30,059 bases of DNA from a virus. The position numbers were made by a program, and so were the translations under genes. This document shows, piece after piece, positions 1 to 30,059 of the stretch. The stretch lies in the IMG/VR virus record IMGVR_UViG_3300045283_000230, positions 1 to 30,059 of that record; one strand, written 5' to 3'. Below the pieces are notes generated by a model that saw only the letters and a program-made list of their open reading frames with translations, was not told where the DNA came from and did no database searches. The number at the start of each line of letters is the position of its first letter. Positions within the stretch are counted from its first letter, which is position 1.

Positions 1-127
1 ACCTTCGGCGGTGTGGATGACGATGAGGCGGACGGCGGCGCCGCCCCTCGAGCTGTAGTTGGGGGTGGGGTAGGCGACCCGGTTAAGTGTCATCGTCGCC
101 GTCGTCTTTGGCCCAGTCTTCGTCGGG
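1..127. repeat. Left copy of 127-bp exact terminal direct repeat
   Basis: These 127 bases are identical to bases 29933-30059. The length is the kind of k-mer overlap left when an assembler closes a circular sequence, so the window is probably one complete circular or circularly permuted genome of about 29,932 unique bases. The copy holds the first 31 codons of the endolysin gene (start codon at 93, minus strand) and the end of the small acidic ORF 83..181. A true short terminal repeat is possible but less likely, because the ends fall inside a coding gene. Confidence 0.95.
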
Positions 128-181
128 TTCTTCGTCGGGGTCGTCGGCCGGGTCGGGCCATGAGGTGTCGATGTCGGACAT
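83..181 (-). CDS. Small, very acidic 32-residue protein between tail and lysis genes
   Basis: A 32-codon ORF starts with ATG at 181, preceded by a purine-rich GAAGAAG about 5 bases upstream, and ends with TAA at 83. It begins MSDIDTSWPDPADD, and more than half of its residues are Asp or Glu. It starts 12 bases after the stop of the tail-tip gene and overlaps the start of the endolysin gene (ATG at 93) by 11 bases, which fits translational coupling. No family is recognised. It could be a tail-associated peptide or simply a coupling ORF. Its strict reading-frame fit between two genes supports it being translated. Confidence 0.6.
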   Translation of the reverse strand: MSDIDTSWPDPADDPDEEPDEDWAKDDGDDDT

Positions 182-193
182 GGAGGCTTCTTC

Positions 194-2539
194 CTATCTG
201 CGGTCGAGGGCTTTGATGCCGCGGTCCTGTTTGGCGAACATTTTCGCCAGGGACTGCCGGGGGCGGCCGACGACGAGGCTGACGTCCTCCTGGCCGTCGT
301 CGCCGATGTCGTAGGTGATGCCGAGGACCCGTACCGCGGTGTTGACGTTGAGGCGGCCGGACTGGACGATCAGCGGAACGGTGTCGCCCATGTTGGGGTT
401 CCCCCAGGTGTAGGCGTCGGGGGTGAGGGTGAGGGTGTAGCTGGGTTCGAGGTCGGAGAGGCGGAGGACGTCACCCAACGATTTGTCGTCGAGGGTGGCC
501 TGGACGGTGACGTCGGCGGCGTTGTCGTCGGCCATCCATAGGCCGACGGTGGGGGTGGACGATTGGGCTTCGGCCATCCAGTTGTCGGAGTACAGCTGCG
601 GGGTGGGGCTGGTGCTGGAGTTATTGCCGAGGACGCGCACATAGTTGGCGTAGTCGCCGGAATTGACAGACCGGGTGAGGCCGGCGACGGTGCTGCCGTA
701 CTGGAGGGCGATACCGGTGCGGTTGACGCCCTGGGCGGGGTAGAAGACGCGCAGGCTGTCGGTGCTGTTGACGGCGGACGGCTGCACGTCGAAGTCGAAG
801 CCGTTTATCACCTTGGACAGGTCGTCGATGGCGGTCCCGATGTTCTGGCTGCCGTAGTAGGTGCGGGTGCGTAGCTGGCCGGACAGGCCGCGCAGCCCGC
901 CGCCCGGGTAGGCGGCAAACAGGGATAACGGCAGGAACGACGCGGGACTGAACGACAGACCGAGCGAGTTGGTGGCGTTGACGGCCCGGGCCAGCAGGTC
1001 GTCGACGATGAGGTCCTGGTCGCGGGCGGTGACCGAATAGGTGGAGGTGATGAGGCGGCGGGTGAGCATGGCGGCGTAGTCGTGGCAGGTGTAGGTGACG
1101 GTGTGGGAGTCGGTGGTGATCTGGTCCTCGGCCTGGGTGACCGGCCCGCGGAAGACGGGAATGTCGAGGCCGGTCTGGTCATCGAAACGCCAGGCCACCA
1201 CGTCGTGGAGGAGTTCTTGAACGAGGCCGGCGGCCTGGGCGCGGCCGTCCAGAGTGAATGTCAACGTGGCCGGGGTGTTCCAGGCTTGGTCGAGGCGGCG
1301 GCCGCGGGCGCCGGCCAGCTCGGCGATGATCGTCGACGCCAGCGTGGCCGGGGCGAACTTGCGGGTGTGCAGGGTGAGCCGCCAGCGGCCCCGAAACCCG
1401 GGGATGGGGTGGGCGCCCGGTCCGATCCGCCCGGAGAGGGCGGCGACGACCAGCGGGCCGAGCGCCACGGCGGCGGTGCCGGTGCGGGTTTCGAGGGTGG
1501 TGTGGGCGGTGACGGTGAACGGGCCGATGTTGAGGACTGCGGTGCCGGTGACCGTGGTGCCGATAACCGAGGAGGTGGCGGTGACGGTGAGCGGGCCGAG
1601 GGCGACGGAGGCGGTGACAGGGACGGGCACCAGAGGTGCCAGGGGCGGGACCGCCGCGATGCCGACAGGCTGGTCGTCGACGTTGATCGGGATGCCCGTT
1701 GCCCCCGACGCCACGTCGACGGGCACGATGCGCTTGTTGGTCTGGTCGGTCGCCCAGAGGGTGAGGCCGTCGCGGGACAGCACGCACTGGTTAACGTTGA
1801 TGCCGACGCCGATACTCGAGATAGCGAAGGTGCTGGTGGTGACGACGAGCACTTGGGTGATGGCCGCTATGTAGAGTTTCGACCCGTCCGGCGAGATGAT
1901 CGTCTGCAAACCGGCATAGCCCACGCCGAGCGGCATGCCCGCCCCGAGGGTGCCGCCGCCGGTGGTGGTGTCGATCACGTACAGTTTGCAAGGGTTGGGG
2001 GCGTTGTCGGTGACGTAAAGCGTGGAACCGTCCGGGCTGAGGGCCAGCGAGCAGGGGCGGGTCATCATCCACATGGCGAGCGTGGCGCCGCTGGTGGCGT
2101 CATAGCAGCTCACGTTGTCGATGCCGCAGGCGTAGACCCTGGTGTTGTCAGGGCTGACCGCGATGCAGTTGCCGAAACCCGCGACCGGGCCGTTAGCTGC
2201 CCACGGCGACGAGGGGATGAAGAGACCCGCTCTGGTGTACGCCACGATGCCGTAGAGGGTTTGAACGTAAAAGTGTTGGCTGTCGGGGCTGAACACGACG
2301 CCCCGGGTGTGGTCCCCGATCGCCTGGGAGGACAGGAAGGCCATGGACGGCAGTGACCACAGTTCGACGCCGTTGTCGGTGCCGGTGTCGCTCACGTTCG
2401 CCAGGAGGGTGTTGTCCGGCGACACATTCCCCCACACGGGGCGGATGCTGCTGGTTATCAGACTGACCGTGGGCGCGGCCGGGTCGACAACGTCGAACAG
2501 AGATGGGAGGTAGGGCAGGCTGACGTAGAACGCGGCCAT
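194..2539 (-). CDS. Tail-tip (minor tail) protein with N-terminal beta-propeller and Gp37-like hub domain
   Basis: This 781-residue protein is probably part of the tail tip. The open frame extends further upstream, but the true start is ATG at 2539, which shares one base with the stop of the preceding tail gene (TGATG). Residues about 35-300 contain six SPDG-type blade motifs about 43 residues apart (VSPDN near 39, FSPDS 83, VSPDN 128, LSPDG 167, ISPDG 215, LSRDG 254), typical of YVTN/WD-like beta-propellers. Residues about 308-370 are a linker with three GPL/GPF repeats. The C-terminal 400 residues resemble the Gp37-like siphovirus tail proteins that follow Dit in actinophages. The propeller may bind the host surface, which is inference. 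No signal peptide is seen. Confidence 0.82.
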   Translation of the reverse strand: MAAFYVSLPYLPSLFDVVDPAAPTVSLITSSIRPVWGNVSPDNTLLANVSDTGTDNGVELWSLPSMAFLSSQAIGDHTRGVVFSPDSQHFYVQTLYGIVAYTRAGLFIPSSPWAANGPVAGFGNCIAVSPDNTRVYACGIDNVSCYDATSGATLAMWMMTRPCSLALSPDGSTLYVTDNAPNPCKLYVIDTTTGGGTLGAGMPLGVGYAGLQTIISPDGSKLYIAAITQVLVVTTSTFAISSIGVGINVNQCVLSRDGLTLWATDQTNKRIVPVDVASGATGIPINVDDQPVGIAAVPPLAPLVPVPVTASVALGPLTVTATSSVIGTTVTGTAVLNIGPFTVTAHTTLETRTGTAAVALGPLVVAALSGRIGPGAHPIPGFRGRWRLTLHTRKFAPATLASTIIAELAGARGRRLDQAWNTPATLTFTLDGRAQAAGLVQELLHDVVAWRFDDQTGLDIPVFRGPVTQAEDQITTDSHTVTYTCHDYAAMLTRRLITSTYSVTARDQDLIVDDLLARAVNATNSLGLSFSPASFLPLSLFAAYPGGGLRGLSGQLRTRTYYGSQNIGTAIDDLSKVINGFDFDVQPSAVNSTDSLRVFYPAQGVNRTGIALQYGSTVAGLTRSVNSGDYANYVRVLGNNSSTSPTPQLYSDNWMAEAQSSTPTVGLWMADDNAADVTVQATLDDKSLGDVLRLSDLEPSYTLTLTPDAYTWGNPNMGDTVPLIVQSGRLNVNTAVRVLGITYDIGDDGQEDVSLVVGRPRQSLAKMFAKQDRGIKALDRR

Positions 2540-4083
2540 CAGGTCAGATAGCCGTCCTGCCAGGTGGCTGTCGCCTGGGTGGCGCCGCTGGTGGCCGTCC
2601 CGTTGAGGTCCATGACCGTCGACGAGGTCACCCACTGCCAGGAGCTGACGGTCCAGTCCAGCGAGGCGAGGCGCGGCAGGGCCGGGTTGCTGTCGTAGAG
2701 GACGGTGCGCGCCGCGGTGTCGACGTCGACGTGGTGGCCGGCGGCGACCATGAACGACCCGAGGAATGTCAGCTGCCACGGCGGGCCGTCGGCCGAGGTG
2801 AGCAGCAGCGCCGGCCCGGTGATGGGGCCGGTGATGCGGAACAGCGGCCGGGCGGGCAGGTCGCCGGACGGGTTGAGCGTCCCGTTGACGGCCGGGGTGG
2901 CCGTGGCGGTGCGGGTGGCCGGGTCGTAGGCGATCGGGTCGGCGGCGATGAACTGCACCTGGATGGACCGCTGGTAGGGGCCGGCGATCGGCCCGGTGAA
3001 CCCGGCCGCCCGCACGGTTATGACCCGTTCGGGGTTGCCGGGCCGGTCGAGCACGTAGTGGAGTTCGGGGCGGGCGGCCGGGTCCAGGTACGGCCCGAAA
3101 CTGGCGTACACCTCGTCGACGCGGGCGCCGGCGCCGGACAGGGCCTCGATCTGGGCGTTTATGGTGCGGATCCCGAAATACTGGGTGCGGTCGGTGGCGC
3201 CGTTCTGGTCGGGCCGGTTGGTGAGCACGTCGCGGGCGGTCGGGAAGCCGAGGTCGAGCCCGGAGCAGAAGTAGCCGGCGGCGGGATCCTCGAGGAGCAG
3301 CATGTTTCCGTCGAGTTCGAGCCAGGCCATCCGGCCACATGGCCAGCCGGGGCCGCCGCTAGCCGCTATGGCGAGCGGGCCGAGCGCGAGGCCGGCTGCT
3401 GTGGGGACGCCACCGGCGGCGGCGGCGGTGAGCGGGCCGAGAGATAGGGCGGCGGTGCCGTTGACGGCGGTCGGGGCGGGGACCAGCAGCGCTGACGCCG
3501 TCGACGAGCCGGCACTGCCGCCGCCGGTCCACGTGCCGGCCGCCGTTCCGGTCGCCGAAGAGCTCGCCAATATTTTCTCGAAAGAGTAGATCGAGGCGAA
3601 CCCAGAGTTGGCGCTGTTGCGGGCCGTGAACCCGGACGGGATGGACGCCACGTCGGACCAGCCGCCGGTGTCGGCTGCTGCCACTATCCACATGTCGGTG
3701 GCGGTGGTGGGGGAGACACTGCTCGCCGTGTAGGTGGTGGAGGTGACCCGGTTGGGGGCCGTGACGGTGCCGTCGAAACCCGTCGCCCCCGAATATTGCA
3801 GGATCACCCCGGCGGCGAAATTGCTGGTGCCGGTTACCGTCCAGGTGTAGCTGGACGGTTCGCTGCCGGTAGCGGTTTTGTTCCAGCAGCTCAGATAATG
3901 GTCGGCGGACTCGGCGTTTTTGGTCCACCCGGCAGGCCCGCTCCAGCCGCTCGCCCCGGCATGGGCCACAAAGGCGACCAGCAGGTTCCCGGCCACGATG
4001 CTGGCCGGGGCGTTGACGGTTACCGCGGTGACACCCCCGCCCGGGCCGGCACTAGAACCACTGACGAAAGCGATGCCGGGCAT
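2539..4083 (-). CDS. Distal tail (Dit-like) minor tail protein with N-terminal Ig-like/adhesin domain
   Basis: This 514-residue tail protein has two parts. Residues about 1-200 are Ser/Thr/Gly-rich beta-sandwich sequence of the kind found in surface-binding phage modules. After a linker with two ALGPL-type repeats (near 213-219 and 232-238), the C-terminal 265 residues match the Dit-like layout of actinophage minor tail proteins: LELDG near the start of the domain, GAGARVDEVYASFGPYL in the middle, and a closing ATWQDGYL. Dit proteins form the ring joining tail tube to tip. The gene lies between the tail-fiber-like gene and the hub gene, and its stop overlaps the next start by one base. The start is ATG at 4083, with no strong ribosome site. 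Confidence 0.8.
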   Translation of the reverse strand: MPGIAFVSGSSAGPGGGVTAVTVNAPASIVAGNLLVAFVAHAGASGWSGPAGWTKNAESADHYLSCWNKTATGSEPSSYTWTVTGTSNFAAGVILQYSGATGFDGTVTAPNRVTSTTYTASSVSPTTATDMWIVAAADTGGWSDVASIPSGFTARNSANSGFASIYSFEKILASSSATGTAAGTWTGGGSAGSSTASALLVPAPTAVNGTAALSLGPLTAAAAGGVPTAAGLALGPLAIAASGGPGWPCGRMAWLELDGNMLLLEDPAAGYFCSGLDLGFPTARDVLTNRPDQNGATDRTQYFGIRTINAQIEALSGAGARVDEVYASFGPYLDPAARPELHYVLDRPGNPERVITVRAAGFTGPIAGPYQRSIQVQFIAADPIAYDPATRTATATPAVNGTLNPSGDLPARPLFRITGPITGPALLLTSADGPPWQLTFLGSFMVAAGHHVDVDTAARTVLYDSNPALPRLASLDWTVSSWQWVTSSTVMDLNGTATSGATQATATWQDGYLT

Positions 4084-4093
4084 TCAAAGGTGT

Positions 4094-4483
4094 TCAGGAG
4101 GCGACGGGCAGGGAGATGGTCATGCCGCCGGCGGGGATCGAAAAGTTTTGGCCGACCAGGATGGCGGCGGCGGTGATCGACCCGGAGGCGATGAACGTGC
4201 CGCCCGAGCTGTTATCCCACAGCGACACATGCGTATAGGTTTCGGCGGTCGACACCGACGTCCAGTTGATGGCGGCCGAGTTGGTGGTCGACCCGCTGGT
4301 GGGGGTGGCGAAACTGCCGGCCGACGGGCGGGTGGTGTTACCGGCCGGGTTGGCGGTGCCGGCCGACCCGGGGGCGCCGACGTGCAGCTTGACGTACACG
4401 GGCGAGAACCCGGTGAACGAACTGCCGTTGACGAGGGCGGCCAGGACACTGTTGGCTACCCCGACGGAAATGTTGTCGGCCAT
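4094..4483 (-). CDS. Small tail fiber-like protein
   Basis: The 129-residue protein has the arrangement of a small actinophage tail fiber family: an N-terminal segment for an object called LHVGAPGSAGTANP, then a Ser/Thr/Gly beta-rich core with ETYTHVSLWDNSSGG and a C-terminal strand region ending in GGMTISLP. It sits between tape measure and Dit-like genes, which is a common place for it. The start ATG at 4483 has a good ribosome site (AAAGGAA, 6 bases away). The exact role, fiber or tube-tip adaptor, is not known for this family. Confidence 0.72.
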   Translation of the reverse strand: MADNISVGVANSVLAALVNGSSFTGFSPVYVKLHVGAPGSAGTANPAGNTTRPSAGSFATPTSGSTTNSAAINWTSVSTAETYTHVSLWDNSSGGTFIASGSITAAAILVGQNFSIPAGGMTISLPVAS

Positions 4484-4495
4484 AAACGGTTCCTT

Positions 4496-6265
4496 TCAGA
4501 TGCCTTGTGTTTGGACGACCCAGGCGGCCCGGCGCATGAACAGCTCGACGTCGACGTCGGACGAGAAGTGGGCATCGTTGATCACCACCGCCGGCCCGGT
4601 GCGGCCCGGGGCGGGGGTGATGGCCTCCCCGGCGTGGGCGTACACCAGCCCGTCGCGGGTGATCAGACCGCCCTGGGCCAGGTGGGGGACGTCGGGGATA
4701 GTCGGCACCCCGAAGCTTTCGCCGCCGATGGTCTGGCCGAACACCGTGATCGACGGGAGATGGAACTGCAGGCTGTTCCAGACGTGGATGATGTAGTTGA
4801 TGACATCCACGAAGGCGTTGGCGATGCCGTCCCACATGTGAACGGCGATGCTGGCGATCTGTCCGGGGATGGCTTTGAGGTCGCCGATCAGGTTGTTCCA
4901 GCTGTAGTGGATGTAGTCGAAGACGTCTTTCGCCCACTGTTTGAGTTGAGGCCAGACAATCCCCCAGTTGCGGTAGAGGAGATAGCCGTAGGCGATCAGG
5001 AGGAGGATGACACCGATGACGGCCAGGATCGTGCCGGTCAGGGTGGCACCGGCGCCGATGCCGATCGCGGCGGCGGCGGCTCCAGCAGCACCTTCGATAC
5101 CTTTGATCGCTTTGGACAGGGTGGACGCTCTTTTGCCGCCGTCCTCGCCGGCTTTGGTGGCGGCCTCGACCGAGGCTTTGTGCTTGTCGATCAGCGCTTT
5201 GGCGCCGCTGTAGGCGGCGCCGAGCACGGCGACACCCTGGCCGGCGATCTGCAAGGCGGGCCCGTATTTGTTGCCGAAGGCGGCGGCCTGATCCTCGATT
5301 GTTGTTGTTAGATGTTTGAGTTTGCCGGTGAACGTATCGGCCTGGGCGGCGGCCTGGCCTTGCAGTTTCTGGCCGAGCTGGTCGATGGCGCCGGCCTGGT
5401 TTTTGGTGGCCTCCTGGGCGGCCTCCTGGGCCGTGTTCATCTTGGTTTGGGCGGCCGCCGTGTCGTTGGTGGCGGAGACCACTTTCAGTTGGGCGTCGTG
5501 CAGGCGGACTGTTTCGGTGACCGTCAGCTTTTTTTTGGCGGCGTCGATGGTTTGGAGGTCGACCAGTTTCTGTTGGGCGTCGGCGAGTTTCTTTTGGGCG
5601 GCGGCGGCGTCGCGGGTGGCCTTGTCCGCCGTTTTGGTGGCGGCGGCGCTGCTGTCCAGGTTGATGCCGAACTGTTTCAACAGTTTTGTGTTGCCGTTGT
5701 AGATTTTGCCGAGCTGGGTGGCGGCCGCGGTCAGATCTTCGTGTTTGGCGGCGGCCAGGTCGGTGGCGGTGGACAGCAAAGCGAGGGCCTGTTTGGGGGA
5801 TCCGGTGGCCTGGGTGAGGATCTGCAGGGCGTTCTCGGTTTTGTCGGCCGTGTCCCCGAACCGCTCGTTGTGGCGGATAGCCGCCTCGACCTGGTCGCTG
5901 TAATCGGACCAGGCGTTACCGGTGGCCTCGACCGAGGCGGCCAGCTGCTGGCGGGCGGCCTGATCTTTCGATCCGAGCGCGGACAGGCCGTACCCGATGC
6001 CGGCCACCGCCCCGCCCACCCCGATCATGGCCAGGCCGGCGTCTTTGCCTTTCTTCGACAGGTCGCCGAGCGTCTGGTCGATGGTGTCGAGGGCGTCGCC
6101 GAACGGGCCGAGCACCCCGGTCCGGTTGACCATCCCCAGCACACTGGAGAATGCCTGGTGCATCCGGCCCGTCGTCTTCTCGACCTGGGCGCCGGTGTCG
6201 GCGACCGAGCGCGAGAAGTCTTTGGTGTCGCCGAGAATACGAACGGATACGGATGGGCCGGCCAT
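4496..6265 (-). CDS. Tail tape measure protein
   Basis: At 589 residues this is the longest tail-module protein apart from the tip protein, and it follows the tail chaperones directly, as tape measures do. The first 330 residues are Ala/Gln/Lys-rich helical, coiled-coil-like sequence (for example the AQKKLADAQQKLVDLQ stretch near residue 220). Around residues 395-445 is a hydrophobic double-pass region rich in Gly, Ala, Ile and Leu, typical of tape measures that insert into the host membrane. The C-terminus is globular. At the usual 1.5 angstrom per residue, it would set a tail of roughly 90 nm (calculation from family knowledge). ATG at 6265 follows the chaperone stop by three bases. Confidence 0.93.
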   Translation of the reverse strand: MAGPSVSVRILGDTKDFSRSVADTGAQVEKTTGRMHQAFSSVLGMVNRTGVLGPFGDALDTIDQTLGDLSKKGKDAGLAMIGVGGAVAGIGYGLSALGSKDQAARQQLAASVEATGNAWSDYSDQVEAAIRHNERFGDTADKTENALQILTQATGSPKQALALLSTATDLAAAKHEDLTAAATQLGKIYNGNTKLLKQFGINLDSSAAATKTADKATRDAAAAQKKLADAQQKLVDLQTIDAAKKKLTVTETVRLHDAQLKVVSATNDTAAAQTKMNTAQEAAQEATKNQAGAIDQLGQKLQGQAAAQADTFTGKLKHLTTTIEDQAAAFGNKYGPALQIAGQGVAVLGAAYSGAKALIDKHKASVEAATKAGEDGGKRASTLSKAIKGIEGAAGAAAAAIGIGAGATLTGTILAVIGVILLLIAYGYLLYRNWGIVWPQLKQWAKDVFDYIHYSWNNLIGDLKAIPGQIASIAVHMWDGIANAFVDVINYIIHVWNSLQFHLPSITVFGQTIGGESFGVPTIPDVPHLAQGGLITRDGLVYAHAGEAITPAPGRTGPAVVINDAHFSSDVDVELFMRRAAWVVQTQGI

Positions 6266-6268
6266 CAG

Positions 6269-6708
6269 CTAGCGCCTTTTAGCTGCCTTCTCGAGTTCGC
6301 GGGCTTCGCGTTGCATGAACCGGACCATCGCGACATACATGGCGTCGTCGAGCTCGTCGACCTCACGGGGGGTCATCCGCCAATAGCGGCAGAAGGCGGC
6401 GATGTTGTCGAGGACCTGGCGTCTAAAGGGTCGAGACGCTCCGCGGCCACAAAATCGAGTTCGGCCAGGCTCGCCTGTTCCCACAGCACGGCGGCGTCGG
6501 GCAGATGCCCCATCCGGGCGGCCCGGCGGTGCAGTTCGGCAAACGCCAAAACCTGGAGGCGGGCCGCCTCATCCTCGTCGTCGTTGAGGAGATCGGACAG
6601 GCTGCGCCCCGTCGCCTTCTTCAACGCCCGCACCGCTTCCGGGGAGAGGCGCAGCGGGTGATCCTGGCCGACCTCGATCGGCTCGTCGAGATAGTCGGGG
6701 CTAGTCAT
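6269..6708 (-). CDS. Tail assembly chaperone GT fusion made by -1 ribosomal frameshift
   Basis: Reading starts at ATG 6708, runs 95 codons to the slippery heptamer CCCTTTA (plus-strand 6424-6430), slips back one base and continues 51 codons to the TAG at 6269, giving a 146-residue protein. The downstream part begins RRQVLDNIAAFCRYW and contains the YWRMTPREVDELDD motif typical of T-type extensions, where the protein contacts the tape measure. The T frame has a nominal ATG at 6484, but that leader is only a shadow of the G frame. The position, directly before the tape measure, is the standard place for G and GT chaperones of long-tailed phages. Confidence 0.88.
6373..6708 (-). CDS. Tail assembly chaperone G (unshifted product)
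   Basis: This 111-residue product results when ribosomes do not slip. It is acidic and helical, with LSPEAVRALKKATGRSLSDL near the N-terminus, as in G-type chaperones that coat the tape measure during tail assembly. ATG at 6708 overlaps the stop of the upstream gp10-like gene by eight bases. The last 16 residues, after the slippery site, are Ser/Thr/Pro/Ala-rich and look non-functional, as is usual for the unshifted form. Confidence 0.88.
   Translation of the reverse strand: MTSPDYLDEPIEVGQDHPLRLSPEAVRALKKATGRSLSDLLNDDEDEAARLQVLAFAELHRRAARMGHLPDAAVLWEQASLAELDFVAAERLDPLDARSSTTSPPSAAIGG
6424..6430 (-). promoter_or_regulatory. Programmed -1 frameshift slippery heptamer (CCCTTTA)
   Basis: On the coding strand the G frame reads gaC CCT TTA gac, an exact X_XXY_YYZ heptamer. 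A slip of -1 leads precisely into the open T frame (CCC TTT AGA), which otherwise lacks a plausible start. No claim is made about a downstream stimulatory structure. Confidence 0.9.
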
Positions 6709-7150
6709 GCACGGCGCTCCCGTCGCTGGTGGTGTTGGTCCACAGGTCGGACCGCTCGAACAGCCGGGCGAGATTCTCGGAGTAGGCGCGGGCGGCCTGC
6801 TCGGCCAGACCGCGCGCCGCGGGGAACAGGTAGCGGCCTGTCGGTATGAACGGGCGTTCGGAGCCGTCCGGTCTGGTCCCGCCGAACTCCACCCAGCCGG
6901 CGTACGGGACCGAGGCCCGGCCCATGCGCACCGCCGCTCCCGTCCGGGTGCCCGATGTGCGCACGTCGCCGGCCAGGGTTCCGCTGACGTGCGGCAAAGC
7001 CTGGCGGGTGGCGGCCGCGACCGGCTCGGCGGCGTCCCGGCCCGCCTGTTTCATCGCCTGGTAGAGGGGCCCGGTGACGTCGTCGGCGAGCCGGCCGAGA
7101 TCCTTGCGGAGGGCTTTGGCGCCGACGATGCCGACAACCGGGGCGGCCAT
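6701..7150 (-). CDS. HK97 gp10-like tail completion/connector protein
   Basis: The 149-residue protein has the features of the HK97 gp10 family, which acts at the head-tail or tail-completion joint: an N-terminal helical region (ALRKDLGRLADDVTGPLYQA), then VPYAGWVEFGGTRP and RPFIPTGRYLFPAAR. The start is the ATG at 7150, sharing one base with the stop of the tail tube gene (TGATG). The longer open frame upstream is antisense noise of that gene. The order is unusual: members of this family are usually encoded before the tail tube gene, not between tail tube and chaperones. Confidence 0.75.
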   Translation of the reverse strand: MAAPVVGIVGAKALRKDLGRLADDVTGPLYQAMKQAGRDAAEPVAAATRQALPHVSGTLAGDVRTSGTRTGAAVRMGRASVPYAGWVEFGGTRPDGSERPFIPTGRYLFPAARGLAEQAARAYSENLARLFERSDLWTNTTSDGSAVHD

Positions 7151-7836
7151 CAGGCGATACCGGCCACCCAGGCCGAACCGGACCAGTGGGCGGCCAGCAG
7201 GTCGGCAGTGACCACGTACTGGCCGGTCGTCCACGCCGTCGCCGGGCTGGCGGTGATCCCGGTCAGGGCGGCCAGGTTGGCGGGCGTGGTCGCACCCGAC
7301 GGCGTGAAATAGCCGGGGGCGCCGGCGGTGGCGCCAGTAGCGGACACACCGGCCGTCAAACGGGTCGGCGGGGCGGTCATGATCCAGTCGATGTCCACCT
7401 CGGAGGCGCCCCCGGCGGCCCCACCGAAAATGGTGTACGGCTGGGGGATCATCAGCCCACTGAACTGCGGGTTGGTGGCCGACACCGGCCGCGACGCGAA
7501 CGGCCGCACCTTGAACGCTACCGCCGCCCCCGAAGAGGCGTAGCTGGCCAGCGCCGCCGACAGGGTGGCGTCGGTGGCGCCCGGGTCGAACGCCTGCACA
7601 AACTTGGCCTTGAAATGCCATTTCACCGGGCCGGGATAGTCCTGAATCCCGCAGAACGTCGTAACCTCTATCGGTTTGTTTTCGGGTTCCAGCGAGACTT
7701 CTTCAGCGAGGCACTTGAGATTCGCGCCGCCGACCTCCACATAAGTGTCGGTCATCATCACCGGGGTGGCGGTCGGGGCCGCCGGGTCGGCCAGAGGATT
7801 GACCTCGGGGGCGTCGAGAGTGTCCACATCAGACAA
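7150..7836 (-). CDS. Major tail (tube) protein
   Basis: This 228-residue protein has the expected size and position for the tube subunit, just before the tail chaperones apart from the gp10-like gene. The core (TYVEVGGANLKCLAEEVSLEP, PIEVTTFCG, YPGPVKWHFKAKF) fits the tube fold. Residues after about 175 form an extra small domain with GYFTPSGATTPANLAAL and TTGQYVVTADL, a module often found at the end of actinophage tail or capsid proteins and thought to be displayed outside. The start is TTG at 7836, chosen because a near-perfect AAGGAGG lies 8 bases upstream (7845-7851), the strongest ribosome site noticed in the window. Confidence 0.85.
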   Translation of the reverse strand: MSDVDTLDAPEVNPLADPAAPTATPVMMTDTYVEVGGANLKCLAEEVSLEPENKPIEVTTFCGIQDYPGPVKWHFKAKFVQAFDPGATDATLSAALASYASSGAAVAFKVRPFASRPVSATNPQFSGLMIPQPYTIFGGAAGGASEVDIDWIMTAPPTRLTAGVSATGATAGAPGYFTPSGATTPANLAALTGITASPATAWTTGQYVVTADLLAAHWSGSAWVAGIA

Positions 7837-7844
7837 GAGAAGTT

Positions 7845-7851
7845 CCTCCTT
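7845..7851 (-). promoter_or_regulatory. Strong ribosome binding site of the tail tube gene
   Basis: AAGGAGG on the coding strand ends 8 bases before the TTG start at 7836. It overlaps the stop codon of the preceding gene (TAAGGAGG) and decides the non-ATG start. A strong site fits a protein needed in many copies. Confidence 0.85.
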
Positions 7852-8236
7852 ACATTCGGATTTCCAGGGCCAGCTCGGCGACCAGCAGGCTGGCGCCGGC
7901 CGAGGTCATGATCCGCCAGTTCCGCCATTCGACCGGTTTGGCGTACTGGACGGCGCCACCCAGGCTGGGGTCGGCCTCGATAGCGACGGTGGCCGCCTCG
8001 AGGAGGTCGTCGAGGCCGTCGCCGTCCTCAACGCCGACCGCCCCCAACACCGCCACACTGGCCTGGTCGATAGCAAAGGTGGGGGTGTGTTTGACCACCG
8101 TGGTTGGATAGGACACCACCAGCGTCGGGGCGTTCAACGTCGACGGCGGCTTGTCGTGCACGGTGACCAGGTCGGCGGTGGCCGCCTCGAGCACATCGAC
8201 CAGGGCGGCGGCCGCCGCCGGGCGGTCCCAGCTCAC
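7850..8236 (-). CDS. Tail terminator-like / head-tail joining protein
   Basis: The 128-residue product starts with GTG at 8236, which overlaps the stop of the adaptor gene in a GTGA joint. The open frame upstream of this is not used. The sequence begins with SWDRPAAAAALVDVLEAAT, followed by VSYPTTVVKHTPTFAID and a C-terminal TSAGASLLVAELALEIRM strand, resembling small tail terminator or minor tail proteins encoded between adaptor and tube genes in HK97-like phages. The assignment rests mainly on position, size and general pattern. Confidence 0.6.
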   Translation of the reverse strand: MSWDRPAAAAALVDVLEAATADLVTVHDKPPSTLNAPTLVVSYPTTVVKHTPTFAIDQASVAVLGAVGVEDGDGLDDLLEAATVAIEADPSLGGAVQYAKPVEWRNWRIMTSAGASLLVAELALEIRM

Positions 8237-8601
8237 CCGAACACCAGACGCGAGCACGCCGAATACAACGCTTCGACATCCGCGTCGTAACGGCCCACCC
8301 GGATGGCGCCCATATCCCCGAAGCCGATGGTGCCGTCGATACTGTCCCGGCGCCGGTACAGGCGCGCCGCGTGGATCAGGCAGGCTTCGTGGGCTGCGTC
8401 GGGCAGGGTGACGGTGTCGGGCGGGTACACCGGGAAATACGTTTTGGTGCCGTCGTCGGCGACGGTGATCAGAAACCCGAGCCGGCGCGTCCCGTAATCG
8501 ACCGCCGCGGCCAGAGCGGTCCCGATGATGGCGTCCTCGTTCGGGTCGGGCTGCAACCGCAACAGCTTGCGGACCTCGGCGAGGTTGGGCCAAGAGCTCA
8601 T
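8233..8601 (-). CDS. Head-tail adaptor (gp6-like) protein
   Basis: This 122-residue protein is a likely portal-to-tail adaptor. It has an N-terminal helical segment (SWPNLAEVRKLLRLQPDPNED), a central TKTYFPVYPPDTVTLPDAAHE, and the pattern AARLYRRRDSIDGTIGFGDMG followed by VGRYDADVEALYSA, which is characteristic of actinophage gp6-like adaptors. ATG at 8601 overlaps the stop of the preceding gene (ATGA). Confidence 0.75.
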   Translation of the reverse strand: MSSWPNLAEVRKLLRLQPDPNEDAIIGTALAAAVDYGTRRLGFLITVADDGTKTYFPVYPPDTVTLPDAAHEACLIHAARLYRRRDSIDGTIGFGDMGAIRVGRYDADVEALYSACSRLVFG

Positions 8602-9020
8602 GTGTAGGTGAAGATCAGGGCGCTTGATCTGCCAGCGTCGTTGCCGACGGTTATCTGCACCAGGTCGCCAGAGTTAGCGAGATCGGGGCGCGCCGTGTAC
8701 TGCAGATGGGTGCTGTCGAGAAAGAACGTTGAGCGGGGCGTGCCGTCGGCATAGACGCTGCACGAGGCGTCGAAGCCTGAGCCGACCACATCGATGGTGG
8801 CCGGCGTGCTCCCAGCCGCCAGCGTGTTCGGCGTGATCGACTCCAGCACCGGAGGACCGCCCGGCGGTGGCGCCGATGCCACCCGCCGGCACAAGATCAC
8901 CGCTTTGTTCCCCTGGCGGGGCAATGCGCTGAGCGGCTCCCACCCGGACGGTATGGTCTGCGGGTTGTCGTACGGGATTGGCAGCTCTATGGGATGGCCC
9001 ATGATCTCGTAATCAGACAT
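8598..9020 (-). CDS. IPT/TIG-domain structural protein 2
   Basis: The 140-residue protein has a 55-residue N-terminal region (MSDYEIMGHPIELPIPYDN) and a C-terminal IPT/TIG immunoglobulin-like domain: VLESITPNTLAAGSTPATID, GSGFDASCSVYADGTPRS and NDAGRSSALIFTY. Such domains serve as decoration or attachment modules on virion proteins. It lies between capsid and adaptor genes next to a second IPT/TIG protein. The start ATG at 9020 overlaps the previous gene by eight bases. Its virion role is inferred from position. Confidence 0.7.
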   Translation of the reverse strand: MSDYEIMGHPIELPIPYDNPQTIPSGWEPLSALPRQGNKAVILCRRVASAPPPGGPPVLESITPNTLAAGSTPATIDVVGSGFDASCSVYADGTPRSTFFLDSTHLQYTARPDLANSGDLVQITVGNDAGRSSALIFTYT

Positions 9021-9426
9021 AGGTGTAGCCGTTGGTCACGGTGACGTTGCCGCGCGGGTTCGCCACCACGACGTTGACCGGCCCGGCGCTCTTCGCCGGC
9101 GAGATACAGGTCACCGTCGAGTCGCTGTTGACCAGAAAGCCGGTCGCGGCCGTGCCGCCGAAGGTGACGCCGGTCGAGCCGATCAGCCCGGAGCCGGTGA
9201 TGGTCACGCCGGTCGACCCGGCCGCCGTTCCCGTGGTGGGGGTGATGCTGTCCACCTCGGGGACCGCGGTCAGGCTGGCCCACTGGTCTTTGCGGACCAT
9301 CACGGTGTTGGCCGACGGATGCCACGGCCACGACCCTGGTTTGGCCAGGGCGGCGGCGAGCTCGGATCCGGGGGCGCTGGTGGTCGCCACCCCCCACGAT
9401 CCGGCGGGTTTGATGGACCAGGCCAC
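9013..9426 (-). CDS. IPT/TIG-domain structural protein 1
   Basis: This 137-residue protein has a 55-residue N-terminal part (AWSIKPAGSWGVATTSAPG, then WPWHPSANTVMVRKDQW) and a C-terminal IPT/TIG domain with VDSITPTTGTAAGSTGVTIT, GSGLIGSTGVTFGG and VANPRGNVTVTNGYTY. It starts with GTG at 9426, six bases after the capsid stop. It shares its two-part layout with the next gene, suggesting an old duplication or two related decoration proteins. Head decoration is the likeliest job given the position next to the capsid gene, but this is inference. Confidence 0.7.
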   Translation of the reverse strand: MAWSIKPAGSWGVATTSAPGSELAAALAKPGSWPWHPSANTVMVRKDQWASLTAVPEVDSITPTTGTAAGSTGVTITGSGLIGSTGVTFGGTAATGFLVNSDSTVTCISPAKSAGPVNVVVANPRGNVTVTNGYTYV

Positions 9427-9432
9427 CCGACC

Positions 9433-10761
9433 CTACTTTTTGGCGGTCTTCGGCTCGGGGTCGTCGCCGGCGGGGGCGCCTTCGGCTTCGACGATGGTGG
9501 GCATGCCCGCGGGGGCGGTCAACGGCACGATCCCGGTAGCGGACAGGGTGCCGAAGGCGACATAGCCGCCGTAGGCGACCTGCACACCGAGGATGCTGGG
9601 CTCGATGACCGACAGCAGCCCGATGACCTCCTCGTACACCTCGTAGAGCGACGAATTGCCGACCAGGCAGGTTCCGGCCACGAAGGTGGGCACGACGATG
9701 CGGGGCACGCCGAGCAGGTCGCCCATGAAGGAGGCCAGCGAGCTGGTGCCGGGCGCGCCCATCTCTGTGGCCCGATCCTGGGGTAGCACCACCCGGGCCA
9801 CGTCGACGAGGCTGCCGAGGGCGGCCCACACGTCGAGGGAACACCAGATCCGGTCCGGCATCATGAACGACTGCTGGTAGGCGTGCATGGCCGCCGTGTA
9901 CAGGGCCAGCGTCCAGCCTTTCAGGTCGTTCGTGGCCACCGTCACCGCCGTCGCCGTGGAGGCCGCCTTGAAGGCGGCCGCCACCGCCGTCTCGGTCTGC
10001 ACGGCGTACACATCGGCCAGATCCTTGATCAGGATGTCCCAGGCGGACGGGCTGGTCCAGTCGATGTCCTGGCGGCTGATATCGACGGTGCCGCCATAGG
10101 TCGCCTTCGAGAATGACACCGGGGTGATGGTCATCTTCTGCGACGGCAGCTGCGTTTTCTCGCCCGACTGGGTGCCCACGCTGACATGCTGGGTGATTTT
10201 CGGCCGGGAGAACGTCGACCCGGGGATGCCGGCCATCGGCTTGGCGCCGCCCAGCGACGAGATCAGCGGCCGATTGTTATCGATCAGATCCACCACCGGG
10301 CCCACGATCGGGGTGGGCAGAATGCCGGTGGTGTCGGTGGTCTTCTGGTCGGCGACCACCCGGGCCTGGACCGCCGCGATGCGCTGCGCCGCGGCCGGGT
10401 CGGGGGCGGTCCGGTCGATGATGCCCCGCGCCCGGATCAAATCGACCACATATTCGCCGGCGCTGCGATATTCGGGGGTGCGGTCGCCGCCATCGGCACG
10501 GCGGGGCTGGGCGGGCAGCCGATCGGAGCCGTTCGGGCGGGCCAGCATGGCGGCCGCGTCGGCGTGGGTGGCGCGCAGCTCCTCGAGGGCCTTCAACGGT
10601 TCGATCTGGGCGTCGAGCTCCACGATCCGAGCCCGGGCCTTCTCCAAAAGTGACCGTTCGGCGTCGACCAGGTCACGGTCGCCGACCTCGGACAGGATGG
10701 CGTCCATCGTCGCCATCTGCTCGCCCCGCTGGGACAGCATCGATGCAAGTACAGGATTCAC
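9433..10761 (-). CDS. Major capsid protein, HK97 fold, with N-terminal scaffolding domain
   Basis: The 442-residue protein fits an HK97-type capsid precursor. Residues about 1-95 are charged and helical (RSLLEKARARIVELDAQIEP), acting as the scaffolding (delta) domain that the neighbouring protease removes. The HK97 core follows, with GILPTPIVGPVVDLIDNNRP, a spine-helix region (VYAVQTETAVAAAFKAAS) and FMGDLLGVPRIVVPTF. The C-terminal 25 residues are an acidic/basic tail. The start is GTG at 10761 with GGAGG seven bases upstream, and the protease gene lies directly upstream. Confidence 0.92.
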   Translation of the reverse strand: MNPVLASMLSQRGEQMATMDAILSEVGDRDLVDAERSLLEKARARIVELDAQIEPLKALEELRATHADAAAMLARPNGSDRLPAQPRRADGGDRTPEYRSAGEYVVDLIRARGIIDRTAPDPAAAQRIAAVQARVVADQKTTDTTGILPTPIVGPVVDLIDNNRPLISSLGGAKPMAGIPGSTFSRPKITQHVSVGTQSGEKTQLPSQKMTITPVSFSKATYGGTVDISRQDIDWTSPSAWDILIKDLADVYAVQTETAVAAAFKAASTATAVTVATNDLKGWTLALYTAAMHAYQQSFMMPDRIWCSLDVWAALGSLVDVARVVLPQDRATEMGAPGTSSLASFMGDLLGVPRIVVPTFVAGTCLVGNSSLYEVYEEVIGLLSVIEPSILGVQVAYGGYVAFGTLSATGIVPLTAPAGMPTIVEAEGAPAGDDPEPKTAKK

Positions 10762-10899
10762 GGTTAAACCTCCGCGTCAGAGACACACACTTCGGGCAGC
10801 GCGAGTGCTGGCGCCGGCGTGCACCTGCCGTGGCCTCCGGGTGGGCTTACGCCCGGGCCGGAAGCCGGGGGCTGGCGCGGGGTCGACCGCGGGTCTTGC
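10762..10899 (-). other. 138-bp gap between protease and capsid genes
   Basis: No convincing ORF is seen. The segment carries the capsid ribosome site (GGAGG) at its end and a short GGGC-GTAA-GCCC hairpin in a GC-rich context. A capsid-specific promoter or mRNA-processing site is possible, but no clear -35/-10 pair was found. Confidence 0.4.
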
Positions 10900-11565
10900 T
10901 TAAACCCCGGACCTTAGCCGATCGCGTATAGCCAGCCAGCGATCCTTCTCGGTTTCGCCGCGCGCCGCCCGGCGGGCCTCCCGGCTGTAGCGGGCCTGGT
11001 GGCGGACCAGGGTGATCTGAGCGTCCTGAAACGCCGGGGTCGGCGTGATCGACACCTCGACCAGCCGGGATTCGATCCGCGACACCCGATCCATGTGGTC
11101 CTCGTCGGCGTCCGGGTCCCAGTCGTCGACCAGCTCCCATTTCGACCGGATGGGCTGGAACCCGACCGACAAGCCGGTCAGATGCCCGTCGGCGGCCATC
11201 TGCGCCGCCCGCTGGGCGGGCTCGCCACCATCGAGCCTCCACACCCCCCACATGCCATCGCTGTCATGCGTCCACGATTCGGCGTGACCGACCGGCCACG
11301 ACCGGTTGTCGTGAAAGAGCAGCAGCGGCGCGTTCTTGCCGCCCAGCCCCTTCGTGGACCGCTCGAAACTCCCAGCCACGTGCTGTTCCAAAAACCAGCC
11401 GACGTTCTCCCAGGTGTCGTAGGGGACGGCCCGGCCCTCCAGATGCCGGTACGGGCGGCCCGACGGCTGGGCGTCCCGCAGCTCCAGGCGGACGGTTTCC
11501 ACCCGGGTCTGTTCGGCGTTGCCGTCCGGGCCCGGTTTCGAGGCGGTGGCTTCCAGAACGTGCAT
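10900..11565 (-). CDS. Prohead protease, HK97 family (peptidase U35/S78)
   Basis: The 221-residue protease should cleave the capsid scaffolding domain during head maturation. Family features are GRPYRHLEGRAVPYD, a likely catalytic His near residue 85 (LLLFHDNRSWPVGHAESW) and the catalytic Ser near 133 in HLTGLSVGFQP. SRLVEVSITPTPAFQDAQI near the end matches the usual EVS(I/L)...PAF pattern. The open frame begins at 11604, but GAAGGG at 11575-11580 has the right 9-base spacing for the ATG at 11565. The ATG at 11574 would touch the site. The gene sits between portal and capsid, as expected. Confidence 0.9.
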   Translation of the reverse strand: MHVLEATASKPGPDGNAEQTRVETVRLELRDAQPSGRPYRHLEGRAVPYDTWENVGWFLEQHVAGSFERSTKGLGGKNAPLLLFHDNRSWPVGHAESWTHDSDGMWGVWRLDGGEPAQRAAQMAADGHLTGLSVGFQPIRSKWELVDDWDPDADEDHMDRVSRIESRLVEVSITPTPAFQDAQITLVRHQARYSREARRAARGETEKDRWLAIRDRLRSGV

Positions 11566-11578
11566 TCGGGGCATCCCT

Positions 11579-12784
11579 TCAGTCGTTGGCGCCGGCGGCC
11601 TCATCAGGCGACGGCAACACCGCCGGCGGCGGGGCCGGCGCAGGCGTTACCAGGCCGGCGGTCCGGTCGATGGCCGCCAGCGGCAGGCCGTTCAGCATGT
11701 CCCAGGCCGCCTCCGGGCCGATAATCCCCGCCGTCACCAAAGTGGACAGGGCGGTGGCGGTGGTCGGCAGATCCTCGGCCAAAAGTTTGTTCCGGTCGAA
11801 GCGGACCATCTGGCCGCGGGGCAGCCACGCCTGCGACCACACCTGCTCGAAATCGGCGATCACCGGCTCGATCGACGTGCGCAGAATCTGCTGGTATTGC
11901 GGCGCCGCCGTCTTGTAGGTCATGCCCTGCACCGCCGCCCCCAGCCAGTACGAGTCCAGGTTGAAAATGTTGGCGATGTCGGTCAGCGTCATCTTGCGGG
12001 CCTCGATCAGCTGCGTGTCGGACGGCGACCACGCCAGAGGAATCACCTCGGTGCCGTTCGGGAGGATGGCCGGCATGCGCACCGGGCCGCCGAACTTGTC
12101 CATCCAGGCGTCCTTGGCCTGGTCGGCCACATCCTGGGTCAGCGTCGCCTGCGGGGTGATGATCGCCACACTCGGCACCGCCGCCCCCGACAGTGTGGAC
12201 CGCTCGTACTCCTCCTCCTGGGCGGCCCGGTCCAGCGTCGACAGGTGCTCCTCGACCACCCCCACCCCCCGCACCGGATACCAGCGGTCCACCCCCCGGG
12301 CTACATGGATGACGTTGGCCGGGTCCAGCGCCTCGCCCATGAAGTAGTAGGCCACCGACTGCAGATCGCCGGGTATCCACATGATGTACACCCACGAGAT
12401 CGGCAGGTACTGCACGGCCAGCGGCCAGCCGTCCACCCCGCGGGCGGTCACATAGCTGACGGCGTTACCCGACATCAGGTAGTCCTCGACGTGGCAGGCC
12501 ACGAACCGCGACCGGGGCCACACCGGGTTCGGGTCGGGCGACTCCAGCAAAGCGGGGCGGGGCAGCGGCATCCCGGCCCGGTAGGCGTCGAGCGGCATCT
12601 GCTTCACCATCCCGCCGTACAGCTGCAGGGCCCGGGCGACAGCCGGGATGCGGCGGGCCGTGAAAATGTCCCACACGTACGGGCCGGGCAGCCCGAAACT
12701 GGCGCTCCCGGGCGGCAGGATGATCCCGTCCCGGCCCAGCCCGGCTAGGGACCCGGCCAGCCTCGGCGGCGCGATCAAGGACAC
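11579..12784 (-). CDS. Portal protein, HK97-like
   Basis: The 401-residue protein has the size and pattern of HK97-type portals, the dodecameric ring for DNA entry: FTARRIPAVARALQLYGGMV early on, GNAVSYVTARGVDGWPL, IEARKMTLTDIANIFNLD, and PQYQQILRTSIEPVIADFEQ followed by FDRNKLLAEDLPTTATAL. The end is Pro/Ala-rich. The open frame reads back into the terminase gene. GTG at 12784 is taken as the start because it yields the family's usual N-terminus. A TTG at 12805 is possible, and neither has a clear ribosome site. Confidence 0.88.
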   Translation of the reverse strand: MSLIAPPRLAGSLAGLGRDGIILPPGSASFGLPGPYVWDIFTARRIPAVARALQLYGGMVKQMPLDAYRAGMPLPRPALLESPDPNPVWPRSRFVACHVEDYLMSGNAVSYVTARGVDGWPLAVQYLPISWVYIMWIPGDLQSVAYYFMGEALDPANVIHVARGVDRWYPVRGVGVVEEHLSTLDRAAQEEEYERSTLSGAAVPSVAIITPQATLTQDVADQAKDAWMDKFGGPVRMPAILPNGTEVIPLAWSPSDTQLIEARKMTLTDIANIFNLDSYWLGAAVQGMTYKTAAPQYQQILRTSIEPVIADFEQVWSQAWLPRGQMVRFDRNKLLAEDLPTTATALSTLVTAGIIGPEAAWDMLNGLPLAAIDRTAGLVTPAPAPPPAVLPSPDEAAGAND

Positions 12785-12843
12785 CGCGACCGCACAATAG
12801 TGCAATTGGGCACAAGTTTTACGGATAACTAGGTGGGAGCGAA

Positions 12844-14343
12844 CTAGAAGACCCGGAAGTCGCCCAACACGGCCGGGGCGTGATCCGACCCCCACACCGC
12901 CACCGTCGCCGCCGTCAACGCCGCCAAACTGCCCGCCGACTGCCGCCTGCCCCACGCCCAGGCGTCCCCCAACGCCCGCCGCGCCGCGTCGTTGGCGGCC
13001 GCGTCGAGCGCCGGGTGCGGCCGGTAGCGGACCAGCGGCGGGTCGGCCACCAGGCCCTCGAGCAGCCCGGCGCACGCCGCGGCGTACTCGCGGGCTTTCA
13101 ACCCGACCAGCTCCGCGCCGGCGCGCTCGAGGACATCAGCGACGTCGAGGGCCGGGCCCGCCGCGTCGTAGCCAACAGACCTCGGCTGCCACCGGTTGAT
13201 CAACTCGCGCATTCGTTCCGGCAGCCAGCCCACCCCGGGCCGCTGGTCGGCGACCTCCACATGCGCTACGCCGGCCTCGTCACGCCAGCCGGCCACGATC
13301 GCCGCGTCGCTACGGTCCACGGCCACGTCAAACGCCAACGACAGGCCCCCAGGATCGGGCAGGACCGCCTCGGGGTCGGCGGCAGCCCTCCATGCGCCCA
13401 GCGGGATCACCCGGGCCGTGGTGGACACCCAGCGGTTCCCGTAAGCCCGGGCGAACTCGTCAGGGCCGAGCTGGTCGAGCGCCGCCTGCATGGCCTCCGG
13501 GCCGATAGTCCGCCCGTAGGCGGGATGGTACAGGGGCCATGAGACCGGATCGCACGGGTCGAGATCGTCGGGACAGGACCACTCGAAGTAGGCCACCCCG
13601 CTCGACCGGCCGGCGTTGACCGCGGCCCGCCCTGCCTCCACCGTGCCCAGCCACCACGTCGACTTGGCTGTCCCCGCCGTCGACACCTTCCACGTTTGCG
13701 CGTTCGGGCGGGTGGCCTGGGTGGGCACGATGGCCTGGTCGATGGCCTGGCCCTGGATCAGGTCGAACGCCCAGCATTCGTCGACCACCACCAGATCCGA
13801 CACCTTCGAATGCAGCCCCGTTTCGTTCGGCGGAAACGGCCGGATCAGTCCCGCCGACCGCTGCCAGCGGACATTCTCGCTGCCCGCCATCCGCCGCAAC
13901 TTCACCTCTGACCCCAACGGCGACAACAGCGGCCAAAATTCGTTCGTCAGCCAGTCGACGGCGTCCTTCGCCGATTGCATCGTGAACCAGATCCGCCCCC
14001 GCGGGATGATAAGCGCCCGGTGCGACATCACCCCGCCGTCGAGCGTGGTCTTGCCGGACTGGCGGGGCACCGTGACCACCACCAGCTTATAGACGAACTG
14101 GCCGTCATCGTCGACCTCGAGCCCCACGTCAGCCGCGTACGCTTGCCACGGCATCAGCGGCCGGCCCAGCGCGGCGTTCAGTTTGGCGACAGCACCGCCG
14201 AAGGTGCGCCGCTCAACCCGGCGGGGTGTCGCCAGCGCCGGCGCCGGCCCGCGCCATGTCGGCCAGGAGCTGGTCGAAGATATCCGAGGGCCTGGTCTCC
14301 GCGGCGGTGAGCCCGTTGGCCTCGAGGGCGTCGAAGTAGGCAC
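12844..14343 (-). CDS. Terminase large subunit (ATPase and nuclease)
   Basis: This is the DNA-packaging motor. The adenine-binding PLMPWQ lies near residue 65, Walker A VPRQSGKTT near 92-100, Walker B LVVVDECWAF near 184-193 and the coupling motif STAGT near 221. The C-terminal RNase H-like nuclease has LAFDVAVDRSDAAI (Asp near 338) and VGYDAAGPALDVAD. The start is uncertain. Homology-like sequence begins around ATPRRVERRTFGG, where no standard start codon exists. GTG at 14343 would overlap the small terminase gene by 167 bases, ATG at 14154 would begin just at PWQ, and CTG at 14235 is the alternative. Confidence 0.93.
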   Translation of the reverse strand: MPTSTPSRPTGSPPRRPGPRISSTSSWPTWRGPAPALATPRRVERRTFGGAVAKLNAALGRPLMPWQAYAADVGLEVDDDGQFVYKLVVVTVPRQSGKTTLDGGVMSHRALIIPRGRIWFTMQSAKDAVDWLTNEFWPLLSPLGSEVKLRRMAGSENVRWQRSAGLIRPFPPNETGLHSKVSDLVVVDECWAFDLIQGQAIDQAIVPTQATRPNAQTWKVSTAGTAKSTWWLGTVEAGRAAVNAGRSSGVAYFEWSCPDDLDPCDPVSWPLYHPAYGRTIGPEAMQAALDQLGPDEFARAYGNRWVSTTARVIPLGAWRAAADPEAVLPDPGGLSLAFDVAVDRSDAAIVAGWRDEAGVAHVEVADQRPGVGWLPERMRELINRWQPRSVGYDAAGPALDVADVLERAGAELVGLKAREYAAACAGLLEGLVADPPLVRYRPHPALDAAANDAARRALGDAWAWGRRQSAGSLAALTAATVAVWGSDHAPAVLGDFRVF

Positions 14344-14509
14344 GGCCCGCGGTGGCGATCAGGTCCGGGTCGCGGGCCGTCTCGGCCATGTCCAGCCCGT
14401 GGGCCAGCACCCGCAGCGCCGCCCGAGCGGCCGCCGGCACGTGGCGGGCGTCGGCCAGATTCCGATCCAATCCGGCCTCGGCCCGACCCCTTCGGCGGCT
14501 GTCACCCAC
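14213..14509 (-). CDS. Probable terminase small subunit
   Basis: The 98-residue, helical, charged protein lies directly before the large terminase gene and after the HNH gene, where the small subunit is encoded. It shows DARHVPAAARAALRVLAHGL and a central ETARDPDLIATAGRAYFDAL helix pair like short actinophage small terminases. The start is GTG at 14509. It overlaps the large-subunit frame, suggesting coupled translation. The assignment rests on position and size more than on a decisive motif. Confidence 0.6.
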   Translation of the reverse strand: MGDSRRRGRAEAGLDRNLADARHVPAAARAALRVLAHGLDMAETARDPDLIATAGRAYFDALEANGLTAAETRPSDIFDQLLADMARAGAGAGDTPPG

Positions 14510-14610
14510 TATCCCGCCGCATCAAGCCCAGCCCGGCGTGATCGAAAGAAAATTTCGGCTGTGTGCGGGATGCGCGGCCGGCGCCCACCAAAAAATCGAC
14601 CCCCCCACCA
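14510..14610. other. 101-bp gap between HNH and small terminase genes
   Basis: No ORF is seen. The segment is less GC-rich than its surroundings, with runs AAAGAAAATTT and CAAAAAAT and an imperfect dyad CGAAA-5-TTTCG at 14543-14557. In phages with HNH next to the terminase genes, the cos site or a late promoter often lies nearby, so this is the best positional candidate for either. No sequence proof is available. Confidence 0.35.
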
Positions 14611-14898
14611 TCAGAAACGCGTCACATAGTCGGCCATCGTGTCGCGATAACGGAACGCGCGACGCGCGTTCGTCCGCTCGGCGCCACCCCGGCTGTTGCA
14701 GGCACGGCACGCGGCCCTCAGGTTGGTGGTATCCCACACGCTGCCGCCGTCGGCCCGGGCCACGATGTGATCCACCTCGGTGGCCGCCTTGGTGCAGTGC
14801 GGTCCACGCATCTGGCACAGCCACCGGTCCCGGTCGAGCACGGCCAGGCGCAGCGCCCGGTAGGCGCTGCTCGTCAACCTGGCGTCCCTGGTAGTCAC
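14611..14898 (-). CDS. HNH endonuclease
   Basis: The 95-residue protein is a small HNH nuclease of the type that works with terminase at cohesive-end packaging sites. Zinc ligands are probably C28, C35, C64 and C67. The HNH core is VDHIVARADGG (D43, H44), with N59 in WDTTNLRAACRACNSRGG and N68 following CRAC. GTG at 14898 overlaps the stop of the preceding membrane-protein gene (GTGA). It lies immediately upstream of the terminase genes, which supports a packaging role rather than a homing one. Confidence 0.88.
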   Translation of the reverse strand: MTTRDARLTSSAYRALRLAVLDRDRWLCQMRGPHCTKAATEVDHIVARADGGSVWDTTNLRAACRACNSRGGAERTNARRAFRYRDTMADYVTRF

Positions 14899-15056
14899 GG
14901 GAACACCAGCGCCAGCAGACCCACACCGCTAGCAATGACACCGCCGGCCACCAGATCGATCTCGTTGCTGGGATGCCAGCCGACCACCATGATCCCGAGG
15001 ACCAGGCAGGCGATACCGGCCGCCACGACCAGCCACGTCTTCAGGGTCGGCGTCAT
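14895..15056 (-). CDS. Small two-helix membrane protein
   Basis: The 53-residue protein begins MTPTLKTWLVVAAGIACLV and has two predicted membrane helices (about 8-27 and 33-52) separated by the short GWHPSNEID loop. The ATG at 15056 overlaps the previous stop (ATGA), so the longer open frame upstream is not used. The function is unknown. It is a small membrane protein at the early/late boundary, not next to the lysis genes. Confidence 0.7.
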   Translation of the reverse strand: MTPTLKTWLVVAAGIACLVLGIMVVGWHPSNEIDLVAGGVIASGVGLLALVFP

Positions 15057-15250
15057 TGCTTGGCAGTCTCGCGCTGGCCGGTCAGCTGGTCGCGCATCTT
15101 GGCCAGCCAGTAGTCGGCGATCTCCCGCTCTGACCGTGGCGCCCACGCCGGGGTTTGGGGTTCGTGGTCTTTGGGGTCGGCCGATCGGTTGGCCTTCGGG
15201 TCGGTCACCGCAGCGGGCTGCGGTCGTCGGTGGCGGCAGCGGCGGTACAT
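15053..15250 (-). CDS. Hypothetical protein (65 residues)
   Basis: A small basic protein whose second half (SEREIADYWLAKMRDQLTGQ) is an amphipathic helix, with a low-complexity Pro/Lys/Asp first half. The stop overlaps the next start in an ATGA joint. The start ATG at 15250 is 18 bases after the previous gene but lacks a good ribosome site. GTG at 15208 would give a 51-residue version. No family is recognised. Confidence 0.5.
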   Translation of the reverse strand: MYRRCRHRRPQPAAVTDPKANRSADPKDHEPQTPAWAPRSEREIADYWLAKMRDQLTGQRETAKQ

Positions 15251-15268
15251 AGGCCTGGTGGTCTGTTG

Positions 15269-15820
15269 CTACCCATCATTCTGGTTGTTGTCGCGGGCGT
15301 GGCGGGCGGCGGTCCAGTCGACGATGACCCCGGATCCGGACAGGTGGAGAGGGGGTGGCGCGGCACTGGGGGTGAGGGTCTGGTCCGGGGCAAGCGCCCG
15401 CCCGCCTTTCGCGGGGCGGGCGGCGCGCTTGCTTGACCGTCTTACTTCGTAAACGGTCCGTGCGCGATTCTGAGCGTCAAATCGCGCGCTAGGGGTGCGA
15501 AGCTGAGCGTCGTTTCGCGCGCTAATCGGGTTTGCGCGCGAATTTCGCGCGCTAGCGAAGTTATCCCCAAGGCTGTAGACGGTCTGGGCCCGGCCGTTTC
15601 CGGGTTTGGTGACGGTCAGCCAGCCGCCGGCGACGGCGGCGGCGAGGAGCTGGCGCAGCCCGTAGCTGGACACCCAGCAGCGTTCCATGAGCAGCCGCTG
15701 GCCGACCTTGGCGTAGTGGCCGTCGGCGTCGGCGGCTTCGGCGATGACGGCGCAGAGCCGCCACAGCTCGGGATCCTGGGGTCCGTGCAGGCACACGTCC
15801 CGGTTGGCCTGCCAGCTCAC
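15269..15820 (-). CDS. Winged-helix replication initiator-like protein with iteron-like repeats in its gene
   Basis: The 183-residue protein has an N-terminal winged-helix region: DPELWRLCAVIAEAADADG, then HYAKVGQRLLMERCWVSSYG and a wing GGWLTVTKPGNGRAQTVYSL. This is the layout of small replication initiators such as Rep_O-like proteins. The middle (about 90-120) holds three repeats of the form SAR-x-D/S-A/R-Q encoded by direct DNA repeats, and the C-terminus is disordered. GTG at 15820 overlaps the DnaA-like gene's stop (GTGA). GTG at 15823 is an alternative. A transcription regulator is possible. Its pairing with a DnaA-domain gene favours replication. Confidence 0.6.
   Translation of the reverse strand: MSWQANRDVCLHGPQDPELWRLCAVIAEAADADGHYAKVGQRLLMERCWVSSYGLRQLLAAAVAGGWLTVTKPGNGRAQTVYSLGDNFASARNSRANPISARNDAQLRTPSARFDAQNRARTVYEVRRSSKRAARPAKGGRALAPDQTLTPSAAPPPLHLSGSGVIVDWTAARHARDNNQNDG
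15464..15554. repeat. Iteron-like direct repeats and 19-bp palindrome inside the winged-helix gene
   Basis: Two 28-bp units, 15464-15491 and 15497-15524, are 23/28 identical and 33 bp apart, each ending in TCGCGCGCTA. A third TCGCGCGCTA lies at 15545-15554. A perfect 9-bp-arm palindrome GCGCGCGAA-T-TTCGCGCGC occupies 15534-15552. The repeats keep the reading frame. Repeats inside an initiator gene are a known layout for phage origins (lambda O), so an origin is plausible. Confidence 0.6.
15561..15569 (+). promoter_or_regulatory. DnaA-box-like nonamer
   Basis: TTATCCCCA differs from the classical DnaA box TTATCCACA at one base and starts six bases after the last iteron-like repeat. It lies in coding sequence, so it could be chance. 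It is of interest only because a DnaA DNA-binding domain is encoded next door. Confidence 0.35.
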
Positions 15821-16122
15821 CACAGGCTGCCTTGGCCGTTGAGGTACAGCCGGGCGCGCAGCTGGTCCACCGCGGCCGGGTCGGCCGTCCGGGCCTGGGT
15901 CAAGGCGGTGGTGTGATGGTGGTTCATGATCTTGCCGACACCCGGCCAGCTGAGACGGGCTTCGTCGTGGAGGAGCTGGTAGGCGACACGACGGGCTTCG
16001 CCGCGGGGCCGGATCTGACCGTGCGAGATCAGGTCGGCGACGGTGATGCTGTAGGCGGCGGCCACCAGGTCGAGTATCCGGGCCGGCGGAATAGGGAAGA
16101 CGTGTGGCAGGTCACTTGGCAT
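15817..16122 (-). CDS. Stand-alone DnaA domain IV (DNA-binding) protein
   Basis: The 101-residue protein matches the C-terminal DNA-binding domain of DnaA with no ATPase part: ILDLVAAAYSITVADLISHG, then RPRGEARRVAYQLLHDEARL, GVGKIMN and the signature HHHTTALTQAR (about 68-78). Where bacterial DnaA usually has Asp before His-Thr-Thr (E. coli D433-H434-T435-T436), this protein has His, so its box preference may differ. ATG at 16122 is chosen for the AGGGGGG ribosome site. It may recruit host initiation factors to the phage origin, or act as a regulator binding DnaA-box-like sites. Confidence 0.85.
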   Translation of the reverse strand: MPSDLPHVFPIPPARILDLVAAAYSITVADLISHGQIRPRGEARRVAYQLLHDEARLSWPGVGKIMNHHHTTALTQARTADPAAVDQLRARLYLNGQGSLW

Positions 16123-16157
16123 TTGCCCCCCTGTGTTTTCAGAGGTCGGAGCGGGGT

Positions 16158-16493
16158 TTAGCGCAGGGTGCGGACGATGTCGTCCAGGTCGGATGGCCGC
16201 CACAGGTGGACTTCGACGCCGGGGCATTGGCGTAACAGCTCGAGCCAGCGCAACTGCTCAGGGCTGCACCCATGGTCGGGTCGTTTCCAGGCGACCTCGG
16301 ATTTGAGCTCGGCGAACACAACCCGCGGCGGGCGGCACAGTGTCTCGTCGGGGAACCCGGCCGGGCTGTAGTCGGAACGGTGGGTGTGGTATCGCTGCCA
16401 GCCGAACATGGCGGCCAGGTCGCGGATGGCGCGGGCCAGGTCTTTCTCGGTTTGGGGCAGCCGGCCGCCGGGCAGCGCACGCGGGGTGCTCAT
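16158..16493 (-). CDS. VRR-NUC domain nuclease
   Basis: The 111-residue protein is a minimal VRR-NUC nuclease (PD-(D/E)xK fold): HTHRSDYSPAGFPDETLCR supplies the metal-binding Asp, VVFAELKSEVAW the ExK pair, and SPEQLRWLELLRQCPGVEV followed by LWRPSDLDDI the conserved end. Phage versions are thought to process DNA structures in replication or recombination. ATG at 16493 overlaps the stop of the previous gene (ATGA), so the longer open frame is discarded. Confidence 0.85.
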   Translation of the reverse strand: MSTPRALPGGRLPQTEKDLARAIRDLAAMFGWQRYHTHRSDYSPAGFPDETLCRPPRVVFAELKSEVAWKRPDHGCSPEQLRWLELLRQCPGVEVHLWRPSDLDDIVRTLR

Positions 16494-16708
16494 GCCGGCT
16501 CGCAGTCCTTGGTCGGCCGGGCCAGGCCGGGTTTCCACAGGTAGCCGCAGCGGGCGCAGATCATGGCCGGCTGGCCGTGCCAGGTGGTGCGCTCCCATTC
16601 GTGGGCGGACAGGTGCCGGGGGCAGGGCAGCGGTTGCCCGCACAGCAGCAGACGTTTCCCGTCGCCCGACGCGCCCACCACCCGCGGGCACAAAGGGGCG
16701 GCGGTCAT
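16490..16708 (-). CDS. Small Cys/His-rich protein
   Basis: The 72-residue protein has Cys pairs compatible with zinc binding (CPRVVG, LCGQPLPCPRHLSAHEW, and ICARCGYLW). ATG at 16708 overlaps the previous stop (ATGA). The function is unknown. It belongs to a group of small zinc-ribbon-like proteins in this early region. Confidence 0.65.
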   Translation of the reverse strand: MTAAPLCPRVVGASGDGKRLLLCGQPLPCPRHLSAHEWERTTWHGQPAMICARCGYLWKPGLARPTKDCEPA

Positions 16709-16974
16709 CGCCATTCCCGGCCGTGTATGGGGTTATCGCGCTGGAATGACTCATGGCAGCCGCCGCGGGCGAAGGCCTGCCACCAGTGCTTCGGGTAGCG
16801 GGGGCACTGACGCCACACGACGAGCGGCCGGACGCCGGTCCCTTGGTCGTACAGTGTGTCGAGCTCGGTGACGTCGACGAGGGGCCGTCCGCAGTAGACG
16901 CAGTGGGTGTGGGCCCGGCCGGCCTGGGCCAGGTGCTCTTTGAGGCTTGCCTCGAGGTCCGGCCTGGGGATCAC
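16705..16974 (-). CDS. Zinc-ribbon-like hypothetical protein
   Basis: The 89-residue protein starts with GTG at 16974 after a GGGAAGAAG purine run. A CVYCGRPLVDV knuckle near residue 25 and a second cluster, QCPRYPKHWWQAFARGGCH near 56-74, could bind zinc. The neighbours on both sides join by ATGA overlap or short gaps, so it is in the same unit. The function is unknown. Confidence 0.65.
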   Translation of the reverse strand: MIPRPDLEASLKEHLAQAGRAHTHCVYCGRPLVDVTELDTLYDQGTGVRPLVVWRQCPRYPKHWWQAFARGGCHESFQRDNPIHGREWR

Positions 16975-16995
16975 GGCTTCTTCCCATAATGCGGA

Positions 16996-17226
16996 TTATC
17001 GGGATTTGGCACGGCCGTTCCTCTGGCTCTGGGCCCAGGTGGGCGTGATGTCCTCGACGAACAGGCTTGATGGCCCAGCGGGCAGCAACCGGGGCAGGCC
17101 GTACTCGACTAGGTGAACTACCAGACTGTTGATCGACATGCCGCGTTCGTCGGCGGCAGCCCGCAGTTGGTCGTGGATATCTGACGGGAAGCGGATTGCC
17201 GTGGTCGTCCGTTCGTGAGCGCTCAT
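16996..17226 (-). CDS. Ribbon-helix-helix (Arc/CopG-like) protein
   Basis: The 76-residue protein has a ribbon-helix-helix core: TTTAIRFPSDIHDQLRAAAD (strand plus helix 1) and GMSINSLVVHLVEYGLPRLL (helix 2). Such proteins bind DNA operators as dimers and often repress their own genes. The start is ATG at 17226, overlapping the previous stop (ATGA). The target is unknown. Confidence 0.75.
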   Translation of the reverse strand: MSAHERTTTAIRFPSDIHDQLRAAADERGMSINSLVVHLVEYGLPRLLPAGPSSLFVEDITPTWAQSQRNGRAKSR

Positions 17227-17510
17227 GGTTTCTGAAAAGCCTTTGGCTTGTGTTGGGCAATCCCATAGTCGAGCCGGCAACGGCGACAGCGCCGCCACTC
17301 GCCTTGTTCAATCTCGCCTCCGCACACCTCGCAGCACCCGGAACCCGTGAGATCCCGGGTGGTGCTGCCAGCGGCGGGACGTTGGATCAGATCGCCTTGG
17401 CGCGGACCGGTCAACTGGGCTCCGGTCGCCCGCCCCACACATGATCTTCCCGTTGTGCTCACGGCACCGGGTCGATGGGTGGGGACACCCTCTGGCTGTA
17501 CGATCGTCAT
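17223..17510 (-). CDS. Hypothetical protein with C-terminal zinc knuckle
   Basis: The 95-residue product starts with ATG at 17510, four bases after the previous gene's stop, with GAGGAA immediately before. The N-terminal 60 residues are low complexity. The C-terminal part has CCEVCGGEIEQGEWRRCRRC, a four-Cys zinc ribbon of the form CxxC...CxxC, followed by RLDYGIAQHKPKAF. DNA or protein binding is plausible. No family is recognised. Confidence 0.65.
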   Translation of the reverse strand: MTIVQPEGVPTHRPGAVSTTGRSCVGRATGAQLTGPRQGDLIQRPAAGSTTRDLTGSGCCEVCGGEIEQGEWRRCRRCRLDYGIAQHKPKAFQKP

Positions 17511-17514
17511 TTCC

Positions 17515-17931
17515 TCAGTCCCTATCTTGGGAGTCCCTATCTTGGGGTTCTGTGTAGGTCTGTTCTTCCGCATAACGGTGCTTATCGGTAGGGGCCAGCT
17601 CGGCGAGGGTCGGTACCGCCGTGATCCACCAATGCTCCGGGTCACCGAACGATTCCAGATCCGCTATGACCTCAGCCGGGGCCGCCGCTCGAGTCGCCGA
17701 ACCGAACCACGGCACGCAACGTTCCGGTTGGAGCACCCGGTAGCGGTACGCCATGCGGTCGCAATGCTGAAAGTTCATCGTGAGCCCGGTGCGCTCCCGG
17801 TCGGGGGCTGCCTCGGTCGTCAGCCAGATCACCTTTGCGCCCAGGAGCGGATGAGCGATCGGCGCCACCAGCAGGCCGCGCTTGCCGAGGGCGCGCCGAC
17901 CGTGCTCGCAGGTGAAGTGCCACAAGGTCAT
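17515..17931 (-). CDS. Conserved phage hypothetical protein
   Basis: The 138-residue protein begins MTLWHFTCEHGRRALGKRG and continues with HPLLGAKVIWLTTEAAPDRE, FQHCDRMAYRYRV and GDPEHWWITAVPT. The pattern is familiar from hypothetical proteins of actinophages and actinobacteria. The HFTxxHG start resembles folds that include ADP-ribosyltransferase-like proteins, but this is weak. The last residues are a duplicated QDRDS unit caused by a 15-bp tandem repeat (17518-17547). ATG at 17931 overlaps the previous stop (ATGA). Confidence 0.7.
   Translation of the reverse strand: MTLWHFTCEHGRRALGKRGLLVAPIAHPLLGAKVIWLTTEAAPDRERTGLTMNFQHCDRMAYRYRVLQPERCVPWFGSATRAAAPAEVIADLESFGDPEHWWITAVPTLAELAPTDKHRYAEEQTYTEPQDRDSQDRD
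17518..17547. repeat. 15-bp tandem duplication at a gene 3' end
   Basis: The sequence GTCCCTATCTTGGG is present twice in a row, 15 bp apart (17518 and 17533), inside the last codons of the 138-residue protein. It is in frame and duplicates five residues. It looks like a recent slipped-strand event. Confidence 0.8.
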
Positions 17932-18263
17932 TCGGTGCCCACCCAGCGGACATAGATGGCGGACTGCCCGACTTCAGACAGCCGGCGGGCTTCCCACTGC
18001 CAGGCTGTGCGGGAGTGGGCGTCACGTAGCCGTTTGAGGTTCATGGCGGCCTGGCGGTCCTTGAAGAAGAGCACGACGCGGAACCAGTCGCGGTCCTGGG
18101 ATACCAAGATCTCCTCGAGCAGCGGGCGCACCAGCTCGGTGAGCTTCGGCTGGGTCGGCTTGACCAGCGGCGGCGGGTCGGCCTTGACGAGGCGGACGAC
18201 AGGCAAGCGTTTGTCTCGTGGTACCGGCTCGGGCTCGGGCTCGGCTGCGCGCACGCGCGCCAT
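17928..18263 (-). CDS. Split paralog, C-terminal half
   Basis: This 111-residue ORF is a clear paralog of the C-terminal part of the 175-residue protein at 19891..20418: shared elements include RPLLEEILVxQDRDW, VVLFFKxRQAxMNLKRLRDA and SAIYVRW. Here it lies in a different frame from the zinc-binding half (18022..18444). The shift arises near a GAGCCC hexamer repeat, where this copy is 14 bases shorter than the other. An ATG at 18263 with AAGGG just upstream could let it be made alone. Its stop overlaps the next start (ATGA). Confidence 0.7.
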   Translation of the reverse strand: MARVRAAEPEPEPVPRDKRLPVVRLVKADPPPLVKPTQPKLTELVRPLLEEILVSQDRDWFRVVLFFKDRQAAMNLKRLRDAHSRTAWQWEARRLSEVGQSAIYVRWVGTE

Positions 18264-18444
18264 TGGCCCTTGCTGCAGCTGGCTTGATGCGGGTGGGCTG
18301 CGCGTCCTGACGCGCGCCGTCGTGGCATTCGCAGGCGCATCGCATCTTGAGGTCGCGGCAGGTCTTGTGGTTCCCGTCCCGGCACATCGACGACAGCGAC
18401 GAGCGCAGAACCCGCCCGTTGGCCACGCTTGCGCTCTCAGTCAC
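18022..18444 (-). CDS. Split paralog, N-terminal zinc-binding half
   Basis: The 140-residue open frame is real only for about the first 75 residues, which match the first part of the protein at 19891..20418: SSLSSMCRDGNHKTCRDLKM followed by RCACECH, a compact Cys/His cluster likely to bind zinc. After the point where the sister copy continues in frame, this one reads into Arg/Ala/Pro-rich noise. GTG at 18444 overlaps the previous stop (GTGA). It is either a shortened zinc protein plus a separate C-terminal ORF, or a recently broken gene. Confidence 0.6.
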   Translation of the reverse strand: MTESASVANGRVLRSSLSSMCRDGNHKTCRDLKMRCACECHDGARQDAQPTRIKPAAARANGARARSRARARAGTTRQTLACRPPRQGRPAAAGQADPAEAHRAGAPAARGDLGIPGPRLVPRRALLQGPPGRHEPQTAT

Positions 18445-18749
18445 CGCTCGCGCCTTACTTGCGCCTCGTCACGTTCGGCCGCGTCGGCCGCCTCGAGCAG
18501 CGCCTGGCCCCATTCCCGGGCCGTGTCTGGTGAGGTGATCAGCGACAGGGTGTCCTTGGCGCCGTGGTTCCACTTGCCAGCAACGTCGATTCCGACCAGA
18601 CCGCGTGGCGGGGGCGGTTGGACCGCGACGATTGATCGCACATACGCGCCCTCGGCGAGAAACGTCACACCGGGGCGCGGTACCCACGGTTTGCCCATGT
18701 CGGCGCCTTCGGGCTCAGAACCCTCAGGTGGGTCCATGCGCGACGTCAT
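18441..18749 (-). CDS. Hypothetical protein (102 residues)
   Basis: No family is recognised. The first 25 residues are acidic and disordered, and a beta-rich core follows (GVTFLAEGAYVRSIVAVQPP, GLVGIDVAGKWNHGAKDTLS). A helical end DTAREWGQALLEAADAAERD completes it. ATG at 18749 has GAGGAG six bases upstream and overlaps the stop of the 13-residue ORF before it (ATGA). Confidence 0.7.
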   Translation of the reverse strand: MTSRMDPPEGSEPEGADMGKPWVPRPGVTFLAEGAYVRSIVAVQPPPPRGLVGIDVAGKWNHGAKDTLSLITSPDTAREWGQALLEAADAAERDEAQVRRER

Positions 18750-18787
18750 GTCATCTCCTCGTCCCGATAAGTGTGGATATCGGTCAT
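18746..18787 (-). CDS. 13-residue micro-ORF linking two genes
   Basis: The peptide is MTDIHTYRDEEMT. Its ATG (18787) overlaps the stop of the gene before it and its TGA overlaps the start of the gene after it, both as ATGA. It contains the ribosome site of the next gene. It is either a real micropeptide or a device that hands ribosomes from one gene to the next. Confidence 0.5.
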   Translation of the reverse strand: MTDIHTYRDEEMT

Positions 18788-19374
18788 AGGGCGACCGCCC
18801 GGGCGAGCACTGAAGCGTCGTGCACTGCCTGGATCTCTGACGCGGTGAGCTGTTTCTGGCGGCGTTTGCGGGCCCGGCTGAGCACCAGCGGTTTGACCAG
18901 CGCCCGGACGGCTTCGCTGGTGGTGACCCGATCGATGCCGCCCAGCTGGGTGAGGTCGACGTCGCCGGCGTCGAGGTACCGCCACGGGTTCGATGGCTTC
19001 CAGTAGGCCAGGCACTTGTAGGTGGTGACAGGAAACACTTCTCCGGTTTCCTCATCGGCCTGCTGGCGGTGCATGACGTCGACGACGATCCCGGCCGGGT
19101 CGAGCGGCTCCCAGATCGAGTAGAGGGTCCAGCCGGGCCCGACACTTTCGAGGCTGAACGCCCGGGCGCCGGGTATGGCCGGGTTCCGCACCCCGACTGC
19201 GCTGCTGCCGCCGATCCGCCGGGGATGAGTGCTTTCAGCTTCGTAGGGTGTGGCGCCGGCGCCGGTCCAGTCGCGGGCGAGGGCGGCTTCGCGGCGGGCG
19301 GCGGCCAGCCAGCCGGCTTTGCGGCGCGCCTCGAGCTCGGCCTGGTCGTCGTCGGCGTTGGTGTAGCCGCTCAC
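18784..19374 (-). CDS. Hypothetical protein (196 residues)
   Basis: This is one of the larger unknowns of the early region. An N-terminal helical part (DDQAELEARRKAGWLAAARR) leads to a beta-rich middle (ARAFSLESVGPGWTLYSIWE, VFPVTTYKCLAYWKPSN) and a basic C-terminal helix (VLSRARKRRQKQLTASEIQA). GTG at 19374 overlaps the stop of the 31-residue ORF (GTGA). No catalytic motif is apparent. It might be a nucleic-acid-associated protein given the basic tail, but this is a guess. Confidence 0.7.
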   Translation of the reverse strand: MSGYTNADDDQAELEARRKAGWLAAARREAALARDWTGAGATPYEAESTHPRRIGGSSAVGVRNPAIPGARAFSLESVGPGWTLYSIWEPLDPAGIVVDVMHRQQADEETGEVFPVTTYKCLAYWKPSNPWRYLDAGDVDLTQLGGIDRVTTSEAVRALVKPLVLSRARKRRQKQLTASEIQAVHDASVLARAVAL

Positions 19375-19466
19375 CGGACGAGCACCTCGGCGCCGGCGCG
19401 GGCACAGTGTCCAGCGCGATCGCCGATGCGGATCTCGGCCCGGTCGGGAAACGAGCTAGCGGCCAT
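19371..19466 (-). CDS. Small ORF (31 residues)
   Basis: This ORF fills the 81-bp gap between two genes. ATG at 19466 lies inside the end of the previous gene and the stop overlaps the next start (GTGA), the same joint seen throughout this cluster. It reads MAASSFPDRAEIRIGDRAGH and ends in AEVLVR. No family is recognised. Confidence 0.5.
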   Translation of the reverse strand: MAASSFPDRAEIRIGDRAGHCARAGAEVLVR

Positions 19467-19737
19467 AGCGTTTCATCAGGGCCCGCATCAGGTCGTCGAT
19501 GCCGACCTCCATTGGGATGACCATGCCGTCGACGTCGGTGCCCCAGCGGACGTGCTCGCCGTCGCCGAACTCGACCTCGACCAGGTATTTGCGGCCAGCG
19601 CGGTTGGCCGCTTCGCAGAGCTCGCCGTGGCGGACGGCCAGGCCGCCGATGTCGTCGCCGAGGCCGCTGATGGTGGTCTGGTCGACGAGCTGGCCGGCGA
19701 TGAAGATCCGGAACGTGGCGAACTGTTCGTCAGACAC
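19456..19737 (-). CDS. Hypothetical protein (93 residues)
   Basis: The protein starts with GTG at 19737, with GGGAGG about 8 bases upstream. It is acidic, with FRIFIAGQLVDQTTISGLGD, YLVEVEFGDGEHVRWGTD and a C-terminal helix DDLMRALMKRYGR. It appears to be a compact alpha/beta protein. No motif was recognised. Confidence 0.7.
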   Translation of the reverse strand: MSDEQFATFRIFIAGQLVDQTTISGLGDDIGGLAVRHGELCEAANRAGRKYLVEVEFGDGEHVRWGTDVDGMVIPMEVGIDDLMRALMKRYGR

Positions 19738-19894
19738 CTTCGACCTCCCGGTGCCAGGCGCGGTGGATGTCGCGGGATTCGACGCCGGCGGTGAGACAGC
19801 CGCAGTAGCTGCAACGCCATACCTCGATGTCGTCCCAGGGTGCGAGCACGCCGACGAGATCGAAGGAGTGGCCGCGTTTTTCGGTGTCGCTCAT
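19730..19894 (-). CDS. 54-residue C2H2-like zinc finger protein
   Basis: This short ORF begins MSDTEKRGHSFDLVGVLAPW. Its second half has C-x2-C-x12-H-x3-H spacing (CSYC ... HRAWH), the spacing of a classical C2H2 zinc finger. ATG at 19894 overlaps the stop of the upstream paralog gene (ATGA), and its stop overlaps the start of the next gene by eight bases. The joints at both ends make it a convincing gene despite its size. DNA or protein binding is likely but untested. Confidence 0.75.
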   Translation of the reverse strand: MSDTEKRGHSFDLVGVLAPWDDIEVWRCSYCGCLTAGVESRDIHRAWHREVEGV

Positions 19895-20418
19895 GTTCCG
19901 TTTCCGATCCAGCGGACGTAGATGGCGGACTGGTCAACCTCGGGCAGCTGCCGGGCCTCCCACTGCCAGAGGCCGCGGGAGTGGGCATCGCGGAGCCGTT
20001 TGAGGTTCATGGACGCCTGGCGGGCCTTGAAGAACAGCACCACCCGATACCAGTCACGGTCTTGCATGACCAGGATCTCCTCGAGGAGCGGCCGGACCTG
20101 CTCGGCCAGCGTGACCCGGGGCGGGTTCGGTTTGGGGGGCGGGTCGGCTTTGACCAGCTGGATGACCGGCACCTTGTTCCCGACCGGCAGCACTTTCGGC
20201 TCGGGCTCAGCGGTGCGCGTCTTAACGCGCGTCCGCGCCCGATTGACCTGTGCCGCAGCTGGTGTGATGCGGACAGGCTGGGCGTCCTGAGGGTTATGGC
20301 ATTCGCAGGCGCAGCGCATCTTCAGATCGCGGCAGGTTTTGTGGTTCCCGTCCCGGCACATCGATGACAGCGACTGGCGGGGCACGCGGCCCTCGGCGAG
20401 CTGCTCGGCGACGACCAT
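19891..20418 (-). CDS. Zinc-binding two-domain protein (intact paralog)
   Basis: The 175-residue protein joins an N-terminal Cys/His cluster (MCRDGNHKTCRDLKMRCACE plus CH, about residues 20-41), a Pro/Lys-rich linker and a C-terminal domain with RPLLEEILVMQDRDWYRVVL, RQASMNLKRLRDAHSRG and DQSAIYVRWIG. A split second copy lies 1.4 kb downstream at 17928-18444. ATG at 20418 shares one base with the RecT-like gene's stop (TGATG). A role next to recombination is suggested only by position. Confidence 0.75.
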   Translation of the reverse strand: MVVAEQLAEGRVPRQSLSSMCRDGNHKTCRDLKMRCACECHNPQDAQPVRITPAAAQVNRARTRVKTRTAEPEPKVLPVGNKVPVIQLVKADPPPKPNPPRVTLAEQVRPLLEEILVMQDRDWYRVVLFFKARQASMNLKRLRDAHSRGLWQWEARQLPEVDQSAIYVRWIGNGT

Positions 20419-21488
20419 CAGAACGGCCGGCCCGGGTCGTCAGACGCGTAAGACGCGTAACCTCTGGCCTCGGGCGAGTTGTCGTACACCTCGACGGGCG
20501 GGCGTTCGTCCCCGGCCACGCGGACATGGCCGCTGCCGGGTTGCGGCACGTCAGGAGGCGGCGGATCCTCCACAGACACGGGGCCGGGGACAGTAGGCGC
20601 CCCCACCCGGGCGCGGTTCATGGCCTCGAAGAGCACCATTTCGACGTCGACGCCGAGGACCCGGGCCTCCGTCTCGGCGACGAGCCGCTCGAGGAGCGCG
20701 GCGTGGGCGGCGGTGAAACGGGCCGAGCGGAGGTTCGGGACTTTCATCGGGTGCACGACCGCGCCGAGAGCGTCGCGCTGCTCGTCGGTGAGCGCCTCGA
20801 CGCGCACGATCAACTTCGCCCGCGTCTCGGGGTCGACCTCGGGTTCGCGCAGATGCTCGGGGATGGTGGCCCCCGACGGCCCGACCGATCGGGGCGGCAC
20901 CAGACGGGAGCCCTCCGCAGCCGTCTCCCCCATGTCTGCGGAGGACTCCTCGTCGAGCTCGGCGACATGGGCGGCGGGGGCGGCGATGCCGACCAGGGCG
21001 CCGGGGGCGTAGAGCGATATGGCTTTGGTGCAGGCCCGGGCGGCGAGCATGCGGTCGGGGATGAGCTCGTAGTTGGACGGCACGTCGGCTTTTTTCCGGT
21101 TGGTCCAGCCGGCCCGTTTGGCGTCGGCCATGGTGACGGTCACGGCCGGTTTCCACTGGCGATCGCCGGCGCGGCGGATCCGGACGGTGGCCGCGTCGGC
21201 GGTGGATTCGACGACCTCGAGGTCCCAGCCGGCCCGGGCGATGAGGGCCCGCTGCAGTTCGGCCATGATGCCGACGCGGCCTTTGATGACATACACGGCG
21301 GGCAGATTCGGGACGGGAGGAACCTCGAGGGCGTAAAGCCACATGCCCGCAAGCTGGAGGTCGGCGAGTTGGACGTGCCCGTCTTTGTCTTTGAATTGGG
21401 CGGGCACCATGGAGGCGGGCCGCCAGGTGGCGACGGCCCGGTCGACAGGGTCGATGCCGGTGGGCGTCCAGCGTTCAAGGTTGGTCAT
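20418..21488 (-). CDS. RecT-like single-strand annealing recombinase
   Basis: The 356-residue protein shows the layout of actinophage RecT-family proteins: LPAVYVIKGRVGIMAELQRA and LIARAGWDLEVVE, then VTMADAKRAGW followed by NYELIPDRMLAARACTKAIS and LYAPGALVGI. The C-terminal 170 residues are acidic and Pro-rich. RecT anneals single strands for homologous recombination and replication restart. No partner exonuclease (RecE or YqaJ) is apparent, although the VRR-NUC protein could serve. The gene starts the leftward early unit, with ATG at 21488. Confidence 0.75.
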   Translation of the reverse strand: MTNLERWTPTGIDPVDRAVATWRPASMVPAQFKDKDGHVQLADLQLAGMWLYALEVPPVPNLPAVYVIKGRVGIMAELQRALIARAGWDLEVVESTADAATVRIRRAGDRQWKPAVTVTMADAKRAGWTNRKKADVPSNYELIPDRMLAARACTKAISLYAPGALVGIAAPAAHVAELDEESSADMGETAAEGSRLVPPRSVGPSGATIPEHLREPEVDPETRAKLIVRVEALTDEQRDALGAVVHPMKVPNLRSARFTAAHAALLERLVAETEARVLGVDVEMVLFEAMNRARVGAPTVPGPVSVEDPPPPDVPQPGSGHVRVAGDERPPVEVYDNSPEARGYASYASDDPGRPF

Positions 21489-21544
21489 GGCCGACCGTCG
21501 CTCTCGAGACGGCGCGGATGGCTGGCGCGGCGTAACCTCACGGC
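21489..21544. promoter_or_regulatory. Divergent promoter region between recT-like and rightward gene
   Basis: The 56-bp gap separates the leftward RecT-like gene from the rightward gene. On the plus strand, TAACCT (21533-21538) fits a TANNNT -10 box and is followed six bases later by the GTG start at 21545, which would make a leaderless mRNA. No ribosome site is present, which agrees. No good -35 was found. Confidence 0.45.
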
Positions 21545-22372
21545 GTGCCGGCCATCGAGGGAACGCACGGCTACCTCCTCAAGCTCGAACGAGCAGAACA
21601 AGAACTCAATGCTCTGAGCACCGACATCAAGCGGTATGTCGAACGCGATCTCCATCCTGTTCCATCCGGAGGCCAACTTGATCTCAGGGCCGAGTGGAAC
21701 GTCATCAAGTGGAGCGGGGTGCTCGACCCCGATCCGATGTGGGGTGTCCGGCTCGGTGAAATCGTCCACAACTTGCGGTCGTCGCTCGACCACCTCGTCA
21801 CCAACTTCGTCATCCAGGGCACCGGAAACGCGCGACCCGACAAGGACACGGGTTTCCCGATTTTGGCGGAGGAGGGGAACTGGGTTGCCACATGTGAGCA
21901 AAGGAATCGAAAAACCGATCGGCCCTCCCCCATCGCCGGGGTTACTCCGGCGGCATTTGCGCTCATCAAGGCGGCGCAGCCGTTCAACCCGGGGAAGAAA
22001 GGTCAGAACGACCCGTTGTTCAAGCTGCACCGTCTCAACCTCGTGGACAAGCACCGAAGCCTCCACCTGGCCAAGGTCACAGCGGAACGGTCGGAGAATC
22101 TGACGATCGAACCCAGCTATGTGACTGCCCTCCAAGTTCGCTGGCCCAGGCATCCTTACGTCATTGAGAACGACGCAGAACTCGCTCGTGTGAAGATCGC
22201 CTTGACGGCGGTGCCAGAACCGGATGTGCAGATCAGCGTGAGCCCGATCATCCACACCGATGTGTGGTTCGGGGCGCTCAACCAGGACCCGATCGCGACC
22301 GTCCGCATGGTGGGCGAGGCCTTCAATGATGTGAGAGCGATCATTGAAGCCGGAATCGAACTCCTCGTTTAA
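21545..22372 (+). CDS. Rightward hypothetical protein, probable accessory (moron) gene
   Basis: This 275-residue gene is opposed to all its neighbours. It has IKWSGVLDPDPMWGVRLGEI followed by VHNLRSSLDHLVTNFVI, then FPILAEEGN and KLHRLNLVDKHRSLHLAKVT. The LGE(I)xHNLRSxLDHL motif occurs in actinobacterial chromosomal proteins of unknown function. Its base composition looks less GC-rich than the flanking genes, suggesting acquisition by transfer. It starts with GTG at 21545, probably leaderless. Phage exclusion or defence would fit the setting, but the sequence does not show it. Confidence 0.8.
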   Translation: MPAIEGTHGYLLKLERAEQELNALSTDIKRYVERDLHPVPSGGQLDLRAEWNVIKWSGVLDPDPMWGVRLGEIVHNLRSSLDHLVTNFVIQGTGNARPDKDTGFPILAEEGNWVATCEQRNRKTDRPSPIAGVTPAAFALIKAAQPFNPGKKGQNDPLFKLHRLNLVDKHRSLHLAKVTAERSENLTIEPSYVTALQVRWPRHPYVIENDAELARVKIALTAVPEPDVQISVSPIIHTDVWFGALNQDPIATVRMVGEAFNDVRAIIEAGIELLV

Positions 22373-22383
22373 CCGGTATCTGC

Positions 22384-22548
22384 TCACCCGAGCCCCTTCC
22401 CGCCCGGAGTCGACTTTGACTCGGTGTTATCGGCTTCGTGCCAGTGCCAGTGACCGTCGTAATGCACGTTTTCGTCTAGGTCGTCATGCTCGTGATCGGG
22501 TAGGGCATCCTCGTGCCAATGCCTCCCCCGGTCGGCGTTCGGGGTCAT
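22384..22548 (-). CDS. Histidine-rich acidic protein (54 residues)
   Basis: The small protein has nine His among 54 residues, clustered as RGRHWHEDALPDHEHDDLDE and VHYDGHWHWHE. Metal binding (nickel, zinc or copper) is plausible. ATG at 22548 overlaps the stop of the gene before it (ATGA), which supports translation. It ends 11 bases from the stop of the convergent rightward gene. No family is recognised. Confidence 0.65.
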   Translation of the reverse strand: MTPNADRGRHWHEDALPDHEHDDLDENVHYDGHWHWHEADNTESKSTPGGKGLG

Positions 22549-22721
22549 GGTGCTGACCTGCCGTTACGGGATACGTGCCATCCGCACTTCTCGAATTGCT
22601 GGAGCAGTTCGCACCCGGCCACAAGTAGCTGGTCATCCGGTGTTCTCCGGTGATCGGCCAGCCACGCGGCAATCTCTAGCGCCGCCGCGATATCGCGCAC
22701 TTTTTCGGCGTTAGCGGTCAC
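22545..22721 (-). CDS. Small helical protein (58 residues)
   Basis: The protein starts with GTG at 22721 in a GTGA joint with the previous gene and ends in an ATGA joint with the next. It reads MTANAEKVRDIAAALEIAAW, followed by LADHRRTPDDQLLVAGCELL. It is mostly helical. The function is unknown. Confidence 0.7.
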   Translation of the reverse strand: MTANAEKVRDIAAALEIAAWLADHRRTPDDQLLVAGCELLQQFEKCGWHVSRNGRSAP

Positions 22722-22948
22722 TGGCCCGCCTCCAGTTTGGTCGTGTCAGACGAGCCGACATAGCCATGCTTGACCTGATAACGAAGTGATTCGACCGCCG
22801 CCAGCAGCTTGCGTCGGGTTGTACTCCACATCAATGGGTAGCGATCAGCGAACGCAGCCAGGTCGTCGGCCACCTCCGCGGCTTCTGATCGGGGCGGGAA
22901 GTACGGAGGCATAACGCGCCCCCAGTCGGCGGTCGGGGATGGGCTCAT
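22718..22948 (-). CDS. Hypothetical protein (76 residues)
   Basis: This small protein has two predicted helices (EAAEVADDLAAFADRYP and STTRRKLLAAVESLRYQVKH). ATG at 22948 overlaps the previous stop (ATGA) and its stop overlaps the next start (GTGA). No family is recognised. Confidence 0.7.
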   Translation of the reverse strand: MSPSPTADWGRVMPPYFPPRSEAAEVADDLAAFADRYPLMWSTTRRKLLAAVESLRYQVKHGYVGSSDTTKLEAGQ

Positions 22949-23157
22949 GCGTCGCCGTCATCTGCGAGCGGCCGCCAGGAGAGGTACTTGTCGCGAGCCC
23001 AGCGGAGCACCCGATCGCGGGCCGGCTGATCGAGTCGCTCTAGGGCCTCGGCGACGGTGGCCATGATTTCCAGCTCGCGCCCCCAGCTCACACGGACGAT
23101 GGTGATCTCCCCGGTGCGCTTGGCATAGACCGTCTCGGTATCGGCGTTAGATGACAT
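22945..23157 (-). CDS. Hypothetical protein with ALERLDxxARDRVLRWA motif
   Basis: The 70-residue protein begins MSSNADTETVYAKRTGEITI and has EALERLDQPARDRVLRWARD, a helix pattern common in small actinophage proteins of unknown role. ATG at 23157 lies 11 bases inside the previous gene, with GAAGAG upstream. Confidence 0.7.
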   Translation of the reverse strand: MSSNADTETVYAKRTGEITIVRVSWGRELEIMATVAEALERLDQPARDRVLRWARDKYLSWRPLADDGDA

Positions 23158-23329
23158 CGTTTCGCTCTTCGACGACGGCGCCGATCTGGACGGCCATGTC
23201 GCGGGCGGCTTTTTCCATCGCTCGCAGGTTTTCCGGGGTCGGTTCGTAGCCGGCGCCTCGGACCATCGCCTCGATATCGAAATGGAGCGCGCCGTCATTG
23301 TCGTGCCACACGCCCGGCGGGTAGGTCAT
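23147..23329 (-). CDS. Hypothetical protein (60 residues)
   Basis: The acidic small protein begins MTYPPGVWHDNDGALHFDIE and continues with TPENLRAMEKAARDMAVQIG. ATG at 23329 overlaps the previous stop (ATGA). It resembles small early actinophage proteins in general style, but no function can be given. Confidence 0.7.
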   Translation of the reverse strand: MTYPPGVWHDNDGALHFDIEAMVRGAGYEPTPENLRAMEKAARDMAVQIGAVVEERNDVI

Positions 23330-23718
23330 GGTTGAAAGTCCGGGTGTTTGGTCGCTACGTGTCGGGCGACGTTGACAAATGAGCGGTTACAGCACGGGCA
23401 CACGCCTTTGGCGGCACGGTTCCGGGTCTTGGTCAGCTGCCCTTTGGTGGCCGCGTGTGAGGCCTTCTCCTGGTCGAGACGGGCCACCAGCGACGCCGTG
23501 CGGGATTGTGCCCGCTGGAGCTCCTGCCTGACTTTTTCGACCTCCGGTGTGCCAGCCGGAGCATGGCCGTGGCCGACCGGGCAAAAGATGCTCGGCACCG
23601 TGCGCCCGTCCTGGAAGCAGCGGAGCTGATAGTCGCGGAGCTCGGTCGGCACCGCGTGGGTCATGCCGCACCAGCAGATGACCACCGTCAGTTCGCCTCG
23701 ATAGGTCAGGGTCGTCAC
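23326..23718 (-). CDS. Coiled-coil protein with zinc-binding ends
   Basis: The 130-residue protein has an N-terminal CWCGMTHAVP zinc knuckle (about 15-24) with further Cys near 34 and 46, a central coiled coil (EVEKVRQELQRAQSRTASLV, then ARLDQEKASHAATKGQLTKT) and a C-terminal finger CPCCNRSFVNVARHVATKH (C-x2-C-x9-H-x4-H). Such proteins in actinophages probably bind DNA or RNA. GTG at 23718 overlaps the previous stop (GTGA). Confidence 0.75.
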   Translation of the reverse strand: MTTLTYRGELTVVICWCGMTHAVPTELRDYQLRCFQDGRTVPSIFCPVGHGHAPAGTPEVEKVRQELQRAQSRTASLVARLDQEKASHAATKGQLTKTRNRAAKGVCPCCNRSFVNVARHVATKHPDFQP

Positions 23719-23870
23719 GGCCGGGCCGCCTCGACGTGCGCCAGGAAGTTCCGGGCCCGGTAGTAGCCCTCCTTGGTGATGTCGTTGGGCCGGTTGTACC
23801 AGGCCAGCTCGGCCAGCCAGAGGTAGTGTCGGGCCCGCCAGCGCCGCCACCGCCAGCGCAGCCGGCTCAC
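23715..23870 (-). CDS. Small Trp/Arg-rich protein (51 residues)
   Basis: The ORF starts with GTG at 23870 and ends at 23715, joined to both neighbours by GTGA overlaps. It opens with SRLRWRWRRWRARHYLWLAE and goes on WYNRPNDITKEGYYRARNFL. The very basic, Trp-rich N-terminus suggests contact with nucleic acid or membrane. The function is unknown. Confidence 0.7.
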   Translation of the reverse strand: MSRLRWRWRRWRARHYLWLAELAWYNRPNDITKEGYYRARNFLAHVEAARP

Positions 23871-24187
23871 GGCTCTTGCCCGGTGTCGCCGTCGTTGAAG
23901 AGGCTGCGGATCCCGAAGCGTTCGTCGGCGAGCATGGCGGCCTCGTCGAGGATGCGGGCGCCCTCGTCCCGCTCGAGGAGGATGGCGGCGGACGCTTTGA
24001 CCTCGTGGGTGCGGGTGAAGATGCCGGTTTCGTCGCCGTGGGTGACCTTGCGGACCACACCGCGGACGATGAGATAGACCTCCTCGTCGAGGCCCAGGGC
24101 GCCGACCCGCTCGTCGGAGCGGCCGGCCAGCTTGAGCCGGGCCGCTTTGACCTGCTGGCCCTCGAACTTGGGCAGCGATGTTTTCAT
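23867..24187 (-). CDS. Hypothetical protein with LPKFEGQQV N-terminal motif
   Basis: The 106-residue protein begins MKTSLPKFEGQQVKAARLKL and has a beta-rich core EEVYLIVRGVVRKVTHGDET, then a helical, acidic C-terminus. The core resembles a family of small actinophage proteins with a (V)YLxVxGxVxxVxHGDxxG strand pattern, of unknown function. ATG at 24187 overlaps the previous stop (ATGA). The first residues are repeated in a 25-residue ORF further upstream. Confidence 0.7.
   Translation of the reverse strand: MKTSLPKFEGQQVKAARLKLAGRSDERVGALGLDEEVYLIVRGVVRKVTHGDETGIFTRTHEVKASAAILLERDEGARILDEAAMLADERFGIRSLFNDGDTGQEP
24149..24175. repeat. 27-bp exact direct repeat, copy 1
   Basis: Identical to 24506-24532, 357 bp away. 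Both encode LPKFEGQQV near a protein start. Recombination between them would remove the 97-residue gene. Confidence 0.85.
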
Positions 24188-24477
24188 TTCGAGCTCCCGT
24201 CGGTGGGGGTCAGAAGGCGGCCTTCGACTTGATGCCAGCGGCGGTCGTCGGCCTCGACATAGGCGGCCAGATTCCCGAGAGCGGCGATGGCGAAATCGGC
24301 CAGGCAGTCGGCGCACACGGTCATCTGCGGGAAGCCCGGGTCGGGCCCGGCGCCGGCCAGACCGATCCGCATGGCCACCACCGGAATGTCGATGCGGCCG
24401 CCGTCGTGGAGCGGCGCCCCGCACAGGCCAGGACGGGCCCGGGCGCCGGCGGGGAACCGCTGGCCGTCACGCGCCAT
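24184..24477 (-). CDS. Hypothetical protein with single CxxC
   Basis: The 97-residue protein has GLCGAPLHDGGRIDIPVVAM in the first half and MTVCADCLADFAIAALGNLA in the second, which may bind one zinc together. ATG at 24477 lies within the end of the 25-residue ORF, and the stop joins the next gene by ATGA. The function is unknown. Confidence 0.65.
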   Translation of the reverse strand: MARDGQRFPAGARARPGLCGAPLHDGGRIDIPVVAMRIGLAGAGPDPGFPQMTVCADCLADFAIAALGNLAAYVEADDRRWHQVEGRLLTPTDGSSK

Positions 24478-24544
24478 GGCCGGCCAGCCAGGCGGGAATG
24501 TCGACGACCTGCTGGCCCTCGAACTTGGGCAGGGCGCTTTTCAC
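24467..24544 (-). CDS. 25-residue micro-ORF sharing the LPKFEGQQV motif
   Basis: The peptide starts with GTG at 24544, in a GTGA joint with the regulator gene, and begins KSALPKFEGQQVVDIPAWLA after the initiator. The core nine residues equal those at the start of the 106-residue protein, encoded by a 27-bp exact repeat. It is either a true micropeptide or the remnant of a duplicated gene. Confidence 0.55.
   Translation of the reverse strand: MKSALPKFEGQQVVDIPAWLAGHGA
24506..24532. repeat. 27-bp exact direct repeat, copy 2
   Basis: Identical to 24149-24175. It lies in the 25-residue micro-ORF. Confidence 0.85.
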
Positions 24545-25335
24545 GGGCGCTCCTCATAGTCGGACGGTTTGCCGCCGAACAACCCAGCCAGCTTGCGACG
24601 GTGGGCAGGTCGAACTCGTTGCTCGTCGCGCTCCCAGCGCGACACGGTCATCGCCGACACGCCGCAGGCGGCGGCCACGTCCTCCTGGGTGTAGTCCTCG
24701 GCGATCCGCAACGCCTGGAGGTGTTCGCCGAGGGTGCGCCGACGCACCGGTACCGGGATGCGCCGGCACAGGTCGATTATCCGGTGGCGCAGCTCTTCGT
24801 AGAGGTCTTCGCCGTCTCTGTCGACCCGGTAGCGGCGGAACTGCTCGCAGGCTTCGATGATGTCGAGGCAGTCGGTCGGGTCGACTGTTTGGCCATTGCG
24901 GGCCCGGCGGAAGAGCGTTTCGATCTGGTTGCAGACGATCCGCCAGCCGGGCGGGTTGTCGGGTTCGCGTTCCTCGAACTCGAAGCGCAGCACGACAAGC
25001 TCGTCAAGAACCATCTCCAGTTCTTGGATCGTGGCCGGCACCAACTCGGTGGACATACCCGTTGCGACCTCGCCGGTCTGGGCGTGGACGAGGAGACGAC
25101 GGGCGAACGCTAACCGGCCGTCGCAGGCCGCGATGAGGTTGCTGGTGGCCAGCACGCTGGCGGAGATCGCCGCGGCCAGCAGAATCTGGAGGGCGATGAG
25201 GGCGGGCCCATGTAGGAGACTCCAGCCGAGCAGCCCGGAGACGGTGACGGCGACGGCGTCGTCGAAGCCGAAGTGGTCGGCGACGAGCACGACCGTGCCG
25301 ATGATTGCGCTTTCCAACGCGACGCGGCGGCGCAC
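24541..25335 (-). CDS. Membrane-anchored XRE-family regulator, candidate repressor
   Basis: The 264-residue protein has two N-terminal hydrophobic helices (AIIGTVVLVADHF near 10-22 and ALIALQILLAAAISASVLAT near 45-64), an acidic helical middle (ELEMVLDELVVLRFEFEERE) and a C-terminal XRE helix-turn-helix: TLGEHLQALRIAEDYTQEDV followed by AAACGVSAMTVSRWERDEQR. Codon third positions in the N-terminal part are G/C-rich, so the hydrophobic region seems genuinely coding. GTG at 25335 follows the previous stop by nine bases. ATG at residue 93 would give a soluble form. It is the best repressor candidate. Confidence 0.7.
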   Translation of the reverse strand: MRRRVALESAIIGTVVLVADHFGFDDAVAVTVSGLLGWSLLHGPALIALQILLAAAISASVLATSNLIAACDGRLAFARRLLVHAQTGEVATGMSTELVPATIQELEMVLDELVVLRFEFEEREPDNPPGWRIVCNQIETLFRRARNGQTVDPTDCLDIIEACEQFRRYRVDRDGEDLYEELRHRIIDLCRRIPVPVRRRTLGEHLQALRIAEDYTQEDVAAACGVSAMTVSRWERDEQRVRPAHRRKLAGLFGGKPSDYEERP

Positions 25336-25344
25336 GGCCCCGGC

Positions 25345-25674
25345 TTACAGATCGACGCTGCGGACGATGCGGGCGATGCGCGCCAGGGTGGCCGGCGCCA
25401 GCTGTTTGGGTAATTTCCCTTTGCGTTGGCCTTCGGCGATGAACTGGCGGGCCCATTCGGCGATGATTTCGTCGCGGCTGGGGCCGGCCGCTTTGTCGGC
25501 CTCCCAGGCGTCGATCACGCTGGCCGGGATACGCAAGCCCCGTTCGGTGGGCACTGATTCCCACACGCCCGTGCGCACCCGGCGGTACACCCAGCTGGTC
25601 GAGCATTTAAGCCGCCAGGCCACCTCCATCGGGGTCAGCAGATCATCTTGGACGGCAACCATCGCAGCAGACAT
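25345..25674 (-). CDS. Excisionase-like / MerR-type HTH protein
   Basis: The protein (109 residues from 25674) has a HTH_17-type winged helix: LLTPMEVAWRLKCSTSWVYR followed by RVRTGVWESVPTERGLRIPA, then a helical tail. Such proteins are excisionases or small regulators. With a serine integrase nearby it could serve as the recombination directionality factor. The frame is open up to 25716, and ATG codons at 25716, 25698, 25674 and 25662 are all possible. GAGGGG abuts 25674 and lies 12 bases from 25662. Confidence 0.7.
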   Translation of the reverse strand: MSAAMVAVQDDLLTPMEVAWRLKCSTSWVYRRVRTGVWESVPTERGLRIPASVIDAWEADKAAGPSRDEIIAEWARQFIAEGQRKGKLPKQLAPATLARIARIVRSVDL

Positions 25675-25816
25675 CCCCTCGCCACCCGACCCTTCCATTG
25701 GCACCGGGACCCCCATTGGGTTCAGCCCGACGCCATGTTCGCTCGTTCTACACCAAGTGTGGTGGCGCCGTCACTAGCCGTTTTCTGTTAGTTCATCCGG
25801 GTGGGGCGAAACGGAA
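25675..25816. promoter_or_regulatory. Intergenic region upstream of excisionase-like gene
   Basis: About 140 bp without a clear gene (partly N-terminal extension if an upstream start is used). It holds an inverted repeat CACCA-AGTG-TGGTG at 25751-25764 and a less GC-rich stretch near 25775-25800, suitable for a regulated promoter. No firm -35/-10 pair is identified. Confidence 0.4.
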
Positions 25817-26035
25817 TTATCGGCCGCGGCGGTGGGAGCGCCGGCGGATGTCGGCAACAATGGCCTGCCAGGTTTTGTCTTTGAGTCCCGACTTGGCAGC
25901 GCGGCCCATATGGATTCCGAGGATTTCGGCGATGGCGGTGTAGTTCCCGCCAGTCAGGTCGCCCATGGCCTCCCAGCCGGCGCGGGCCTCGGGGGAGAGG
26001 TCGACGTTGATGCGCTTTCTCCCACCATCCACCAT
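25817..26035 (-). CDS. Small ribbon-helix-helix-like protein
   Basis: The 72-residue basic protein has KRINVDLSPEARAGWEAMGD followed by GGNYTAIAEILGIHMGRAAK, resembling a ribbon-helix-helix DNA-binding protein, and a basic end RRRSHRRGR. ATG at 26035 has AGGA four bases upstream. An ATG at 26086 would add 17 residues but would read through the inverted repeat. It follows the integrase gene and may regulate it or assist it. Confidence 0.65.
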   Translation of the reverse strand: MVDGGRKRINVDLSPEARAGWEAMGDLTGGNYTAIAEILGIHMGRAAKSGLKDKTWQAIVADIRRRSHRRGR

Positions 26036-26057
26036 GAAATCCTGCGATTCACCATGT

Positions 26058-26087
26058 GATGTGGGCAAGTGTGGGGACTCCCACATC
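26058..26087. repeat. Inverted repeat after the integrase gene
   Basis: Outer arms GATGTGGG (26058-26065) and CCCACATC (26080-26087) are perfectly complementary. An alternative inner stem TGTGGG-GACT-CCCACA covers 26070-26085. It starts five bases from the integrase stop. No T-run follows, so a classical terminator is unlikely. An operator for the downstream gene or part of an attachment site is possible. Confidence 0.6.
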
Positions 26088-26091
26088 GTTC

Positions 26092-27678
26092 TCAGCCGAA
26101 ATGGAGACGTGCGAGCGCGGCAGACACCATGGCAGCATCGTCGGGGTCCCACTTGCGGTTGTGGTAGCCGCCCGTATACGGGTCGACAAAGATGCTGATG
26201 CTGCGCAGGTTTAGCGCCTCGATGATGATCTCCCGGCGACATTCGACCGCCAGACCGTCCCAGGCGGCGGCCAGGGCGCCGGGCTGGCCGGCGTAGGGGG
26301 CCAGCATCGAACGCTCCGTGACGGTTGCGAGCTGGGCGGCGAGGTCCTCACGCTGAGCCTTGACTCCGCGGCTCACCGCGTCGTAGCGATCCTTGTCCCA
26401 ATGCTCGGGATCGTCGTCGGGAAGGAGCCAATGCCCGGTGGCCTCTTCTAGCTTGGCCTCGAGCATGGCCAGCCGGCCCTGTATAGCCGGGACATCGACG
26501 GCGGCCTGGGGCTTGATATAGGCACCCAGGTCCATCTCGTCGACCCAGACGATCACAGCCTCAGTGACGGCCTCCTCGACGGTGCCGGCGTCGATGTTCC
26601 CGCCGCCGCAGCGGGTGGTGCCGACGTGTTTCTTGCATGCCAGGGTGGGGCGGCCGGTCTTCATGCAGTGCCGCTCGAGGGAGTTGCCACAGCCGGCACA
26701 CTTGACCAGGCCGGTCAGCAGCGATAGCCGCCGCGGCCTGGCCTCAGGACCGCGGGGCCCTTTGCGGTTTCCGCCGCGGCGATCGATGGTGTGGATGACC
26801 TGCCAGTACCAGTCGGGTGGGCAAATGCCCTGGAAGTTGCCCGGTTTGATTTCGCCCTCGTCGGGGTTCTCTTCGCCGGGGTGCCATACGAGGCCGTAGT
26901 GGCGGGGTGTGGTCAGCAGGGATTTGACCGCCTGCACGTTCCAGCCTTTGGTGATCATGATCTCGCCGGTGCGCTGGTTGCGTAGACCGTCTCGTGAGCG
27001 GCCCACCCCGGCCGTGTTGAGGCGTACGGCGATGGTGTTCATGTTCTCACCGCCCAGAAACGATTCGATGGCTTGCCGTACGTGCCGGGCCTGGTCTTCG
27101 TTGATCTCGCTGCTGCCGTTCCACCCGAATGCCCGGGCGAGCGTGGGCAGACCTTCCCGGCGCCGGCGCCGGCGAGAGCGTTTGACCCGCTCGCTGATCT
27201 TGTCCGACTCTCGGGCGTTGCCCGAGACGATGCCCCGGGCGTGGTTGCGGCCGTCAGCGCTGCGCAGGTCGAACGGCACGGTTGAGGTGTGGGACTGGAC
27301 GATGATGGTCCGGCGGCCGCCCATGCGGGGGTCGCACATGTCGATGAGGTCCTCGAGCTCGCGCGGCTGGCGGAGCAGCCGGTCCATGTCCCAGAAGAGG
27401 ATGGCGTCGGCTTCGTCGTCGGCGAGCATGCGCATGGCGTCGGCGAAGATCTCGCGGACCCGGCGGGCGTAACGGCTGGCCGAGCGGTGAGGTTCGGCGA
27501 ATCGGGCCACGACCTCGGCGTCGGGCTGCTCGGCGATCCACTCGTCCATCTCGTAGAGCTGCTCGTCGGTACTGACCTCGTCGCCGAAGGGGTTAAGGCT
27601 GACCCGGGCGTAGAGAATCCAGCGGATTTTCCGCTTGGCCGGCACATAACGCTTGTTGGCCTCGACCGGTTCACTCAT
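26092..27678 (-). CDS. Large serine integrase
   Basis: The 528-residue protein integrates the phage genome into the host chromosome. The N-terminal resolvase-type domain has the catalytic Ser27 in WILYARVS and the DMDRLLR motif near 97-103. The recombinase domain follows (ARAFGWNGSS, then MNTIAVRLNTAGVGRSRDGL). The zinc ribbon is LVKCAGCGNSLERHCMKTGR plus CKK...TRC, and a coiled coil and C-terminal domain complete it. The length is normal for the family. ATG at 27678 is preferred because a TAGTAT -10 box ends seven bases upstream, fitting a leaderless start. The open frame goes back to 27729. Confidence 0.93.
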   Translation of the reverse strand: MSEPVEANKRYVPAKRKIRWILYARVSLNPFGDEVSTDEQLYEMDEWIAEQPDAEVVARFAEPHRSASRYARRVREIFADAMRMLADDEADAILFWDMDRLLRQPRELEDLIDMCDPRMGGRRTIIVQSHTSTVPFDLRSADGRNHARGIVSGNARESDKISERVKRSRRRRRREGLPTLARAFGWNGSSEINEDQARHVRQAIESFLGGENMNTIAVRLNTAGVGRSRDGLRNQRTGEIMITKGWNVQAVKSLLTTPRHYGLVWHPGEENPDEGEIKPGNFQGICPPDWYWQVIHTIDRRGGNRKGPRGPEARPRRLSLLTGLVKCAGCGNSLERHCMKTGRPTLACKKHVGTTRCGGGNIDAGTVEEAVTEAVIVWVDEMDLGAYIKPQAAVDVPAIQGRLAMLEAKLEEATGHWLLPDDDPEHWDKDRYDAVSRGVKAQREDLAAQLATVTERSMLAPYAGQPGALAAAWDGLAVECRREIIIEALNLRSISIFVDPYTGGYHNRKWDPDDAAMVSAALARLHFG

Positions 27679-27685
27679 CGCCTGC

Positions 27686-27691
27686 ATACTA
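27686..27691 (-). promoter_or_regulatory. Predicted -10 box of the integrase promoter
   Basis: TAGTAT (coding strand) matches TANNNT and lies seven bases before the ATG at 27678. It is flanked by half-sites CGGTTCAC (27667-27674) and CGGTTCAG (27692-27699), as expected for a repressed promoter. No clear -35. Confidence 0.5.
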
Positions 27692-27722
27692 CGGTTCAGG
27701 TTTCGGGTAGCCGACTTATACG

Positions 27723-27740
27723 AGTACATAGAGATGTACT
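27723..27740. repeat. AT-rich dyad upstream of the integrase
   Basis: AGTACAT-AGAG-ATGTACT is a perfect inverted repeat with 7-bp arms in an unusually AT-rich stretch of this genome. It lies just upstream of the integrase gene, where attP of serine-integrase phages is often found, so it may be part of attP or an operator. Confidence 0.65.
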
Positions 27741-27787
27741 ATATGTGGAACACCAGCCAGATTCAGGACACCCCCGGCGAATCTGTG

Positions 27788-27806
27788 GTGAACCGACTCG
27801 GTTCAC
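27788..27806. promoter_or_regulatory. Perfect 19-bp palindrome, probable operator
   Basis: GTGAACCG-ACT-CGGTTCAC has 8-bp perfect arms and sits between the divergent integrase and membrane-protein genes. The same octamer occurs at the integrase start (27667-27674) and a 7/8 version at 27692-27699. This looks like a repressor operator set. Confidence 0.65.
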
Positions 27807-27933
27807 ACGGCCACGAGCCAACGCATTAGCAGTCGGAAACGGCCGCGCCCGGGCTGCACACGTCGCCCGACTCGCTGGTCCGCCAAATGATCACTCGCTC
27901 AAGGTCGGCGCGCCAGGTGGCGATACGCCCAAC

Positions 27934-28197
27934 ATGACCTCAACAATCGAGATCCTCCATGGCCCGGCGCTGATCGCGATCGCCGTTCTGGCCCTCTTCG
28001 TCTGCTTCATGATGTTCGTGACCTGGTGGGCGCTGCTCGGCTGGGGCACTTCGATCGCCCACCGGGTCTACCGGTGGGGCATGGGCACCCGTCAAACCCC
28101 GCAGTGGACACCCGCGAAGCCGGTCGAGGACGCATCGGCGGACGAGCTCGACGACCCCTCAAGAAGTTCGGCGCCGATGACGATAGGGCGAAGGTGA
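27934..28197 (+). CDS. Small membrane protein, rightward, candidate lysogeny gene
   Basis: The 87-residue protein has one or two hydrophobic segments (ALIAIAVLALFVCFMMFVTW, then WALLGWG, about residues 12-37) and a hydrophilic, acidic C-terminus. ATG at 27934 is used; the longer open frame is antisense to the integrase. It is followed after five bases by the lipoprotein gene, so the two form a small rightward operon opposed to the lytic genes, as lysogenic-conversion or exclusion genes often are. Confidence 0.7.
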   Translation: MTSTIEILHGPALIAIAVLALFVCFMMFVTWWALLGWGTSIAHRVYRWGMGTRQTPQWTPAKPVEDASADELDDPSRSSAPMTIGRR

Positions 28198-28202
28198 TAC
28201 CG

Positions 28203-28655
28203 ATGAAGACCCGCAGTTTGCTCATCGCGGGCCTGGCCGCCGCCAGCGTGGGCCTCGCCGCCTGCGGTACCGCCGGCGCCTCGAGCCCGACGAACCGCGC
28301 CGTCGCGGCCTGGTGGGATGCCAATCAGGTCGATTACCAGGCCATCCCCAAGAACCACACCGCCATCTCCAACGCGGCGGATGACCACGATTACGTCGGC
28401 GTGGCCGCCGCCTGCCGTACCCTCGGCGATGACGTCGCCACCCTTCAGGCTGATCCGCCTATCCCGGTCGAGTCGGCCAATGCCCCGTACCAGGCGGCTC
28501 TGCGGCTCGAGGCCAAGTCCGCGGTCGAGTGCCATGATGGCGCCTCGTCCGGGGATGACGCCGCTATCAAGGCCGCCACCGCCGATATCGGGGCGGCAGG
28601 CGACCAGTGGACTGCCGCTACATCGGCGCTTGATGCCGCCACCGGCGGCAGCTAG
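28203..28655 (+). CDS. Lipoprotein, probable lysogenic conversion or exclusion factor
   Basis: The 150-residue protein has a lipoprotein signal: MKTRSLLIAGLAAASVGLAA followed by the lipobox Cys (LAAC, residue 21). The mature part has HTAISNAADDHDYVGVAAAC, DPPIPVESANAPYQAALRLE and a final helical AAGDQWTAATSALDAATGG, similar in style to actinobacterial lipoproteins of unknown role. AAGG lies eight bases before ATG 28203. Lipoproteins on prophages commonly block superinfection, which would be consistent, but there is no direct evidence. Confidence 0.8.
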   Translation: MKTRSLLIAGLAAASVGLAACGTAGASSPTNRAVAAWWDANQVDYQAIPKNHTAISNAADDHDYVGVAAACRTLGDDVATLQADPPIPVESANAPYQAALRLEAKSAVECHDGASSGDDAAIKAATADIGAAGDQWTAATSALDAATGGS

Positions 28656-28765
28656 AGGCCGGCCCAGCGGAGTAGCAGGTAGATGAGTTCGCCGGCGGCG
28701 GCGGAGCCGGCAGCGATAGCCAGCCACACGACCAGGATGACCAGACGGCGGTCGCGTCGGCTCAA
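28652..28765 (-). CDS. Small membrane protein (37 residues), lysis cassette
   Basis: A short ORF starting with TTG at 28765 (the only option after an in-frame stop) reads SRRDRRLVILVVWLAIAAGS, then a second hydrophobic part ending in YLLLRWAGL. It has a basic N-terminus and one or two membrane segments. Its TAG overlaps the TAG of the convergent lipoprotein gene in a shared CTAG. It lies after two other small membrane proteins and could be a holin partner, but no ribosome site supports the start. Confidence 0.5.
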   Translation of the reverse strand: MSRRDRRLVILVVWLAIAAGSAAAGELIYLLLRWAGL

Positions 28766-28768
28766 CCG

Positions 28769-28798
28769 CTAGTCGTCGTCGCGCTAGTCGTCGTCGCG
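28769..28798. repeat. Tandem 15-bp duplication at a stop codon
   Basis: CTAGTCGTCGTCGCG occurs twice without gap (28769-28783, 28784-28798). On the minus strand each copy ends in a TAG, so the stop of the 78-residue membrane protein is duplicated. Confidence 0.9.
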
Positions 28799-29020
28799 TC
28801 GTCGACCGCGGGAGCCGATGTAGCCGCCCAGCAGACCGGTCAGCCCGCCCACGCCGGCGATGAGCACCTGGGTGGCGTTCTCTGAGAGCGAGACAACAGG
28901 CCGGCTGCTGGAGATGACCTGCACTGTTGTGGCCACCATGATGAGCACGACGAGCAGCCCGAGTGAGACGGCGAGTATGACCGCCACGTCGTCGACGGGA
29001 CGTCTTTGACGCTCACTCAT
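28784..29020 (-). CDS. Holin-like membrane protein 2 (78 residues)
   Basis: The protein has a short cytoplasmic N-terminus, two membrane helices (DVAVILAVSLGLLVVLIMVA near 11-30 and VLIAGVGGLTGLLGGYIG near 52-69) and a very charged C-terminus (RGRRRDDD), like class II holins or small actinophage membrane lysis proteins. ATG at 29020 overlaps the previous gene by eight bases. Confidence 0.7.
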   Translation of the reverse strand: MSERQRRPVDDVAVILAVSLGLLVVLIMVATTVQVISSSRPVVSLSENATQVLIAGVGGLTGLLGGYIGSRGRRRDDD

Positions 29021-29192
29021 CTTTGTGATGTTGTAGCGGCAGCCGGGAGAGGAAGGCGTCGACGGGGACGATGCCGAGCAGGATGAGTCCGGCGTCGATC
29101 TCGGTGACGTGGGTGCCCGAGGTTATGACAGCGTCGAGGACGACCAGGACGCCGAGGGCGTAGGTGACGAACTGGCGCAGGTACGCCCACAC
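29013..29192 (-). CDS. Holin-like membrane protein 1 (59 residues)
   Basis: GTG at 29192, two bases after the endolysin stop, gives a 59-residue protein with two membrane segments (RQFVTYALGVLVVLDAVITS and DAGLILLGIVPVDAFL) and a charged end. The position directly after the endolysin is typical for holins. The longer open frame upstream is a shadow of the endolysin gene. Confidence 0.72.
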   Translation of the reverse strand: MWAYLRQFVTYALGVLVVLDAVITSGTHVTEIDAGLILLGIVPVDAFLSRLPLQHHKDE

Positions 29193-29194
29193 GG

Positions 29195-30025
29195 CTAGGT
29201 GACGGGAGCTGTCCACGCTGCCGCCCAGGTCTGCGGGCCGACCAGCCCGTCGACGCCGAGGCCTTTCTCGGCCTGGAACTGGGAGCACACGTTTTCGCTG
29301 TCGGGCCCGTAGCAGCCGTCGGCGGTTATGGTCCAGCCGCGGGCGGCCATCTGAGCTTGCCATGTTGCGACGTTCGCCTGATCCACGCCGCCGTAGTAGC
29401 CGGAATGGCAGTGTGGGTCGGGGGATGGCTGGCCGAGATAGTCGGCGGCCGGGTACGGAAACGGCACCGGCCCCGCCGCGGGTAGGGGAGTCGGCGGCGG
29501 GGCCGGCACTGGTTTACTTCCCGTCGCCATAGATAGCACCTGGTTGATGGGGAATGAGGGACCGCAGTCCCAGTGGCCGCCGCCCCAGGAGCCGAGGTCG
29601 GCGTGCTGGCAGACGCCGGCGGTGCCGCCCTGGGCCTGGTCGGCCGTCAGTTTGACGATGGGGATGCCGAAGGCGGCGGCTTCTTCGGCGATCCAGGCCG
29701 CCGTGTTGGCCAGCATCTGCGGGTGGGTGTTCCAGGTGGCGCTATCCCAGTCGGCGAAGGCGCACAGCTCGGCCTGCACCGCCACCGGGTTGGCGTTGGC
29801 GGCCGTCCAGGCTTTGTAGTCGCGGCGGACGTACTCGCCGACCGTGCCCGGGGTGTCGTCGATACCGACATGGGATGACACGCCGGAGGCGGGGTTGGCG
29901 AACCAGGCGCCCAGGTCGGCGATATTGGTGGCACCTTCGGCGGTGTGGATGACGATGAGGCGGACGGCGGCGCCGCCCCTCGAGCTGTAGTTGGGGGTGG
30001 GGTAGGCGACCCGGTTAAGTGTCAT
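29195..30025 (-). CDS. Endolysin: N-acetylmuramoyl-L-alanine amidase with peptidoglycan-binding domain
   Basis: The 276-residue protein should cut the amide bond between muramic acid and stem peptide. Residues 1-165 are an Amidase_2 domain: VRLIVIHTAEG (zinc His27), SHVGIDD, then CQHADLGSWGGGHWDCGPSF with His141 and Asp153 as further likely zinc ligands. A Pro-rich linker (about 172-195) leads to a C-terminal peptidoglycan-binding domain with WTITADGCYGPDSENVCSQF and VDGLVGPQTWAAAW. No signal peptide is seen, so release depends on the holins. The gene spans the circular join (start repeated at 93). Confidence 0.92.
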   Translation of the reverse strand: MTLNRVAYPTPNYSSRGGAAVRLIVIHTAEGATNIADLGAWFANPASGVSSHVGIDDTPGTVGEYVRRDYKAWTAANANPVAVQAELCAFADWDSATWNTHPQMLANTAAWIAEEAAAFGIPIVKLTADQAQGGTAGVCQHADLGSWGGGHWDCGPSFPINQVLSMATGSKPVPAPPPTPLPAAGPVPFPYPAADYLGQPSPDPHCHSGYYGGVDQANVATWQAQMAARGWTITADGCYGPDSENVCSQFQAEKGLGVDGLVGPQTWAAAWTAPVT

Positions 30026-30059
30026 CGTCGCCGTCGTCTTTGGCCCAGTCTTCGTCGGG
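29933..30059. repeat. Right copy of 127-bp exact terminal direct repeat
   Basis: Identical to bases 1-127. It shows that the molecule closes on itself at this point; see the left copy. Confidence 0.95.

Follow-up and report, generated by a model that had tools for sequence, protein, structure and literature searches.

A probable lambda-O-like initiator gene with a putative replication origin inside it in a small soil actinobacterial virus

Where and how does DNA copying start in a small phage in which no polymerase, helicase or helicase loader gene is found? Replication origins in phages of actinobacteria are, to our knowledge, poorly mapped. The question is raised here by IMGVR_UViG_3300045283_000230, a 30,059-bp viral record with unlinked ends, analysed over its full length (hereafter the window) and derived from a small soil actinobacterial virus. 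A sequence-only reading had proposed a replication origin of the lambda O kind, located inside a winged-helix gene that overlaps a gene for a free DnaA DNA-binding domain. On comparative grounds, the gene at 15269-15823 is very likely a lambda-O-like initiator with the phage origin inside it and with use of the host machinery. This virus would very probably start copying its DNA inside its own initiator gene, as lambda does, and in many relatives the host machinery is probably recruited through host DnaA. The comparative repeats, the profiles and the enrichment of DnaA boxes uphold the in-gene origin; the parts of the proposal that fared less well are the window's own box, which is degenerate, and the role of the DnaA domain IV protein, whose gene was found in 3 of the 17 searched records (the window, L017 and L047).

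Nearly all genes of the window are transcribed leftward (Table 1). The names of the terminase, portal, capsid, tail, lysin and holin genes are a reading of sequence and gene order and do not come from family matches. The small endonuclease neighbour recurs in L017 and, judged from its sequence, in L097. A nucleotide search of phage records with the window returned no match, and no host genome was found by searching with the DnaA domain IV protein or TerL. Two plus-strand genes run against the general direction, one at 21545-22372 in a low-GC stretch (275-aa protein, no Pfam match) and one at 28203-28655 with a lipoprotein-like product; both are possibly lysogeny cargo. A pair of similar genes lies at 17928-18444 and 19891-20418; the protein start of the left copy (SLSSMCRDGNHKTCRDLKMRCACECH) is out of frame with the remainder, so that this copy is either frameshifted or deliberately shifted.

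Table 1. Position of the genes and putative origin elements in the window
Feature	Position	Strand or direction	Remarks
Terminase, portal, capsid, tail genes	beyond HNH gene		named from sequence and gene order
HNH endonuclease	14611-14898	minus	Pfam HNH, E=4.4e-7; between origin gene and packaging genes
O-like replication initiator gene (putative)	15269-15823	minus	184 aa from GTG 15823
GC-rich 43-bp hairpin (predicted)	15390-15432	minus	after iterons, within reading frame
Iteron TAGCGCGCGATTTGACGCTCAGAATCGC (gene orientation)	15464-15491	minus	28-bp copy; has GCGCGATT/AATCGCGC arms
9-mer CGCTCAGAA	15468-15476	minus	common to linkers of L017, L047 and L063
Second iteron	15497-15524	minus	33 bp from first, 82% identical
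Palindrome GCGCGCGAA-T-TTCGCGCGC	15534-15552	minus	two perfect 9-bp arms, one central base
Third iteron core	15543-15554	minus	30 bp on, inside palindrome
Winged-helix domain, about residues 1-93	15545-15823	minus	AlphaFold2, block pLDDT 88-98
Weak DnaA-box-like 9-mer TTATCCCCA	15561-15569	plus	one mismatch; other side of iterons
DnaA domain IV protein, 101 aa	15817-16122	minus	Bac_DnaA_C, E=2.3e-8; DNA-binding domain alone, no AAA+
Small endonuclease gene	16158-16493	minus	phrog_93 endonuclease, E=2.3e-7; upstream, same module
RecT-like gene	20418-21488	leftward	
Regulator genes	between serine integrase and RecT-like gene in listed order		
Serine integrase	26092-27729	leftward	
Holin-like gene	after lysin-like gene in listed order		named from sequence and gene order
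Lysin-like gene	29195-30025	leftward	named from sequence and gene order

The product of the initiator gene had been read as a winged-helix protein, and its AlphaFold2 model agrees, with a mean pLDDT of about 90 or more over residues 1-90; the tail of some 75-90 residues beyond the winged helix is predicted to be mostly disordered. The best PDB structure matches include the plasmid initiator domains 4pql, 4pt7 and 5kbj (E=3.5e-4), many MarR-type regulators are also among the Foldseek matches, and a search of viral-protein structures gave matches to the O protein of phage Min27 and to Arthrobacter phage BlueFeather. Since the direct family match is weak (phrog_27344 'replication initiation protein', E=0.008), assignment to the O-like family relies on iterated profiles, which the window protein joins with E=8.6e-6 when cultured proteins are left out and with E=8.6e-14 when they are added, the latter being a post-iteration value to be read with care. 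Five relatives (L047, L070, L030, L033 and L050) match replication-initiation or O-like PHROGs. The window, L047 and L030 initiator proteins gave no tblastn match in phage records. The window protein ends in SGSGVIVDW, and a PGSG..DW-like motif also ends the L033, L047 and L009 proteins; a second kind of tail, with a CxxC..C-type possible zinc ribbon, is seen in L023, L030, L070, L074 and L082. These could be two different ways of touching the replication machinery of the host.

Both the 33-bp-spaced repeats and the perfect 19-bp palindrome that had been noticed inside this gene are there, together with a third iteron core (Table 1). The iterons occupy the DNA encoding the start of the linker, just past the winged helix, and their half-sites are palindromic (GCGCGAA/TTCGCGC). 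The 9-mer CGCTCAGAA occurs four times, each time in the linker of an initiator gene (the window, L017:1020, L047:2944 and L063:842), and nowhere outside linkers in the 252 kb of the 19 loci described below. When 2994 windows of 120 bp were scored for repeats, the top three all fell within 15441-15580. Conservation of the repeats beyond what the protein needs had been named as a check on the origin. When synonymous codons were re-drawn for the same protein, the observed repeat score was reached in 0.6% of trials (p=0.006), so the repeats of the window are constrained as DNA and not through the protein alone; the Arg codon CGA, which makes up 3.8% of Arg codons, is chosen in each TAGCGCGCGA copy. 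The downstream hairpin folds as single-strand DNA with z=-4.65, and none of 200 shuffles was as stable. No AT-rich tract was found beside the iterons of the window (maximum AT 0.47, p=0.67). A reading of the repeats as packaging (cos) sites is not favoured, because they stay in the initiator gene, which lies roughly 2 kb from the right end in cluster FE phages.

A search with TerL gave 80 related viral contigs, and iterated profiles recovered O-like winged-helix genes at 19 non-redundant loci including the window, usually upstream of HNH-TerS-TerL. Most of the linkers carry repeats whose sequence differs from locus to locus and whose position is kept, for instance CCCCTGTAA in L033, TGGGCCGATGGTCGGCCCA in L050, CCCCAACGCCAGGCGTTG in L070 and CCTCGGTCA..TGACCGAGG in L047. 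The synonymous-codon test, in which the codon usage of the window was applied to all 19 genes as an approximation, gave a combined p=2.5e-18, with p<0.01 individually in 11 genes; the repeats of L017, L023, L036 and L102 were not significant alone. The best inverted repeats of the linkers also outscored those elsewhere in the same loci (Fisher chi2 97.7, 38 df). Significant hairpins were obtained in 6 of the 7 loci folded, with window-like ones in L009, L017, L046, L047 and L070, and an AT-rich dip near the iterons is detected family-wide (Fisher p=7e-8).

The one-mismatch DnaA box reported earlier in the gene is present at 15561-15569 and is degenerate; since the window has 14 sites of this kind where 4.8 are expected, it carries little weight by itself, and we rejected it as stand-alone evidence of an origin. 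The window has no exact DnaA box. In the linkers taken together, with no motif chosen beforehand, the most enriched 7-mer was CTGTGGA, found in 11 of 19 linkers against 0.4 expected, and CCTGTGGA was found in 9 of them against 0.18 expected. By their sequence, both are the core of the DnaA box. Of the 19 linkers, 9 hold an exact TTDTCCACA site; the expectation is 0.26 when computed from the rest of the loci and 0.19 when the encoded proteins are taken as given. The L030 and L033 linkers have TTTTCCCCA, and in L009 (with a near-box), L017, L047 and L070 a hairpin flanks or encloses the box. L082 differs in that its exact DnaA box (TGTGGATAA) is immediately 5' of the point where the winged helix begins (1014), outside the linker.

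The earlier statement that the virus has no polymerase or helicase agrees with the family searches: DnaB_C had no match in 17 records, the IstB/DnaC type none in 13 (the window included in both), PolA none in 13, and AAA_25 none in 15, among them the window and the whole Yavru and BlueFeather genomes. No helicase or loader (P) neighbours the initiator among the called genes of the window. Viral contigs are possibly fragments, so that genes missing from them do not prove absence.

The gene that overlaps the initiator gene does encode a stand-alone DnaA DNA-binding domain, as proposed. Its product scores 34.4 bits against Pfam Bac_DnaA_C (gathering cut-off 31.5), and M. tuberculosis DnaA-DBD 3pvp, a structure bound to box DNA, is the best solved relative, with E=3.2e-5 in the sequence-profile search and TM 0.75 in the fold comparison. 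The domain IV fold of DnaA is thus present by Pfam, profile and fold comparison, whereas the AAA+ ATPase domain III of full DnaA is absent from this 101-aa protein. The basic loop of Bac_DnaA_C is kept. In the signature motif HTT is kept, and GRDHTT of DnaA is changed to NHHHTT in the window and to NRHQTT in L017, so that the sequence preference may have changed. The GTGA overlap was found as described: the TGA stop of the DnaA domain IV gene (15819-15817) overlaps GTG 15820-15818, and a second in-frame GTG lies at 15823; GTG 15820 is the likelier start of the initiator gene. L017 and L047, the two other contigs with the pair, share the GTGA junction, which suggests joint action of the two proteins, and in both the neighbouring putative origin contains an exact DnaA box. 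A phage Bac_DnaA_C domain is likewise found near an annealing protein in Pelagibacter phage HTVC024P, where gp26 has an N-terminal extension that the window protein lacks. This 184-aa protein of a marine phage (L085:3725-4279) is encoded downstream of a nuclease and the annealing protein; we rejected it as a second in-gene origin, as its gene has no clear iteron array.

Cultured phages carry a related gene. BlueFeather gp21 and gp17 of Yavru, Whytu and Piku, all Arthrobacter phages of cluster FE, are encoded by genes with in-gene repeats and two DnaA boxes each, and no strict DnaA box was found outside this gene in the genomes examined. Yavru, Whytu and Piku being closely related, these amount to about two independent cultured cases. 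As in the window, the winged-helix gene with its in-gene repeats and boxes lies upstream of an HNH gene; in cluster FE this is near the right genome end (roughly 2 kb away). It differs in having two exact boxes instead of one weak box, and in having MerR-like HTH genes there instead of a DnaA domain IV neighbour; the cluster FE genomes are also far smaller than the window and integrase-less. A KNG13 homologue was called a 'RepA-like replication initiator' in a 2026 note, and in the open-access literature on cluster FE phages this label alone is published, with no origin described (PMC13221704). The O-like genes of Galaxy, Jamun, KHumphrey and Soos have no DnaA box, and RRH1 orf17, a candidate cultured relative, was set aside for its weak repeat signal (p=0.03) and its lack of a box. 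Yavru gp17 matches O-like initiators of Pseudomonas phages, some of whose genes precede DnaC and DnaB, primase/helicase or protein P. The Pseudomonas O genes have in-gene repeats and no DnaA box, a suggestive contrast that concerns few phages.

The lambda origin has its iterons and AT-rich tract halfway along gene O (PMC7466680, PMC3985674), with DnaA-box-like sites only, near the pO promoter (PMC3985674). The window gene resembles O in its N-terminal winged helix, in the palindromic iterons of its central part and in its O-like family by profile. Unlike lambda, the window has no P or other loader gene that we could find, its initiator tail is short and predicted to be disordered, and many of its relatives have a consensus DnaA box inside the putative origin. 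The window also lacks the AT-rich tract, and for this reason we call it O-like and not a lambda origin proper. Compared with lambda, what appears new from sequence comparison is that no helicase or loader is found, that a DnaA box lies within the stretch in many phages, and that a free DnaA domain IV accompanies it in few. The initiators of iteron plasmids (staphylococcal-type RepA N-terminal domain; 4pql, 4pt7, 5kbj) bind iterons through a winged helix, as the window initiator would, and the likeness of the window initiator to plasmid RepA is purely structural (E=3.5e-4).

The simplest reading of these comparisons would be the lambda design minus its loader gene, to which many relatives have added a box for host DnaA. 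The winged helix would bind phage-specific palindromic iterons in the linker DNA; across the family, these iterons appear to be joined by a DnaA box, a hairpin and a tract rich in AT/purine. Initiator binding, in many relatives jointly with host DnaA, would open the DNA and bring in the host helicase, as no helicase, loader or polymerase gene of the phage's own is found. In the window, where the DnaA box looks degenerate, a stand-alone DnaA domain IV would be made from the overlapping frame just upstream and would most likely bind DnaA-box-like sites, either assisting initiation at the phage origin or competing at host oriC. That the two genes overlap favours joint action, and the rarity of the domain IV gene with the weakness of the window box keeps the competitor role alive. 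We tentatively propose, as a conjecture, a two-protein, loader-free initiation in which the O-like protein marks the iteron origin inside its gene and a DnaA domain IV that the phage acquired from an actinobacterial host acts at DnaA-box-like sites, drawing host DnaA and helicase to the phage origin or off oriC; the hairpin beside the box in relatives might be a helicase-loading or priming site.

Other functions can be considered for the two proteins. The winged-helix protein has many MarR-type structural neighbours, and palindromic sites near the binder's own gene are typical of regulators; it could be a transcription regulator whose in-gene palindromes are autoregulatory operators, with no origin at all. 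We hold this to be improbable: its relatives match replication-initiation and O-like families, homologues adjoin DnaC and DnaB, primase/helicase or P, DnaA boxes are enriched in the linkers, and the sites lie mid-gene and not at the gene start. A possible, if doubtful, reading of the DnaA domain IV protein makes it an inhibitor of host replication that acts on host oriC boxes, the O-like protein starting phage replication by itself. Such a role would suit a DNA-binding domain devoid of AAA+ and helicase-recruiting domains, its presence in few records when the O-like gene is general, and the degenerate box of the window. The GTGA coupling to the initiator gene in all three carriers and the exact boxes in the adjacent origins of L017 and L047 speak against it, and the changed recognition motif could mean another target.

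There is also little chance that the site, as a plasmid-like (RepA-type) origin, serves to maintain the prophage and is not the lytic origin. The best solved structure matches are indeed plasmid initiators, and RepA-like initiators serve mycobacterial extrachromosomal prophages (PMC7157519). But the window has a serine integrase, which makes integration the likelier lysogenic state, and homologues are found in lytic cluster FE phages (PMC8582311, PMC13221704). That the repeats are a mere by-product of a repetitive, disordered linker peptide would be most surprising. The 33- and 30-bp spacings are whole codons and the linker peptide itself repeats (SARNDAQ / SARFDAQ); yet the synonymous-codon test, for the window as for the combined genes, the rare CGA codons and the inverted repeats among the repeats all run counter to this explanation.

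Should the in-gene origin hold, it would be recognisable from sequence by its winged helix, in-gene iterons, hairpin and DnaA box, and it would explain how replication starts in 15-30-kb phages that have no helicase, loader or polymerase gene. Many such phages would be predicted to depend on host DnaA, which is testable in cultured Arthrobacter phages, and the free DnaA domain IV would be a natural tool for studying phage competition for the host initiator. For the RepA origin of mycobacterial prophages, a published study did not settle whether it is located within repA (PMC7157519).

GC skew, also named earlier as a check, did not discriminate. The local cumulative minimum of the window lies at about 14.5-15 kb, which also adjoins a cos-like terminus, and the relatives have no consistent minimum at the site; the skew minimum was therefore rejected as origin evidence. 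Lastly, more than 20 related contigs, L008, L011, L014, L019, L025 and L031 among them, begin 381-438 bp upstream of TerL, and many of these starts resemble GTCNNTTTTTGTGTCC; the window counterpart is GTCGATTTTTTGG at 14600 on the minus strand. This recurrent contig start near TerL (about 14600 in the window) has the appearance of a cos end, where the mature genome would terminate.
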